From Candidatus Jettenia caeni (GTDB taxonomy: Bacteria > Planctomycetota > Brocadiia > Brocadiales > Brocadiaceae): 64,000 nt of DNA. Shown one piece after another: positions 1 to 64,000 of the stretch. Location: assembly GCA_000296795.1 (NCBI GenBank), contig BAFH01000004.1:310001-374000 (forward strand), read 5' to 3'. The position numbers and the translations under genes are program-made. Each line of letters starts with the position of its first letter. Position 1 is the first letter of the stretch. Below the pieces are notes generated by a model. It was not told the origin of the DNA and did not search any database. It worked only from the letters and a program-made list of their open reading frames with translations.

Positions 1-1
1 A

Positions 2-589
2 CACAGCGCCATAGACCTTAATCGTTACAAGAAAAGAAATTGTGAGCCATCAGAACCCGTAGTAGGAATTATTGCCCATCTTGCCGAACATAAAGGACAT
101 AGATACTTTTTGGAAGCGGCAAAAGAAGTCTCAGCCATTATTCCTACTGCACGTTTTTTGGTGATCGGTGATGGAGAGAAAAGAGAAGAGTTAGAGCGAT
201 ATGCAAAGAATTTGGATATTGCTGAGAGGGTATCATTTCTTGGTTTTCAAAAGGATATTCCTCAGGCAGTTTCCCTGTGCACAATTACTGTCTTATCTTC
301 CATCAGTGGTGAAGGCTCGCCAGGTGTGCTTAAGGAATCAATGGCTACAGGCGTGCCGGTTATTACAACGGATGTTGGAGGAAGTGTGGAGATTGTGGAA
401 GATGGTATTACCGGTCTCGTAGTTCCTCCTATGAACTCAAAAGCTCTGGCATTGGCCATGATAAAGCTCTTAACCGATGATAAATTAAGGAAGAACCTGG
501 CGCGTAAAGGTCTCAGGAAAGTAAATGAATTCTCCGTAGATAGAATGGTTGAAAAGACCGAAGCCGTGTATAAAAGCCTTTTAACATAA
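2..589 (+). CDS. Glycosyltransferase family 4, C-terminal part (5' end outside window)
   Basis: The reading frame is open from base 2 and already reads as a GT-B glycosyltransferase (VVGIIAHLAEHKG is the start of the second Rossmann domain), so the true start lies upstream of the window. The visible 195 residues form the nucleotide-sugar-binding half, with the GT4 E-x7-E signature in SGEGSPGVLKESMATGVPV. It probably transfers a sugar from an NDP-sugar to a lipid-linked or LPS-type acceptor at the inner membrane. It is followed on the same strand by a kinase, two more glycosyltransferases and an O-antigen ligase, which supports a surface-glycan role. Donor and acceptor cannot be read from the sequence. 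Confidence 0.9.
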   Translation, partial: HSAIDLNRYKKRNCEPSEPVVGIIAHLAEHKGHRYFLEAAKEVSAIIPTARFLVIGDGEKREELERYAKNLDIAERVSFLGFQKDIPQAVSLCTITVLSSISGEGSPGVLKESMATGVPVITTDVGGSVEIVEDGITGLVVPPMNSKALALAMIKLLTDDKLRKNLARKGLRKVNEFSVDRMVEKTEAVYKSLLT

Positions 590-620
590 CCATGAAAATA
601 TTTCTTACATGGAGCAAATA

Positions 621-707
621 ATGATACATAATTGGCGTAGACGAGGAGTAAGAAAAACTTTATCTCACCGCCTACCATACATCAATCCATTTTGCGCCGG
701 AGTGTAA
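621..707 (+). CDS. Possible 28-codon small ORF ahead of the LPS kinase
   Basis: An ATG at 621 has a GGAG six bases upstream and opens 28 codons that are Arg-rich at the N-terminus. They end in TAA two bases before the start of the kinase gene. The ribosome-binding site and tight packing suggest that it is translated, perhaps as a leader coupling translation to the next gene. No family is recognised. Chance is a real alternative at this length. Confidence 0.3.
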   Translation: MIHNWRRRGVRKTLSHRLPYINPFCAGV

Positions 708-709
708 CT

Positions 710-1531
710 ATGGGTTTTGTTAAATTTTACCAGGGTGGATATAAGCTTTCTATTGACGAACGGTTTCAAGGTATTACAAAATGGCTTCTGGAAAATATTT
801 GTAAAAAAGAGTCACATCCTTTTCATACATCCCGCCATTCCATAGTCTGGAAGACTTATTATCCTGCACTTGGTGAATTGTTTATAAAAACCTTCCAGTC
901 TGCGGGCTTTTTATTTAAGATAAAAGACCTTTTTAGAGGATCCAGGGCCTATCGGGCATGGAAAGCAGGGGAAATGTTAGAGAGTAAAGGCTTCCGTGCT
1001 CCTGAGGTAGTAGCTATTGGAGAAAAAAGGAGTTTTGGGTTATTACAGGAATCTTTTTTGGTTACACTTCCAGTCAAAGGGTCTTCCCTCATGGAGGTGT
1101 TTCCATCACTTACCAGCCTTAAGGCAAAACGTGAAATGGTATATCAGTTAGGAAGGGAAATAGGAAAGTTACATAAGTTTAGCATTATCCATGGAGATCT
1201 CCTCCCGGTAAATATATTTATTGTAATGGCTGAAGGAAGATGTCTTGTCTATCTCCTCGATAACGAAAGAACAAAACAGGTCTCTATCATTACAGCAAAA
1301 CATCGGATTAAAAATCTGGTGCAACTCAATAGAATGGTAGTCCCCGGGATAACTGCTTCTGACAGGATAAGATTTTTCGATGCTTATTTGGAAGAAAATC
1401 AGTCCCTTAAACCTGATAGAAATCGGATGCTGAAAAGAATAGGAGAAATTACGGTCAAAAGGGTTATGAAGCATAGAAAAATACCCTTAGAGAAGAGGAA
1501 TGGGATAACTTTCAGAGCGCTTATGGCCTGA
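710..1531 (+). CDS. Lipopolysaccharide kinase-like protein (Kdo/WaaP/RIO-type fold)
   Basis: The protein of about 273 residues has a small-kinase catalytic core. IHGDLLPVN near residue 161 supplies the catalytic Asp and the metal-binding Asn, and LLDNE near residue 182 takes the place of DFG. This arrangement is typical of Kdo kinase and WaaP/InaA proteins, which phosphorylate sugars of the LPS core. The start chosen is the ATG at 710, with GGAG seven bases upstream; an in-frame TTG at 692 would add six residues. A glycosyltransferase lies on each side, consistent with phosphorylation of a core sugar. A second kinase of the same class lies at 3.7 kb, so the two may modify different positions. 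The substrate is inferred. Confidence 0.75.
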   Translation: MGFVKFYQGGYKLSIDERFQGITKWLLENICKKESHPFHTSRHSIVWKTYYPALGELFIKTFQSAGFLFKIKDLFRGSRAYRAWKAGEMLESKGFRAPEVVAIGEKRSFGLLQESFLVTLPVKGSSLMEVFPSLTSLKAKREMVYQLGREIGKLHKFSIIHGDLLPVNIFIVMAEGRCLVYLLDNERTKQVSIITAKHRIKNLVQLNRMVVPGITASDRIRFFDAYLEENQSLKPDRNRMLKRIGEITVKRVMKHRKIPLEKRNGITFRALMA

Positions 1532-1579
1532 AAGTAAAGTAATATGAAGAATTTAACATCAAGGACCTTATAATAAAAT

Positions 1580-2563
1580 ATGCGAGTTGCGGTAATAGGA
1601 TATGGCGCTGAAAATACGGCAAGCACGGTTTTCCGATACCGCGCTTGTCAGAAGATGTGGGCTGAAGATGGCCATCTGCTCGATATTTATTATATCAAAA
1701 AAGTTACTAAAGATTTCTGGTCACGAATAAAATCTTACGATGCTATCATAAATCAAAAAGCGCTTTTAAGGCCGTCATTTGGACGAAAACTATTCGCCAT
1801 CGGTATACCCGTGTTCTTCGATTTTGATGACGCTCTATGGACTCGGCCGAAAAAACCTTATTCGTGGTTTACCCAACTCAAAGTAAATGGTAGAATCAGA
1901 TATTGGTTTAAGCACGTTGATGGAATAATCACAGCCAATCGAGTTCTGGCGGATTTTGCCAATACATTTACCGACCGTGTTTATGTTGTGCCGATGGCCC
2001 TCGATTTAAGTATTTGGAAGCCAGTCCCAAAATTACCGAAAAAGGAGATTATTATAGGTTGGGCAGGCTCTCCCGGAAATCTCTGGCATCTGGAAAAACT
2101 TCAAAGCGTTCTTGAAGAAGTCCTTACAATATATCAACAGACACGCCTAGCTGTTTTTTCAGGAAAAAAGCCTGATTTCACTATCCCGTTCGACTACTAT
2201 AAATACGAACCCGGTAAGGAGGCAGGATTTATTCAATCACTCGACATTGGATTGCTCCCCCTTGAATACGAACCATATTCCATGGGCAAATCACCACTTA
2301 AGGCCTTACAGTATCTCAGTTGTGGAGTTCCTGTTGTAGGTAACATTAAAGGAGCTGCGAGCGAATTCTTAACCAACAAGAACAGTATTTCGGTAAACTC
2401 AATAACTGAATGGAAAGCGGCTTTGGGCCGATTGATTGAAAATCAGGCAGAAATTGACCAGTTAGGAAATGCAGGTGTTGAATATATCCGGAAGTATCAT
2501 AATTTATACGATATATCGAAAGAGCTTCAAAATATTATTGGTAAAAAATTAAGCAGCGTTTAA
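1580..2563 (+). CDS. Glycosyltransferase, GT-B fold
   Basis: The 327-residue protein begins with a Rossmann-like strand (MRVAVIGYGAENTAS). Its C-terminal half resembles GT4 enzymes: IIIGWAGSPGN opens the second domain and LLPLEYEPYSMGKSPLKALQYLSCGVPVV is the donor-binding region in which the usual glutamate is replaced by a K/S-rich stretch (checked in pieces shorter than this). The N-terminal domain is less typical of the family. An AAGGA-type ribosome-binding site precedes the ATG. It sits between an LPS-type kinase and another glycosyltransferase, all on one strand, so it probably adds one sugar to the same glycan. Specificity is unknown. Confidence 0.8.
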   Translation: MRVAVIGYGAENTASTVFRYRACQKMWAEDGHLLDIYYIKKVTKDFWSRIKSYDAIINQKALLRPSFGRKLFAIGIPVFFDFDDALWTRPKKPYSWFTQLKVNGRIRYWFKHVDGIITANRVLADFANTFTDRVYVVPMALDLSIWKPVPKLPKKEIIIGWAGSPGNLWHLEKLQSVLEEVLTIYQQTRLAVFSGKKPDFTIPFDYYKYEPGKEAGFIQSLDIGLLPLEYEPYSMGKSPLKALQYLSCGVPVVGNIKGAASEFLTNKNSISVNSITEWKAALGRLIENQAEIDQLGNAGVEYIRKYHNLYDISKELQNIIGKKLSSV

Positions 2564-2588
2564 ATTTATTGAATGGAGCGGGTAAGGA

Positions 2589-3740
2589 TTGAAAATTGCC
2601 CTGGTCTATCCGAAATATACCACACATGGAGGCACTGAACGATTTGTCTTTACCTTTGCCAGGCAACTTCTCGATATGGGACATGAGGTGCATCTTATCG
2701 TAGGAAAAATTGATAAGCCAATTGACGGAAGGATTATTGTACACAAGGTCCCTATCATCAAACCTGGCAGGTTTTTAAAGGTACTAAGTTTCCTGTTGTT
2801 CTCTCAACAAGTCCTTAAGAAGCACCGGTTTGATATTATTCAGGGTTTCGGAAGAACGATAAAACAGGATGTTTTTCGGGCAGGCGGCGGCTGCCACAAA
2901 GAATACAGGAAAAACGTTTTGCGGAAAATCAAGAACCCGATATTACGATACTTCAAATTGTATCTACCGTATCAGTTGCTCCTTCTCTCTATCGAAAAGA
3001 AGCAGTTTTCAAAAAGAAATTTCAAGAAGATAGTAGCCGTTTCAAACCAGGTTAAAAAAGAGCTTATCGCAAACTATAGAATATCAGAAAACGATATTGA
3101 GGTTATTTATAATGGCGTTGATATAGACACGTTTCATCCATGCAACAGGAAAAAATACTTCTCTGAAGTGAGAAAAAGGTTTCATATAAAATTGCATGAG
3201 AAGGTAATCCTTTTTCTTGGAACGGGGTTTGAGAGAAAAGGTTTATCCTCTCTTATACAGGCGTTTGCAATAATACAGAATGATTACCCGGATACAAAGC
3301 TTATTGTCGTTGGCAAAGATAATACGACTCAAAAGTATGTGCATTTTTCTGAAAAACTAAATCTGTCTGGCAGTGTTATTTTTACAGGTCCGCAATCGGA
3401 TGTAAAAACATTGTATGCAGCAGCGGATATCTTTGTACTTCCGACCCTCTATGAGCCGTTCGGAAATGTGTGCCTTGAAGCAATGGCGAGCGGTCTTCCT
3501 GTAATAACAAGCAGGGCAAACGGAGTTTCTGAAATAATGGAAGGGATGGATTATTTGTTACTGAACAATCCAGGCGATATTGAAGACATGGCGGGGAAAA
3601 TACGATTCCTTTTAGCAAATAACACCGAAAGAGAGAAATTTTCTCTTGCTGCCAGAAGAATAGCTGAATACTACACCATTTCCAGAAATGCTCAGCAATT
3701 TATACATTTATACCAGATTATTTTGAGATGTGATGTTTGA
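2589..3740 (+). CDS. Glycosyltransferase family 4 (WaaG-like)
   Basis: The 383-residue protein is a complete GT-B enzyme. The N-terminal domain opens with MKIALVYPKYTTHGGTERFV, a nucleotide-binding loop of the WaaG/RfaG type. The C-terminal domain carries ILFLGTGFERKG and the donor-site motif EPFGNVCLEAMASGLPVIT. In Gram-negative bacteria such enzymes add hexoses to the LPS core. The start is TTG at 2589, preceded by GGAG; no better in-frame ATG exists nearby. The 3' end overlaps the next kinase gene by a few bases, indicating one transcript. The WaaG resemblance is by motif only. Confidence 0.85.
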   Translation: MKIALVYPKYTTHGGTERFVFTFARQLLDMGHEVHLIVGKIDKPIDGRIIVHKVPIIKPGRFLKVLSFLLFSQQVLKKHRFDIIQGFGRTIKQDVFRAGGGCHKEYRKNVLRKIKNPILRYFKLYLPYQLLLLSIEKKQFSKRNFKKIVAVSNQVKKELIANYRISENDIEVIYNGVDIDTFHPCNRKKYFSEVRKRFHIKLHEKVILFLGTGFERKGLSSLIQAFAIIQNDYPDTKLIVVGKDNTTQKYVHFSEKLNLSGSVIFTGPQSDVKTLYAAADIFVLPTLYEPFGNVCLEAMASGLPVITSRANGVSEIMEGMDYLLLNNPGDIEDMAGKIRFLLANNTEREKFSLAARRIAEYYTISRNAQQFIHLYQIILRCDV

Positions 3741-4521
3741 GTTCATTAAGATAGAAGGCCATAAAGGTATAATAGAGGAAGGTTTTAAAGAAGTAGCTGA
3801 AAGTATTATCTCAACAGTTAGCAGAAAACCGCCTGAAATTAAGGTTATCAAAGAAACACCCAAAACAACAATCGTTGATTTTACCATGAGTAACCTTCCT
3901 ATTATTGCTAAGGTACACAAGTATCCATTTTTATCCGGCATGCGAAGAATATCAAAATCAAAAAAGGCCTTTCAGGCATTTCAACATCTTAAGGTCCTGG
4001 GTGCAAATAGCCCCAGGCCACTTGCCATATTAGATAAAAGGAGATATGGACTTTTACGTGAAAGTTGGTATGTAACGGAGAAGGTATCCAATACTGAAAA
4101 ACTTGATTGGTATTTTACAAAATGGTTTTTGGGTAGCAACGCACCTCATGGAAAATGGAAAAGAAGATTAATACAGGATTTAGCTCAATTAATAGCCCTG
4201 CTTCACACAAAAGGAATATATCATAATGATCTGAAGGCAAGCAATATCCTCGTTCAAGGCAAAGAATCAGACTGCGAGCTATTCCTGATCGATCTGGAAG
4301 GTGTTAAATTCAACATCTGTGTTAGCAAGAGGCGCAGGTTAAAGAATCTTGCACAAATCATAGTGTCAATGGACAATCTCTTTACCAAACCTGATACCTA
4401 TCGTTTTCTTATTACCTATTGCAATGAGTGCAAGGAAAGAGATGTGCATACCTATATAAAAAGGGTTGAAGGTCTTGTTCAAAAAAAGAAGGAGAGAAAA
4501 AAAAAGAATAATGTACCGTAA
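3733..4521 (+). CDS. Lipopolysaccharide core heptose/Kdo kinase-like protein
   Basis: This protein of about 262 residues has a kinase core with GIYHNDLKASNIL near residue 164 (catalytic Asp and downstream Asn) and FLIDLEGVKF near residue 187 as the metal-binding Asp motif. This is the WaaP/InaA pattern of LPS heptose kinases. The ATG at 3733 is preferred; a GTG one codon earlier is possible. The start overlaps the end of the preceding glycosyltransferase and the 3' end overlaps the start of the ligase gene, so translation is probably coupled. It is the second sugar kinase in the group, which suggests that the glycan core is phosphorylated at more than one position. Confidence 0.75.
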   Translation: MFEFIKIEGHKGIIEEGFKEVAESIISTVSRKPPEIKVIKETPKTTIVDFTMSNLPIIAKVHKYPFLSGMRRISKSKKAFQAFQHLKVLGANSPRPLAILDKRRYGLLRESWYVTEKVSNTEKLDWYFTKWFLGSNAPHGKWKRRLIQDLAQLIALLHTKGIYHNDLKASNILVQGKESDCELFLIDLEGVKFNICVSKRRRLKNLAQIIVSMDNLFTKPDTYRFLITYCNECKERDVHTYIKRVEGLVQKKKERKKKNNVP

Positions 4522-5737
4522 GATTACTACGACTACGATAGGAAAATTTGGGGATGTTTTATTCAGGAGCAGCCTTATTTTCTTTGTAATTTCTCTACCT
4601 TTATCGATAGCGGTAAATGAAGGAGCATTTTGGCTAGCTTTGACAGGCTACACTATCAACAGGTTCAGTAATAAAAAACCGTTATTTTGTATCACCGGGA
4701 TTGAAAGACCTATGGGCATCTTTATGCTAGCCTTAGTTCTTACTTCTTTATTTTCGATAAACCCTCTCTACAGTTTATCCTCAATTGGTAATCTAAGATA
4801 TTTTCTCCTTTATCTTATGCTTGCAAGCTACCGGTTAGAAAGAGACTTCATAGAAAGGTTAGTCGGCCTCATTATTCTTATGGCAACAGCCTGGTCTGTT
4901 TACGAAATCTTCAAGTACTTTCAAACGCAGTCTTCCCGATTGGATATCTATACAGCTCATATAAATACTCTCATTATTCCACTCATAATCGGTCTTTTGA
5001 TTATGGATCAAATCGAAAAAAGGAGACAAGCTTTTCTCTTGTTCTCTCTCTGTGTTCTTCTTATAGCAAGCTTTTTGAGTTTCTCAAGAATAGCATGGCT
5101 AGGTACCTTTAGCAGTGTAATATTGGTACTATTTTACCGAAACTGGAAACTATCATCATGGTTTGTATCAATGATAATACTGGCAGCTTTTGTTACTATA
5201 CTATATCATCCGGATTCTACAACTGGCAAGCTCATAAGCAGTATCATCAACCCTTTTCAACAAGGAGGAATACGGCTGGGTAGTAATCTGGAGCGGTTAC
5301 AGATGATAAAAGATACCATATCAATTTTGAAAAAAGATTTACTTACCGGTATTGGTCCAGATGCATATAAATTTGTCTCCACAGATAAACACATGAGAAT
5401 ATCTATGGATTATGTTCAGATATTGGCTACATCAGGTTTGGTTGGCTTCTCAGCATATGCATGGCTCATATTTACCTTTATTCAAAGATGCTTTCTCATC
5501 GAAAAGGAAAATCGTAAGAGAGAGGCGTTTAGTTTTTACCATATCCTCTCTATCTGCTTTTTTGCAGCATTTCTAGGCTTTCTGATATGCGGGAGTTTTG
5601 AGCCGATGTTTTTTTCCAGCAAGAGACTCAGGTTTATCATGTTACTGTTAGGCATGAATGAATGCCTGTTTAAGTTTTATAAGCATGAGAGCAACAGGGA
5701 AATAAACAGGCAATTTACTACCGTCTCTCATGGTTAA
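4511..5737 (+). CDS. O-antigen ligase/polymerase family membrane protein
   Basis: The protein of about 408 residues is almost entirely hydrophobic with some ten membrane segments. A large loop between the last groups contains TGIGPDAYKF and MRISMDYVQILATSG, which matches the Wzy_C/WaaL layout in which a periplasmic loop carries the active residues. Such proteins join undecaprenyl-linked glycan to lipid A core, or polymerise repeats. The start chosen is ATG at 4511, which removes a Lys/Arg-rich N-terminal extension from an upstream TTG and overlaps the kinase gene by 11 bases. A GGAG lies 16 bases upstream, a long spacing. Ligase and polymerase cannot be told apart from sequence alone. Confidence 0.8.
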   Translation: MYRKITTTTIGKFGDVLFRSSLIFFVISLPLSIAVNEGAFWLALTGYTINRFSNKKPLFCITGIERPMGIFMLALVLTSLFSINPLYSLSSIGNLRYFLLYLMLASYRLERDFIERLVGLIILMATAWSVYEIFKYFQTQSSRLDIYTAHINTLIIPLIIGLLIMDQIEKRRQAFLLFSLCVLLIASFLSFSRIAWLGTFSSVILVLFYRNWKLSSWFVSMIILAAFVTILYHPDSTTGKLISSIINPFQQGGIRLGSNLERLQMIKDTISILKKDLLTGIGPDAYKFVSTDKHMRISMDYVQILATSGLVGFSAYAWLIFTFIQRCFLIEKENRKREAFSFYHILSICFFAAFLGFLICGSFEPMFFSSKRLRFIMLLLGMNECLFKFYKHESNREINRQFTTVSHG

Positions 5738-5792
5738 AGGCTTTCCTTCGATACCATTTTCCTGTTATACCAAATACTATATTGGGATCTCT

Positions 5793-6647
5793 TTAAAAAA
5801 GACGTTTTTTTACTAACCGAGGAAGAGACCCTATCCACGCCTGAGGCCCTAAATTATGTATCAACAGCTTATTGTTAGAGAAAAAATCACTGAACCATTG
5901 TGCCTTTTTCGACTCACGGCTTCCACCAAAAGAAACCTCATGATGAATGATAATAGCATCTCCTAAATATTGCCCAAATTTACCTTCCCGGGCCAGCCGT
6001 AAACCAAAATCTGCTCCAAATCCCCACGCATTTCCTCTAAACGCTTTATTAAATCCGCTAAATTTTAAAAACAACTCGCGCCTTATGCCCATGTTGCCCT
6101 CTCGTGGAGAATTTATTTTGCAGGTTCCTGGCTGATCGAAATTTGCAAAAATTAATCCAATCCAATTGATCCAACCAACTATACGTCCCTGTAATTTCTT
6201 ATCACATCCTACAAATAATCCGAAAAACCACTCAGTCATAATACGGAACCAGTCTGAAAATGCAGATATCCCTTTTGTTGATCTTATCTCACGGCCAGAA
6301 GTATAGACTAAATCAGTATCTCTCGTAAAAGCTGCTACATGGGCCTCAAGCCAGCCAAAACAGGGAACTGCATCATCGTCCAGGCTTAATATAATATCAG
6401 CTTGAGAACTCAAAATACAATGATTCAACGTCCCGGTAGTACTTGGGACTGGCAATACTTCAACCCGCACACAGGGGTCGCTTTCTAATTGATCCTGAAA
6501 ATCCTGATCTGGCTTTTCACCTTGTAACCCCAAACAAATGTTAAGATCCGGATATAACATCCTTACCTGTTTCAAAGTATTTCTCAGGATGCTTAATCTA
6601 TTATAGCTTGGAATAACCAGTTCCACTGTTAAACTTTGTTCAACCAC
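5793..6647 (-). CDS. Glycosyltransferase family 2
   Basis: A GT-A enzyme: VELVIPSYNRLSIL is the nucleotide-binding strand and ILSLDDDAVP holds the DxD-type metal site. WGFGADFGLRLAREG resembles the later ED/acceptor-side motif. The start chosen is GTG at 6647, seven bases after AAGGGG; a TTG at 6680 would add 11 residues. It converges with the plus-strand O-antigen ligase gene and is the last gene of the minus-strand polysaccharide group. It probably transfers one sugar to the lipid-linked intermediate. Donor unknown. Confidence 0.85.
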   Translation of the reverse strand: MVEQSLTVELVIPSYNRLSILRNTLKQVRMLYPDLNICLGLQGEKPDQDFQDQLESDPCVRVEVLPVPSTTGTLNHCILSSQADIILSLDDDAVPCFGWLEAHVAAFTRDTDLVYTSGREIRSTKGISAFSDWFRIMTEWFFGLFVGCDKKLQGRIVGWINWIGLIFANFDQPGTCKINSPREGNMGIRRELFLKFSGFNKAFRGNAWGFGADFGLRLAREGKFGQYLGDAIIIHHEVSFGGSRESKKAQWFSDFFSNNKLLIHNLGPQAWIGSLPRLVKKRLF

Positions 6648-6692
6648 CTGCAATCCCCTTACTGGCAATGTGCTTCTCAATCGTTGCTGAAT

Positions 6693-7865
6693 TTAAGAAG
6701 ATAGTATCATATTAATGTTATCTTCCAATAGTTTAAATCTTTTCGTCCAATCCTGTTTTTCAGCAAAGTTAATATAAGATGCCTTATCCGGCTTGGTAAA
6801 TAAGACGTCTTTAATCTTTTGCACAAATTCTTCTTTGGTACGATATAATATTGCAGGACTGTTAATTTCTTTAAGCTCTTCCCATTCGGTGGCAACCACT
6901 GGCAGACCACAAGCCATATACTCATAAAGCTTCAGTGGATTAATGTTGTTGACGAGTTCAGGATATCTTGCAATGTTAAAGGGAATAATACCCACATCGG
7001 CATTGTAAAGATACGAGGGAATTTCGGTGTAGCTTCGTTTTCCAAACAGGTATAAATTTGACCGGGGTATAAGTTGTTTCCGTGCTAATTTATCAGGGCC
7101 AATGATAATAAAAGACGCCTCTGGTAAACTTTTTGTCGCATAGTTAATGACATCATAGTCAAACCAGTAATCTATTGAACCAACATATATTACAATGGGT
7201 CTTTGGATTTTTTTATATTCATCAGGAATGTGTTTGTTCCCATTGGCAAAGTGAAAAAAATTGACTCCGTTCGGTAAATTTACAATGCGCTTTGGACCCA
7301 TATCATCAACATAACATTTGAGATTTTTTGCAGTATAGAGTACTAAATCTACAGATTTGGCCAATAATCGTTCCAGTTTCTGCACCTCCCTATTGTATAC
7401 CAGGAAACTGGAATATTTATCAGCAACACGATAAACAGACATCTTGTGTTTAATGACGTCAAGCCAAAATGCCTGTCTTGGCTCACTAAAGTAAAGGACA
7501 TCAACTTCTGTAAAGCCGTTTTGAGAAACAACCTTTACCACATTGGGCAGAGTCAATCTCTGCCAATAATTATAAATCCACCTGCTCCGCAAAAATGGTT
7601 TGTTTTGAGGAGCAAACAATGTCCCAGGCACATAACTCCATATATGGCCGTCCATATCCTTTATACCACCAGACCGGTAAGTATTAAATCTGTCACGAAG
7701 ATCGGAAGTAACTCCTGCAAAAAAGTGAAAAGGTGAAATAGGATTGGAAATGTATGCTACATCCCACCGGGCCTGAGCAAATTTACGAGCAAGATGATGG
7801 TCTCCTAACTGAATTGGCGAGTTCCAGTAAGTACTGCATATCATCAAAATCTTTCTCTGTTTCAC
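6693..7865 (-). CDS. Glycosyltransferase (GT-B, GT4-like)
   Basis: About 390 residues. The N-terminus reads MKQRKILMICSTYWNSPIQ, and the C-terminal Rossmann domain begins with IVIYVGSIDYW and has IPFNIARYPELVNNINPLK followed by YEYMACGLPVVAT, the donor-binding end of GT4-like enzymes. An upstream in-frame start would add 40 residues that lie inside the heparinase gene. The GTG at 7865 is preferred because GGAG sits five bases ahead and the codon overlaps the heparinase stop in a GTGA, the usual coupled arrangement. The product probably acts at the cytoplasmic face on the same glycan. Confidence 0.85.
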   Translation of the reverse strand: MKQRKILMICSTYWNSPIQLGDHHLARKFAQARWDVAYISNPISPFHFFAGVTSDLRDRFNTYRSGGIKDMDGHIWSYVPGTLFAPQNKPFLRSRWIYNYWQRLTLPNVVKVVSQNGFTEVDVLYFSEPRQAFWLDVIKHKMSVYRVADKYSSFLVYNREVQKLERLLAKSVDLVLYTAKNLKCYVDDMGPKRIVNLPNGVNFFHFANGNKHIPDEYKKIQRPIVIYVGSIDYWFDYDVINYATKSLPEASFIIIGPDKLARKQLIPRSNLYLFGKRSYTEIPSYLYNADVGIIPFNIARYPELVNNINPLKLYEYMACGLPVVATEWEELKEINSPAILYRTKEEFVQKIKDVLFTKPDKASYINFAEKQDWTKRFKLLEDNINMILSS

Positions 7866-10198
7866 TTTGTCTCCATGATCTCTGCCAACCACCGAATACT
7901 GTTTTGAGTACTTTGTAATTTTACCAACTGACAATTTTGTATTATCCCATATCCAGGAGAATGAAATGACTCGTGCACTGACCACTCACCTGTTTCTGCA
8001 GACAACCTTACTTTCAACTTGCCACAGTGTAAATCAAGTCTGCTGTCTCTCTGTGTCGTATGAATTTTTACCCCAGACGCAATGTGGAATACGACAGTTT
8101 TTTTCTCACTCAGATTGCACTCATCAAAACCATGAATATACCGTTCATGAATATCAAGCAAACGCCTGTGAACAGTGCCAAAACCACGGTGTTCACCAAG
8201 AAATTTATGCGTATTTATCTCAACAACTTTTGCCTTCGCCTGATCAAGCATTCCAAATAAACCCGATCTACCTTCGTGCCAGGTGTTTTGCTCTTTTCCT
8301 GATACCGATAGAGTATTGTGCATTGTTGTAGATCGGAACAAATTACGTTTTTCTGGCATCGGGGTGTACAGATAAGTACCTGGATCGACAATAATGGGAA
8401 CCCCATGTATTGCAAGTTCGATGGAAAGCTGATCATTATGGGCGTGGCCACCATTTCCATTCTGGCCGATATGCCCGCACCGTACTGCAAGATATAAAAA
8501 TTTGGATTTGTAGATATAGAGACCAAAACCGGGATACGTGTAAAGCTCTAATCCATTATCCGACGTATCATGTTCCTTATAATTATTCTTCTTTTTAGAA
8601 CGGTAAGAAAAAAATTTCCCGTTATTGCACAATGACTTTACGATAGAGTATTCGAGCTGTTTCTCTGTGGCAAAATCAGCAAAATCGTGTCGCTGAAAGA
8701 TCCCGTTTATAGCAGCGGCCAAATGCCGGTGGTCAGCATGGTCTTCGTACCAATAGACTGTATCATCCGGGAGCACATTGTACGTATCCAGGTTATTATA
8801 ACACATCTTCGCTCCTGCAACAGTCATGCTTTGATAGACTGGCTGGAGCTTTAAAAAACGACCACTATCATTATCGCCAATTTGAGGGACATGACCATCG
8901 GGCATTGTGATGTGCATGGCAAATTCGGCCATTTTCTCAAGCTTTTCAAGATATCTTACCGGAAAAGGGGTCTTTTCTTCACTCCCCTCTAAAGAATACA
9001 GTGTCGTTGGGGCAGGTCTTAATTCAGGAATACTATGGTGGAGCCGGTAATCGTAGTCTTTTAAAGCCCTTAGTTTTTCAGACGGCAGCGCCATTATCAA
9101 GGCTGTTCCATAAACTACCATCTCAGCAGCAAGCCGGTGGTAGCTGGTTGATGCCTCAAAATTTACCCCATCAGATGTGAATTGATATTCCACCTCCTCT
9201 ACCAACTCCTGCACGGCAAAGGCCAACCAAACATCTGTCTCGGGCGTACGTGGCAGATAAGCTGCTACAAACAAGAGTCCAACGATATCTGCAAGATAAT
9301 GATTCCCGTGTAATTGGGAATACCATTCTAAATTATTTACAATATGCAGGCCATGCTCATAGATACTTTTTAAAAATAGTGAGTCAAATTCTCTGTCAAA
9401 TTCGGCGCCATGTGCCTTGAATAAATCATATGCTACCAGCCAGTTTGATACCCGTATTCCGACATCCATGGCACATCGCCAGTTTACCCCAAAGCGTGGA
9501 GGATTGGTTGCAATAAAGTCCAATACTTGATTACAAAACTCACGGTGATAAACATCATATTGACGAAAACCTTCCCTGCCATTTTTACTCAGGGAATAAG
9601 CCCAAACCAGAAGTGCCAAATGCTGCATCCGGGCAAGCTCCCAGGGCACTTTAATATCCACGCCTGGCTCATGGCCATACGGGATATCTTGAAACCAGGT
9701 ATCTCCTGACCAAAGATAGCCAGATTTGAAATCTAAATGCCAGTTAATAGGACTGTAATCTCCGTCTATGAAACGCCAAATACGCTTCGATTCTGTTACA
9801 TTTGCCCTATTTATTCGACCTTCAAGCCAGCGGCCGTCTTTGTCAGGTGTTACCTCCCGGCCTGCATAATACACATGCCCTTCAACCCCCCTGCATCTCA
9901 TTCCATGCCTAACCTGTACCCATCCTGAACCAAGCAGGTCAAACCTGTGGGCAAGGTAGTGTTCGGTTACAGCAATAATCCAGTCTTTGTGAGGTAATAA
10001 TAACTCCACCGGAACGCATTTAAAGAAACTGTCCAATTTATCATGAGAAGACAATGCCTTCGTAAAGGTCGGGAGTTTCATATCATGTTGCCGCCGACGG
10101 ACAAACTCCACTTTACGGAAAATCTTGTCTGACATCTTCTTTATTATTATGTGTGGAGGCAGAGATACAGCGCGTCTCAGATAATGCTTAATGTCCAC
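7862..10198 (-). CDS. Heparinase II/III family protein (polysaccharide lyase-like)
   Basis: The 778-residue protein has an N-terminal alpha-helical toroid typical of alginate/heparin lyases (GNHYLADIVGLLFVAAYL in the middle). Its C-terminal beta-sheet domain carries GHIGQNGNGGHAHNDQLSIE near residues 575-595 and VDPGTYLYT just after, the hallmark of the heparinase II/III family. These enzymes cleave uronate-containing polysaccharides by beta-elimination. No clear signal peptide is present. Inside a synthesis locus the usual interpretation is length control, release or proofreading of the polymer. It overlaps both neighbours by a few bases. This family commonly occurs with AsnB-like and bi-domain oxidoreductase genes, as it does here. 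Confidence 0.85.
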   Translation of the reverse strand: MDIKHYLRRAVSLPPHIIIKKMSDKIFRKVEFVRRRQHDMKLPTFTKALSSHDKLDSFFKCVPVELLLPHKDWIIAVTEHYLAHRFDLLGSGWVQVRHGMRCRGVEGHVYYAGREVTPDKDGRWLEGRINRANVTESKRIWRFIDGDYSPINWHLDFKSGYLWSGDTWFQDIPYGHEPGVDIKVPWELARMQHLALLVWAYSLSKNGREGFRQYDVYHREFCNQVLDFIATNPPRFGVNWRCAMDVGIRVSNWLVAYDLFKAHGAEFDREFDSLFLKSIYEHGLHIVNNLEWYSQLHGNHYLADIVGLLFVAAYLPRTPETDVWLAFAVQELVEEVEYQFTSDGVNFEASTSYHRLAAEMVVYGTALIMALPSEKLRALKDYDYRLHHSIPELRPAPTTLYSLEGSEEKTPFPVRYLEKLEKMAEFAMHITMPDGHVPQIGDNDSGRFLKLQPVYQSMTVAGAKMCYNNLDTYNVLPDDTVYWYEDHADHRHLAAAINGIFQRHDFADFATEKQLEYSIVKSLCNNGKFFSYRSKKKNNYKEHDTSDNGLELYTYPGFGLYIYKSKFLYLAVRCGHIGQNGNGGHAHNDQLSIELAIHGVPIIVDPGTYLYTPMPEKRNLFRSTTMHNTLSVSGKEQNTWHEGRSGLFGMLDQAKAKVVEINTHKFLGEHRGFGTVHRRLLDIHERYIHGFDECNLSEKKTVVFHIASGVKIHTTQRDSRLDLHCGKLKVRLSAETGEWSVHESFHSPGYGIIQNCQLVKLQSTQNSIRWLAEIMETK

Positions 10199-11792
10199 AG
10201 CGTTCCTTCAATTTTTCAATAATTTTTCGTGTATGTTCTTTCCAGGTATATTTCGCGATTACTTCTTGCCTGGCAGCATTTCCCAACCTTTGCCGGAGTT
10301 CGTTATCATCAATCATCGACTTTAAACCATACATCAGGGATTCTGGATCTCCTGGTTTTACCATCCAGGCAGTTTGCCCATGTTTAAGAACTTCACCAAT
10401 TTGATCCAGGTCAGATGCAACAATTCCTTTTCCCATGGCCATATACTCAAACAACTTTGTAGGAGAACCAAAGAAAGGCGTGCCGTCAGGATTCGGCACA
10501 TGCGGGGAGACAAGAATATCACAAACAGCCAGATAACCTGGCCCTTCCTCCTGGGGAACCAGACCCGTAAACACACAAGCATCGGTGATGTTATATTTCT
10601 GCAAGTTCTTCTTAACCTGTGGCATGGTTTCTCCACCCCCGATCATGAAGAGCTGTACCTGATCCGTATACTCCGGAAATTCATGCAGAAGCCTCCCGAA
10701 TGCCTCTGCCAGGACCTCTGCGCCATGCCATCTGCCAAAGGTACCAATGAAACCGACGGTTGTTTTCCTGTTAAGATTATATTGTTTGAGTATCTTCGAA
10801 CCATCTGCATTGGGAAAATATTTATTGGGATCGACGCCATTGGGGTTAACCAAAATTTTATCCGCCCCGATTCCTCTTGCTACCAGTTCATCTTTCATCG
10901 GCTGACTTACCACCACCACGACATCAGCCGCTCTGAGATTAAGGATCTCGATGCGTTCAGATAAAAATTCATATTTTAAAGGTTTGCCCCAATTTCGATT
11001 TATCCATATTTCTGAGCCATTATATTCGAGCACAAAGGGAACACGATAATACGTTGACAGCTTGACTCCTGAATAGTTATTTATGCTATATCTCTGATAG
11101 ATGAAGGATAATTTTTTATTATTCAAGAGCTTACGCGCATTTTGGCCGAAGACCTCATTAAACTGAAAGCTTGGCAGTTCTTTAAAATTCCAATAGGAGT
11201 TGTCCGGCAAAATTACATGAGTTTCTATCCCGGTCCTGACGGTGGGAATTGTATCGGTTGTCAAAAATACAGGCTTGTCAGCAAATTCGTCTACGTTATT
11301 TAAAACACCTGCAATATGCCCTACCGATCCTCCTGAACGCACGCCGAACCACAGATCAGTGCGCAAATAAACAGGCGTTGCCAATACATCAATCCTGTGT
11401 GAAGACTGAGGTTTTCCTGTAGACTGTTTTATTAAGTCTTCGACTTCGCAATGAACTTTCTGGATTAATTTAGGCTTCCGTCTATAATCCTTTATTAACT
11501 GCCAGAAAAGTTGAGATAAAAAACGAATCGTAATTGCACAGAGGAATCCTTGTTCATCCCTGAAATGACAGGTATTTCTGCTTAACAATTTAAGAAGTAC
11601 TGCTGTTTGAAAAGGTTTGGGAATAATCGCCAGATGATATGTTAAAATTTCTGCTTCCTGATAACCAAAGAGATGTTTAACAATTTTGCCTTGTTTAATC
11701 CAACTTTTCAATTTATCAAATGTAATGATTGTAGTATTGTCAGATACTTCAGGTTTTTGAATTGCGTCTTTAAGAATTGTAATCTTTTGCAT
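10188..11792 (-). CDS. Glycosyltransferase family 4
   Basis: The 534-residue protein is longer than a usual GT4 by about 130 residues at the N-terminus. The core has RYSINNYSGVKLS in the first domain, then TVGFIGTFGRWHGAEVLAEA and TPFFGSPTKLFEYMAMGKGIV, which hold the donor-binding glutamate motif. The N-terminal extension shows no family I recognise. The 3' end overlaps the heparinase gene by 11 bases. It probably transfers a sugar in the same pathway as its neighbours. Confidence 0.85.
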   Translation of the reverse strand: MQKITILKDAIQKPEVSDNTTIITFDKLKSWIKQGKIVKHLFGYQEAEILTYHLAIIPKPFQTAVLLKLLSRNTCHFRDEQGFLCAITIRFLSQLFWQLIKDYRRKPKLIQKVHCEVEDLIKQSTGKPQSSHRIDVLATPVYLRTDLWFGVRSGGSVGHIAGVLNNVDEFADKPVFLTTDTIPTVRTGIETHVILPDNSYWNFKELPSFQFNEVFGQNARKLLNNKKLSFIYQRYSINNYSGVKLSTYYRVPFVLEYNGSEIWINRNWGKPLKYEFLSERIEILNLRAADVVVVVSQPMKDELVARGIGADKILVNPNGVDPNKYFPNADGSKILKQYNLNRKTTVGFIGTFGRWHGAEVLAEAFGRLLHEFPEYTDQVQLFMIGGGETMPQVKKNLQKYNITDACVFTGLVPQEEGPGYLAVCDILVSPHVPNPDGTPFFGSPTKLFEYMAMGKGIVASDLDQIGEVLKHGQTAWMVKPGDPESLMYGLKSMIDDNELRQRLGNAARQEVIAKYTWKEHTRKIIEKLKERCGH

Positions 11793-11809
11793 AAATTCCG
11801 TGACAAATT

Positions 11810-12622
11810 TTAGTTTTCACTGTGGGAAAAAGAGCCTTCAGTATCTGCCAGGCATTCGACAAAAAAACCAGACGCCAGCCTGGGAAACCATTTTACCAGT
11901 GCACAATTTAACTGCATAATTGGCCGTATGCCAGTAAATAAAAAATTACTAAAGGGTCCGGCGAAAAGTACAGAGCCCGAAATAGCAACTACTTTAAAAT
12001 GATGTTTCCGGAGCAACTCCTGGATAGATTTAAAAGTAAAACGTTGTACGTGAGATGAGGCAGAAAGGGTGGAAGAATATGGCGATTCGAAGTCAGCGCC
12101 AACTATTATATGTTTAATTTTATTGGCCACACGGGTCACTTGTGTCCACTCCAAAAGTTTGCCAATTCCAACCTTAAACCAAAGAAAACTCTCTAATTCA
12201 AACCAACCGTATCCGTTAGGAACCGTGACAAGTAATTTGCCCCTGGGTATAAGTTTATTGTAAATTTTAGTAAGAGTAATACCCAAATCCTTATCTGGCA
12301 TATGCTCAAATACTTCGGAAGCAATAATAATATCTGGATTAATGTCCAGCTTCTCTATGTTTGAAACTTTTAGTATCTCGGGACTGGTTCCTTCCTGGCT
12401 AAAAACCCTTTGTCCAAATTCAATACTCGATTTATCCGTATCAATACCAATGATAGAATAATCTAACTTCGCCAGAGGAAGAGTGATCATACACCCGGTT
12501 CCGCAGCCCAACTCGATGATTGTATCATTTTTTTTGATGTTTGAAAGAATCCATAACAGACGTTTGGTATGCCCATAAATATTTTCTTTAGGTATAATAT
12601 TTGTAAGTTTTGCATCTTTCAC
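11810..12622 (-). CDS. Class I SAM-dependent methyltransferase
   Basis: A 270-residue Rossmann methyltransferase. Motif I is IIELGCGTGCMITLPLA near residue 35, followed by IIGIDTD, and the post-I region ASEVFEHMPDKDL is typical of Methyltransf_23/11 proteins. The C-terminal 90 residues hold a hydrophobic stretch (VLFAGPFSNFLFTGI) that may contact the membrane. Its start overlaps the end of the next methyltransferase by 4 bp. In this setting it may methylate a sugar, a chain end or a lipid carrier intermediate. The acceptor is not known. Confidence 0.85.
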   Translation of the reverse strand: MKDAKLTNIIPKENIYGHTKRLLWILSNIKKNDTIIELGCGTGCMITLPLAKLDYSIIGIDTDKSSIEFGQRVFSQEGTSPEILKVSNIEKLDINPDIIIASEVFEHMPDKDLGITLTKIYNKLIPRGKLLVTVPNGYGWFELESFLWFKVGIGKLLEWTQVTRVANKIKHIIVGADFESPYSSTLSASSHVQRFTFKSIQELLRKHHFKVVAISGSVLFAGPFSNFLFTGIRPIMQLNCALVKWFPRLASGFFVECLADTEGSFSHSEN

Positions 12623-13467
12623 TTAACTGCCTCAATAATTACATACCAGCCAAACTTTTTTGCTAATCTTTCGAGTATCTTCCTGGGTATATATTTACCC
12701 AGGGAAGCAATATCGTCAGCAATTAAATGATTTATTGATGATTGAATCTTGCGAAAACCAGCAATGGAGAACATAGCAGCAAATTTTTTCCTTGTATAAA
12801 GATGGACTACTATATTCGGGTTGTCATTTGGATACTCAATTCTGCTCAGTCGTCCCTTTAAGCTTTCCCGCCGAAACCCTCCTTTAAAAACCCAGTCTAT
12901 CAGAAATACAGACCACCAGAAAAAGATTGAATTTTTATGATAAACCGTTACCCAGCATTTGCCGCCTGGTCTTAATACCCGATGTATTTCAGAAATTATT
13001 CGCTGTATATCTGGTGAATGATGAATAACTCCAAACGAATATACAACGTCGAACAAATTATCATCATAGGGTAAATTTTCAGCATCACTAACAAGAAGTT
13101 CTGATTTGAGACCATATATCTCAAACCTTTTCCTGATAATTTCAAGATTTCGTGGAGTTAAGTCAACTCCGTGCATAATACCACCTTGTTTTGCTAAGGA
13201 AAGGTGGTCGGTTCCCATACCGAAACCAATCTCCAACACTTTTTTACCTTTCAGATCGAATCTTTTTATATTCTCAAGTATCCATGGATGAGTACAGTAA
13301 CGATGTCTTTCGACTTCCTCAAAAAATTCATTAGACATCAATTCCTTAGCAGAATAGTTGGAACCACATGGAGCAGACATCCAATGTTTCTGTGCCTGTT
13401 TTTTGTATTCTTCTGGATCATTAAAAGTTCTCGTATCCATTATTCTCTCCACAAGATTTTTGCTCAT
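12619..13467 (-). CDS. Class I SAM-dependent methyltransferase
   Basis: The 282-residue protein has motif I VLEIGFGMGTDHLSLA near residue 75, an acidic residue at the end of strand 2 (MHGVDLTP) and DVVYSFGVIHHSPDI as motif post-II, the Methyltransf_11 pattern. The N-terminus (HWMSAPCGSNYSAK) is of a type often seen in methyltransferases of glycan clusters. It overlaps the following methyltransferase by ATGA, and its own ATG overlaps the stop of a small ORF. It probably O- or C-methylates a sugar precursor. Confidence 0.85.
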   Translation of the reverse strand: MSKNLVERIMDTRTFNDPEEYKKQAQKHWMSAPCGSNYSAKELMSNEFFEEVERHRYCTHPWILENIKRFDLKGKKVLEIGFGMGTDHLSLAKQGGIMHGVDLTPRNLEIIRKRFEIYGLKSELLVSDAENLPYDDNLFDVVYSFGVIHHSPDIQRIISEIHRVLRPGGKCWVTVYHKNSIFFWWSVFLIDWVFKGGFRRESLKGRLSRIEYPNDNPNIVVHLYTRKKFAAMFSIAGFRKIQSSINHLIADDIASLGKYIPRKILERLAKKFGWYVIIEAVK

Positions 13468-13592
13468 GGCAATAAAATCAAATAGCCTCTACTACAACCA
13501 TATTTCACTACCATGCCATTTTTGTTGATGGACGTTAATACCTGGCGCAACCATTTGAGACTGCCAAATGCGTTTTCTTTGATTTTGTCCAC
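13464..13592 (-). CDS. Small ORF (42 residues) filling the gap between two methyltransferase genes
   Basis: The 129-bp gap between the methyltransferase genes is open from a GTG at 13592 to a TGA that overlaps the next gene's ATG in an ATGA. The peptide is balanced in composition (starts MDKIKENAFGSLKWLRQVL, ends RGYLILLP) and reads like the C-terminus of a larger protein. It may be a real small gene or the tail of a gene whose front has been deleted. No family recognised. Confidence 0.4.
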   Translation of the reverse strand: MDKIKENAFGSLKWLRQVLTSINKNGMVVKYGCSRGYLILLP

Positions 13593-13596
13593 AATA

Positions 13597-14430
13597 TTAT
13601 GATTTCGTATATTGTTGACAAACGATTGCTAAAACTTCTCTTGTATCAGGTATAGCAAATTGTATTAAAGTTTCCAGAGGCTGAGCAATAAATCGCCGGA
13701 AAAAATTGTTTTGCGCAGAGTAATTGAAATATAATTCTTGAGCAATAGCAAGTTTTGATAGTTTTGCCAAATCTCTTAATTCTCCGATGGTAAATTCGTG
13801 ATGATGACCAATAAAAGGAACTTTTGATTTATAAATTTCCTGGAGTTGCACAAGAGGTGTTCGTCCAAAAAGTAAGCTTATTCTTTTAGGCCAATAAGCA
13901 ATATTGGGAACCTCAATATACAATATCCCTTTAGAATTTAGCATAGAAGTAATATTGTCCATAAAAGTCTTTAAAGAGTGAGGGTAGTGTTCCAAAACTG
14001 CCATAATTGTAATCACATCGAAACAACCAGGAACAATTGCTCCTGCCTGAAAAGGATCATAGCTTACGACTGTCACTCCCCAATCGGCAGCATGTTTAAA
14101 TAAATTGTTAAATGAATTACTATAATATTGCAAAGATTCAGTCATTGTTACCGCAAATCCTAATTTTCTCAGTGTTATTGGGAAGACGCTCCAAAATCCT
14201 CCAATATCACAGATTGTCTGTTCACATCCGTTTTCAGCAAATGTTGAATAAGCTTTGTAAAAGCGGATTGCCGAAGCCTGTAAGTAACCTTGAAAATCGA
14301 AAACATTTGGACTCCAGCTATAGCAGTGGGTTGCAATTTCCATCTGCATTTGCGGTGTCCAATACGTAAAAACAGTGCGAACAGACTCTTGATATATTTC
14401 ATTGAACTCCTGGAAGGTCACTAATTTCAT
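13597..14430 (-). CDS. SAM-dependent methyltransferase-like protein
   Basis: A 277-residue protein with a weaker class I methyltransferase pattern. TICDIGGFWSVFPITL near residue 90 takes the place of motif I with GG in a shortened loop, and FDVITIMAVLEHYPHSLK is the post-II region. ILYIEVPNIAYWPKRISLL is typical of the Methyltransf_23 group. Its ATG overlaps the stop of the flippase gene. It is the third methyltransferase in the group, implying a heavily methylated glycan or methylated chain terminus. Confidence 0.75.
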   Translation of the reverse strand: MKLVTFQEFNEIYQESVRTVFTYWTPQMQMEIATHCYSWSPNVFDFQGYLQASAIRFYKAYSTFAENGCEQTICDIGGFWSVFPITLRKLGFAVTMTESLQYYSNSFNNLFKHAADWGVTVVSYDPFQAGAIVPGCFDVITIMAVLEHYPHSLKTFMDNITSMLNSKGILYIEVPNIAYWPKRISLLFGRTPLVQLQEIYKSKVPFIGHHHEFTIGELRDLAKLSKLAIAQELYFNYSAQNNFFRRFIAQPLETLIQFAIPDTREVLAIVCQQYTKS

Positions 14431-15740
14431 GATACTACATTTCTTCTGGCATAAAAAATATAGATAATACTTGCAATAAGCATAAATCCATATGATACTG
14501 TAGATGCGATTGATGCCCCAACAACGCCAAATATGGGTATTATCTTTAAATTGAGTAGAATATTAAGTATTGCTGCTATAGCAGGAGAGTATACCGTAAT
14601 AAGAGGCATCCCCATAGACGCAAAGTAGTTCATGTAAATTGAATTGATAGATAACATAACAATACCTGGCAGCAAACAAATAAAAGGTATCACTACAGGC
14701 AAAAAAGCCATACCAAATAACAATCGCACAAGTGGCGCTGCTAACAATGTAGCTAATCCTGCTATAACAACCATCATGACACCCACAAGCAGTGCTACTT
14801 TTTTTGCGAGAATCCATTTGTCTAGTTCAGTTGATAGAGATGACAACTTTGGAAATAAAATAGTTCCGATTGCAACAGGCAACATAAATAACACATTAGT
14901 CATGGTTACGGCAATAGAATAGTATCCAGCCTGCTGTGCCCCTAAAATATGTTTTACCATCAACAAATCTACACGTAACACTAAGAAGGCAAAAAAAGCA
15001 CCCAAATAGGCTTTCAGCCCATAAAAAATGTTTTCTTTGAAGACCGTAAATGATGGGAAAGGGAAAGATACGATATAGGGTTTTAAACACCATAACATCC
15101 AGGGTAAAGTAAAAAAAAAGGTAATAAATCCAGCGAGAAATATTTTCTCTACCGTTACATTACCAGACATAACTATTAATCCAATCAGGGTAATTCCTAA
15201 AATTTTTGTTACTATCTCACTTATATTAAAAGCACGCACTTTATGAATACCAAGAAGGAGATTTTGCATTAACATGTGAGCAAGACCAAAAGGAATCCAA
15301 GCCAATGCCATTATAAGCAACAAACCATGCACAGGTTGAATTGTTGGCCATAGAAAAAATATCAGCCACGTCAGACCTATCACAAAGCTGCCGAATATAA
15401 AGCTAACTGCTATTGTATTGCCTAATAGTGAAGGAAGGAGTTCACGGTTTTTGGCAACATAATACGTATTCGAAGCATGCAAACCCAAATTGCCAAATTG
15501 CACACCCATGGCACTTATGGCCGACGCTACAGCGTAAAGCCCCCTTCCTTCAGGCCCAAGAGCCCTAGCCACAAGTACAGTAGTAAGTAAACTAATGCAT
15601 ACTTGTACCACCTGAGCTGCAAAGGTTTCCATCACTTTTCGGATAAAATCGGAAGCAATAGACCTCCTGTAAAGATCAAACAATGTTTGATGGAAGGAGC
15701 CGTTCTGCACAGTTAATAAGGCATATATCTTAGTCCTCAT
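14427..15740 (-). CDS. Wzx-type polysaccharide flippase (MOP superfamily)
   Basis: About 437 residues with roughly 12-14 membrane segments. The first helix region (QVVQVCISLLTTVLVARALGPEGRG) has the GPEGRG signature common to Wzx/RfbX exporters, and AVTMTNVLFMLPVAIGTILFPKLS is a second conserved region. Such proteins flip undecaprenyl-linked glycan units across the inner membrane. The ATG at 15740 is chosen: it overlaps the AsnB stop in an ATGA, whereas an earlier in-frame start at 15761 would lie inside asnB. It links the cytoplasmic synthesis genes to the ligase/polymerase at 4.5-5.7 kb. Confidence 0.85.
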   Translation of the reverse strand: MRTKIYALLTVQNGSFHQTLFDLYRRSIASDFIRKVMETFAAQVVQVCISLLTTVLVARALGPEGRGLYAVASAISAMGVQFGNLGLHASNTYYVAKNRELLPSLLGNTIAVSFIFGSFVIGLTWLIFFLWPTIQPVHGLLLIMALAWIPFGLAHMLMQNLLLGIHKVRAFNISEIVTKILGITLIGLIVMSGNVTVEKIFLAGFITFFFTLPWMLWCLKPYIVSFPFPSFTVFKENIFYGLKAYLGAFFAFLVLRVDLLMVKHILGAQQAGYYSIAVTMTNVLFMLPVAIGTILFPKLSSLSTELDKWILAKKVALLVGVMMVVIAGLATLLAAPLVRLLFGMAFLPVVIPFICLLPGIVMLSINSIYMNYFASMGMPLITVYSPAIAAILNILLNLKIIPIFGVVGASIASTVSYGFMLIASIIYIFYARRNVVS

Positions 15741-17635
15741 ACAATGTATTCCTTCCACCACAATGCAAGATTAAACAGATACCACGCCTGAGGGCCGTTA
15801 CCCTGATTAATCATGCGCATCACCTCGACACGGTCAAGAAAGTCTGTCTGGTCGCAAAAATCGCTTAGTTCTCTGCGAATTTGCTCTCCTAACCTGTCAA
15901 AGAACCACTCATACACCGGCACACCGAATCCCTGTTTTTTGCGGTCAATGAGTTCATCAGGAATGAGGCCGCGCACAGCTTTCTTGAGTATATATTTTAA
16001 AGTACCGTTTTTTGTCTTTATTGCCTCAGGGATGCTCATGGCTAGCTCCACAAACTTATGGTCCAGGAAAGGTACCCGTCCCTCAAGACTTACCCCCATA
16101 GTCATCTTATCCACCCGCATCAATAGCAGCTCAGGAAGGCGCAGATTTAGATCAAGATACGTCATCCAGTTGAGATGCGATTTCTCCCATGCTTTTTCTT
16201 CAAAACGGCGTCTGATTGGTTTCAAGGCTTCCCATGAGGAAAAGTTTATAAATTTTTTGCATAGCCGGGGAGAAAGCAGTCGCCTTTTCTGCGTTTCGGT
16301 AAACGCCTCCGCTCCACCCCAGAAGATAGGCTCCCCCTCTGCACCCCGACGCAACCATTCATAATAGGAAGTCATATTCTTACCTGGCAAGCGTAAGCAT
16401 GAAAGTCCTATTTTCTTAAATAATCGTGGCACTGGCAGGTCATCAAGACGCTGCAGCTTGAGTGCCGTCATCCAACCGGAGTAACCACAAAAAAGTTCAT
16501 CAGCCCCTTCTCCAACCTGACAAACAATGATGCCATTGTCACGTGCTAGTTTTGATACGTAATAAACCGGCACACAAACCGGATCAGCAATTGGCTCATC
16601 CTGCAGATAAACCATCTCTGGCAGAAAGTTCATAAGGTCATCAACATTCAGTAAGCGCTCATGGTATTCTGCCTTTACTTCACCGGCCATCCGGCGGGCA
16701 TAGTTGAGTTCATTTTGATACGTCTGATATTCTCCCTCATAGCCAATGGTAAAGGTCTTTACCGTTCTTTCCTCTCCTTCAGAAAACAGAGCGGCATTGG
16801 TACTGGAGTCTATACCACCGGAGAGAAAAATGCCTACCGGCACGTCACTGACTTTGCGCAACTTTACTGCAGTACGAAGCTCGGAGAGGATCATACCAGC
16901 TATTTTATCTTCAGAGATGTTCGTTAAGGGTTTCGTATAATCCCATACATCCCAATAGCGTTGTTCCTGGATCCGGCCGTCTTCACTTATCTTTAACCAT
17001 GTACCGCCAGACAATTTCTTAATTCCATCAAATAAGGTCTGGGGAGAGGGGGTAGTTAAAAAAGAGAGGTAATGATAGAAGGATTCCTCATGTACTGCAC
17101 GCTTCTGATCAGGGTCTTCTAATAATGACTTGATTTCAGAGGCAAAGGTAATACGGTTATTGTGAACACTGTAATATAACGGTTTAATACCGATACGGTC
17201 GCGAATTAGCCACAATTCCCGATTCTTTGCATCCCATAGGGCAATGGCAAACATACCACGAAATTTATGTAAACAGTTGATACCCCATTGTTCAAAGGCA
17301 TGAAGTATTACCTCGGTATCAGAATGATCTGTCTTCCAATGATGACCGCCGATTGTTTTTAATTCAGAGTGTATCTCTGCATGGTTATATATCTCACCAT
17401 TAAAAGATACCCACAGGGTACCGTTTTCGTTGCACATAGGTTGAGCAGCAGCCTGGGATAAATCAATGATAGAAAGGCGCCGATGTCCAAGTCCTACCTT
17501 GCGGTCTTCAGAAATCCATATACCCGCACCGTCAGGCCCCCTGTGTACCATAGTATCCCGCATACGGATGATATACGGCTCTGTAATAATAAAGTCGCTA
17601 TTTCGAAATACGAAAGATCCTACTATTCCACACAT
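15737..17635 (-). CDS. asnB: Asparagine synthase (glutamine-hydrolysing) family amidotransferase
   Basis: The 632-residue protein begins MCGIVGSF, so Cys2 is the glutaminase nucleophile after Met removal. The N-terminal Ntn domain carries HRRLSIIDLS and SFNGEIYNH. The C-terminal synthetase domain has the PP-loop GIFLSGGIDSST and GEGADELFCGYSGW. It is full length for AsnB. In polysaccharide loci, paralogues of this type amidate sugar or acid groups rather than making asparagine, and the neighbours favour that here. Both roles remain possible. Its stop overlaps the flippase ATG. Downstream palindromes separate it from the oxidoreductase gene. Confidence 0.85.
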   Translation of the reverse strand: MCGIVGSFVFRNSDFIITEPYIIRMRDTMVHRGPDGAGIWISEDRKVGLGHRRLSIIDLSQAAAQPMCNENGTLWVSFNGEIYNHAEIHSELKTIGGHHWKTDHSDTEVILHAFEQWGINCLHKFRGMFAIALWDAKNRELWLIRDRIGIKPLYYSVHNNRITFASEIKSLLEDPDQKRAVHEESFYHYLSFLTTPSPQTLFDGIKKLSGGTWLKISEDGRIQEQRYWDVWDYTKPLTNISEDKIAGMILSELRTAVKLRKVSDVPVGIFLSGGIDSSTNAALFSEGEERTVKTFTIGYEGEYQTYQNELNYARRMAGEVKAEYHERLLNVDDLMNFLPEMVYLQDEPIADPVCVPVYYVSKLARDNGIIVCQVGEGADELFCGYSGWMTALKLQRLDDLPVPRLFKKIGLSCLRLPGKNMTSYYEWLRRGAEGEPIFWGGAEAFTETQKRRLLSPRLCKKFINFSSWEALKPIRRRFEEKAWEKSHLNWMTYLDLNLRLPELLLMRVDKMTMGVSLEGRVPFLDHKFVELAMSIPEAIKTKNGTLKYILKKAVRGLIPDELIDRKKQGFGVPVYEWFFDRLGEQIRRELSDFCDQTDFLDRVEVMRMINQGNGPQAWYLFNLALWWKEYIV

Positions 17636-17676
17636 TTAGAGAGAAACAGATATAGTATAATTAAAATGAAACAGTG

Positions 17677-17699
17677 GGGGCAGGTTTCAAACCTGCCCC
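17677..17699. repeat. Perfect 11-bp-arm palindrome (dispersed-repeat type)
   Basis: GGGGCAGGTTT, one C, then AAACCTGCCCC form a perfect inverted repeat in the gap between the oxidoreductase and asnB genes. It could form a hairpin in either transcript. There is no clear T-run beside it, so I call it a REP-like repeat rather than a terminator. Confidence 0.7.
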
Positions 17700-17730
17700 T
17701 TACACATGAAAAAAACAGTATCGACGTAGG

Positions 17731-17748
17731 GCAAGGCTTTAGCCTTGC
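17731..17748. repeat. REP-like palindrome covering the oxidoreductase stop codon
   Basis: GCAAGGCT-TT-AGCCTTGC, followed on the minus strand by CCTACG, overlaps the end of the bi-domain oxidoreductase gene so that its TAA falls in the loop. A related unit (GCAACCCTAAAGGGTTGCCCTAC) lies at 63040. The shared layout GCAAnnCTAAAGnnTTGCCCTAC points to a mobile or recombining repeat family. Confidence 0.7.
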
Positions 17749-19898
17749 AGAAAGCAACTCCCAATCTCATCTTCTACCAAAAAGGCTATGTTTGTTGCCT
17801 GCACCTGCTGCCAGAGAGGAATAGGCCATTCTCCTCCTTTTTGAATAGCAAGGGCGAAGGCCTCAAGCTCATCTTTCTGTCCCTTGTCGATTCTTTTGGT
17901 CTCAGTTCCTTTCACTTTAGAGCCAGTTATCGTAAGTTCCTTGTAATCATTGAGAGATAAAACTTTTCCATCAACAAAAATATCGAGTTGTTCTTTCGGA
18001 TATTCTTTGCTTCCAAGAGCTGTATAGGTAAGTGTAGCAACAGAGCCTTCTTCAAAGGTTATTGTTGCAATAAAATTATCCTTGCAACGGTAATAATTAT
18101 GAGCAGGCTTGATGGCTTTTGCGCTCACTGATGTAACTTTGCTTTCTGTTAAATAGGTAAAAAGATCATAAATATGGCAAGCCTCGCCTAAATTACGGCC
18201 ACCACCCTCTTCCGTATGAACCCAGTGATTAAAAGGAATATACCCTGCATTCATCCGGTAATTCAATATCATCGGGTTGCTCCGGTTTTTGATTATTTCA
18301 TAGATGCGGCGGATATGACAGGAAAAACGGCGATTAAAACCCGTCATTAAAACCGGCAGGAGATGGCCGGTAGATGACAAATAGAAATTTTCGATTTCTT
18401 TTAGCTCGTCCCTGGTAAGCGCCAATGGCTTTTCTAGCAGCACATGCTTGCCTGCCTGGATTGCCTTCAAAGCCATTATGGCATGAAGATTATGCCGGGT
18501 AGCAATTAAAACAGCATCAATCTCCGGATCATCAAGAATCTGTTGATAATCCGTAGTAGCATAGTTGACATTAAACTGTTTTGCAGTAGCGACTGCGTTA
18601 TGGCCTGTCCGGCTCATAATTGCCTGTATATGGTAAGAGCTTGATAGCGCCTGGAGATTGGGAAGGTGCATACCTCTGGCAAAATCACCGGCCCCCGCAA
18701 TTGCTATCCGGATCTGATGAGATCCTGCAGGAGTTGCTGTTGGATTTGGAACAGTACGGATGGGAGTAGTATCTTCTTTTGATTTTGGATAGGAAAGCAG
18801 TATCATAAGAGGCTTTGCCCCTTCAGCTTTTAGAGATTCATAAGCTTCCCCAGCCTGTTCTATAGAATAAGTAGCCGCAATGAGAGGATCTACCTTGACT
18901 TTTCTATCAGAAATCAACCTGAGATACTCCGACATATTGCGATTCTCAGTCCAGCGTACATAAGGCACAGGATAGTCTAAACCTTTTTCCTCATAGAGAA
19001 AATCATAGCGACCCGGCCCATAGGAAGTTGAGATGAAAAAATCCAGTTCTTTTTGATAAAAATCAGCCCGAGTAAGGTTTAGTCCTACGTCGCCAACTAA
19101 TACAACGCGTCCCTTTTTACGGCACATCTGAAAAGCTGTTGAAATGACTTTATCGGAAGATGTAGAGGCCGCTATAATCACACCATCAGAGCCGATACCA
19201 TCAGTGAAACGCGCAACCGCTTCAATATCATTGCCCTCGTCAGGATGAATCCCTATATCCATACCGAGCTTATTAGCCAGATTAACACGTTCCCTATCAA
19301 GATCGGTTCCTATAACCCTGCAACCATTGGCCTTGAGCAACTGAACAATAAGCTGCCCCAAAATACCTAAACCAAGAACAACGAATGTTTCACCCAATGT
19401 CGGACTGGCACGGCGTACTCCCTGAAGGGCTATAGCTCCCAGGGTAACAGTACTCGCTAAAGCAAGATCTACATTTTCCGGTACAGGAACTGTCAAATTT
19501 CCCGGAACACGGATGAACTCCGCATGATGGGCACACTGAGCCCCGGCACATGCAACCCGGTCACCCGGCCGCAAATCATCAATTCCACTGCCTGCTTCTA
19601 TTACAATACCGGAAGCAGAATACCCTGTCGGCTGGCCTGCGGAGAGTTTACTATCAACCAGGTTACGGGTATGGGCAAGCCCCTGTGTTACAACCATCTG
19701 CAATGCTTTTTTTACATTTTCAGGTTGTTTGAGCGCCTTTTTCCAGAGTGGCAGACCACTTGCTTTGATGCCACTCATTTCAGTGCCGATAGAGATACAG
19801 GAATAATTCACCCGCACAAGTACAGTTCCAGACTCAACTTGTGGTACTGGAATCTCTTCCACTACAACCTGTCCCTGCCTGATTAATACTTGTTTCAT
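17739..19898 (-). CDS. Bi-domain oxidoreductase: zinc-type alcohol dehydrogenase fused to Gfo/Idh/MocA dehydrogenase
   Basis: The 719-residue protein joins two NAD(P)-dependent modules. Residues 1 to about 370 are a medium-chain dehydrogenase (GIVIEAGSGIDDLRPGDRV; nucleotide-binding FVVLGLGILGQLIVQLLKA). Residues from about 395 are a Gfo/Idh/MocA enzyme (IRIAIAGAGDFARGMHLPN and the EKPLALT motif that holds the catalytic Lys). This fusion is common in polysaccharide loci beside heparinase-like and AsnB-like genes. It probably makes or epimerises a sugar precursor; the substrate is unknown. The last codons and stop are formed by a palindromic repeat, so the original C-terminus may have been slightly different. 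It is the first gene of the minus-strand group. Confidence 0.85.
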   Translation of the reverse strand: MKQVLIRQGQVVVEEIPVPQVESGTVLVRVNYSCISIGTEMSGIKASGLPLWKKALKQPENVKKALQMVVTQGLAHTRNLVDSKLSAGQPTGYSASGIVIEAGSGIDDLRPGDRVACAGAQCAHHAEFIRVPGNLTVPVPENVDLALASTVTLGAIALQGVRRASPTLGETFVVLGLGILGQLIVQLLKANGCRVIGTDLDRERVNLANKLGMDIGIHPDEGNDIEAVARFTDGIGSDGVIIAASTSSDKVISTAFQMCRKKGRVVLVGDVGLNLTRADFYQKELDFFISTSYGPGRYDFLYEEKGLDYPVPYVRWTENRNMSEYLRLISDRKVKVDPLIAATYSIEQAGEAYESLKAEGAKPLMILLSYPKSKEDTTPIRTVPNPTATPAGSHQIRIAIAGAGDFARGMHLPNLQALSSSYHIQAIMSRTGHNAVATAKQFNVNYATTDYQQILDDPEIDAVLIATRHNLHAIMALKAIQAGKHVLLEKPLALTRDELKEIENFYLSSTGHLLPVLMTGFNRRFSCHIRRIYEIIKNRSNPMILNYRMNAGYIPFNHWVHTEEGGGRNLGEACHIYDLFTYLTESKVTSVSAKAIKPAHNYYRCKDNFIATITFEEGSVATLTYTALGSKEYPKEQLDIFVDGKVLSLNDYKELTITGSKVKGTETKRIDKGQKDELEAFALAIQKGGEWPIPLWQQVQATNIAFLVEDEIGSCFLQG

Positions 19899-20484
19899 TG
19901 TATATTATAGGATGTTTTACGTTTATTTGACACGGATTAAAGCATTTCCAAAATCAACAGGTATTTATATTCGAATTTTTACAGGGTATGTTCAAATTAT
20001 GTAGGTGCAAATACTAACAGACATCTAACCCTTTGTCAATAAGGGAAAAAGCATAGTTGTTGTAATATCATAAAAATAGGCGCCTGTAATTGCACATAAA
20101 CCGATTTTTGGATTTGCATAATCTACGGCGGTTCTCCCTGTCATTCCCGAACGTCTTTATCGGGAATCCAGCATAGGGAAGCAAACAGCAAAGGAAACTG
20201 GATTCCTACTCCCCTTTTTCATGAGAACAAGTTTTGTGAGGAAAAGCTCCCGTTTCCACAAGAACAGGCTGTGTGGGGATGGCAGGAAAAGCAGATGGGG
20301 ACGATACCCATAGGCAGGTTCAGGTTTATAATCTTAACCCTCAATTTGGAATATTTCTCTCTGTGTTTAGCCATGAAAACGCGATGAGCTATCGACCATG
20401 CAAAATATAGGGGTTGTAGAGTAAAACACTGGCGTAGTGGCAACAGGCTGAGGTTTGTGTTCCCCGTTTCTCTCCGTTTTCTCT
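19899..20484. other. Gene-poor spacer upstream of the oxidoreductase gene
   Basis: About 590 bases with no convincing gene. It should hold the promoter of the bi-domain oxidoreductase operon (minus strand), but I see no clear -35/-10 pair. It contains the ATTCCC...GGGAAT repeat at 20140 and a 74-codon minus-strand frame at 20219-20443 that lacks any recognisable family and is probably chance. Confidence 0.5.
20140..20171. repeat. Short dispersed palindrome (GTCATTCCCG...CGGGAATCCAG)
   Basis: ATTCCCGA and TCGGGAAT form an inverted repeat around a short centre. The unit ends in CCAG, and CTGGATTCC occurs again some 20 bases later. Units of this design (ATTCCC-N-GGGAAT) are known as dispersed small repeats in other bacteria, for example the neisserial dRS3 type. 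Identity with those families is not claimed. Confidence 0.6.
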
Positions 20485-20931
20485 GAGAGTGTCACATGAT
20501 CACAACCATACCCTATTTCCAGCATCTTCTCGTCAAACCGTACGTGAGGTTTTCCCTCATACGGCTTTCCTGCTCTCTTCTCAACAAGGCATTATCCACC
20601 GTTGGAGAAGTTCCTGCCTTATCTCTTCCAGAAATTCCTCACGTCCTTCTTTCTCTCTGTCCTTCTCCCTTTTTGCCAGTTCCTGGAAAAGAATCTTGCC
20701 TTCACCTCACATTGACAGGCTCGGCCAGTGGTTCTCATTTGTTACGAGGCTACTTCTCCGTTCACATTCGTTACAACCCGGAGAGTTGCTCACCCGCCTT
20801 AGAGCGGCCTTTGTCGATGGGCTTCAGAAGGTAACGTTTCCCTCACCCCCTGCCATCCTGGCTACATGGCTTCCGGCTTTTACCATGAAAGAACTTTCAC
20901 CCGTTAGTAAGCACTACCCTTCGCTGGGCAC
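20485..20931 (-). ncRNA. Group II intron RNA without a reverse-transcriptase gene
   Basis: Reading the minus strand, 20569-20533 folds as a group II domain V: AAGCCGT pairs with ACGGTTT, including the diagnostic G-U pair in the AGC triad. A two-base bulge follows, then TGAGG paired with CCTCA around a GAAAA loop. Upstream on the minus strand, from about 20931 (GTGCCCAGCG), come purine-rich domain I-like segments, including GGGTGAAAGT and GTAACGAATGTGAACGGAG. Domain VI should lie between 20532 and about 20490; the exact 3' end is not resolved. The whole element is about 450 nt, far too short for an intron-encoded protein. Only a 30-odd-codon purine-rich frame ending at 20581 occupies the domain IV position. 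It would need a protein supplied in trans, or is a degenerate copy. Confidence 0.7.
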
Positions 20932-21016
20932 GCCAATGCGCAAAATTGAACCTGCAAGGAATTTCGGGGAAATGGGGCTATAGTATTCAAAGGATGAAAC
21001 CGGACATACCGCATGC

Positions 21017-21150
21017 AATCCCGAAGGGATGACATCTCAACGCAGATATTCCATGTCACCCCTTCGGGGTTGAAGGGTTTTTTCCTGCTTTTTCTATAAT
21101 CATGACATCCCTACGGGATTAGGTAGAGACGCAACATCTTGTGTCCCTAC
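21017..21150. repeat. Cluster of small palindromic repeats
   Basis: Several units follow one another: AATCCCGAAGGGATGACAT at 21017, CACCCCTTCGGGGTTG near 21056, CATGACATCCCTACGGGATT at 21101 and GTAGAGACGCAA...TTGTGTCCCTAC at 21123-21150. The first and third are related and in opposite orientation. These look like REP-type units in a gene-poor stretch beside the group II intron. The remaining bases to 21472 hold no gene I can support. Confidence 0.65.
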
Positions 21151-21472
21151 AACCGACAAACTCAACACCTTGCGTTTCTACAATTGCAACATCGTGTATC
21201 TTTGTGTTTAATGTTGGGAAATTTCAATTCCGTAGGACGACCATTTCGGGTTGCCTAGCAAGGCTAAACAGACTGTCTGAGAATACTTGCACACGACAAA
21301 TCTTATACTATATGTTGACAAAATATTAGCATGATAACAATATTGAGTATGGCATTTGTGAGTCGATTGAATTCTCGGACAGCCTGTAAAGCCTCGCCCT
21401 ACATCGACTCCGTGAGTGTTTCCATGGTAAAGATTGATCATTATAGGTGCACCTTAATTCAACCTACTCGTC

Positions 21473-21856
21473 TTATTTACTCTTCTTATACCATTTCCCG
21501 TTTGCATCCTGAAGCCACTCTCCGGATGCGGCTTTACCTGCAATCTGTTCAGCTCTCCGTTTCCCAACAACTTCAGCGTCTGCTCCCTGTTGTGCCGCAA
21601 TTGCTGCATAGATTTCTCTTCGATCGCTATTTTCGTCATTCACAACATTTTCCTCTTTCCTTACATTTCCCACAAACTCCAAATACCCCTTATTATTTTC
21701 TCCTACTATGCCTTTTGCTTTTAACTCCTTCATGAGAGGAAGCCGCGACTGCATTCTGGCTTTAATGTCTTCCGCATAGGTTTTACCGGTGAAGATACAT
21801 GTTGCAAATATAAAAAGAGTCATCACTATCGTGAAAAATTTAGCTTTGTTCATCAT
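21473..21856 (-). CDS. ydbL: YdbL family periplasmic protein (DUF1318)
   Basis: A protein of about 127 residues with a signal peptide (MNKAKFFTIVMTLFIFATCIF, cleaved near TYA-ED), then the DUF1318 region RMQSRLPLMKELKAKGIVG and the end WLQDANGKWYKK. E. coli YdbL is similar in size and works with YdbH and YnbE in transport of lipids to the outer membrane. The gene order ydbH-ynbE-ydbL is the same here. AAGGAG precedes two adjacent ATGs at 21856 and 21853; the second has the better spacing. A plus-strand frame across the same bases is a shadow. Confidence 0.85.
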   Translation of the reverse strand: MMNKAKFFTIVMTLFIFATCIFTGKTYAEDIKARMQSRLPLMKELKAKGIVGENNKGYLEFVGNVRKEENVVNDENSDRREIYAAIAAQQGADAEVVGKRRAEQIAGKAASGEWLQDANGKWYKKSK

Positions 21857-21909
21857 AAATCTCCTTTTTCATTACAATTTACTGTTTATAATATGCTTTA
21901 ACGTATACT

Positions 21910-22131
21910 CTATTTTGTATTAACCGTATCTGTTCCGGTCTTATTTTCTATCTTATCAAGATCGCCAAAAAAATCATCAAGGGCCTTATCAACTTTAACA
22001 TTTACATCGATGGTAATGTGAATTGGTTTTATTTCAACGGGTGCCACATCAACTTCATGTTTTGTCTGAATACATCCCTGCAGAAACAGATAACATACTA
22101 TTCCATAAAAAAGGTTACGCCTTTTTCCCAT
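21910..22131 (-). CDS. ynbE: YnbE-like outer-membrane lipoprotein
   Basis: The 73-residue protein has a short lipoprotein signal with lipobox LFLQGC (Cys20), followed by a segment rich in beta-strand pattern (PIHITIDVNVKVD). This is the YnbE pattern, in which the small lipoprotein adds beta-strands to the open end of YdbH to complete the bridge to the outer membrane. It lies 14 bases after ydbH and 53 before ydbL on the same strand. Family assignment rests on context, size and the IDVNVKVD region. Confidence 0.8.
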   Translation of the reverse strand: MGKRRNLFYGIVCYLFLQGCIQTKHEVDVAPVEIKPIHITIDVNVKVDKALDDFFGDLDKIENKTGTDTVNTK

Positions 22132-22145
22132 ATTTAGTATCTCCT

Positions 22146-24917
22146 TTAGTATTGTAGCATACTCATGATATCGTTAACATTTTTGCCGTAGTACATAATC
22201 TTATTGAGCGGAAGACGAAAATTAATATCAAGATGGATTGGATTATAGATTCCTCCTTTGCTTGCTGCTTCAAGTTTAGAAAAAGACCCAAGCTTTCTAT
22301 TGTAAGTGAAGGGTAAAGGGTTTATGGGTTTTCCATCAAGACTCATCTGTAATAATAAATCTTCTTCTTTTGTTGTTAACAAAATTTTTACCCAATTATA
22401 ATGAAAATCCTTCAACACCGCATTGATAAAATTAATTTGTGAATACTGAGGTGTATTCTGAGGAATACCGATGTCTAAAATACTCATCCCCGCCACATGG
22501 ATTATTCCTCCATCCCCTGGCGCAGAATACAGGAAACCGTTATCAAAGCTTACATTCCCGCTCTCATATCTCACAGGTAACCGCCCACTTACGGTACCAC
22601 TCCCTTCTGCCTTTGCAATACCAAACTGGTCAAACAATGCTGCAAGATTCAAACGATCACAAATGAGGGCAATGTTGTAATCTGTCTTATCGAGAGAGAG
22701 TTGCATTGCATGGGTAAAAACGCGTCCATTACACCAGGTAAATTCACAATTTTCTACAAAAAAAGATTCTGGCGATTCTATCTGAAACTCAACTCTGCCA
22801 TTATAAAAAGCCAACTCTCCAATGGATAATTTCTCAAATTGGAACTGCTGATGTGGGGCGCTCCGCATTTCTAAAAGATCAGGAAATGAAAGAACTTGAT
22901 TCATTCCCTCGATAGCAATCCCTTTCTCTTTGAGATCTAATCTTGAATTTCTCAGAGATACTTTTGTTGAAGCTTCCATATTTACAGCATTAACGAACAA
23001 ATTACCATCAAGTTCAAGCTCTCCCCCGAATGAGATCCCTTTTGCCGAAGCTAATAAATTACCAAAATCAACTGAATCAGATTGAAATTGAGGAATCTTA
23101 AAATCAAGGTTCAATTCATAGCCATTTTCTGAAAATAAATCAAACGTGCCGTGAGAATTGAGAGTTAGCCCGGCTATAAGAGCGCTCGTATGCTCAGCCT
23201 CAAAAATTATCCCAAATCCTTTTTGATATATCGTTCCGGAGGCTGTTCCAAGATTTACTGCATTCAAATAAACGGCTTCTGCTGATACTTTTCCCTTTTC
23301 CCCTAATTCCTCACAAGGCCATTGAAGAGGCAATTCTCCACGAATTCCTGTTGTTTTCGTATCGTACCATACATCTAAAACTTCTGCATTTTCAAATTTT
23401 GTAATAGCATCCATACGAAAAAAACCATCTTGCAGGTAGCGCCCCTCCCCCTGAAGAGAAAACTCAGGTATCTTTATTGCTACAGGCTCTGTTACTATTT
23501 CCAGGTTAGGGGTTTTTACTTCAAAGGCAGTAATCCCTGTCATTCCTTCCGTAAAGTTGCCATCGATCCTGGTATTACCGATGAGAGAGACCGAGGGCAT
23601 CCTCACAGTTGCATACTGATCATATATATGAACATCAACATCATGCAATTGTACTGCGTAATTTACGGTTCCTTTCGTTTTTTCACCTTTTCCGGAAACA
23701 GTAACGCCTGGCATGCTTGAGATAATATCGAGTGGTTCATACCTAATCTCACAACGATTTACAGGAGAATTTGGTTGCTGAGAAAGTGCAAATTCCCATT
23801 CGCCCGTCTTTGTAAATTTTGCAGAAAAACTCCCCTGGGTATGGAGTGGTTTTGCAAATTGTATGGGATGCTGGTTCCTGTCAGAGCGATCCAGTACAAC
23901 AGTAAAATATCCGGAACTTTCAACAGACTCCTGAGAAGATTGAATATTACAAGTTGCATCAGATATTTGTACCGGCAATGGATAAGGAGAAAAAATATTA
24001 GTTGCATTAACCTGCCACAGCCCTCCTTCTGCATTGATGTTAATACAAAGAGGCAGTTTGCCATGTTCAGAGCTTTGTGAGTCTAATACAGTCATCTTTC
24101 TGTAATCAATCCGGGTGTTATGGAACTCACAGAGTATCGCAGACCGGGAAATTTGAAAAGGGTTTAACTGGATTTCAGAGGTCCCGTTAATATTCATAAG
24201 GCCAGACAGAACAAGCTCTGGAATAAACTGTGCGATATCCGGAAATTTATCAAGCTGAAAAGAATGAGAATGGAATTTTAATGATGCTTTGTTTGCATGT
24301 ATATCTATGTATGAAGAGATGGTTAATTCCTGATCACGGGGATATAATCTTAAGATACACTCAAAGGTATTCTGATTTCCTTCTTTTGTAAACAGAGAGA
24401 TATCAAACGGCAAGCGGTAGTTTTGTCCATGATAACGGCATACCAGAACTGCGTTGCAAATCTTAAGGCTCCCTATGGTCAACGGAATATTCTGGTCCCC
24501 GGCGGACTCTTTTGAAGTATCGTGAGTTGTTTCTCCAGGAAAGGCCCTTTGCCAATCAAAGCCAGGAATGATAAAATTCCCATCTACCATCTCGCAATTC
24601 AATTCAAGCCCGCCAATAATAATACTATCGATATGCTTTTTGAATAATCTTAATGGCGAATAATCTAATTGGATTGAATTAATGGAGACAGGGATCTTAT
24701 CCGAATCGCCAAGGCGTAAACTTCCCAAGTCCATACCAGTAAAACCTATTCTGCGGACTTTACACCCTACCGGTATTCCTGTTTTTTTAGAAACCTGAGG
24801 TAAAATGTTAGATTCAATATATCGTGGCAGGTAGAAATAAAGGAAAGCGGAGGCAATAAAAAAAAGAAGAAATAAACCTAAGATACCAGAGAGAATTATG
24901 TTACGTTTTAGTAACAT
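22146..24917 (-). CDS. ydbH: YdbH-like AsmA-family intermembrane lipid transport protein
   Basis: The 923-residue protein has an N-terminal membrane anchor (residues about 8-30) and a long beta-rich body in the periplasm, as in AsmA/TamB/YhdP proteins. The C-terminal 150 residues match the YdbH domain: NAVLKDFHYNWVKILLTT and LLLQMSLDGKPINPLPFTYN, ending in IHLDINFRLPLNKIM. E. coli YdbH is 879 residues and is one of three partly redundant bridges that carry phospholipid to the outer membrane. It is first in an operon with ynbE and ydbL. Confidence 0.85.
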   Translation of the reverse strand: MLLKRNIILSGILGLFLLFFIASAFLYFYLPRYIESNILPQVSKKTGIPVGCKVRRIGFTGMDLGSLRLGDSDKIPVSINSIQLDYSPLRLFKKHIDSIIIGGLELNCEMVDGNFIIPGFDWQRAFPGETTHDTSKESAGDQNIPLTIGSLKICNAVLVCRYHGQNYRLPFDISLFTKEGNQNTFECILRLYPRDQELTISSYIDIHANKASLKFHSHSFQLDKFPDIAQFIPELVLSGLMNINGTSEIQLNPFQISRSAILCEFHNTRIDYRKMTVLDSQSSEHGKLPLCININAEGGLWQVNATNIFSPYPLPVQISDATCNIQSSQESVESSGYFTVVLDRSDRNQHPIQFAKPLHTQGSFSAKFTKTGEWEFALSQQPNSPVNRCEIRYEPLDIISSMPGVTVSGKGEKTKGTVNYAVQLHDVDVHIYDQYATVRMPSVSLIGNTRIDGNFTEGMTGITAFEVKTPNLEIVTEPVAIKIPEFSLQGEGRYLQDGFFRMDAITKFENAEVLDVWYDTKTTGIRGELPLQWPCEELGEKGKVSAEAVYLNAVNLGTASGTIYQKGFGIIFEAEHTSALIAGLTLNSHGTFDLFSENGYELNLDFKIPQFQSDSVDFGNLLASAKGISFGGELELDGNLFVNAVNMEASTKVSLRNSRLDLKEKGIAIEGMNQVLSFPDLLEMRSAPHQQFQFEKLSIGELAFYNGRVEFQIESPESFFVENCEFTWCNGRVFTHAMQLSLDKTDYNIALICDRLNLAALFDQFGIAKAEGSGTVSGRLPVRYESGNVSFDNGFLYSAPGDGGIIHVAGMSILDIGIPQNTPQYSQINFINAVLKDFHYNWVKILLTTKEEDLLLQMSLDGKPINPLPFTYNRKLGSFSKLEAASKGGIYNPIHLDINFRLPLNKIMYYGKNVNDIMSMLQY

Positions 24918-25007
24918 TGCTGAACAGAAATCCCTTCAACCAATAATTATTTTATGGAATAATTTAGTCTTTAAATAATCCCGTAGGGGTATAAAGCGTT
25001 AAACCGA

Positions 25008-25035
25008 TTAAAAAGCCCTGGAAGAGCGGCTCTTC
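25008..25035 (-). terminator. Hairpin followed by T-run after the DUF3307 gene
   Basis: On the minus strand GAAGAGC-C-GCTCTTC is followed, after CAGGGC, by TTTTT. The stem starts just after the DUF3307 stop. The six bases between stem and T-run make it an imperfect intrinsic terminator. Confidence 0.4.
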
Positions 25036-25036
25036 T

Positions 25037-25798
25037 CTATTTTCCCAATGCCGATACGTGGAGAATCCCGTGTGTGAATATCCCTAAAAAAATTGCTATC
25101 GCAAAGCTAATCATTGTACCTATTAAGATATATTCTGTCTCTTTTCTGCGGCTCGGATCTTTAATCTCACCAAAACGAAAAATTGATTTTGCAGCAACCA
25201 AAAAGCCAATAACCTCGTAGTGTTTTAGCAGCACAAACGTTAGTATTAAAATACGTTCCAGGCGCCCAATCCATAGCCCGGCTTTCTCCAAACCCTGGGA
25301 AGATGGTCCTTCTATTTCCTTTCTCCAAGGCTTTGTAACCTTACCGATCCAAATACCTGCCGGCCAAATTACTACTATATAGGACAAAACCAAAGCCCAT
25401 ATTTTTACCTTTGATATCTCTGAAGACAGAGCTTTAACAATTTCTGATATATTGCCCTGTATCAGCAAGACCCAGCATCCAAGAATAACGATCACGTGTG
25501 CCAGTTGATCCAGGAGAAAAGATCGGGCTGTGTCTTCTCCCCTGGCTTTCAAGCCATCGCATGTTATATGTGAAATAAAAATAACGAAAGGAAGCCAAAT
25601 TACATCCCAGGCGCCGGTTAAAATATATGCAAATATGCCTGCTAATGCTCCATGCACATAGAGCCAACGAGAAACCCATTTTTTCTTGAACCGATGTTCT
25701 ACCAGGGAACGTGTCTGAAATATAAAGTCTACAATTAAGTGAGCTACGATAAGACGGAGAAGCAAGGCCAAATCATTTTGAACAATGAGTCTTATCAT
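25037..25798 (-). CDS. DUF3307 membrane protein
   Basis: A 253-residue membrane protein with about seven hydrophobic segments. The N-terminal half has LIVAHLIVDFIFQTRSLVEH, YVHGALAGIFAY and FISHITCDGLKA, with conserved polar His, Asp and Gln residues inside helices, the DUF3307 pattern. Function is unknown. The gene is 27 bases downstream of the SatD-like gene on the same strand, a pairing seen in other bacteria, so the two probably form one regulated unit. The buried His/Asp residues suggest metal or lipid handling, but this is speculation. Confidence 0.8.
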   Translation of the reverse strand: MIRLIVQNDLALLLRLIVAHLIVDFIFQTRSLVEHRFKKKWVSRWLYVHGALAGIFAYILTGAWDVIWLPFVIFISHITCDGLKARGEDTARSFLLDQLAHVIVILGCWVLLIQGNISEIVKALSSEISKVKIWALVLSYIVVIWPAGIWIGKVTKPWRKEIEGPSSQGLEKAGLWIGRLERILILTFVLLKHYEVIGFLVAAKSIFRFGEIKDPSRRKETEYILIGTMISFAIAIFLGIFTHGILHVSALGK

Positions 25799-25825
25799 AT
25801 AACTACCTGGCGTTATTTTACTACA

Positions 25826-26506
25826 TTAATAAGCCCTTGTGCTTTTTGCCTCAAGGATTAGCTGCTCATATCGCAGGCATAACTCTTCAATAGCCCATCC
25901 ACCTGCAGCCTTTAAACGTTGGCGAACGGCTGGTTGCGAGATACCAAATTCCTTTGCAATCTCCTCTTGAGTTAGACCCCGGATTTGACCCAATATCGCT
26001 TGTGCCTGCTCGGCTGACCATCTGTTTATAAGGGCATCAAGCAAGGCACATTCTATATCAAGTTCTGTATTCACATCCTGCCACGGACTTCGCACCAACA
26101 ACCGCCTGTCCCCTTTCATCGTATCCACTGTTGGTCCAGAAAGGCGAAATGCTTCACCATCTCCTTCGGCCCCCCGGCCGCCAGGAAGAAAATCAATCGC
26201 CCCGATTCCCACAGCAACACGCGCATCTACCGCATAGCGACGCTGTTTTACCTCAAAGCCACAACGTAAACTGACACGAATAACAATAGCCGCACGGAGA
26301 GCAACCTCTGGCTGAGATAATACCCCCTGAAAACTATCCCCCCGATGTATTTCAAAAGGTGCATGCACTGCTTCGGGTAAAATTTTTCCGATAGTTCTGA
26401 AAGAAGATTTAAGAATTGCTAATAAATGGTTACGCTGATCAGCTTGCAGCTTTGATGACCCGACTATGTCCCCGGTTATAACTGCATAAAGCTGAGAATT
26501 TTTCAC
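25826..26506 (-). CDS. SatD family protein with C-terminal helix-turn-helix
   Basis: The 226-residue protein begins with a SatD/nucleotide-cyclase-like region (YAVITGDIVGSS, then FEIHRGDSFQGVL and VAVGIGAIDFL). The GDIVGSS and GDSFQ motifs resemble the metal and nucleotide positions of class III cyclase folds. Residues about 160-200 are a sigma region 4-like HTH (LTQEEIAKEFGISQPAVRQR). Start is GTG with GAGG five bases ahead. Two matching palindromes lie directly upstream, so it may bind its own promoter. It precedes the DUF3307 gene in a likely operon. The signal sensed is unknown. Confidence 0.8.
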   Translation of the reverse strand: MKNSQLYAVITGDIVGSSKLQADQRNHLLAILKSSFRTIGKILPEAVHAPFEIHRGDSFQGVLSQPEVALRAAIVIRVSLRCGFEVKQRRYAVDARVAVGIGAIDFLPGGRGAEGDGEAFRLSGPTVDTMKGDRRLLVRSPWQDVNTELDIECALLDALINRWSAEQAQAILGQIRGLTQEEIAKEFGISQPAVRQRLKAAGGWAIEELCLRYEQLILEAKSTRAY

Positions 26507-26534
26507 AAAGGCCTCTTCAGAACATCCTCATCAA

Positions 26535-26583
26535 TATAAGCTTACAGGCTTATAATTTCTCAATATAAGCTCCTGTACTTATA
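26535..26583 (-). promoter_or_regulatory. Two palindromic operators upstream of the SatD-like gene
   Basis: TATAAGC-N6-GCTTATA at 26535-26554 is perfect. A second copy at 26564-26583 (TATAAGC-N6-ACTTATA on the plus strand) differs at one arm base. They are 29 bp apart, close to three helical turns, and lie 28-77 bases ahead of the GTG start, where the promoter must be. Likely binding sites for the HTH domain of the same operon. Confidence 0.65.
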
Positions 26584-26757
26584 TATCAGATAAAACTGAT
26601 CAATCTGCATATTCTGTAAGAATTTTCTTGCAAACGTAAGAAGTTTACCAAAGTAGAGAGAAAAAATCATGAGAAAAATTATTCTAGTCTTTTGAATAAT
26701 TTTGGGAACATAAATCAGATTATATTTGCTTTATGCAAGTTGATAAGTTTCACATAG

Positions 26758-26886
26758 TATATTTTTGCAAAAATCGGTGAATTTGATGTATTGAAAAACC
26801 CCATGAAAGTACGCAGCATCCTGGGATATTTGCCTGAGAATGCGCCCTTATATCCTGAAAAGGCAGCGATAATAAGCATGCTGTGA
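26758..26886 (+). pseudogene. Decayed fragment of a GldA-type ABC transporter ATPase
   Basis: A short plus-strand frame reads GEFDVLKNPMKVRSILGYL followed by PENAPLYPE, which matches the region after Walker A in GldA/ABC-2-type ATPases (D-V-..-P-M-.-V-R-..-I-GYLPENAPLYPEM). It is closed by a TAG just before and a TGA shortly after, with neither Walker motif. It is therefore a relic in the 600-base gap between the SatD-like gene and the GT4 gene. The rest of that gap shows nothing I can name. Confidence 0.5.
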
Positions 26887-27107
26887 TTCTCAACAGAGTC
26901 ACCAATGGATGGGAAGTAGAAAGCAGTTTTAAAGTACCTGGGAACAATGATAAGATTTAAGGCATCCTAAATACAATCGCAGGCATTGAAGGTAAACAAC
27001 GAGCTAAGAGAAAAAAAGACTTACATAGATATTTCCTAAAGGCTTCAATTGATGTATTGTAAATTAACCACAGGTGAATACGGATAAACGCACATACTAT
27101 AAATCTG

Positions 27108-28376
27108 TTACTCTTCACTTTTCAACATTGCACCTACTGAGATAGCCTTAGTCATGATTAAATCAGTTTCTGCTTTTATCATACGAATAACGCTTGCCCA
27201 TGCGCTGTCCTCAGTATTGCGATACGTGTAACCTTTATCAATAACAGCTTTATATATACTTAATACATGTTCAGCACATCGGTCTATCGAGAAACATCGT
27301 GCAATCTCCCGTGCCGCATTTTTTAAATCTTCTTTCTCCCGATCAGACAAACTGGCAACCCATTGCAAAGCAGAAGCAAACTCCTCCTCACTCTCAGAAA
27401 ACAAGAGACGACCATTCACACGATCATTCAGAACCTCACGTACTCCGGGGGCATCTAATGCTACCACAGGTATACCAGCAGCCATGGCCTCAGTTAATAC
27501 TAATCCTTGTGTCTCAGTTTGAGACGCGAAGGCAAAAACATCCATTGCATGGTATGCGTTTACCAGTTCTCTGTTTTCTAAAGCGCCAGGATGATGGAAA
27601 CGATGCTCTAGTTTATTTCGCCTAAAGAAGTCCTCGATCTCATTCTCCAAGGGTCCTTTGCCAATAGCAAGAAAATAAGCGTTCTTTTTCTTTTTAAGAA
27701 ATAAGGCTACTGCCTGGGCTAAAAACATAATATTCTTTTCAGGAGCAATTCTGCTTACAAACCCCACAACAAATGCATCTTGAGGGATTCCTAATGATTC
27801 TCGAAAACTTATACCATCTCCCTTTGCAAACTTTTTAATATAAATACCGGTAGGAACTATATCAATACGTGTTTCCACCCCGCGATGACGCAATAAATCG
27901 GCGATACTCTGACTTGGCGCAAAAACACGATCACAGAGATTTGCATACCCTGCAGACAAGGCTACTACAAACCGCTTTAAGGCCGGAGAATCACCTGGCA
28001 CATAGTGTGTGTATCGCTCATACAGGGTATGAAAGGTAAAAATCAAAGGCACTTTGTATTTGGCAGCTACTCTGAGAGCTGAGTCACCAATTAAGTATGG
28101 ATGATGCGAATGTACTATATCAGGTTGAAATGCCTTTAATTGCTCGGAAAAGATTCCCGGAATAGGCAATTGCACAGAAAAATCAGTTTCGTTAAAATTC
28201 TGGATAGCCGGGACACGAATTACATCTTTTTCTTCTCTCGGCATATTCCTGAACGTAGGGGCAACTATCACCACTCTATGACCGCGCTTACGGTATTCGT
28301 TGGTAAACATCTCCACCGATCGTTCCACGCCACCTATAAAGGGCTTGTAGGTATTTGTCATCATGAGAATATTCAT
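27108..28376 (-). CDS. Glycosyltransferase family 4 (PimB/diacylglycerol glucosyltransferase-like)
   Basis: The 422-residue GT-B enzyme starts MNILMMTNTYKPFIGGVERS, with the GG loop that contacts the donor phosphate, and has HSHHPYLIGDSALRVA and FTFHTLYERYTHYVP in the acceptor half. FVVGFVSRIAPEKNI and ETQGLVLTEAMAAGIPVVA mark the donor half. The HxxHP and FHTxYE-like motifs are typical of enzymes that glycosylate lipid acceptors such as diacylglycerol or phosphatidylinositol. It follows the glycosidase-like gene by three bases, so both are co-translated. Acceptor is inferred. Confidence 0.85.
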   Translation of the reverse strand: MNILMMTNTYKPFIGGVERSVEMFTNEYRKRGHRVVIVAPTFRNMPREEKDVIRVPAIQNFNETDFSVQLPIPGIFSEQLKAFQPDIVHSHHPYLIGDSALRVAAKYKVPLIFTFHTLYERYTHYVPGDSPALKRFVVALSAGYANLCDRVFAPSQSIADLLRHRGVETRIDIVPTGIYIKKFAKGDGISFRESLGIPQDAFVVGFVSRIAPEKNIMFLAQAVALFLKKKKNAYFLAIGKGPLENEIEDFFRRNKLEHRFHHPGALENRELVNAYHAMDVFAFASQTETQGLVLTEAMAAGIPVVALDAPGVREVLNDRVNGRLLFSESEEEFASALQWVASLSDREKEDLKNAAREIARCFSIDRCAEHVLSIYKAVIDKGYTYRNTEDSAWASVIRMIKAETDLIMTKAISVGAMLKSEE

Positions 28377-28379
28377 ACA

Positions 28380-30641
28380 TTACTCCATGGGTATTAATTC
28401 TACAGATCTCATTCCAGATTGAGAGGCTATTGGTCGATACCCGGCAAGCCGGATTTCAACGACAGGCTCTTCTTTATGCCAAATCCCATCCCAATTAACG
28501 GTGACTTTTCTTTGATCGCAATGAATCAAAATAGAGATAGTACCGAAAGAAGTTGGGGCAGGGCCAAAAGAAAGGGATGTCTGCTGATTGGACCACTGCC
28601 GGGGGATACCAGAACAAAGAATGAGTCGTTTTTCTCCTTCCTCCCGCACAAAACAATTTCTTACCATAAGTATCCATTCAGCGGTAGCCCAAACATGTTG
28701 TCCATCACCCATACACCCTCCGCGGGTACGGGGATGAATTGCCTCAGGCCATTGACCAGTTGATGTTGCCAGAGCTGCTATCGTGCTCATTAAATGAAAA
28801 AAACGGTAGTCATCAGCTCGCAGCAGTACTTGGGCAATATGTAACGTGAGATAAGGATTAATGCCAGAGTGGATCATGTCATGGAAAAAGCCGCCGTCAA
28901 CAAGGCATTCTCTGATAAGATATTCTACGGTATTTAATAAACGGGAATCATGTGGTTCCCATAGCTGCAGTGGGTATCCGACAGCTAATGAACCGATTGA
29001 TCCGCTGTCCATCCGCCGGTATGGAGAGGCTGGCATTGAAGAACAACCTATACGTTTGGCTGCAATTTGTAAACTACGTTCAACAGAACTCAGCAAAGAA
29101 TCAGCCTCCTGAAGAAATTCTTCGGCAACCTTATACTCATGAAAAGAATCCATCAAATGTGAGGCTGCTCTTAGCCCTGAAACACTCCAGAAATCGTCCC
29201 AATAATAGTAATCACTAGGACCAAGATGCTCAGCGCTGAAACCCGGTGGAAGCAGTCCTGCATGGGGAGCGTTTATATGCACAGACAGACGTTTCCTGTG
29301 AATCCACCTGCCTGCATGCCGGATAGCATTTTGCCATGTTGATTTAGGCTTTTTGCCGGTCAACTCACAAAACCGATGCATAACCCATAAAACCTGACCA
29401 TTGGAATCCCATTCCCCTTCCTGAGACCGAAAATATCCCAGAGTAGTCTGATAAGAGGGAAATAGATCAAGAATCTTCTCTGCGCGGTCCGTTAACCCGG
29501 TACACAGCATTGCATGTAAAATAAAAGCTGCATCCCGAAACCAGAAACGTTTATACGTATATGGTCCTGCATAGATGGTATCGGGTGAATGAAGAATAAG
29601 TGTCCTTAAAGCAGACTGATAAAGAAACTGGAATCTTTTATCAGGAATACAAAGTCCACAAGCTTCCTGAATATTTTGCTCCCAATGTGTAAAATGGGGT
29701 GATTTTATTGGCGCAAATAAATGCTTTTTTTCTATTTTCAGTGGCACATCAACCGTAACCATTCTTGTGCCGCCTGATTGAATTTTAAAAAGCGCCGCTG
29801 CTGTAGCCATACCAACATCGCACGTCACTTCATGCCTCTTGTCCTCAGATAAAATATTTTGGTAAACATCCCCCGTACGATAATGAGAAAATGCCCATCG
29901 GTCAGGGAGAATGCCAAAAAAGACATTATGCTCACGGTTAATCCTCCAACCCTTTTTATCGGGAAGGATAACAACATCATGAATAAAGCTTATTCCTTCT
30001 GGGTTATAGGGACGCAAGGAGACGACAATCCATCCTTGAGAATCTGCATAACCAGTAAGGGAGATCCGGCATACTGGAACTTCAGTATTTGAAATAACCT
30101 CGACTTTTGATTCAAGGGTTATCTTCCCTAAAGCAGTATTTGTTACTACAACAAGATTTCCTTCAAATAGTAAATCCTGGGATCCAGAAGGTAAACGCGA
30201 TGGTAAAAGAGCCTGTTTATCCTCTGTAACTATCCAACTATCCAATGACCATCCGTCAAAAAATGGTGTAACCAGCCCACGAGGATCAATAATCGGTATT
30301 TCAGAAAAATCAGGTATGCCTACTGCGGTCCAATTCCTATGAGTGAGATTGATATGAGTAAAAGAAAATGCCCTGGGGATAAAGGATTCATTTTTGGGAT
30401 CAAACTGCTGCTCTACCCAGTAAGGCCAAATCCAATCAAGATTATGCTGTATTGCCTGACTGTTTATCAAGCCTCGTGCATGCAACACTGCACCTGCACG
30501 CAAAAGCTCCACGGGAACCGTGACTTCGGAAGGCTGAGCAAAAAGACTGAGACGGGAAAGTATCAAAAGCGGATCCAGGAAACCTTGCGATTGCGCCCAA
30601 TGTTTTATGATAAATCTCCACGGTAACCACTTCAGCCACAT
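28380..30641 (-). CDS. Six-hairpin (alpha/alpha)6-barrel glycosidase-like protein
   Basis: The 753-residue protein has an N-terminal beta-rich half and a C-terminal alpha/alpha toroid like those of glucoamylase and GH63/GH78-type proteins. Useful markers are YKRFWFRDAAFILHAMLC near residue 365, EWDSNGQVLWVMHRF, YYYWDDFWSVSGLRAA and TGQWPEAIHPRTRGG, which hold candidate acidic catalytic residues (RDA, WDD, PEA). No signal peptide is seen, so a cytoplasmic glycan or glucoside is a likely substrate. The gene is tightly coupled to a GT4 gene and follows a DUF309 gene. Family number is not assigned. Confidence 0.65.
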   Translation of the reverse strand: MWLKWLPWRFIIKHWAQSQGFLDPLLILSRLSLFAQPSEVTVPVELLRAGAVLHARGLINSQAIQHNLDWIWPYWVEQQFDPKNESFIPRAFSFTHINLTHRNWTAVGIPDFSEIPIIDPRGLVTPFFDGWSLDSWIVTEDKQALLPSRLPSGSQDLLFEGNLVVVTNTALGKITLESKVEVISNTEVPVCRISLTGYADSQGWIVVSLRPYNPEGISFIHDVVILPDKKGWRINREHNVFFGILPDRWAFSHYRTGDVYQNILSEDKRHEVTCDVGMATAAALFKIQSGGTRMVTVDVPLKIEKKHLFAPIKSPHFTHWEQNIQEACGLCIPDKRFQFLYQSALRTLILHSPDTIYAGPYTYKRFWFRDAAFILHAMLCTGLTDRAEKILDLFPSYQTTLGYFRSQEGEWDSNGQVLWVMHRFCELTGKKPKSTWQNAIRHAGRWIHRKRLSVHINAPHAGLLPPGFSAEHLGPSDYYYWDDFWSVSGLRAASHLMDSFHEYKVAEEFLQEADSLLSSVERSLQIAAKRIGCSSMPASPYRRMDSGSIGSLAVGYPLQLWEPHDSRLLNTVEYLIRECLVDGGFFHDMIHSGINPYLTLHIAQVLLRADDYRFFHLMSTIAALATSTGQWPEAIHPRTRGGCMGDGQHVWATAEWILMVRNCFVREEGEKRLILCSGIPRQWSNQQTSLSFGPAPTSFGTISILIHCDQRKVTVNWDGIWHKEEPVVEIRLAGYRPIASQSGMRSVELIPME

Positions 30642-30831
30642 ATTTTCTCGTGTCCCTCATATCTTTTCCGTACTTCTTATAATAAACTTCTATTCAGGTA
30701 AACTGATACACTTGAAATAAAAATATCACAAATTACAACAACATTGCTATAAAACATGAAAGCCTTACTCCTAAGTATTCATTTAACATGCAGAATATTT
30801 TTAAGTCAAGCAATTAATATAAAATACCCCC

Positions 30832-31401
30832 TTAAAAGTACAAACAAATTAAGGGCTTAACCGTCGACCGGGAATAAGTTTGTTCTGAAACAGTAGAGGA
30901 AAAAAACGGTGAGAAAAACGTATCAAGGCAGATAAGGAATTCATGGAGGTTAATCCCCATATACATACCTTTTGGATCACTTATACTCTTTAATACCTGG
31001 CGTAATTTATCACGCCCGGTTGTGGAAAGATGTCTGAGTCCCGTGAGTTTCTGGAGATGATGCTTAAGGACTGAGATTGAGATTTGAATCAACCCTTGTA
31101 AGAATAGTTTACAATCTCCTTCCGCTCTCTTCCATAATCCTTCCCATACCTCACCAGCTTCCCACCAATATGAAAAATTATAAAGATCAACACCGTAAAG
31201 GTAATCCTCCGCCTTACGCCATGTTTCCGGGAGCTGAATATTTATCCTGGTATCTTCTTGCAAACCGTAGCTATGGCCACGAGGGTCATAGAATGGATGT
31301 GGAGTAATTCCCGGTATATGCCGATAGGCAGGAAAGGAACGCTGCGGACAATAGCGCACGCAAGCAGGATCAAATGGTTGAGGTTGTCTTATACATTTCA
31401 T
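30832..31401 (-). CDS. DUF309 domain protein
   Basis: The 189-residue protein has the DUF309 signature YNFSYWWEAGEVWEGLW around residues 75-92 and FLQGLIQISISVLKH shortly after, two helices with conserved Glu/Trp. An N-terminal 65-residue extension (RHIPGITPHPFYDPRGHS) is longer than usual for the family. Function is unknown. It precedes the glycosidase-like and GT4 genes on the same strand, with a 190-base gap, so it may belong to the same functional unit. Confidence 0.7.
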   Translation of the reverse strand: MKCIRQPQPFDPACVRYCPQRSFPAYRHIPGITPHPFYDPRGHSYGLQEDTRINIQLPETWRKAEDYLYGVDLYNFSYWWEAGEVWEGLWKRAEGDCKLFLQGLIQISISVLKHHLQKLTGLRHLSTTGRDKLRQVLKSISDPKGMYMGINLHEFLICLDTFFSPFFSSTVSEQTYSRSTVKPLICLYF

Positions 31402-31436
31402 CGCAAAACCTGTGGTATGTGGTAGATGGATGCTAT

Positions 31437-31573
31437 GGTGGATTCGCTTCGCTTAATCTACCCTGCCTGTAATTCTATAATAAGTAGGGTGGATCAAGGC
31501 GTTGGTTTTTACGCCGAATCCACCAATACTATTTCTAGAAAAGGCAGATTCGCTATCGCTTAATCCGCCCTAC
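31437..31573. repeat. Three related palindromic repeat units (GGTGGATTCG...AATCCACC type)
   Basis: Units at 31437-31464, 31484-31524 and 31543-31573 each contain a GGnGGATT/AATCnnCC inverted pair; the outer two share CGCTTAATC and the middle one has the opposite layout (GTAGGGTGGAT...AATCCACC). They lie in the 440-base gap after the DUF309 gene start and before the end of nuoN. No gene or clear terminator is visible in the rest of that gap. Confidence 0.7.
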
Positions 31574-31842
31574 CGCAAACCCGCTTAGTGAAAATTCCTA
31601 TACATATATTTATTTATTAGCTCCTAATGGAGCACTTTGACGGACTTTCCAGACAGTCTCTTAGGCAGGATTTACAGGATCAGGTAAGGTATGATAAAAT
31701 AAAAAACTTTGTAAATCTTATTGAATCTATCCAAATAAGGACAAAGCTGCCCTTTCTGCTGCAACGCAGCAAGCACATTAAATTTATGTGAATTATATAA
31801 CCATTCACCGCAAAAAGCAATTTTGAATCGGGGGAAGGGGGA

Positions 31843-33306
31843 TTATTTTAGTATGAGAATGGATTGCTGGGCTATTTCCATAATCTTCGATGGAAAGATA
31901 CCCAGATGCAGAGTACCGATAACTGATAGAACTACAGCAACAACAATCAAGGGAGAGAGCGTAAGGGGATTAAAGTCTCTGGTAGGTTCTTTCATATACA
32001 TAATAACCATAATACGCAAATAATAAAAAACGGAAATAACGGAGTTTATCACACCAATAACAGCTAGCCCAATATACCCTGATTTTATGGCAGCACTGAA
32101 GATATAAAACTTTCCCACAAAGCCAGCAGTAGGTGGAATACCTGCCATGGAAAGCATAAAGAGCGACATAGCCACGGCTAAACCAGGGTGTTTGAATCCT
32201 AATCCTGCAAAATCATGAATCTGTATAAACTCATCACCTTTTTGACTTACTATAATGACAACAGCAAGCGCCCCAATGTTCATAAACGTGTAAGCCAGGA
32301 TATAGAACAATACACTAGACACACCCATATCGTTTGCAGCCACAAGTGCAATGAGAAGATAGCCTGCATGGGCAATACTGGAATACGCCAGCATACGTTT
32401 CAAGTTTGTTTGGGCAATGGCTACAACATTGCCGACAGTCATAGTCAGCAATGCAAGGATATAAATAATCTTTTGCCATTCATAATGAGTAGATCCAAAA
32501 GCTGTCATAAGAATGCGTAAAAAGGCAGCGAAGGCAGCAGCCTTCGGTCCTACGGACATAAAGGCTGTGATGGTTGTAGGCGCACCCTCATAAACATCAG
32601 GCACCCATGCGTGAAACGGCACAGAAGCAACTTTGAATCCAAGCCCAATGATTATTAATGCCATTCCCATAAGCAGCAAAGGATTTGAAATACTACCTTT
32701 ATCTGCAATGAAACCGGCAATTTGTTTCAGGTTAATAGCACCTGTAGACCCATAAACAAGAGAAATACCGTACAACAAAAAGCCTGTGGCAAAGGCGCCC
32801 AGCAAGAAATATTTTAAAGATGCCTCATTTGAAATGAGCTTTGAGCGTTTAAATCCTGTCAGGATATAAATACTAATAGACATGACCTCAAGTCCGATAT
32901 AGATATTTAACAGGTCTGCACCGGATGCCATGAGCATCATGCCTATTGTTGAGAATAAGATTAATGCATAATATTCTCCGTGGTTAATCTCTTCGCGTTT
33001 TATGTAACTGTGCGAGATTAAGATAACAAGGCCTGTGCTGAGGAGAAAGATGAAGTTAAAAAATAGAGAATAATTATCGATTGCAAAAGATTCATTGAAT
33101 GAAAATAACGTCGTTCCGGCAGAATTTCTCGCTAAGATAGCTGCTACGATAATCCCCATGAGGGATAAATAAGCCAGAAGATTTTTTTCTCCCAATTTCC
33201 TTGAGGATAATATATCCACAAGGAGAACAATCATGCCGAAACCTGCCAAAGTCAGGATTGGTAGAATACTGAGAATATTGAACGTCATTATCGAGACATT
33301 TGCCAT
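31843..33306 (-). CDS. nuoN: NADH-quinone oxidoreductase subunit N
   Basis: The 487-residue membrane protein has 14 predicted helices and the antiporter-like signatures of complex I subunits: YIGLEVMSISIYILTGF holds the TM5 glutamate, and LGFKVASVPFHAWVPDVYEGAPT contains the TM7 lysine and following His. It forms one of the three proton channels of the membrane arm. It is the last gene of the nuo operon, 100 bases after nuoM. Confidence 0.97.
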   Translation of the reverse strand: MANVSIMTFNILSILPILTLAGFGMIVLLVDILSSRKLGEKNLLAYLSLMGIIVAAILARNSAGTTLFSFNESFAIDNYSLFFNFIFLLSTGLVILISHSYIKREEINHGEYYALILFSTIGMMLMASGADLLNIYIGLEVMSISIYILTGFKRSKLISNEASLKYFLLGAFATGFLLYGISLVYGSTGAINLKQIAGFIADKGSISNPLLLMGMALIIIGLGFKVASVPFHAWVPDVYEGAPTTITAFMSVGPKAAAFAAFLRILMTAFGSTHYEWQKIIYILALLTMTVGNVVAIAQTNLKRMLAYSSIAHAGYLLIALVAANDMGVSSVLFYILAYTFMNIGALAVVIIVSQKGDEFIQIHDFAGLGFKHPGLAVAMSLFMLSMAGIPPTAGFVGKFYIFSAAIKSGYIGLAVIGVINSVISVFYYLRIMVIMYMKEPTRDFNPLTLSPLIVVAVVLSVIGTLHLGIFPSKIMEIAQQSILILK

Positions 33307-33405
33307 ATACCTTTACCTTATATAAGCCTTTTATATCTGGGTCTTTACCATAGCGAGAAACTTCCATAAAAACCACAAAAGATTAAAGAACACAAAGAAA
33401 TCAGT

Positions 33406-34989
33406 CTACCATTCTGTTTTGGTTTCAGAAATTATATCAATCTTTGGCACAATAGTTTGCTGTAATTGTTCAACTCTTTTCTGTCTTTGCGTATTAGACA
33501 CAACGTTTGCCTTCTCTCCTACCTGTTTTAAAAGATGGTTTATGGATGCATCCATCTTTCTCAAGAAAGAATTAGGATAGATACCAATCCAAAAAATCAG
33601 GAAGACAATGGGAAGCAGGATAGCAAATTCACGCTTATTCATATCTTTTAGTGTCTTGTTCTCTTCGTGGGTTATTTCATGAAACATAACCCTTTGAAAC
33701 ATCCAGAGCATATAAACGGCAGCAAGAATAATCCCCGATGCCGCAATAGATGCATACAGAATACGGGACTTAAACGTGCCCATCAGGATAAGAAACTCTC
33801 CTACAAAACCGTTTAATCCGGGTAATCCAATAGAGGACAGGGTAACAACCAGGAAGAAAATAGCAAAGATGGGGATCTGTTTCGTCAGACCTCCAAAATC
33901 GGCAATCATTCGTGTGTGCCTTCTCTCGTAGAGCATCCCAACTACAAGAAAAAGCGCCCCTGTACTGAGACCGTGGTTAATCATTTGAGTAATGCTGCCC
34001 TCAATACCCTGGATATTAAAGGCAAAGATTCCGAGCATAACAAAACCTAAATGGCTTACACTGGAGTAAGCAACGAGTTTTTTCAGATCATCTTGAACCA
34101 TAGAAACCAAGGCACCGTAGATAATGCCAACAATAGCCATCCATGATATCACCGGAATAAAGGCATGGCTTACCTCAGGGAATAAAGGTAAACAGAACCG
34201 TATAAAACCATATGTTCCCATTTTTAAGAGAACACCTGCCAGGATTACACTTCCTGCCGTGGGCGCCTCCACATGAGCATCCGGTAACCATGTATGAAAT
34301 GGAAACATGGGAACCTTAATGGCAAAAGCAAAGGCGAAAGCTATGAATAGCCAGAATTGGACGGCAAAGGAAATATCGAGTTTATATAATTCTAACAGAT
34401 TAAAGGTATATTCTCCCGTTGCCCGGTAATTTAAAAAATAAAGGGCAATGATAGCCAGGAACATAAATACACTACCTGCCGTTGTGTAAATAAAGAACTT
34501 TACCGCAGCATAGATCCTCCTGGAACCTCCCCAGATGCCAATGAGAAGATACATCGGAATCAGCATGAGTTCCCAGAATACAAAGAATAAAAATAGATCC
34601 AATGAGATAAACACGCCTACCATAGCTGTCTCAAGGATCAGCATAGAAATCATGTATTCCTTTACATTCTTGGTAATATGCCATGAAGCAAGAATGGAAA
34701 TTGGCGTAAGAAAAGTTGTCAAGAGTATCAGAAAGAGGCTAATTCCATCTACTCCAACGTGATATTTGATTCCAAAGGAAGGTATCCACCGTAGTTTCTC
34801 AACAAACTGCATTTCATAGGTACGCGCATCGAAGTTAAAGTAGAGGGGAAGGGAAATCAAAAAAACTATTATCGCAACAAGCAGCGCTGTAAATCTGATA
34901 AGCTCCCGATTCTTTGAATCAATCGAAATGATAAAAAACACTCCTATAATCGGAAGAAAAGTGATTAATGAAAGAATCGGTACGGACAT
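33406..34989 (-). CDS. nuoM: NADH-quinone oxidoreductase subunit M
   Basis: The 527-residue antiporter-like subunit has [20 protein letters not shown] with the TM5 glutamate and [22 protein letters not shown] with the TM7 lysine. It forms the middle proton channel of the membrane arm. The C-terminal 50 residues after the last helix are hydrophilic and rather long for the family. Its start follows nuoL by 45 bases. Confidence 0.97.
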
Positions 34990-35034
34990 CCCATCGCTCC
35001 AGAATTACAATTTTTGTAAAAAAAGAATACTATG

Positions 35035-36975
35035 CTACTTACCTAATGCAGTAAGTACAATAACGAAGATACAGCCAAGCACAATGTAAAAGGCATAATT
35101 GCGCACATATCCTGTTTGTAAGAAACGCAGGATATCACCAAACCGTCCGATAAGGCGAGCAACACCATTTACAGAACCATCAATTATTTGAGCATCTACA
35201 CGCTTCCATAACATAACCGAAATTTTCTTAAGGGATTTCACAAAAAGGATATCATACACCTCGTCCACATAATATTTATTGAGCAGAAGTTTGTAAATAA
35301 AACGAAACCGTTCTGCTAATCTTTTGGGCAATTCAGGTCTTTTTACATACACATGATATGCTATAAATATACCCAGGATAGCAATGGCTGTTGAAATAAT
35401 CATCATAAGATAAGGATGTCCTTCGCTATGATGGACACCTGCCCCTGGTCCGGAAATTTCTGTATGTCCCTGTTCTCCAAAAACCGGCGCTAAAAAGTGA
35501 CTCATGATATTCGCACCGGGGATGCCTAAAAATCCTCCAAGGGAGGAAAGCCCGGCAAGTACCATTAACGGGAACGTCATACTCTTTGGAGATTCATGGA
35601 GATGTTCCATGACATGGTGGCCTGCTCTTGATTTCCCGTGAAATGTTATAAACAGTAAGCGGAACATATAAAAAGCCGTAAAGAGGGATGTCACGCTTGC
35701 TATTGACCAATAGAAGAAATTTCCACGGGCAAGCGATTCCAATACAATTTCATCCTTGCTGAAGAATCCTGCAAACGGGGGAATTCCTGCAATAGCAATA
35801 GTGCCAATCAAAAAGGTCTTATAGGTAATAGGAATATGATGCCTGAGTCCACCCATCTTTCTCATATCTTGTTCTCCAGACATGGCATGAATAACACTGC
35901 CGGAGCCAAGAAATAGTAAAGCTTTAAAAAAGGCATGCGTCATCAGATGAAAAATGCCTGCCGTAAATGCGCCTACACCGCAAGCCAGAAACATATACCC
36001 AAGTTGACTAATCGTAGAATAGGCCAGCACACGCTTAATATCGTTCTGTACCAACCCAACGGATGCAGCAAAGAGCGCTGTAACTGCTCCTATACTGGCT
36101 ACTATGGTCATGGTAAATGGAGATAACATATAGAGAATATTGCATCGGGCAATCATGTAGACACCGGCAGTTACCATGGTTGCTGCATGGATTAATGCGC
36201 TAACCGGTGTGGGACCTTCCATAGCATCCGGCAGCCACGTATACAGAGGTATTTGAGCTGATTTACCGGTTGCACCCATAAACAAAAGAAGGGTAATTAT
36301 GGTTAAGACAAAGCTACCGATTGCAAAGGTACCTTGCGATGCTACATGAAATACCTCAGTAAAATCGATACTGCGGAAGGTGAGGAAGATGAGCATAATA
36401 CCGAGGATAAATCCAAAATCACCTACCCGGTTAACAATAAAGGCCTTCTTCGCTGCATTTGATGCTGACTTTTTATTATACCAGAACCCAATAAGCAGAT
36501 ACGAGCATAACCCGACTGCCTCCCAACCAATAAACATGAGAAGAAAATTGTTACCCAAAACAAGCAATAACATGGAAAAGGTAAATAAATTCAAATAGCA
36601 AAAATAACGATGATATCCCTTATCTTCATGCATATAACCAATAGAATAGATGTGGATAAGGAATCCAACCCCGGTAACAATAAGGATCATGATTCCGGAT
36701 AATGGATCTACCTGCAAACCTGCCTCTGCTTTGAATGAACCGGATTCAATCCAACTAAACAATTCTTTTTCAAATAACCGTTCATGGGGAGGAAGCAAAA
36801 GGAGTCCGCAAAACACAAGTATCGAAACAAGAAAGGATAAACCGATTGCCCCACAGGCAATATAGCCTACTGTTTCTTTCTTCAGCCTTTTACCAACGAG
36901 TCCGTTAATGGCTGTACCAATTAAAGGGAATAGCAAGATCAGTGCAACAAGGTTAAGCATGCTGTTACCTACCAT
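35035..36975 (-). CDS. nuoL: NADH-quinone oxidoreductase subunit L
   Basis: The 646-residue distal membrane subunit carries [20 protein letters not shown] and [23 protein letters not shown], with the channel Glu and Lys residues. The C-terminal end has the lateral helix region ([21 protein letters not shown]) and a final membrane helix, so it is complete. A His-rich loop ([18 protein letters not shown]) sits before the lateral helix. It overlaps nuoK by 7 bases. Confidence 0.97.
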
Positions 36976-37271
36976 TTCATGATGTTTATATCGTCAATAT
37001 TTACCGTTTCTTTATTCCTGAATACGGCCACGATGATTGCCAAACCGACTGCAGCCTCGGCTGCTGCAACTGTCATGGTGAAAAAAACAAATAGTTGGCC
37101 CTGCATAGAATTGAGGTAATGCGCACACGCAACAAACGATATATTAACGGCATTCAGCATGAGTTCTATGCACATAAATATGATAATAGCATTCCTTCGT
37201 ATTAACACACCAATGACACCTAACGTAAACAAGATCGCACTCAGTACCAGATAATGCGTTAATGTAATCAT
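36969..37271 (-). CDS. nuoK: NADH-quinone oxidoreductase subunit K
   Basis: The 100-residue subunit has three helices with both conserved membrane glutamates ([14 protein letters not shown] and [13 protein letters not shown]), which belong to the proton-translocating axis. It abuts nuoJ without a gap and overlaps nuoL. Confidence 0.97.
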
Positions 37272-37781
37272 TTATAATTTCCTCTTAGCTAACATAATTG
37301 CCCCAATAGCTGCCACAAAGAGCAAAATTGAAGTTATTTCAAAGGGAAGAAGATAATCGGTAAATAACAAATTACCAATAAGTTTTGTATTTCCAACGCT
37401 GGTAACATAGGCGCTGGTATATTCACCTTGTTTTCCTTGCAGGAGTTTTGACTTTAAAATTATGCAGAGAACAGAAAAGAGTAAAATACCCATAAACAAG
37501 GCAGGTATTTTTTGAAATGGTATTGCGTCTTTCAATTCCTCTTTTATATTCAAACTTAACAACATTATCACGAAGAGGAAAAGGACCATAATAGCGCCTG
37601 CATACACGATAATCTGAACTGCAGCAATAAATTGTGCTTCGAGTAATATATAGAGCGCTGCAATGCTTACAAGTGTTAGTATAAGATACAAAGCACTGTA
37701 AACAGGATTCTTCTCGAAGATAAGATACACAGCTGCAGTCACGGAGACTGCAGCCATAATATAAAACAGATATGCTTCCAT
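37272..37781 (-). CDS. nuoJ: NADH-quinone oxidoreductase subunit J
   Basis: The 169-residue protein has five helices. FIAAVQIIVYAGAIMVLFLFVIML is the TM3 region that rearranges between states of complex I. The length is normal. The stop is directly before the nuoK start, and a 65-base spacer separates it from nuoI. Confidence 0.96.
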   Translation of the reverse strand: MEAYLFYIMAAVSVTAAVYLIFEKNPVYSALYLILTLVSIAALYILLEAQFIAAVQIIVYAGAIMVLFLFVIMLLSLNIKEELKDAIPFQKIPALFMGILLFSVLCIILKSKLLQGKQGEYTSAYVTSVGNTKLIGNLLFTDYLLPFEITSILLFVAAIGAIMLAKRKL

Positions 37782-37846
37782 AATTATTTAGATATAAGTC
37801 TGGATAGAAAAACTTCTCAATATTTTACCTTCACTATCATGACAGG

Positions 37847-38275
37847 TTAAAAACTTATTTTTCTTTTTCTCGTAAGATCTAATAATTGTTTTTTATCAAA
37901 AATATCCTTGTTTTGATACGTCGATAGTTCAAAGGTATCTCTCAATATCACAGCCCTTACCGGGCATGCCTCTTCGCAAAACCCACAAAAAATACATCGG
38001 AAGGCATCTAACTCATACACTTCCGGATATCTTCTTTGTGTTGTTTTATCTGTTGCTCCTTCAACGGTAATGCATTTCGAGGGGCAAACTTTTGCACAAA
38101 GCCCGCATGCGATGCACCTTTCCCTGCCGTCTTTTCCTATCTGTAATTCCGGCAATCCCCGAAATCTTGAAGGAAGTTTCGGTCGTTCCTCCGGATACTG
38201 TTGAGTAACAACGGCATTTGGATTAAAAAACCGCTTGATAATAAGAATAAGGCCTTTTAGTAATGGTAAAATCAT
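37847..38275 (-). CDS. nuoI: NADH-quinone oxidoreductase subunit I
   Basis: The 142-residue peripheral-arm protein holds two [4Fe-4S] ferredoxin motifs, CIACGLCAKVCPSKC and CIFCGFCEEACP, which ligate clusters N6a and N6b that pass electrons to NuoB. An amphipathic N-terminal helix attaches it to the membrane arm. It starts two bases after the nuoH stop. Confidence 0.97.
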   Translation of the reverse strand: MILPLLKGLILIIKRFFNPNAVVTQQYPEERPKLPSRFRGLPELQIGKDGRERCIACGLCAKVCPSKCITVEGATDKTTQRRYPEVYELDAFRCIFCGFCEEACPVRAVILRDTFELSTYQNKDIFDKKQLLDLTRKRKISF

Positions 38276-38277
38276 AA

Positions 38278-39273
38278 TTATCCTTTAATCACCATAACAA
38301 GGCCGGTAATAAGTATATTGAATAGCGAAAGAGGTAATAAGAATTTCCAGCCAAAATGCATGAGTTGATCATATCTGAGTCTTGGATACGTTGACCTTAT
38401 CCAGATAAAGAAGAACAAACAACCTGATAGCTTCAACATAAACCATACAACCGGCGGTAAAAATGGTCCCTGCCATCCGCCAAGGAAAAAAGTCACTGCA
38501 ATAGCAGACACAGTGATCATATTGGCATATTCAGCCATAAAAAACATAGCAAATTTCATACTGCTGTACTCTGTATGATAACCTGCCACAAGTTCTGATT
38601 CCGCCTCCGGAAGATCAAATGGAGTACGATTTACCTCTGCAAAAGCGCTCGTAACATAAATAAAAAACCCTATGGGCTGTAATATGATATTCCATATTTT
38701 TGCCTGAGCATTCACAATATCCACAAGGCTTAATGAACCTGTTAACATAACAACTCCAATAAGAGATAAGCCGAGTGTCAACTCATAACTAATCATCTGG
38801 GCTGAAGACCGTATCCCACCCAGTAATGAATATTTATTGTTCGATGCCCAACCAGCCATAACAACACCATAAACTCCCAGGGAAGAGACAGCAAAGATAT
38901 AAAGAAATCCAACGTTGATGTCGGTGATGACAAGGTCTATGCTATATCCAAAAATTTTTATTTTATCCCCAAAAGGAATGACTGCAAAGGTGATTAAGGC
39001 GGGAACCAGAGTCATAACAGGCGCTAGCACAAAAAGAAATTTATTCGCTCTCTCCGGAATAATATCCTCTTTAAAGAGAAGTTTTATACCATCAGCAATT
39101 GGCTGTAATAATCCATGCGGCCCAACACGCATCGGCCCAAGACGGACCTGCATATGCGCCATAATCTTCCTCTCAAACCAGATCATGGAGATAATCATAA
39201 ACTGGATCATGCCAAATACAATAAAGATCTTAATACAGGTAATGGTAAGATAAATAAGGAGCTCTTTATTCAT
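38278..39273 (-). CDS. nuoH: NADH-quinone oxidoreductase subunit H
   Basis: The 331-residue membrane subunit forms much of the quinone chamber. WFERKIMAHMQVRLGPMRVGP, ADGIKLLFKEDIIP and FAEVNRTPFDLPEAESELVAG are the conserved charged loops, found intact (cited here in family terms). Its ATG overlaps the TGA of a small desulforedoxin-like gene, so its translation is coupled to that gene rather than directly to nuoG. Confidence 0.97.
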   Translation of the reverse strand: MNKELLIYLTITCIKIFIVFGMIQFMIISMIWFERKIMAHMQVRLGPMRVGPHGLLQPIADGIKLLFKEDIIPERANKFLFVLAPVMTLVPALITFAVIPFGDKIKIFGYSIDLVITDINVGFLYIFAVSSLGVYGVVMAGWASNNKYSLLGGIRSSAQMISYELTLGLSLIGVVMLTGSLSLVDIVNAQAKIWNIILQPIGFFIYVTSAFAEVNRTPFDLPEAESELVAGYHTEYSSMKFAMFFMAEYANMITVSAIAVTFFLGGWQGPFLPPVVWFMLKLSGCLFFFIWIRSTYPRLRYDQLMHFGWKFLLPLSLFNILITGLVMVIKG

Positions 39274-39554
39274 TTATAGTCAGGGGCCTCTTCACGATGC
39301 ATTCTTTGACCACAGCATTCTAATATACCTGTTGTCTCTTCAATAACCTTTATCTTCTGTTTACATACGTTGCATACAAAAGCTACTCCGTTTGCCGGTT
39401 TATGATGCGCTGCTGTCCAGGTTGCCATCATTCCTTTGACCCCTACAAGATTCATTTCTTTACCACAACATACCAGCACGCCAAAACCCTCTTCGATAAC
39501 AACGACTTTTTGTCTGCAAATTTCGCAAAAATATGTTTGTTCTTTTTTTGCCAT
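39270..39554 (-). CDS. Duplicated desulforedoxin-like metal-binding protein inside the nuo operon
   Basis: About 94 residues containing two copies of one module: FCEICRQKVVVIEEGFG then VLVCCGKEM, and FVCNVCKQKIKVIEETTG then ILECCGQRM. Each has the C-x2-C...C-C pattern of desulforedoxin and the N-terminal domain of desulfoferrodoxin, which bind one Fe(Cys)4 (or zinc). Between them lies a linker with AAHHKP. The ATG at 39554 is preferred over a TTG at 39587, which would add 11 residues. Its stop overlaps the nuoH start in an ATGA, so it is made with the complex. Such a gene is not a standard complex I subunit. It may be an assembly, redox-sensing or electron-carrying accessory protein. Confidence 0.75.
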   Translation of the reverse strand: MAKKEQTYFCEICRQKVVVIEEGFGVLVCCGKEMNLVGVKGMMATWTAAHHKPANGVAFVCNVCKQKIKVIEETTGILECCGQRMHREEAPDYK

Positions 39555-39658
39555 ACAGCAACCACTGATCAATATACATAAAATCAACTGAGAAGACGTC
39601 CCGGTGGAGCGTCTTTACCATAATAATATTATTCTCTTGCGATTTCTATTTTAGGGAA

Positions 39659-42310
39659 TTATATCTGTCCGGTTTCTTTATAAATTTTGACAGAAGTATA
39701 TACTCCTGTACGCACAAGATTGATCGGTATCCACTCATAATCCTCAGAGACAAAAACTATGCCTTCGGGCGATTTACCGGCAACCTTTGCCTTGAGTGTT
39801 ATCTTATTCTGGCTTGATTCAATAACTACCGCATCCCCATCATGAATATTCATTTTCTGAGCATCTTTTCTATTCATTTCTGCAAAACATTCAGGAGAAA
39901 CCGATACAAGGGCATTTGAGTACCTGGAGAAGGTTCCTTGATGATTCAAACTCACACCTGTCAATAACACAAAAGGAAAATCTTTATTCTGCTTTATCTC
40001 CAAAGATTCAGGCTGAACAATGTTTACGAGGTATTTTACTGATTTATTTCTACTACCAGACACGGAAGATGCCCAATAAAATTCTTTTCTCTTCAAACGA
40101 TCGTAATTAATACCCGAATAGATAGGAACCACACTTTCTATTTCACTCAGAATATCTTTTGGAGATACATATGAATACGAATACCCCATCTTTTTGGCAA
40201 GTTCACAAATGATTTGCCAATCTGGTTTGGCATCCACTCCGGAAGGCTGTATGACCTTATTCAGCCGCTGCACCGTCATCCCCATATTGGTAAACGTGCC
40301 TTCCTTTTCAGCAAAGGTAACCGTAGGAAGAACGACATCTGCCAATCGTGCAGTTTCTGTCAGAAACACATCCTGAACAACAGTAAAATCTGTCTTTTGG
40401 AAGGCTTCGAGTATCTCCTTACCATTTGGATAACTTACCAGGGGATTTTCTCCCATGATATAGAGGCCTTTTAATGCACCATTCCGCGCAAGTTCAAAAA
40501 TATTCTTAGGCTCTTTCCTGAAGATATCATCGGAAAATTTTACTCCCCATAGCTTCTCTATATTCTCTCTGTTGGACACATCGCTGGTAGTACTATATCC
40601 TGGGAAAAATTCCGGTACTACCCCCATATCATTTACACCCTGAGAGTTATTATGAGAACGCGAGAATAAAAGTGAAGCCTTGCTGTGATCCTTATCCGGG
40701 CTAGATGCATTCATCAATACACAAAGGTTCATCAAGGCTTTTATGGTATCTCGACTCAAAGGGTCTTCTTCCACATCTCTCCCGCAGATAATACAACAAT
40801 TCCCCGATTTTGTTAGTAATCGCGCTGTAGTTCTCATCATCTCTTCAGAAATACCGGTTACCTGAGAAGCTTCCTTTACGCTGAACGTATTGAATGCCAA
40901 ATGTAATTCATGGAAATTGCTTATCGATGACTCTATCTTTTTTAAATCGATAAGTTTCTCATCAATAATGATCTTAATCAGGGCATGAATGAATAGTATT
41001 TGACTACCAAAGGAATAGGTCAAACGAATATCATTTTTAGCAGTGCCACTAAATGAAATATTTCTTATATTAGCGATAATAAGACTGGCATTGTTCATCC
41101 TTATAGCTTTTCTGGCCATAGTTCCTGCCACAGGATGAGCCTCTGTCATATCTGTTCCAAAAAAGAATACTGTATTCGCATGTTCTATCTCCTTCAATGA
41201 TGTTGACGCAATTCCGCGAATAACAGATTCATACATGAGACTATTTAGGGAGGGCGATCTTAAATTGGATAGATTATCTATGGTATTTGTCCTTAATACA
41301 GACCTGCAGAATTTCTGGAAAAGATAATTATCCTCATTCGTACATTTTTCAGAACCAATACCTCCGATAGTATTTCCTCCATATTCATTTATAATTTGTT
41401 GAAATCTCTTTGAGATATATTCAAGTGCATCGTCCCAGGAGGATGGATGGAATGCACCATCTTTCTTTATTAAAGGGGTTTTTAAACGTTCTGCTGAGTG
41501 TATGAATTCATGACCAAACCTGCCTTTTATACAGAGGTTACCTTCGTTTATCCCTATGTGATCGTCCGATGTTACCCGTCTCACGCTTCCACTTTTCGTA
41601 TTTAAAACAACCGTACATCCAACCGCACAGTAAGGACATATCGTCTGAGTCTTTTTGAATTCCCATGGTCTTCCCCTGAATTCAAGTGTTCTATCTTGCC
41701 AGGATCCTGTTGGGCATACTGCTAAACAACCGCCGCAAAAGCTACAATCCAATGGCTTGTCAAAAGCAGTGCCGATATATGTCTTGATGCCACGTTTTTG
41801 GAAATCAATAGCGCCGACCCCTTCTATCTCTTTACAGGCACTCACACATCGCCCGCATAAAACACAACGATTTCGATTTAATTCCAGAATTGGATTATCA
41901 CGAACGACAGGGGCATTCATCCTTACCACACTAAACCGGCTGGGAGACAGCGTTAACTCATGGGTAATATCCTGCAGACTACATTCACCTGCTTTATCGC
42001 ACGTCGGACAGGAAAGCTCATGATGGGCTAATAAATACTCCATAACTGACCTTCGATACCGAACTACTTTTGGCGTATTTACTTTTACAATCATCCCTTC
42101 AGAAACAGGATGGGCACACGCAAATCGATGCGCTGTCCTTCTCTCGGTAACTTCTACCATACAGAGCCTGCAGCCACCGAATTGTGAAAGTTTCGGATGA
42201 TAGCACAGGCCAGGAATATAAATACCGTTATCCAGCGATGCCTGAAATATATTGGTACCTTCAGGAACGGTAATTGTTTTATCGTCTACAATAAGGTTAA
42301 TCATCTTCAT
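39659..42310 (-). CDS. nuoG: NADH-quinone oxidoreductase subunit G, FdhA-like form
   Basis: The 883-residue protein has a complete series of iron-sulfur sites: plant-type [2Fe-2S] (GCRLCMVEV), the His-Cys cluster (HHELSCPTCDKAGEC), two [4Fe-4S] motifs (CVLCGRCVSACKE and CSFCGGCLAVCPTG) and the CPYCAVGC cluster of molybdopterin enzymes (N7 type). The rest is a formate-dehydrogenase-alpha-like domain ending in a dinucleotide-binding fold. The usual Cys/Sec molybdenum ligand position appears to be in a Ser/Arg region (SNLRSPSLNS), so catalysis at molybdenum is unlikely. It overlaps nuoF by 4 bp. Confidence 0.95.
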   Translation of the reverse strand: MKMINLIVDDKTITVPEGTNIFQASLDNGIYIPGLCYHPKLSQFGGCRLCMVEVTERRTAHRFACAHPVSEGMIVKVNTPKVVRYRRSVMEYLLAHHELSCPTCDKAGECSLQDITHELTLSPSRFSVVRMNAPVVRDNPILELNRNRCVLCGRCVSACKEIEGVGAIDFQKRGIKTYIGTAFDKPLDCSFCGGCLAVCPTGSWQDRTLEFRGRPWEFKKTQTICPYCAVGCTVVLNTKSGSVRRVTSDDHIGINEGNLCIKGRFGHEFIHSAERLKTPLIKKDGAFHPSSWDDALEYISKRFQQIINEYGGNTIGGIGSEKCTNEDNYLFQKFCRSVLRTNTIDNLSNLRSPSLNSLMYESVIRGIASTSLKEIEHANTVFFFGTDMTEAHPVAGTMARKAIRMNNASLIIANIRNISFSGTAKNDIRLTYSFGSQILFIHALIKIIIDEKLIDLKKIESSISNFHELHLAFNTFSVKEASQVTGISEEMMRTTARLLTKSGNCCIICGRDVEEDPLSRDTIKALMNLCVLMNASSPDKDHSKASLLFSRSHNNSQGVNDMGVVPEFFPGYSTTSDVSNRENIEKLWGVKFSDDIFRKEPKNIFELARNGALKGLYIMGENPLVSYPNGKEILEAFQKTDFTVVQDVFLTETARLADVVLPTVTFAEKEGTFTNMGMTVQRLNKVIQPSGVDAKPDWQIICELAKKMGYSYSYVSPKDILSEIESVVPIYSGINYDRLKRKEFYWASSVSGSRNKSVKYLVNIVQPESLEIKQNKDFPFVLLTGVSLNHQGTFSRYSNALVSVSPECFAEMNRKDAQKMNIHDGDAVVIESSQNKITLKAKVAGKSPEGIVFVSEDYEWIPINLVRTGVYTSVKIYKETGQI

Positions 42311-44157
42311 TTGATTGCCATGAAATTACATTTTTCGTAACATAAATTACACTTAATACATTTTTCCTGATGAATAAAAGCGACTTCCTTCGTATTACCG
42401 CTGATTGCCTTTACAGGACAATTACGAATACATGCCTGGCATTTCGTGCACTTTTCCGGAATAACCTCATACTTGTGAAGACCAACACAGGAAGCGGTAG
42501 GGCATATCTTATCGCGGACATGAGCAATGTATTCATCCTTAAAATACCGGAGTGTTGATTTAACAGGATTAGGGGCAGATTGTCCAAGACCACACAGCGA
42601 CATCGTCCTGATCTCATCGCACATCTGCTCCAATACCTCCAGGTCTTTTTCTTCCCCTCTTCCCTGGGTGATGCGGGTAAGGATATCCAACATAAGGGTT
42701 GTACCAATCCTGCAAGGTGGACATTTTCCACAGGATTCGCTTGCACAAAAATTCATAAAGAATCGGGCCATCTCAACCATACACGTAGTTTCATCAACGA
42801 CTACAAAACTGCCGGAGCCCATCATTGCACCTGCCCCAACTAACGACTCGTAATCTATAGGCGAATCCAATAAAGACTCGGGTAAGCATCCACCGGATGG
42901 ACCTCCGATCTGCACAGCTTTAAACCGTTTCTTTTTAGGAATTCCACCACCCATATCAAACACAATCTGCCGAACGGTAGTACCCATGGGAACCTCAACA
43001 AGGCCCGCATTTTTTATTTTTCCTGTCAGGGAAAAGATTTTCGTCCCTTTACTTTTTTCTGTACCGATCTTCGAATACCAGTCAGCGCCCTGGTTAATAA
43101 TAAACGGTACATTGGCAAAGGTCTCCACATTATTTAACACCGTGGGCTTATCCCATAAGCCTGCCTCCACGGATTGCGGAGGTCTCGTGCGTGGCATGCC
43201 TCGTTTACCCTCAATAGAGTTTTGCAGGGAAGTCGATTCGCCGCAAACAAAAGCGCCAGCGCCCTCTTTTATATAAATATCTAAACTATACCCACTGTTT
43301 AATATATCCTTTCCCAGGAAACCATACTTCTGTGCTTGTTCAATAGTATGTTTTAATCTTCTAACAGCCAAAGGATATTCAGCACGAACGTAAATATAGC
43401 CACTCGTAGCATTAATTGTGTATCCGGCAATGATCATACCCTCTAAAACAGCATGGGGATCTCCCTCAAGAAGACTCCTATCCATAAAAGCACCCGGATC
43501 ACCTTCATCGGCATTACAAAGGACAAACTTTTCATCCGCAGAATATTTAGCGCAAGATGCCCATTTTTCCCCTGTAGGGAAGCCGCCGCCTCCCCGGCCT
43601 CTAAGACCTGATTTGCTTATTTCATTGATTACGTCCTTGGGGGCCATTGTTTTCAGTATCTTTTTAAGCGCTGTATACCCTCCGGTTGCGATATATTCCT
43701 CAATACTATCCGGGTCGATATACCCACAATTCCTGAGGATAAATTTTCTCTGGCCTTTATTTATTTCAAGATCTTCAAAGAATGGTAAGCCATCGTAAGG
43801 AATATCGATTTTATCGTTTAAATACATCTGTGATAAAACGAATTTTTTTACTGCTTCTCCCTTTCCTACGTGCTCCTCTATAATCTGCGGAACCATAGTA
43901 TTTTTTACACTTCCATAGGTAACACGCGTACGGCCCGGAAAAATTACATCCACGAGCACCTCATGGGTACACATACCGATACAACCGGTGCGTATAACTT
44001 CTGCTTGTAATTTTTGCTTCTCTAACTCTTGTTCAATACGAGCAAGCACACCTTTTGCACCAGCGCCTAAACCACAGGTAGCCATACCAATGAATATCTT
44101 TGGCTTTTGCGTATTCGCTTTTTTTTGTAAAATATTTTTTACTTCTTCACTAACCAT
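42307..44157 (-). CDS. nuoF: NADH-quinone oxidoreductase subunit F with extra N- and C-terminal domains
   Basis: The 616-residue protein is longer than classical NuoF (about 440). Residues 1-110 are a thioredoxin-like domain with GMATCGLGAGAKG and TGCIGMC, i.e. three of the cysteines of the [2Fe-2S] set. The core holds the FMN/NADH loop GRGGGGFPTGEKW and the N3 site ESCGKCPPCRIGTT. The C-terminus adds two [4Fe-4S] motifs (CTKCQACIRNCP and CIKCNLCYEKC). This layout resembles HydB/HndC subunits of NAD(P)-linked hydrogenases, so ferredoxin-type exchange at this end is possible. Confidence 0.95.
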   Translation of the reverse strand: MVSEEVKNILQKKANTQKPKIFIGMATCGLGAGAKGVLARIEQELEKQKLQAEVIRTGCIGMCTHEVLVDVIFPGRTRVTYGSVKNTMVPQIIEEHVGKGEAVKKFVLSQMYLNDKIDIPYDGLPFFEDLEINKGQRKFILRNCGYIDPDSIEEYIATGGYTALKKILKTMAPKDVINEISKSGLRGRGGGGFPTGEKWASCAKYSADEKFVLCNADEGDPGAFMDRSLLEGDPHAVLEGMIIAGYTINATSGYIYVRAEYPLAVRRLKHTIEQAQKYGFLGKDILNSGYSLDIYIKEGAGAFVCGESTSLQNSIEGKRGMPRTRPPQSVEAGLWDKPTVLNNVETFANVPFIINQGADWYSKIGTEKSKGTKIFSLTGKIKNAGLVEVPMGTTVRQIVFDMGGGIPKKKRFKAVQIGGPSGGCLPESLLDSPIDYESLVGAGAMMGSGSFVVVDETTCMVEMARFFMNFCASESCGKCPPCRIGTTLMLDILTRITQGRGEEKDLEVLEQMCDEIRTMSLCGLGQSAPNPVKSTLRYFKDEYIAHVRDKICPTASCVGLHKYEVIPEKCTKCQACIRNCPVKAISGNTKEVAFIHQEKCIKCNLCYEKCNFMAIK

Positions 44158-44159
44158 GA

Positions 44160-44669
44160 TTATTGAGAAAATCCTGATTCTTTTATTTCTTTTATAACAT
44201 CAGCAACCGTATCCGAGGCTAACTTTCCATGGACATTCTCGTCTACCATCATAACGGGCGCTAATGAGCATGCCCCCAGACACGCCACTTCTTCAAGAGT
44301 AAACACTTTATCCTTCGTAGTCATACCAAGCGAGACATCCAATGTTTCACTGAGTTTTTCTGCGATCTTTTTAGCCCCTTTCACATGACAGGCAGTTCCG
44401 CAACAAACCTTTATGATATGCTGCCCACGTGGTATCAGGTGAAATTGGGCATAAAAGGTAGCCACTCCGACTATTTCGCTTGCGCTGATATTCAACCTTT
44501 CTGAGATAAGGTCGATAGCAGGCGCAGGTAAATAACCAAATTCTGTCTGCACCATTTGTAAAATCGGGATTAAAGCGCCTTTCACGTTCTTGTATTTCTC
44601 TACTGCCTTTTCGACTTTCGAAAGATCTATTGCTTCTCCCTGTATAGACTTTTCGTTTGTTGTATTCAT
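44160..44669 (-). CDS. nuoE: NADH-quinone oxidoreductase subunit E
   Basis: The 169-residue thioredoxin-like protein binds cluster N1a through VCCGTACHVKG and CLGACSLAPV. The N-terminal helical part (GALIPILQMVQTEFGYLP) is typical. It lies two bases ahead of nuoF and 64 after nuoD. Confidence 0.96.
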   Translation of the reverse strand: MNTTNEKSIQGEAIDLSKVEKAVEKYKNVKGALIPILQMVQTEFGYLPAPAIDLISERLNISASEIVGVATFYAQFHLIPRGQHIIKVCCGTACHVKGAKKIAEKLSETLDVSLGMTTKDKVFTLEEVACLGACSLAPVMMVDENVHGKLASDTVADVIKEIKESGFSQ

Positions 44670-44733
44670 GAGTACTTTATTGTATCGAAATTTAAATAAT
44701 TTGTAAAATAATTCTCGTGTTTAGTTCCGCTTT

Positions 44734-45921
44734 TCAGCGATCGATTTCTCCCAATACAATATCTAAACTTCCGATTGTAGCAACAACATCCGGAAGTAAT
44801 CTGCCTTCCACCATTTTCGGCAACGCTTCAAGATTAACAAAAGATGGCGGACGGATTTTTAGACGATACGGATTGCTGGAACCGTCACTGATAATATAAA
44901 AACCTAGCTCACCTTTTGGGGCTTCAATACTGGCATATACCTCTCCCTTCGGAGGACGGATACCTTGAATGATTAATTTAAAATGATGAATCATGGACTC
45001 CATCTTTGTTTCTACATCCTCTTTTGGAGGTAAGGCAACATTGGGTATACTCGCTATAATATCTCCCTTAGGAAGGATATTGATAGCCTGATGAACGATG
45101 CTGTTACTCTGCCGCATCTCTTCGATGCGTACACGATACCGATCATAGACATCTCCGTTTTCACCCAGAGGAACCGCAAAATGATATTTATCATAGCAGG
45201 AATAGGGCTCTGCCTTTCTGATATCCCAGTTAACTCCCGATCCTCTTAAACTCGGACCACTGAGTCCATAATCGATAGCATCTTCAGCAGAAATAATACC
45301 GACACCAACTGTGCGCTTTTTCCATATAGGATTATCGGTAAGAAGTGTCTCATACTCCTTAAGCCGAGAGGGGAATTCAGCAACAAATTTTCGGGTCTTT
45401 TCCAGAAATCCACCTGGCAGTTCCTTCGCTACGCCTCCTATCCGTATATACGAGAGATGAAGCCGGGCGCCTGAAACCATTTCGAAGATATCGTAGATTG
45501 CCTCACGCTCCCTAAAGCAATAGAAGAATACGGTCATAGCGCCGATATCTAACGCATGGGTTGCCAGCCATAAGAGATGAGAAGCAATCCGGGTAAGTTC
45601 ACAGAGAAGTACACGGATATGCTGAGCCCTTTCGGGAATATCAATACCAAGCAATTTCTCAACAGTAAGGGCATACGCTAAATTGTTTGAAAAAGGAGCT
45701 ACATAATCCAACCTATCGGTAAGAGGAATGCATTGATGATAAGTTCGATACTCAGCAAGTTTCTCCACACCCCGGTGAAGAAATCCAATATGAGGCGTAG
45801 CTTTTATAATCATTTCACCATCAAGCTCCAGCAATAATCTTAATACACCATGAGTGCTGGGGTGCTGAGGACCCATATTGATGGTCATCAGGTGTGTTGT
45901 TGTAGCAGAACTTTCCATCAC
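44734..45921 (-). CDS. nuoD: NADH-quinone oxidoreductase subunit D
   Basis: The 395-residue subunit is related to the large subunit of NiFe hydrogenases but lacks the nickel cysteines. MGPQHPSTHGVLRLLLELDGE includes the His of the quinone site, and GFLHRGVEKLAE and DIVLGEIDR at the C-terminus are conserved. It overlaps nuoC by 4 bp. NuoC and NuoD are separate proteins here. Confidence 0.97.
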   Translation of the reverse strand: MMESSATTTHLMTINMGPQHPSTHGVLRLLLELDGEMIIKATPHIGFLHRGVEKLAEYRTYHQCIPLTDRLDYVAPFSNNLAYALTVEKLLGIDIPERAQHIRVLLCELTRIASHLLWLATHALDIGAMTVFFYCFREREAIYDIFEMVSGARLHLSYIRIGGVAKELPGGFLEKTRKFVAEFPSRLKEYETLLTDNPIWKKRTVGVGIISAEDAIDYGLSGPSLRGSGVNWDIRKAEPYSCYDKYHFAVPLGENGDVYDRYRVRIEEMRQSNSIVHQAINILPKGDIIASIPNVALPPKEDVETKMESMIHHFKLIIQGIRPPKGEVYASIEAPKGELGFYIISDGSSNPYRLKIRPPSFVNLEALPKMVEGRLLPDVVATIGSLDIVLGEIDR

Positions 45922-46418
45922 TCTTTACCCTTTCGGTAGGTATCATAGAGCGCGGGGGGCTGCCTCCCATCGATGGGGTAATCCTTTCTTAAGGGATATC
46001 CCTCAAAATCTTCAGGCGTGAGGATCTTTCTCAGATCAGGATGACCAGTAAATTTAATCCCAAACATATCGTACGTTTCTCGCTCATGCCAATTGGCCGT
46101 CTTCCAGATATCTGTTACCGTTGGTATGGACAGCTCATTTGACGGAATTGGCACTTTAAGACGTACACGATGATTTTTATCTATCGAATAGAGATGGTAA
46201 ACTACCTCAAAAATACCGTCTGTCTCAACTCGGTCAACACCGCACAAATCCGATAAAAAATTAAAATGAAGTTCTTTATCTTCTTTAAGAAACCTTGCGA
46301 CCTGGATAATAAATTCCTTTTTTATAGTAAGGGTTAACTCATTACGAAATATGCTTGAATCTATAATCGCCTGGGGAAAATTCGATTTTATCGCTGTAGC
46401 TATAAACTCAGTATCCAT
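45918..46418 (-). CDS. nuoC: NADH-quinone oxidoreductase subunit C
   Basis: The 166-residue protein has the family signature ANWHERETYDMFGIKFTGHP followed by LRKDYPI, which packs against NuoD and NuoI. A 109-base stretch separates it from nuoB; that gap holds no gene I can support. Confidence 0.96.
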   Translation of the reverse strand: MDTEFIATAIKSNFPQAIIDSSIFRNELTLTIKKEFIIQVARFLKEDKELHFNFLSDLCGVDRVETDGIFEVVYHLYSIDKNHRVRLKVPIPSNELSIPTVTDIWKTANWHERETYDMFGIKFTGHPDLRKILTPEDFEGYPLRKDYPIDGRQPPALYDTYRKGKE

Positions 46419-46527
46419 GTTTCCTCGTCGTAAATCTTTTGGTCCATTGATGCTATCCTACATAAACTAAATTCTATAGCTAAGCAAATTCCTAATACTT
46501 TATTTGCAGGATTCATTGTATTCTGGC

Positions 46528-46995
46528 TCATAACGATTCTTTCCCGATCTTTTTTTGTATTTCCATAATGGCATGGATCAATGCTTCTGGTCTTGGGGGA
46601 CATCCCGGAAGATACACATCCACAGGTAGAATCTGATCTACGCCTTGCACAACGCTGTAAGTATTATATACACCTCCCGATACCGCACAGGCGCCCATAG
46701 CAATAACCCATTTAGGTTCTGGCATCTGATCATAAATCTTTCTTGCTACAGATGCCATCTTGTACGTAAGTGTCCCTGCAACAATCATCAAATCTGATTG
46801 CCTTGGTGAAAATCTAAATACCTCCGCCCCAAACCGTGCAAGATCATAACGAGGCGCAACTACCGCCATCATTTCTAAGGCACAACAGGCTAATCCAAAA
46901 GGCATAGGCCAAAGAGAGGATTTACGAGCCCAATTTATCATCGTACTTAAAGTGGTAGTTAGGATGTTATCACCCAGTTGGCTTTCTATTCCCAT
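46528..46995 (-). CDS. nuoB: NADH-quinone oxidoreductase subunit B
   Basis: About 155 residues with the ligands of terminal cluster N2: [10 protein letters not shown] with the tandem cysteines, [10 protein letters not shown] and [11 protein letters not shown]. The ATG at 46995 is preferred because GAGG lies upstream at a normal distance; an ATG at 47016 would add seven residues. Either overlaps the nuoA 3' end. Confidence 0.96.
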
Positions 46996-47339
46996 TCCAA
47001 CCCACCTCTTTTCCATATATAAAGATAACAGATAAATAAAATACCTATAAAGATTACCATTTCAATAAATCCAAACAGCTTCAATGACTGAAACGCTACT
47101 GCCCATGGATAGAGAAAAACAACTTCAATATCAAAAATAACAAATAGCATTGCAATAAGATAAAATTTTACAGAAAAACGCTCGCGAGCGGATCCTACCG
47201 GATCAATACCACACTCATACGGTGTGAGTTTTTCTGCGGTGGGCTTCTGCGTCCCAAAAATAGCCGAAAGTATTACATTCGTAACGGCAAAACCTAAAGC
47301 TATTATAAATAATATCAGTATAGGTAAGTACTCTACCAT
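46986..47339 (-). CDS. nuoA: NADH-quinone oxidoreductase subunit A
   Basis: The 117-residue subunit has three helices and the conserved loop [13 protein letters not shown] containing the quinone-site cysteine, then [22 protein letters not shown]. It is the first gene of the operon. No ribosome-binding site precedes the ATG, and a strong promoter lies almost on top of the start. Confidence 0.96.
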
Positions 47340-47348
47340 GATGGTGAC

Positions 47349-47376
47349 ATTATAGAATTATTTATAAAAAAGTCAA
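47349..47376 (-). promoter_or_regulatory. Sigma-70-type promoter of the nuo operon
   Basis: On the minus strand TTGACT (47376-47371) and TATAAT (47354-47349) are 16 bases apart. The predicted start of transcription is near 47342, only a few bases from the nuoA ATG, so the mRNA would have almost no leader. Confidence 0.65.
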
Positions 47377-47595
47377 AGATATTCACTTCAATAGTATGGC
47401 CGAAATTTAAAAAAATATTTCTCCCGCTCTTTATCCTTGTATGAGAAAAAAGAAGAAGAAATTAGATATGTTGCGATACCTACTGTTCACATATTCTACG
47501 AGATACTTATTGATAAAGCAAGTATGATACCATTTTAATATTTTGCCAAATAACCTATTCCCTTGCAGAGACGCAAAATCTTTCGCTCTTAATCC

Positions 47596-48483
47596 TTATG
47601 CCCGTGGGTGAAATTGCCGGTGGATACTTTTGAGGTACTGCTTACTAACGTGAGTATAAATCTGCGTGGTAGAAATATTGACATGTCCCAGCATTTCCTG
47701 GACTGAACGCAGATCGGCACCATTTTCCAACATATGAGTAGCAAATGAATGCCTTAGTTTATGGGGAGAAATATGGTCACGGATACCTGCTCTGTATGCG
47801 CAGTTTTTTACAATAACCCATATATTTTCTCTTCGAAGCTGTTTCCCCGCTTTTGAAAGAAAAAGATAGGCGCTATTCTGACTGTTCTTTATTTTTGGTC
47901 TGGCGATTGTCAAATAATTCTCAATAGCCCTAATTGCCTTTGTCCCAAGGGGAACAATGCGTTCCTTTGATCCCTTTCCCCTACACTTAACATAGCCATA
48001 TTCAAGGTTAATCCAATCCATCTGAATTGCAGATACTTCAGAAACTCTCGCGCCAGTAGCATACAAAAGTTCAAGGATAGCTTTATTCCTAATCCCTAAC
48101 TTCGTTTTTACATCAGGGACTAAAAGAAGCTCATCCACTTTATGGACAGGGATAACCTCCGGTAATCGTTTCCAAAGCTTTGGCGATTCAATCGAACTGA
48201 GAGGATTCTTTTGCAACTTTCCTTCTGAAAATAAAAATTTGTATAACATACGGATTGATACAACCGTACGAGTTATAGAGTTTATGGAAAGTCCACGCTG
48301 TTTTTCAGAGATAATGAAGCTGGTAATTGTATCGGGACGAACACTATGAAAATTTGGTATTTTTTTAGAAAGCAGAAAGGTGGTAAATATTTGCAGGTCA
48401 TGCCTGTAACTGAGAATGGTATTCCTGGATAAACCACATTCGACCATGATATAATTGATAAAAGAGTCAACAAGCTCTTGCAA
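47596..48483 (-). CDS. xerD: Tyrosine recombinase XerD
   Basis: The 295-residue protein has the SAM-like N-terminal domain and all catalytic residues of tyrosine recombinases: Arg in ATGARVSEV, Lys in GKGSKER, HKLRHSFAT, and LGHVNISTTQIYTHV with the nucleophilic Tyr. XerD resolves chromosome dimers at dif with XerC. Size and the lack of phage genes nearby favour the housekeeping enzyme, though XerC cannot be ruled out. Start is TTG at 48483 with GGAG eight bases upstream. Downstream to nuoA lie about 255 bases with no gene. Confidence 0.85.
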   Translation of the reverse strand: MQELVDSFINYIMVECGLSRNTILSYRHDLQIFTTFLLSKKIPNFHSVRPDTITSFIISEKQRGLSINSITRTVVSIRMLYKFLFSEGKLQKNPLSSIESPKLWKRLPEVIPVHKVDELLLVPDVKTKLGIRNKAILELLYATGARVSEVSAIQMDWINLEYGYVKCRGKGSKERIVPLGTKAIRAIENYLTIARPKIKNSQNSAYLFLSKAGKQLRRENIWVIVKNCAYRAGIRDHISPHKLRHSFATHMLENGADLRSVQEMLGHVNISTTQIYTHVSKQYLKSIHRQFHPRA

Positions 48484-48540
48484 TGGATTTACTCCACGAA
48501 TTCAATCTCTGAAGATTTTGAGCGCACTATTCTCGTTCTT

Positions 48541-50229
48541 TTATAAACGCCCGGATCTAAAAATGCCTACTGCCAACGCCAACCCAAGGATGCCGGCAAA
48601 AACAAACCCAAGAATGCCTAGCACGGGAAGGCCGTACATCAAAGGCCCCCTGTTCGACATAATAATAAGTGAAGAGCCAATAATCAAAGCAGAAACGACC
48701 ATGCTGAATGAGACGCGATTACTTGATTTATCCATCTCAAATATAAACTTTGAGAGTCCCTGATGCTCAAATTCAATTTTTAATGTCCCCTTTTTTATCT
48801 TTTTTACAATTTCATACGTATCTTTAGGAATCACCTTGAGAATATCCAATAATTCCGAAGAATAAAATACTGCGTCTTTGAATATGCGTTTTGGATCGTG
48901 CCGTTCATGTACCAGCCTTTCCACAAATGGTCTGGTATAAGCAATGATATTAAATTCCGGGTCCAACTGCCTGGCAATACCATCCATAGTAGCAATAGTC
49001 TTGACAAGAATGTGCATTTGTGGCGGTATCTTGAGTTTATGGCGTGTCATCACATCAATAGCTTGTGGAAGTACCATAGAAATTTCTATCTGTTTTAAAG
49101 GTATATCATAGTACCATTCTATAAGATCATTGATATCATGTTTAAAATCCCGCGCAGATTCCTCATCGACAAAAGAACCCAGCATTTCCAATGCTTTCAA
49201 AATACCCTGTATATTCTTCATTGATATAGCAATCAGGAGGTTCACAATAGCATAACGTGTCTCTTCATCGAGCCTGCCGACAATCCCAAAATCTACAAAA
49301 GCAATCGCATTGTTTGGAAGAATGAAGATATTTCCCGGATGAGGGTCTGCATGAAAAAATCCATCGATAAATACCTGCTGAAGGACGGCATTTGCGCCAT
49401 TTGCAGCAACAATCTTTTTCTCTTCACACGGACGGTGCCCGCACAAGTAATGATTGAGTTTAACACCTTTGATTTCTTCTGTAGTAAGCACCTTGGATTT
49501 CGTGTAATCCCAAAAGACTTTAGGAATATATGTCGTGGTGCTATCTTTAAAATTTTTGCAAAACCTGTCAATATTGTGTGCCTCGTATCGAAAATCGATC
49601 TCCTTCATAATAATCCTTGAGAACTCATCGACAATACTCACGGGGTCAAAAAACCGTATATCCTGCATATACCGATCTGCCAATTGAGCCAGGTTATAGA
49701 GAATATCAATATCTGTTTCAATCATTTTGCGGATATCTGGTCGCTGCACCTTTACAACTACATTCTCACCCGTCTTGAGTTGTGCCCGGTGTGCTTGCCC
49801 CAAAGAGGCGGCTGCAAGGGGAATTGAGTCGAATGAGGAGAATAATTCTTCAGGATAACTTCGAAAGGATTCCCATATCTGCTTTCTGACCTCTCCATAA
49901 CTGAACGGAGGAATACGATCCTGAAGTTTACTTAATTCCGTACAAAAGTCTTGTGGAATCAGATCGGGCCGGACACTGAGGATTTGTCCGAATTTTATAA
50001 ATGTGGGGCCAAGCTCTTCCAATACCTTTCTCAGTCGGACGGCTCGAGACTCTTGCGGCTCTGTGAAACGCCGTAATACACCCGTCTTGATAATACCCCT
50101 TCCAATAATATGGTCATTCAAACGAAGCTGTTGGATGGCAAAACCAAAACCGTGCTTCGTTAATATTCTTATGATTTGGTTAAAACGGCGAATATCGCGA
50201 ATCTTTTGACCTATTTTCCCAAACTGCAT
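48541..50229 (-). CDS. ubiB: UbiB/ABC1 family atypical kinase
   Basis: The 562-residue protein has the ABC1 signature LGPTFIKFGQILSVRPDLIP (the KxGQ motif), AAASLGQAHRAQLKTG in place of the P-loop, FFHADPHPGNIF and FVDFGIVG as the metal-binding Asp motif. Two hydrophobic helices close the C-terminus, as in UbiB. The family supports isoprenoid quinone synthesis through ATPase activity. A phasin-like gene precedes it by about 25 bases. Confidence 0.88.
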   Translation of the reverse strand: MQFGKIGQKIRDIRRFNQIIRILTKHGFGFAIQQLRLNDHIIGRGIIKTGVLRRFTEPQESRAVRLRKVLEELGPTFIKFGQILSVRPDLIPQDFCTELSKLQDRIPPFSYGEVRKQIWESFRSYPEELFSSFDSIPLAAASLGQAHRAQLKTGENVVVKVQRPDIRKMIETDIDILYNLAQLADRYMQDIRFFDPVSIVDEFSRIIMKEIDFRYEAHNIDRFCKNFKDSTTTYIPKVFWDYTKSKVLTTEEIKGVKLNHYLCGHRPCEEKKIVAANGANAVLQQVFIDGFFHADPHPGNIFILPNNAIAFVDFGIVGRLDEETRYAIVNLLIAISMKNIQGILKALEMLGSFVDEESARDFKHDINDLIEWYYDIPLKQIEISMVLPQAIDVMTRHKLKIPPQMHILVKTIATMDGIARQLDPEFNIIAYTRPFVERLVHERHDPKRIFKDAVFYSSELLDILKVIPKDTYEIVKKIKKGTLKIEFEHQGLSKFIFEMDKSSNRVSFSMVVSALIIGSSLIIMSNRGPLMYGLPVLGILGFVFAGILGLALAVGIFRSGRL

Positions 50230-50254
50230 GTATCGATTATTCCCTTTTCTTCTT

Positions 50255-50560
50255 TTAGATTTTCGATTCCCATTTCTTTATAATTTCTTCGAGTCTTTTC
50301 TGCATTTGCTGGAGTTCTTGCCTTGTTGGAATATCCAGCTTATGAAGTACCTTCTCCACGATGACTTCGGTCCTGGATTCAATTTCCTTTTTACTTGATA
50401 GAATTTTCTTCATAATTTCATTCACCAGTGCCTTTGCCTCTTCCCTCTTCATCTCTCCGTTTTTTACCATATCATCGATAAGCTCATCAACGTTCTCTTT
50501 TGTCATAAAAAGCGCCCCGACAGTCAGGTCTATTGCCTTCTTAATAATACCTGATATCAT
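50255..50560 (-). CDS. Phasin-like coiled-coil protein
   Basis: About 101 residues: a short hydrophobic start (ISGIIKKAIDLTVGALFMT) then long Lys/Glu-rich helices (RQELQQMQKRLEEIIKKW), the pattern of PhaF/PhaI-type phasins and related regulators. The ATG at 50560 has GAGG eight bases upstream and is preferred over a start at 50599. It is next to ubiB, a pairing seen elsewhere, so a membrane-linked role with the kinase is more likely than polyester granules. Confidence 0.65.
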   Translation of the reverse strand: MISGIIKKAIDLTVGALFMTKENVDELIDDMVKNGEMKREEAKALVNEIMKKILSSKKEIESRTEVIVEKVLHKLDIPTRQELQQMQKRLEEIIKKWESKI

Positions 50561-50697
50561 GATTTTTTCCTCTTTCATAAAAATGTACTCTACTATCAAA
50601 ACTGAACCACAGAGAATCCAGGAATCTTTTGAGCTTTTTCTCCGATATTTATGATGTATCTTCCCGTTTTCTATACCAGTTTTTGATACTATCAGAT

Positions 50698-51264
50698 TTA
50701 CTCGATAAGTACTAAGCCATATATATTAACCTCATCGGCCTTGTTCTTAAGCGTTTCTATTTTTAAATCATGATTTCTTACTGTTTGATACACATCAATA
50801 CCACATGCCTCCATAGAGGGCCGCGCTTCTGCTGTATGAGTACAAGCCGAAGATGTTGCACAACTTTCACATAATTTACAAGGACCGGCGCCGAGGCCGA
50901 AAGCTTTATAGAATCCCATAGAAAAGGCTGCTTTTTCTATCTCTGTAGTTATATAACGCATCTGCCAGCTTATATGCCCATGCAAGAGCAACGCCTTATT
51001 ATATTCTCTGAGAATGTCCTTCATATCATCATACGCCGGAGAATGGGGGGGACAGGTTAGTTTTTTCCCATATTCATCGCATCCATATCTGCATTTTAAT
51101 TGAACCCAGCGTCCAATAACAATGGTTTTGGTAGAAATAATAATAGCCTGTTCACAGCCCAGTTCTAAAGATTTTTTCATTAAAGCATTCCACAAATCAG
51201 CAGGGTCCTGATGCGGTATACTCATATTCTGAACTTCAGGTGCAGTTGAATTTTGGATATGCAT
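50698..51264 (-). CDS. DUF2284 metal-binding protein
   Basis: The 188-residue protein has two cysteine clusters: CRYGCDEYGKKLTCPPHSP near residue 60 and GAGPCKLCESCATSSAC near residue 125, with RPSMEACGIDV after it. This is the DUF2284 layout, thought to bind metal or an iron-sulfur cluster. Function is unknown. GGAG precedes the ATG. The next gene on the same strand, 288 bases upstream, is also Cys-rich. Confidence 0.8.
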   Translation of the reverse strand: MHIQNSTAPEVQNMSIPHQDPADLWNALMKKSLELGCEQAIIISTKTIVIGRWVQLKCRYGCDEYGKKLTCPPHSPAYDDMKDILREYNKALLLHGHISWQMRYITTEIEKAAFSMGFYKAFGLGAGPCKLCESCATSSACTHTAEARPSMEACGIDVYQTVRNHDLKIETLKNKADEVNIYGLVLIE

Positions 51265-51552
51265 ATCCAGGTCTCCTCATGGTTAGTCTTACTCTGTGAT
51301 GTACTATAAACGAGGCAGAATATTTAATCAATATCTTTTCTCTAAGATCAAGATTGTTGACACCGTTATTTTAGCCTTAATACCTTGAAATAGAAAGAAT
51401 TCTCGCAACAGGAAAACAAAGATATCATCGGTAAAATTGCAAAATTTCAGGAATGACGATACGATCTGCAAACTATACTATGATAAGTGTTTAAAAGAGA
51501 CAGGAGGATTATACTGCAAATTTAATAGTGGAAACAGAAACATATATGATCT

Positions 51553-52239
51553 TTATAACCCTTTCCTCATAAAAGAATCGATCGTCTCGAGTACGCTATT
51601 GATATCCAGTGCAACAATGCTCGTTAACGTCATAAATAGATAAAGAGCATTCAGATTGGCATCCTTATTTGAGGCATCCCGAAGACGATTTATAAGATGA
51701 ACATTCACCGTTTCCAACTGTTTATACAGTTCTTCGACACCCTTTAAATTCCAATCCGGATCAAATATACCCTCACAGTATATCGAATGTTGTTTAATAA
51801 GATAAGCACCTACCAGGTGGTAAACCGTTTCATCCAGGGTAGCAAATGGCAGATGGAAGTATGCTAATGGCTTAAGTCTGGAAAGAATAGGACAACTACC
51901 CGAAGCCATAATAAGTCCAAAAAGGGACTTTAAGGCTTCCTGCACACTGCAATTTTTAAAGAATGAACGGTCTTTTGTATGCACCCATACATCTACCGGT
52001 TCAATGGAGATAACATCTCCAAATTTCTTAGCGACTCCCTCAATATCCAATGCGACAGGACAATACATGCAGTCCGATACGCGAAGTGGGCAATTACTGC
52101 ATTGGTTGTAATCTAGTTTTGTCCAGAAGGCGTGCATCTCATTCTTTGCCATTTCCTTACAATCCTGCCTGTCAATATCAACCTCGAATGTATAATCTTT
52201 GCCGCTCTTTAAATGTAAGTTGTAAATAATTTTATTCAT
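51553..52239 (-). CDS. Unrecognised Cys-rich protein
   Basis: About 228 residues. The N-terminal 40 are a beta-type region (KIIYNLHLKSGKDYTFEVD), followed by CSNCPLRVSDCMYCPVA, a compact set of four cysteines able to bind zinc or iron-sulfur, and a C-terminal helical domain of 140 residues. I do not recognise the family. The ATG at 52239 with AGGA upstream is better than a TTG at 52275. It lies upstream of the DUF2284 gene on the same strand. Confidence 0.7.
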   Translation of the reverse strand: MNKIIYNLHLKSGKDYTFEVDIDRQDCKEMAKNEMHAFWTKLDYNQCSNCPLRVSDCMYCPVALDIEGVAKKFGDVISIEPVDVWVHTKDRSFFKNCSVQEALKSLFGLIMASGSCPILSRLKPLAYFHLPFATLDETVYHLVGAYLIKQHSIYCEGIFDPDWNLKGVEELYKQLETVNVHLINRLRDASNKDANLNALYLFMTLTSIVALDINSVLETIDSFMRKGL

Positions 52240-52372
52240 TACAAAAATCCTATCAGTTTTATTTACGTGCGTCAATTAACATCTATCTCTGGTAATACAT
52301 CAAATAAGAATATTGATAAATACCGCAAGCAGCAGTTACAAGTCCTGAGAAAACACACAAGGGGATTATATC

Positions 52373-52401
52373 TTGACAATGAGTTTTGATATGCTTATAC
52401 T
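52373..52401 (+). promoter_or_regulatory. Strong sigma-70-type promoter ahead of tRNA-Arg
   Basis: TTGACA at 52373-52378 and TATACT at 52396-52401 are exactly 17 bases apart. It faces the tRNA-Arg and tadA genes about 150 bases downstream; the rest of the gap holds no gene. Confidence 0.6.
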
Positions 52402-52548
52402 TTTCTTATTCAATTTACACACCTCCAGCAATAGTAGTAACCCTTTACATTTTAAATTCATTTTATTACTGATCTATCGCTTAAAGTTTTGAAAGATATT
52501 TTCTGACAATGGTATTTTGCTTTCGGTAAGGCGAAAGAGATCTAAAGA

Positions 52549-52622
52549 GCGCCCATAGCTCAATTGGATAGAGTCACGGACTACGAATCCGGAGGTTGGA
52601 GGTTCAAATCCTCCTGGGCGCG
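52549..52622 (+). tRNA. tRNA-Arg (anticodon ACG)
   Basis: A full cloverleaf: acceptor GCGCCCA/TGGGCGC with discriminator G, a D-arm, anticodon loop CTACGAA and T-arm GGAGG-TTCAAAT-CCTCC. CCA is not encoded. The A34 of ACG must be deaminated to inosine, and the deaminase gene tadA follows 78 bases downstream. A short T-run follows the tRNA. Confidence 0.95.
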
Positions 52623-52700
52623 TTTTTCATTATTATAATTATCGGCAAAACATAGGTATGTTGAGTACCTGCGGAAAGTTTGTACAAGCATCTATAAATT

Positions 52701-53171
52701 ATGGAAGATAGTACGGGCAAACATGAATATTTTATGAGGCAGGCCCTTGCCGAGGCGAGAAAGGCTGCAGAAAAAGATGAAGTGCCAATCGGCGCTGTGA
52801 TTGTTTATGAAAACCACATAATAGCTCGTGCACATAATCAGCGAGAAATGCTCAACGATCCTACTGCCCATGCGGAAATGATAGCAATAACTCAAGCTGC
52901 CGCACATTTACAAAACTGGCGTTTAACAGGAACAACAATCTATGTAACTTTGGAACCTTGTGCAATGTGTGCCGGCGCTTTAGTGCAATCGAGGATTGAT
53001 ACCCTTGTTTATGGGACTCCAGATAAAAAGGCCGGGGCTTGTGCATCGGTTATAAATCTTGTTCAGGAACCGAGGTTTAACCATCGTTTGAATGTTCTGT
53101 CAAATGTCCTTGCCGATGAATGTAAACATATATTGCAAAAATTCTTTTTAGAAAACTGCCGTACGAAATAA
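52701..53171 (+). CDS. tadA: tRNA-specific adenosine deaminase TadA
   Basis: The 156-residue deaminase has the zinc site HAEMIAI (catalytic Glu) and PCAMCAGALVQ, and the start YFMRQALAEARKAAEKDEVPIG, all as in TadA. It converts A34 of tRNA-Arg(ACG) to inosine so that one tRNA reads CGU, CGC and CGA. Its only expected substrate tRNA is encoded just upstream. The RBS is weak. Confidence 0.93.
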   Translation: MEDSTGKHEYFMRQALAEARKAAEKDEVPIGAVIVYENHIIARAHNQREMLNDPTAHAEMIAITQAAAHLQNWRLTGTTIYVTLEPCAMCAGALVQSRIDTLVYGTPDKKAGACASVINLVQEPRFNHRLNVLSNVLADECKHILQKFFLENCRTK

Positions 53172-53191
53172 CGAGGCAATTTTTACCTATA

Positions 53192-53283
53192 GGAGAGGTG
53201 CCAGAGTGGTTGATCGGGACGGTCTCGAAAACCGTTTCCCGCTTAAAAGCGGGACGTGGGTTCGAATCCCACCCTCTCCGCCA
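53192..53283 (+). tRNA. tRNA-Ser (anticodon CGA)
   Basis: Acceptor GGAGAGG/CCTCTCC, anticodon loop CTCGAAA, a long variable arm (CCCGCTTAAAAGCGGG) typical of tRNA-Ser, and T-arm GTGGG-TTCGAAT-CCCAC. CCA is encoded. Confidence 0.95.
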
Positions 53284-53477
53284 GTTAATAATTGAGAATT
53301 AAGGAATCATTAATTATAATTAAGAATACCTATTCCTTACGATACATTATCGCGGTTCTGCTCCTTTGTGAACTATAGATCTTTAGAGAAGTATGTATGT
53401 ATGTAAGTATCACGCCTATACGCTGTAAGAAATTTTTGAAGCCTTGTTTCACGATACTATCATTCATGTGTTGTTTT

Positions 53478-53570
53478 GGAGAGGTGTCAGAGAGGCCGAA
53501 TGAGCGCGCTTGGAAAGCGCGTATACCGACAAAATCGGTATCGCGGGTTCGACTCCCGCCCTCTCCGCCA
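53478..53570 (+). tRNA. tRNA-Ser (anticodon GGA)
   Basis: Acceptor GGAGAGG/CCTCTCC, anticodon loop TTGGAAA, long variable arm (ACCGACAAAATCGGT) and T-arm GCGGG-TTCGACT-CCCGC. CCA is encoded. The 194 bases before it contain only a short ATGT repeat. Confidence 0.95.
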
Positions 53571-53584
53571 TATTAATATTAAAA

Positions 53585-53862
53585 GGCCGTGCTAGATGGG
53601 GAGCTAGCGGTACCCTGTAACCTGCAACCCGCTACAGCAGGATCGATCGCTTTTTTGAGGGCTCACAGACTGTTAGCTTTATCAATGTAAGGGGTGTTGA
53701 AGGCTGGATCTCATGCAATAAGAGACGCTGCGAACCTGGTCAGATGCGGAAGCAAGCAGCCATAAGCATTTGTCCTTATGTGCCGTGAGCAAGTCTGGCC
53801 TGAGCTTACTGCATTGGTAAACTAATGGAAACGGGAACAAAAAAAAGTGCACGGCCTTTTTT
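53585..53862 (+). ncRNA. ffs: Signal recognition particle RNA, long form with Alu domain
   Basis: The ends GGCCGTGC and GCACGGCC pair and are followed by six T, so the terminal stem also acts as terminator. The 5' part (GCTAGATGGGGAGCTAGCGG, then CCCTGTAACCTGC) matches the Alu domain of Bacillus-type SRP RNA. GGTCAGATGCGGAAGCAAGC carries the GGAA tetraloop and Ffh-binding bulges of helix 8. The length of about 270 nt makes it the long type rather than the 4.5S type. It lies between two tRNA-Ser genes and dnaX. Confidence 0.93.
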
Positions 53863-53967
53863 ATAGAATTATAGCGATATTCCGAATTTTCATTTCTACA
53901 AATCTTTCATAACACGGCATGGTTTCCACAGTTTTCTGCAAGTTAAGAAACAACAGAATAAAGCATA

Positions 53968-53996
53968 TTGATATGGGTAGAATAACAAAGTATAAT
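53968..53996 (+). promoter_or_regulatory. Sigma-70-type promoter of dnaX
   Basis: TTGATA at 53968-53973 and TATAAT at 53991-53996 are 17 bases apart. Transcription would start near 54003, giving a leader of about 30 bases with GAGG ahead of the dnaX ATG. Confidence 0.65.
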
Positions 53997-54033
53997 AAGT
54001 TTAACGTTTTATAACTATTGAGGTAATTAGCGA

Positions 54034-55701
54034 ATGTCTTATGTCGTATTAGCACGCCGGTATCGCCCTCAAACTTTTGAGGATCTCGTAGGGCAAGAAT
54101 CGATAGTAACAACTCTTCGGAATGCCATCCGCTTCAACAGGGTTGCTCACGCTTATTTGTTAGCAGGACCTCGGGGCGTGGGTAAGACCTCGATGGCACG
54201 CATAGTATCCAAGGCATTGAATTGCCAGCATGGTCCTACAGATACTCCCTGTAATACCTGTGATATTTGCCGATGCATCTCCGAAGGAAAGGATATTGAT
54301 GTCCTGGAAATAGATGGTGCCTCGAATCGGGGGATTGATGAAGTAAGAAATATACGACAAAATGTAAATTACGCCCCATCACGCGCACGCTATAAAATTT
54401 ATATTATTGATGAAGTACATATGCTAACACGCGAGGCTTTTAATGCGCTTCTAAAAACTCTTGAAGAACCGCCGCCACATGTTAAATTTATTTTCGCCAC
54501 AACGGCGGTTAACCGGTTGCCTGAAACTGTTCAATCACGATGTCAGCGGTTCGATTTTAAGAATATTTCTATCCATGATATTGAAAAGCGGCTTCTTGAT
54601 ATCTCTAAAGCTGAAGGCGTACACATTGACCCCTTAGCTCTTCACATGATAGCAAGATATGCTAAGGGCGGATTACGGGATTCCCAATCAGTCCTGGATC
54701 AGCTTCTCTCTTTTTGCAAGGATACGGTATCCTTAGAAGACGTAAATTTTGTTTTGGGCTGCATTGACGAAGATAAACTCCTGGGTATGTTCGACAGCTT
54801 CGTAAAAAAAGAGGTATCCTCTGCCCTGAAGATCGTGGATACTGTTCTCAATGAAGGAAAAACGTGTGGAGAGTTTATAGATCAGATGCTTTTGTGTATC
54901 AGGGAACTTCTGATTTTTTCTTCTTGTGGACAAGATGCTAAATGGATAGAGTTTAATACATCTCTTATACAGCGACATGGAAAGTCTTTTTCTGGCGATA
55001 CTTTACTCTATATGATTCAATTGCTGTCAGAGACGAGAGTGCGCACTACGGATTCTCTCTTACACCGTATCTTACTTGAAACGGCTATCATTAAATTATG
55101 CCGAATGGAATCTATCGGCTCATTGCATGAAATCGCAGAAAAAATTGCATCTCTGGAAGATAGATTTATAAAATTAGACAGTAAAGATACAGAGAAAAAG
55201 CAAGAAATTATACCTGCACAAAAACCTCTTGTTCCGGAAATGGTGTCAGAACCGATATCGGAAGGATATACTACAATAAAAACTGAGAGTAAAAATGTTG
55301 AAATGCAACATGATGAAAAAAGTCTTTGGGAAAAAATTCTTTTTATAGTGCAAGGCAAAAAAAAATCTACCTGGTCACTTCTTAAGGAAGGCCGATTGAC
55401 CGAAATAAAAGATGGAGATATAACGATCGAGTTTCCGGGTAATTATACCTTTCACATGCAAAGACTCAGTCAAATAGAAGAAAAAAAACTTATAGAGCAG
55501 TGTATAAAAGAAGTACTCCAGAGTAGTGTGAGACTAAAATTCGCTATAGCAAAAAACATACATCCCGAAAAAAACAAAACAAATTTATCATCAGATCATG
55601 ACCCTTCTGATCAAATTGCGGTCAATCCTGTATGCTCTGAACCAGTGGTAAATAAGATCGTAGAATTGTTTGATGGTCATGTCATGAAAGTAAATAAATA
55701 G
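54034..55701 (+). CDS. dnaX: DNA polymerase III subunit tau (and possible gamma)
   Basis: The 555-residue clamp-loader subunit has Walker [14 protein letters not shown] near residue 45, the zinc module CNTCDICRC, Walker [10 protein letters not shown] and the sensor region [20 protein letters not shown]. The domain after residue 370 is the variable tau part. At codons 442-444 nine consecutive A residues encode Lys-Lys-Lys. A one-base slip there would end the protein after six further residues, at about 450, close to known gamma lengths. The gene is followed by ybaB and recR. Confidence 0.95.
55357..55365 (+). other. A9 slippery run in dnaX
   Basis: Nine A residues occupy three in-frame AAA codons. 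The -1 frame after the run reads six codons and a TAA at 55383-55385; the +1 frame also stops within eleven codons. Candidate site of transcriptional slippage or ribosomal frameshifting that would make a gamma-like product. Confidence 0.5.
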
Positions 55702-55715
55702 AGGAGGTCAATACG

Positions 55716-56069
55716 ATGAAGGGTTTTGGCAATATTACAGAAATGATGAAACAGGCGCAAAAACAGGCGCAAAAGATGCAAAAGCAAATGGAGGATATTC
55801 AAAACGATTTGAAAGAGCGAGTCGTAGAGGCGAGTTCCGGCGGTGGAATGGTTACGGTCCACATGAATGGAAAACAAGAGATCCTCTCAATTAAAATCGA
55901 TCCGGAGGTTGTAGATCCAAAGGATGTTCAGATGCTTGAAGACCTTATATTATCAGCAATTTCACAAGCACTGAAAAAATCTCAGGAATTGTATCAATCC
56001 GAGATGGGGAAACTTACCGGCGGATTAAATATTCCCGGATTACAAGGAATGTTTGGGGGTGGAATGTAA
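55716..56069 (+). CDS. ybaB: YbaB/EbfC family nucleoid-associated protein
   Basis: The 117-residue protein starts with [19 protein letters not shown], has the helix-rich first part and the [19 protein letters not shown] beta-sheet of the YbaB family, and ends with a Gly/Met-rich tail. It binds DNA as a dimer. It lies 14 bases after dnaX with GAGG ahead of the start and precedes recR, the widespread order. Confidence 0.93.
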
Positions 56070-56112
56070 CTATGAGAAATTATGAGTAAAAGGTTTTAAG
56101 AGGTTCTTTATT

Positions 56113-56721
56113 TTGAATGCATATCCACAATCTATAATCAAACTCATGAACGAGTTCGGGAAAATGCCAGGTATAGGGCAAAAGACAGCAGAACGACTCG
56201 CATGTTATATCTTAAAACAACCTGTAGAAGAAGCAATGCAGCTTGCCTATGCCATCCGCGATGTAAAAAAGTTTATTAAAACCTGTTCGATCTGTTTTAA
56301 TGTATCAGAAAAAGATCCATGCCATATTTGCAGTAATACGCAAAGGGATAATTCTGTAATCTGTGTAATCGAACAGCTTGCCGACCTTTTAACCATAGAA
56401 AAGACCGGTAAGTATAACGGTCTTTATCATGTGCTCCAGGGGCATATTTCCCCTCTGGATGGCATTAGCCCGGAGTCTCTTACCATTGAAGGGCTCTTGC
56501 AAAGGGTTAAAAGTAATCATGTAGAAGAAGTTATCCTGGCAACGAATTTGAATATGGAAGGAGATGCAACCGCTTTGTATATTCATAAACAACTGCATTC
56601 TTTAGGAGTGCGGGTTACCAGACTTGCCCGTGGATTACCAACAGGAAGCTACCTCGAATATGCAAATACAGCGATTGTCTCTGATGCAATTAGTGGTAGA
56701 AACGAAATGAGGTCTTCATAG
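56113..56721 (+). CDS. recR: Recombination mediator RecR
   Basis: The 202-residue protein has the N-terminal HhH region (MNEFGKMPGIGQKTAERLA), the C4 zinc finger CSICFNVSEKDPCHIC, the Toprim domain (CVIEQLADLLTIEKTG) and C-terminal LARGLPTGSYLEYAN. With RecO and RecF it loads RecA on gapped DNA. The start is a TTG at 56113 with AGAGG upstream. Confidence 0.95.
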   Translation: MNAYPQSIIKLMNEFGKMPGIGQKTAERLACYILKQPVEEAMQLAYAIRDVKKFIKTCSICFNVSEKDPCHICSNTQRDNSVICVIEQLADLLTIEKTGKYNGLYHVLQGHISPLDGISPESLTIEGLLQRVKSNHVEEVILATNLNMEGDATALYIHKQLHSLGVRVTRLARGLPTGSYLEYANTAIVSDAISGRNEMRSS

Positions 56722-56749
56722 TTCAAGTTTTTTTAGAAGGTGATATTTC

Positions 56750-58180
56750 ATGAAAATGCAATCGTCTTTATTACCTCAACTTCAACAAAAAATGAAGTTG
56801 TCTCCTCAAATTATCCAATCAATTGAGATTTTACAGTTACCTTTATTGGCTCTTGTTGAACATATACAGCAAGAGTTAGTAGACAATCCTGTACTTGAAG
56901 AGGTACTTGAAGAGAAAAAAGATGAGAACCTCAAGGAAGGAGATGAAACACCGGCCGATGATGCAAAAAGTGACGAATTTGATAAACTCGGGGAAATGGC
57001 TGATGATTGGCGTGATTATTACTCACAAACTATAGTTCGGAGAAATAACCTTTCGGAAGAACGAGATCAGAAACAGGAGGCATTAGAGAACACCGCAGCC
57101 AAGCCGATGTCCCTCCATGATTATTTGATGGGGCAGCTCTCATTAATCGATTTCCCCAGCCATCTTGCAGAAGCCGCTGAAAACATTATCTATTCCATTG
57201 ATAAATCCGGATATTTAGCCAGTCCTCTGGAAGAAATTGTGCAATCCCTTGAAAAGCCGCTTCCCGTTGAAGAGGTTAAGGAAGCCTTAAAAGTTGTACA
57301 ATCGCTTGAACCACCCGGAGTTGGAGCCAGAAATTTGCAGGAGTGTCTCGTATTGCAATTGGATAAACGAGATGCACATTACCAGTTAACGAAGGAATTG
57401 CTTCTTAATTATCTGGAAGATATTGAGATGAAAAAATATCCTGCCATAGCAAAAAAAACCGGACAGAGCTTAGATATCATAAAAAGACAGGTTGAATTTA
57501 TCCGTACCCTAAATCCCAAACCTGGTTCTATCTTTTGTGATGAGACTATTCCGTATGTAGTTCCGGAAGTAAAAGTAGAATATATTGACGGAAAATATGA
57601 GGTATTTCTTATCGATAACACGAATTTGCCCCATTTGCATATCAGTTCTTTTTATAAGAAATTCTTAAGTGAAAATGGTACTGATAATTCTACCTTGCAA
57701 TATATACAAAAGAAAATTGAATCGGCAAAATGGCTTATTGATGCAATCGAACAGAGAAGGAGCACGCTCTACAAAGTAGCCTGCAAAATAGTAGAGATGC
57801 AAAAGGATTTTTTAGATGAGGGAATTCACCGGTTGCATACCCTGAAAATGCAGGATATCGCCGATGTTGTAGGAGTACATGTATCAACGGTAAGCCGCGC
57901 CATTGCTCATAAATATATTCAAACACCCCAAGGTATATTCGAAATGAAGTTTTTCTTTACCGGAGGTTTTCAGAACGTGGACGGATCGATGGAATCATGG
58001 GAAGCTATACGGCAAAAACTCTCCGAGATTGTTGCGAAAGAAAATAAATCAAATCCTTTGAGTGACGAAGAAGTCGCAGAAAAACTCCATGCCTCTGGTA
58101 TAGCTATCGCCCGAAGAACCGTTACAAAATACCGGAGAATCATGAAGATACCATCCTCAAGGCAACGGAAGGAATATTAG
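56750..58180 (+). CDS. rpoN: RNA polymerase sigma-54 factor RpoN
   Basis: The 476-residue protein has the Gln/Leu-rich activator region at the N-terminus (QLQQKMKLSPQIIQSIEILQ), an acidic linker, the core-binding domain and HTH (MQDIADVVGVHVSTVSRAI), and the RpoN box ARRTVTKYRRIMKIPSSRQR at the C-terminus. It directs transcription from -24/-12 promoters with AAA+ activators. It follows recR by 28 bases. No activator gene is in the window. Confidence 0.96.
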   Translation: MKMQSSLLPQLQQKMKLSPQIIQSIEILQLPLLALVEHIQQELVDNPVLEEVLEEKKDENLKEGDETPADDAKSDEFDKLGEMADDWRDYYSQTIVRRNNLSEERDQKQEALENTAAKPMSLHDYLMGQLSLIDFPSHLAEAAENIIYSIDKSGYLASPLEEIVQSLEKPLPVEEVKEALKVVQSLEPPGVGARNLQECLVLQLDKRDAHYQLTKELLLNYLEDIEMKKYPAIAKKTGQSLDIIKRQVEFIRTLNPKPGSIFCDETIPYVVPEVKVEYIDGKYEVFLIDNTNLPHLHISSFYKKFLSENGTDNSTLQYIQKKIESAKWLIDAIEQRRSTLYKVACKIVEMQKDFLDEGIHRLHTLKMQDIADVVGVHVSTVSRAIAHKYIQTPQGIFEMKFFFTGGFQNVDGSMESWEAIRQKLSEIVAKENKSNPLSDEEVAEKLHASGIAIARRTVTKYRRIMKIPSSRQRKEY

Positions 58181-58378
58181 ATGAAACGAAAAATTTCTGT
58201 AGCAAGTATTATTCTTTCAAGTATATCTCTATCAATGGTTATATTCTCCATCAGCTGTACTGCATATCACAGCAAAAAACATCTTGATACCATGAAGAAA
58301 GATTTAAATGCTGCGCATGAGGATGTTGATACAATATTGGGTATAGATGAACCCTCCCCTCTTGTAGAAGAAGAATAG
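58181..58378 (+). CDS. Small lipoprotein abutting rpoN
   Basis: The 65-residue protein has a signal peptide ending in a plausible lipobox (FSISC, Cys26), then a helical segment rich in Lys and Asp and an acidic end (PSPLVEEE). The ATG follows the rpoN stop codon with no gap, so it must be translated by coupling to rpoN. No family recognised. It may be anchored in the inner or outer membrane. Confidence 0.6.
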   Translation: MKRKISVASIILSSISLSMVIFSISCTAYHSKKHLDTMKKDLNAAHEDVDTILGIDEPSPLVEEE

Positions 58379-58435
58379 TACCGCAAAATGGTATTCATCA
58401 CTCTTGATACATGTATCCATTGAATAGGATTAGGA

Positions 58436-60016
58436 ATGGATTTCAATCTCATAATAAAAAAGGGGACAGTAATCGATGGAACTGGAATGCCAAGAAGTAC
58501 GATAGATATTGGTATCAAGGATGACAAGATCGTCTCTCTCGATAAGCATATTCCTGATAGTAATTGCCCTACCATCTGCGCAGAAGAGATGATCGTTACC
58601 CCCGGATTTATTGATATTCATTCCCATAGCGATTTCTTATGGATTGCTCATCCTGAAAGTACCAGCAAAATACTTGATGGGGTAACTACAGAGATATGCG
58701 GAAACTGCGGTTTATCCGCCTTCCCGTTACGAGGAAAAGTGTTGGAAAGGCGGTCACAGGGACTGGCAAAATACGGTATCCCAATTACATGGCAGTCCGC
58801 CGCAGAATTTTATGCTATGGCAGAAAATATACACAGTTCCATAAACAGGGCTTTTCTCGTCGGTCATGGTAATATAAGGGCATGTGCTTTCGAATATGAA
58901 GATAGAAGTCCCCATCCACACGAATTCCATACTATGAGGAAAGATTTAGAAGAAGCTATGAAGGCCGGAGCCTTCGGTATGTCCAGCGGTCTTATCTATC
59001 CCCCCGGTTGTTACTCAACAGAGGATGAATTATCAGAACTATGTGAAGTGGTAGGAAATTACGGTGGTTTGTATGCAACCCATATACGAAATGAAGGAGA
59101 TACACTTGAAGAAGCCATTGCAGAAGCCACCCGAATAGCAAACCGCTCAGGGGCTAAATTGCAAATATCACATCTCAAAACCTCCGGAAACCGTAACTGG
59201 CATAAGATCAAAAATATAAAAATGATACTTGAACATGCCATCGATGAAGGGATCGATGTCACCTGCGATCGTTACCCTTACATCGCCGCTGCTACAGACC
59301 TGGATGCCATCCTACCTCATTGGGTCTATGAGGGTGGCACTGAAAAACAGATACAGAGATTAAAGAATACACAGGTCCGAAAACAAATCGAGGAAGAACT
59401 ATCCCCTGTGTATGACGATAATTTTTGGAATGGGATCGTAATCTCTTCCGTCTATTATGATAAAAATAAGTGGATGGAAGGTAAAAGAATCTCAGAAATT
59501 GCAATGAACCTCACCACCACTCCTTTCGATGTAGTTTTTAACTTGCTTGTAGAAGAGGATACAAGGGTTGATATTTTTTTATTCAGTATGTGTGAGGAGA
59601 ATTTAGAGAAGATAATCAGTTGGGATTTTGTCTTTATTGGTTCTGACAGTTCTGTACGCGCCGGCCATGGAATTTTGAGCGGGGGAAAGCCTCATCCACG
59701 CAGCTATGGAACTTTTTCACGTGTTTTGGGAAGATTTTGCCGGGAAAAGAACCTTCTTTCCGAAGAAAAGGCCATCCAGAAGATGACAGGTCTTCCTGCG
59801 CAGAAAGTTGGATTGGATAAAAGGGGGTTGATAAAAAAGGGGTATTTTGCAGATATAACTATTTTCGATCCTGCAAGAATTATAGATAAGAGCACCTACA
59901 CAGAACCTCATCAATACTCTGAAGGCATAGCATATGTAATAGTAAACGGGCAAGTTACCGTGAGAAATGGCAGACATACAGGTGTAACCAATGGCCGTAT
60001 ATTGCGAAAATCATAG
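58436..60016 (+). CDS. N-acyl-D-amino-acid deacylase (D-aminoacylase) family amidohydrolase
   Basis: The 526-residue amidohydrolase has FIDIHSHSDF near residue 60 with the metal-binding His pair, EICGNCGLSAFPL with the bridging Cys typical of D-aminoacylases, FGMSSGLIYPPG, ATHIRNEGD, QISHLKTSG and FIGSDSSV for the remaining metal ligands. The family hydrolyses N-acyl-D-amino acids, and some members act on dipeptides. A role in recycling of D-amino acids from peptidoglycan is possible. It begins 57 bases after the small lipoprotein. Confidence 0.88.
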   Translation: MDFNLIIKKGTVIDGTGMPRSTIDIGIKDDKIVSLDKHIPDSNCPTICAEEMIVTPGFIDIHSHSDFLWIAHPESTSKILDGVTTEICGNCGLSAFPLRGKVLERRSQGLAKYGIPITWQSAAEFYAMAENIHSSINRAFLVGHGNIRACAFEYEDRSPHPHEFHTMRKDLEEAMKAGAFGMSSGLIYPPGCYSTEDELSELCEVVGNYGGLYATHIRNEGDTLEEAIAEATRIANRSGAKLQISHLKTSGNRNWHKIKNIKMILEHAIDEGIDVTCDRYPYIAAATDLDAILPHWVYEGGTEKQIQRLKNTQVRKQIEEELSPVYDDNFWNGIVISSVYYDKNKWMEGKRISEIAMNLTTTPFDVVFNLLVEEDTRVDIFLFSMCEENLEKIISWDFVFIGSDSSVRAGHGILSGGKPHPRSYGTFSRVLGRFCREKNLLSEEKAIQKMTGLPAQKVGLDKRGLIKKGYFADITIFDPARIIDKSTYTEPHQYSEGIAYVIVNGQVTVRNGRHTGVTNGRILRKS

Positions 60017-60040
60017 AATAAACAACCAGAATACGTAACT

Positions 60041-60739
60041 ATGGATTCGGATCTGAATGAAAAGGCGGAAATTGAGGCAAAATTTATTTGTCCTGATTGT
60101 CTTGATTTGAATGGCCTTATAACGGTAGTAAATGCCTTCGGTTTTCAATATACCAGAAAAACACCGTATTCACAAACTGATATCTATTTTGATACCCCGG
60201 CTTACACCCTGTTAAAAACTAACACTGCCATACGTATACGCCAAAAAGGTGAGAGCTATACGGGCACCTGTAAGATATCGAAAAAACAACACGATGTGAT
60301 CTTCGAGCGTAGTGAACTTGAGTGGTCACTTTCGGGTAATGAAATCAAGCTTTGGCATGAGGAAAAAAAGCCAATAATTCCACCAAAAGTTATAGAAAAA
60401 CTCAATCTCTCGGGAGAAACATTGAAAAAGGTCTTACGAGTAGAGACATATCGCCATATCATAACAATACATAAGGATGGTGAGTTTAAAGCTGAATTAT
60501 CTCTGGATAAAGTAACATTTCACAGCCATAATGAGCAAAAAGTTTATCGGGAAATCGAAGTAGAACTTTTACATGGACAATTTGAGCATTTCAAACAAGC
60601 AATCGATAGTTTACAAAACCAGTTGCAATTACAACCCGCTATCGATTCGAAATACAGAAAGGGATTACTGCTTATTGGTAAATATGATAGTAATAGCTCG
60701 CCTCTCCTTTACGAAACAAATTCCAAGTCAGACTACTGA
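60041..60739 (+). CDS. CYTH domain protein (class IV cyclase/triphosphatase superfamily)
   Basis: The 232-residue protein starts with the ExExK signature (AEIEAKF), then QTDIYFDTPAYTLLKTNTAIRIRQKG and an EIEVELLHG strand near the C-terminus, all in the CYTH tunnel fold. Most bacterial members hydrolyse tripolyphosphate or act on thiamine triphosphate; some are adenylate cyclases. Activity cannot be chosen from the sequence. It is the last gene before the repeat and IS region. Confidence 0.85.
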   Translation: MDSDLNEKAEIEAKFICPDCLDLNGLITVVNAFGFQYTRKTPYSQTDIYFDTPAYTLLKTNTAIRIRQKGESYTGTCKISKKQHDVIFERSELEWSLSGNEIKLWHEEKKPIIPPKVIEKLNLSGETLKKVLRVETYRHIITIHKDGEFKAELSLDKVTFHSHNEQKVYREIEVELLHGQFEHFKQAIDSLQNQLQLQPAIDSKYRKGLLLIGKYDSNSSPLLYETNSKSDY

Positions 60740-60813
60740 ATAAAGCCTTCGGCACCTTTTATCTCTTTGTAAAATGTGGAAGTGGAAACGGTGGAGAATA
60801 ACAAACCATCCAT

Positions 60814-60887
60814 AATCCCCCTTGGTCCCCCTTTAGAAAAGGGGGAAATGCATAATATTCCTTAGTCTCCCTTTAGAAAATGGGGAA
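60814..60887. repeat. Two CCCCCTTT/AAAGGGGG palindromic units
   Basis: AATCCCCCTTGGTCCCCC followed by TTTAGAAAAGGGGG, and a weaker copy (TCTCCCTTTAGAAAATGGGG) shortly after. A copy in opposite orientation lies at 62882, on the other side of the IS. Nothing else is seen between the CYTH gene and the IS. Confidence 0.65.
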
Positions 60888-60952
60888 AAGTTTAATATGT
60901 TTGATCAGGCAAACTTTTCTCAAGAGGAAATCCTTCCTCCTTTTCTCAACTA

Positions 60953-62838
60953 GAGTGTCTTGCAAGGCTTGAAAAGCCTTGCAAATAGCCATATTTCAGC
61001 TATTTTTCTTTTTAAAATCCTCCTTACATCCTGTATAATACCTGCAGTATTTTTTCCTATAAAATCTTAAGGAAACCTTTCCCTATGCTCTTTACCAGAG
61101 ACGTTCATAAACCAATTTATAATTCCCTTCATGATTTGAAATCTGACAAGACAATCAATGAATGGTTCAATCTCGCTGTCTATGACGAATCTACTCTTTC
61201 GCAAACGGCTCAAGAAATCGACTCCATACTCAAAAAGATTCCCCCATCGTTTCTTTCCCATCCTCCGCTCAGCTTTAAAAATTTCCAGTCACCTCACAAA
61301 CAACTCACCTTTAGCGATGTTGACGATTATGAATGGTTCAGACAGTTCTTCCATTCTCCCAAACAACTCCAAAAACATTACCCCCTGGCCATCCTCGCAT
61401 TCTTTGACTTCTCTTTCCTGAACTTCATCCTTGAAGAAAATCCCCATGTGTCCCTTTCTCGTTCCCTCTTCAAGAAATCTTCTGATGAAAAAATCTCTTC
61501 CTACTACTCTCCGGTTTCCAAGTTCAAGATGCTCTTACTTCGACCTCTGAAAAACCTTCCCTGCGATGCCGAAATCCCACGATTCTTAGAGGAAAACGAC
61601 AAGTATGCAAAAGCCTGTGGCTTATCTCCTCTGGCAATACCCCATGAATCCCAGATTAACCGCTTTAAAAACCATGAGATCACCCCTATTGAGCTCCTTG
61701 CTATTTTTTACTTCATGGTGACCGTTGCCATTACTCACAAAATCGCTGATTCGTATCTGGCTGCAATCGACTCGCCGATTCTTGATAGCCATGCCAACCC
61801 TTTGCACAAGACGCTTACGGGAAGTTGTAAAACCTGTCCCTATGCTCACACATGCTCTCACCCAGCCGAGTGGGTCTCCACAGATGTCAATGCCTCATTT
61901 ACCGTAAAACACAGCAATTACTCCTATGGACATAAAGTTCATACCATGGTTGACTCAGTATCAAATCTCGTCATGGGACTTTTTGTATCTCCATCGAACC
62001 TGAACGATAATCCCCTTTTTATCCCCCTCTTAAAGGTCATTGATACTATCGTTCGATTCCGCTTCAAAAAGTATGCTGCCGATAAAGGGTACGACGATAA
62101 AGATAACTATCATTTCGTGGTGAATGAACTCAAAGCAGAACTCATTATCCCCCATCGGGAGGAAACAAAAACCTCACCCTCTTTAGAACTCTTTCGCATC
62201 AAAGATCAGGTATACCACTGTACCAAAGTTGATATGCCTCTCAGACCGAATGGCTCTGATAAAAAACAAAACGCAGTTATGTTCAAATGCCCCAATGGAT
62301 TTGACGGCTTCTCATGCCCTCATGCCACTGGATGCCTGAAACAGGGACAAACGCACAAAACGTTCAAAGTTCAGATACAAGACGACCTCCGTATCTTTGG
62401 AACTCCTACTACCCCAAAAGGCTCTCTCCAGTGGAAAGATGACTTTAAAAAAAGAACTTCCGTCGAGCGGGTATTCTCCGACAACAAACGGGTTCGTCAG
62501 GTTGCTTCATTTCTGAATTTCAATCTTACCGCCATCTTTACCCATGTGGTTGTTGCCTTTGTAGCTCACAACCTTACCGTTATTTTCGACCACTTCAAGG
62601 ATACTTTCCGGACATGAATCCATTATCTCTTGATAAAATCCATACAATTTCTCATTCGCACGGAGATACTCCATCCGGAAACGCCTGTTTTACGATATAT
62701 TTTCCCTGTTTTGCCTACTTTTGCCTATTTCTCTTCCTTTCCATATCTTCCTGTCCGGATTCCGGGTCTCCGGCTTTTTGAAAATTATCCTACGGATTCT
62801 CCACACGGATCTTTTTCTGCCCCCCTTGCAAGACACTC
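60953..62838 (+). mobile_element. Insertion sequence with 15-bp perfect terminal inverted repeats
   Basis: GAGTGTCTTGCAAGG at 60953-60967 recurs as its exact complement CCTTGCAAGACACTC at 62824-62838, enclosing one transposase gene. The element is 1,886 bp. Just inside the left end TTGCAAGGCTT and AAGCCTTGCAA form an 11-bp-arm hairpin (60960-60984) that overlaps the terminal repeat. No target-site duplication is obvious. IS1182-like by transposase size and motif layout. It looks intact. Confidence 0.85.
61085..62617 (+). CDS. DDE transposase (IS1182-like)
   Basis: The 510-residue transposase has a catalytic Asp candidate near residue 266 (VSTDVNASF), a second near 332 (KYAADKGYDDKDN) and Glu near 460 (RTSVERVFSDNKRV), the spacing of a DDE transposase with the Y-2-R-like region before the E. 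CKTCPYAHTCSHP and CPNGFDGFSCPHATGC are two Cys-rich inserts that may bind zinc. The frame is uninterrupted, so it may be active. IS family is by resemblance only. Confidence 0.85.
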   Translation: MLFTRDVHKPIYNSLHDLKSDKTINEWFNLAVYDESTLSQTAQEIDSILKKIPPSFLSHPPLSFKNFQSPHKQLTFSDVDDYEWFRQFFHSPKQLQKHYPLAILAFFDFSFLNFILEENPHVSLSRSLFKKSSDEKISSYYSPVSKFKMLLLRPLKNLPCDAEIPRFLEENDKYAKACGLSPLAIPHESQINRFKNHEITPIELLAIFYFMVTVAITHKIADSYLAAIDSPILDSHANPLHKTLTGSCKTCPYAHTCSHPAEWVSTDVNASFTVKHSNYSYGHKVHTMVDSVSNLVMGLFVSPSNLNDNPLFIPLLKVIDTIVRFRFKKYAADKGYDDKDNYHFVVNELKAELIIPHREETKTSPSLELFRIKDQVYHCTKVDMPLRPNGSDKKQNAVMFKCPNGFDGFSCPHATGCLKQGQTHKTFKVQIQDDLRIFGTPTTPKGSLQWKDDFKKRTSVERVFSDNKRVRQVASFLNFNLTAIFTHVVVAFVAHNLTVIFDHFKDTFRT

Positions 62839-62881
62839 GAATAATCATCCTTTCCTCCCTTTTCTAAACTTATACTTCTTT

Positions 62882-62922
62882 CCCCCCTTTTTTAAAGGGG
62901 GGTTAGGGGGGATTAGAGGGGA
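62882..62922. repeat. CCCCCC-TTTAAA-GGGGGG palindrome, inverted copy of the 60814 unit
   Basis: CCCCCCTTTTTTAAAGGGGGG followed by TTAGGGGGGATTAGAGGGG is the reverse complement, with a few changes, of the unit left of the IS. It lies 44 bases outside the right end of the IS. Confidence 0.65.
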
Positions 62923-63039
62923 ATATTGGACACACATTGCTCTTTCTCCAGGGGGATAGCCTCCTTTTTCATGGAACATTATTCTTAGCTTGATGCATAT
63001 GCCTTACCGCACCCGTCAAATACATACACGGGGAAGATA

Positions 63040-63064
63040 GCAACCCTAAAGGGTTGCCCTACAG
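63040..63064. repeat. REP-like palindrome (GCAACCCTAAAGGGTTGCCCTAC)
   Basis: Arms GCAACCCT and AGGGTTGC around AA, followed by CCTACAG. It has the same plan as the unit at the end of the oxidoreductase gene at 17.7 kb. Confidence 0.65.
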
Positions 63065-63383
63065 AATTGAAATTCCTTAACGTTAAATTAGATTTTGACA
63101 ACTACAGAAATTATCATATTCTGAAAATTTTTTATCATACTCTGGTTTTTGAAGGAAATAAGTAATTCCCCTTTTTAATTTTTTTCTTCTATAAACCAAA
63201 GATTTTTATGAGCAAAACCCATAAATATGGGTAAATATTTTATCATTAAAATCTGAAAATTCAAGCACTTATGATCTATTTTCAAAATACATATTTTGTG
63301 CAACAATTTTTTAAAAAAATATGTTATAAATAGCGGAATTAACATATTTTATAAATCTTAATTCAAAGTAGGAAAACCCAAAC
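63065..63383. other. Very AT-rich spacer upstream of the sigma factor gene
   Basis: About 320 bases with long A and T runs and no open frame. It should hold the promoter of the sigma factor gene, but no -35/-10 pair with normal spacing is clear. Confidence 0.5.
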
Positions 63384-64000
63384 ATGGACAAATTTGAATA
63401 TAAAATTAGCTATCTTCCCGATATAAATCCTGAGAATTTTATTGGTGAAGATGATTTTAATGATGGGGAAAGCCTTGAGGAAAAGGTAAAATACAAGGAC
63501 TATGACCCCGTTCGTCTCTATCTGAAAGAGATGTCCCATTTGCCCTTATTATCCCGTGAAGAAGAATTCCATCTGGCAAAGAAGATAAAGGTTATAAGCC
63601 GGTTACTTCACAGAAGGGTGCTGAATTTTGATTATGCCCTGGAAAAATACTTACATATTCTGGAGGAAGTAGAAAGCGAATCGGACCTTGTTCAATTTAT
63701 CGATACAACGGTAACAAAAGATCAAAGTAAAAACGAGAGGGTTGAACAAATCTGCACAGTTACCGGAAAAATCAGAGAAATAATTGAAGCAAATCGGAGA
63801 GACTATGAAAAGATTAACAAAGGAACCGTTCCGGGATACGTAAAAACCAGAACTCTCAGGAATATAGCAGCCAGGAAAAGAAAAGCAACCAGAGAATTAG
63901 AGGCTATGCATATTCGTACAGAAACAATATTGCCCGTTATGAGACAACTATTAGATGTCTTGTCTGAACTGGTAAGATTTGAAGAACAATCAAGGGGTTC
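63384..64000 (+). CDS. RpoD-like RNA polymerase sigma factor (3' end outside window)
   Basis: The frame from the ATG at 63384 (AGGAAAA upstream) is open to the end of the window, giving 205 residues. DPVRLYLKEMSHLPLLSREE near residue 45 is sigma-70 region 1.2, which contacts the discriminator, and it is followed by a long Lys/Glu-rich non-conserved region. Regions 2-4 must lie beyond the window. The short acidic N-terminus and the replaced region 1.1 suggest a primary-like or alternative RpoD paralogue. Confidence 0.85.
   Translation, partial: MDKFEYKISYLPDINPENFIGEDDFNDGESLEEKVKYKDYDPVRLYLKEMSHLPLLSREEEFHLAKKIKVISRLLHRRVLNFDYALEKYLHILEEVESESDLVQFIDTTVTKDQSKNERVEQICTVTGKIREIIEANRRDYEKINKGTVPGYVKTRTLRNIAARKRKATRELEAMHIRTETILPVMRQLLDVLSELVRFEEQSRG

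What the first reader, a model, noticed from the sequence alone, without database searches (positions are those of the whole stretch)
20485..20931. Compact group II intron RNA with no intron-encoded protein
The minus strand folds into a convincing domain V (AAGCCGT/ACGGTTT with the G-U in the catalytic triad, two-base bulge, capped stem), preceded by domain I-like sequence, but the whole element is only about 450 nt. RT-less group II introns are uncommon in bacteria and depend on a protein supplied in trans. The purine-rich frame in the domain IV position could be the remnant of the lost protein gene.
Basis: partly seen in the sequence, partly recalled or inferred. Interest (0 to 1): 0.7.

Follow-up and report, generated by a model that had tools for sequence, protein, structure and literature searches.

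The report
Broken, protein-less group II intron relic
A 518-base remnant of a self-splicing, self-copying group II intron sits inside a hairpin repeat of an anammox bacterium; it has lost not only its protein gene but also half of domain I and all of domains II and III, so it is probably a dead passenger rather than a working compact intron.

Summary
The element is real and group II intron-derived. It occupies 20416-20933 (minus strand, 518 nt). The ends are fixed by an empty orthologous site in a sister species. Rfam finds the 5' half of domain I (107 bits) and domains V-VI (45.8 bits). The genome holds one intact 2,003-nt relative with a 480-aa RT/maturase, a second compact copy at C3:621199-621681, and other deleted copies.

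Against a consensus built from 16 relatives, the copy lacks the 3' half of domain I, all of domains II and III, and the 5' strand of domain IV. Models of the lost parts score 114-138 and 52-64 bits in relatives but only noise here.

Both therefore descend from one deleted element that was copied recently. The best account is a probably splicing-dead relic spread by recombination between intron copies. Trans-retrohoming of the broken RNA is not excluded. Intact ORF-less introns do exist in a relative, with at least five copies in G004.

The parts
20416..20933 (-). whole inserted element (518 nt), 5' GCGUGCCC ... CUCUAC 3'
   Evidence: exact comparison with the empty orthologous site in G017; the same boundary at a second empty site in G016
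20661..20933 (-). 5' part: first 273 nt of domain I (homologous to positions 1-273 of the 2,003-nt RT-bearing intron)
   Evidence: RF02003 107.3 bits; blastn to full-length copy stops at position 273
20709..20714 (-). EBS1 (CAAUGU) in a hairpin loop of domain I
   Evidence: hairpin in the family consensus fold; pairs with IBS1
20934..20939 (-). IBS1 (GCAUUG), last six bases of the 5' exon
   Evidence: 5 Watson-Crick + 1 G-U pairs with EBS1; EBS1 and IBS1 covary across family copies
20599..20663 (-). 65-nt remnant of the RT gene (..KDREKEGREEFLEEIRQELLQ.., cf. IEP EDIEREGLEGFLEGIRQELLE)
   Evidence: 83% identical to the ORF of G006 copy L166
20416..20600 (-). 3' part: domain IV 3' strand, domain V, domain VI (homologous to 1820-2003 of the full-length intron, 95%)
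   Evidence: blastn
20535..20568 (-). domain V
   Evidence: RF00029; recovered in MFE fold
20419..20531 (-). domain VI: 13-bp stem GAG-AAGAUGCUGG / CCAGUGUUUU-A-CUC with candidate branch A at 20422 and a long distal insertion
   Evidence: direct reading of sequence; stem recovered in fold; RF00029
20934..20959 (-). 5' half of the palindromic target (CCTTGCAGGTTCAATTTTGCGCATTG)
   Evidence: aligned to intact palindrome at the empty site
20313..20415 (-). 3' part of the dispersed target repeat (AACCCCTATATTTTGC..CCTGAACC)
   Evidence: repeat with many copies in the genus

Best explanation
The element is a non-autonomous, internally deleted relic of a 2-kb RT-encoding group II intron. A parent intron inserted by RNA-guided retrohoming (EBS1-IBS1 pairing) into the 3' arm of a palindromic hairpin repeat. 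One copy then lost two internal stretches: domain I 3' half through domain III and the start of the RT gene, and most of the RT gene. That deleted sequence came to occupy two loci in this lineage, C3:621 and the window site. The more ordinary route is recombination or gene conversion between two intron copies. A less likely route is trans-mobilisation of the deleted RNA by the surviving RT. With half of domain I and domains II and III missing it is unlikely to splice, and it probably does nothing now. Shown: boundaries, missing domains, RT remnant, shared junctions, empty sites. Inferred: route of copying and loss of splicing. The stated confidence is for 'deletion relic, not a complete intron'; the preferred copying route (gene conversion) alone is only about 0.5.
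For: Domain I 5' half and domains V-VI by Rfam. Full-length relative C3:642533-644535 with intact 480-aa RT/maturase. Homology to it stops at 273, resumes for an ORF fragment (725-760) and again at about 1815-1820. Family consensus places D1 at 6-325, D2 at 329-412 and D3 at 414-438, with 44 D1 pairs bridging position 273. The D2-D3 model scores 114-138 bits in essentially intact relatives and at best 5.8 bits in the window region. The D1 3'-strand model scores 52-64 bits in intact relatives and 4.2 bits here. Two compact copies share both junctions and differ at 9 of 482 sites; the C3:621 copy differs from its own G017 ortholog at 10 of 274. The window site is empty in G017. The C3:621 site is empty in G016 and carries a differently deleted copy in G017.
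Against: Domains V and VI and EBS1 are well preserved. The mutated EBS1 (CAAUGU, not the ancestral CAAUUU) fits the unusual IBS1 at the window site (GCAUUG) better than it fits the common AAAUUG sites. That would follow if the EBS1-mutated, perhaps already deleted, element inserted itself there. Splicing was not measured.
Confidence: 0.85

Rival explanations
1. The deleted RNA is still mobile: the surviving 480-aa RT, perhaps with intact intron RNA supplying the missing domains in trans, splices and reverse-splices it, and it retrohomed from C3:621 into the window site.
For: Same internal junctions at two unrelated loci; window site empty in G017; precise insertion; flanks not converted (3' exon 4 differences in 103 from the empty ortholog); EBS1-IBS1 fit at the new site; one intact RT in the genome.
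Against: Half of domain I, the domain I basal stem partner, D2 and D3 are missing. From established ribozyme knowledge these are needed for folding, exon binding and efficient catalysis. Only one new copy is seen. Gene conversion between two full-length copies explains the same pattern.
Confidence: 0.2
2. It is a complete compact ORF-less group II intron that needs only an RT in trans.
For: Domain V and VI intact, Rfam D1 hit, RT-bearing relative in the genome; ORF-less introns with intact domains exist in relatives.
Against: D1 3' half, D2 and D3 tested and absent.
Confidence: 0.05
3. Both compact copies suffered the same deletion independently.
For: Deletion derivatives with other junctions are common in the family.
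Against: Two separate junctions are identical in both copies, and they share derived changes not in the G017 ortholog, e.g. EBS1 CAATGT.
Confidence: 0.03

Closest known systems
ORF-less TeI3 introns of Thermosynechococcus elongatus (PMC2882425)
   Same: RT gene deleted with coding remnants kept, same break-points in all copies, RT-bearing relatives in the same genome
   Different: TeI3 deletions lie within domain IV and the ribozyme stays intact and mobile; here domain I 3' half, II and III are lost as well, and only two copies exist
Degenerate organellar group II introns and Euglena group III introns (reviewed in PMC4424553)
   Same: loss of ribozyme domains
   Different: those are spliced with the help of other factors and many sit in essential genes; this copy lies between genes in a repeat, with no sign of splicing function
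Bacterial class C group II introns (target terminator hairpins and attC, PMC4424553)
   Same: insertion guided by IBS1 next to a DNA hairpin motif
   Different: here the site is inside the 3' arm of a palindrome; the class of the RT was not determined

Membership tests
group II intron (catalytic) | domain V | tested here: met
   RF00029 45.8 bits
group II intron (catalytic) | domain VI with bulged branch A | tested here: met
   13-bp stem, candidate A 20422
group II intron (catalytic) | complete domain I | tested here: not met
   5' half only; 3'-strand model finds 52-64 bits in intact relatives and noise here
group II intron (catalytic) | domains II and III | tested here: not met
   covariance model R1: 114-138 bits in essentially intact relatives, best 5.8 bits here
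group II intron (catalytic) | EBS1-IBS1 pairing | tested here: met
   5 WC + 1 GU; covaries among copies
group II intron (catalytic) | 5' GUGYG and 3' AY ends | tested here: inconclusive
   3' end AC met; empty sites put the 5' end at GCGUG, shared by all aligned family copies except L050 with GUGUG
group II intron (catalytic) | splicing | not testable with these tools
   no RNA data
ORF-less group II intron mobilised in trans (TeI3 type) | intact ribozyme with deletion limited to domain IV | tested here: not met
ORF-less group II intron mobilised in trans (TeI3 type) | RT of a related intron present in the genome | tested here: met
   intact 480-aa RT at C3:642910-644349; subfamily only about 84% identical in the 5' RNA part
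ORF-less group II intron mobilised in trans (TeI3 type) | several copies with the same deletion at different sites | tested here: met
   two copies

The most novel reading that the evidence does not exclude
A bacterial group II intron RNA lacking half of domain I and all of domains II and III was still spliced and retrohomed, with protein and perhaps the missing RNA domains supplied in trans by an intact relative; this would be a natural bacterial analogue of fragmented, snRNA-like group II introns.
Probability: 0.2. Interest if true: 0.8.

Novelty: new member of a known kind. Interest (0 to 1): 0.33.

Why it matters
It shows that a domain V hit plus an Rfam 'D1-D4' hit does not prove an intact ORF-less intron: the Rfam model covers only 138 positions in the 5' half of domain I here. 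Surveys that count such pairs would call this element a functional ORF-less intron. The surrounding family is more informative than the window copy. It offers dated empty sites, EBS1-IBS1 covariation, insertion into palindromic repeats, real multi-copy ORF-less introns in a relative (G004), and an unusual RT motif (SADD). Whether a domain-less derivative can move in trans is directly testable.

Tried and rejected
'Complete compact ribozyme' was rejected by the D2-D3 and D1-3' models. Independent identical deletion was rejected because two junctions and derived bases are shared. Intron start at GTGCCC (20931) was rejected because empty sites show two more inserted bases, and a relative has GTGTGCCC in register. 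Movement of repeat plus intron as one unit was rejected because the repeat is already present at the empty site. No paper on these anammox introns or on SADD was found in the library searches. A global pair count overstates the pairs kept in the window copy because gaps scatter in the alignment; the model searches are the cleaner test. The RT class was not determined.

Full report
Observation. On the minus strand, Rfam finds group-II-D1D4-4 at 20906-20766 (107.3 bits, E 5e-23) and Intron_gpII (domains V-VI) at 20569-20416 (45.8 bits, above its gathering score). No RT-sized ORF overlaps.

Exact extent. In G017, a single-contig genome of the same genus, the orthologous intergenic region has an uninterrupted palindromic repeat ..CCTTGCGGGTTCAATTTTGTAAATTG|AACCCCTATATTTTGC... 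The window has ..CCTTGCAGGTTCAATTTTGCGCATTG + [GCGTGCCC....CTCTAC] + AACCCCTATATTTTGC... The insert is therefore 20933-20416, 518 nt. A second empty site, in G016 at the locus of the other compact copy, gives the same boundary. The 5' end is GCGUG rather than GUGYG; all aligned family members share it except L050, which has GUGUG in the same register.

Relatives. The same genome holds a 2,003-nt full-length intron with an intact 480-aa RT/maturase at C3:642533-644535 (NCBIfam TIGR04416, 376 bits; Pfam RVT_1 and GIIM). It also holds a second compact copy at C3:621199-621681 (about 98% identical; last 36 nt of domain VI lost) and internally deleted copies at C4:283k, C4:67k and C4:1147k with other break-points. 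Family members occur in other Brocadiaceae (24-25 of 33 family genomes match by DNA or protein, the protein matches including distant RTs) and, at about 73-83% protein identity, in Nitrospirae and Syntrophaceae MAGs. G031, in the same family as the window genome, has a contig of the same length and content as a record titled Ca. Brocadiaceae, so the window genome belongs to the anammox family; Kuenenia is my guess, not tested.

What is missing. A consensus fold of 16 relatives gives a classical layout: D1 6-325 closed by CCCAG/CUGGG, EBS1 hairpin around 212-228, D2 329-412, D3 414-438, D4 from about 440. The window copy matches positions 1-273, then a 65-nt ORF fragment, then positions 1820-2003. 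It therefore lacks the 3' half of domain I (44 pairs bridge position 273), D2, D3 and the D4 5' strand. A covariance model of D2-D3 scores 114-138 bits in essentially intact relatives, including the ORF-less G004 copies, but at best 5.8 bits (E 0.1) in window 20300-21050 with filters off. A profile of the D1 3' strand scores 52-64 bits in intact relatives, 33 in the partly deleted G017 copy, and 4.2 here.

History. The C3:621 site is empty in G016 and occupied in G017 and in this genome, but the G017 copy has a different deletion that removes domain V. The window site is empty in G017. The two compact copies here share both internal junctions and derived bases such as EBS1 CAATGT. They differ at 9/482 sites, whereas C3:621 and its G017 ortholog differ at 10/274. 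So one deleted element was copied recently within this lineage. The window 3' exon stays close to the empty ortholog (4/103), so the flank was not visibly converted.

Targeting. Introns of this family in this genus insert in the centre of dispersed palindromic repeats, in either orientation. EBS1 and IBS1 covary: CAATTT/AAATTG, CAATAG/CTATTG, CACAAA/TTTGTG, TCAATT/AATTGA, and CAATGT/GCATTG in the window; some copies pair less well, 4-5 of 6. This supports RNA-guided insertion of the parent.

Mechanism. The parent inserted by retrohoming. The deleted form then reached two loci, either by gene conversion between intron copies (ordinary; preferred, about 0.5) or by trans-retrohoming of a broken RNA (about 0.2). 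Splicing by the present copy is unlikely, since domain I organises folding and exon binding and D3 assists catalysis (established knowledge, not tested here).

Compared with the known. ORF-less introns are rare in bacteria and nearly always share a genome with a related RT (PMC4424553). In T. elongatus, 17 ORF-less copies share one deletion confined to domain IV, and the ORF-less introns are described as actively mobile (PMC2882425). The G004 copies (five or more, one shared ORF deletion 583|1815, D1-D3 and D5 intact) resemble that case; the window copy does not. In G004, a one-contig genome, no close RT was found, only RTs at 34-37% identity.

Verdict. Real, intron-derived, RT-less, but a broken relic: a new member of a known kind of degenerate element. 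Interest is modest for the window copy and higher for its family.

Noticed in passing
   Followed up: partly
L031:1411-2853 and relatives L046-L051, L055, L166, L167: The RT of this intron family has SADD in place of the YADD active-site motif, conserved across Brocadiaceae, Nitrospirae and Syntrophaceae copies, while more distant RTs have YADD.
   Followed up: partly
window 20313-20415 and 20934-20959; G017:C1:1712113-1712246: Dispersed repeat of about 130 bp with a palindrome at each end, roughly 10-40 matches per genome in the genus, serves as intron target in both orientations.
   Followed up: partly
window 21258-21404 and 20994-21268: Two further dispersed repeats, the first matching on both strands (palindromic), with dozens of copies in sister genomes.
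   Followed up: no
L031:1034-1038 and family copies: Family-wide 5' intron end GCGUG instead of GUGYG, fixed by two empty sites.
   Followed up: yes
L168 (G020): An intron copy with an insertion of about 25 nt in the domain V loop.
   Followed up: no
window 53587-53854: Large bacterial SRP RNA, 171 bits.
   Followed up: no
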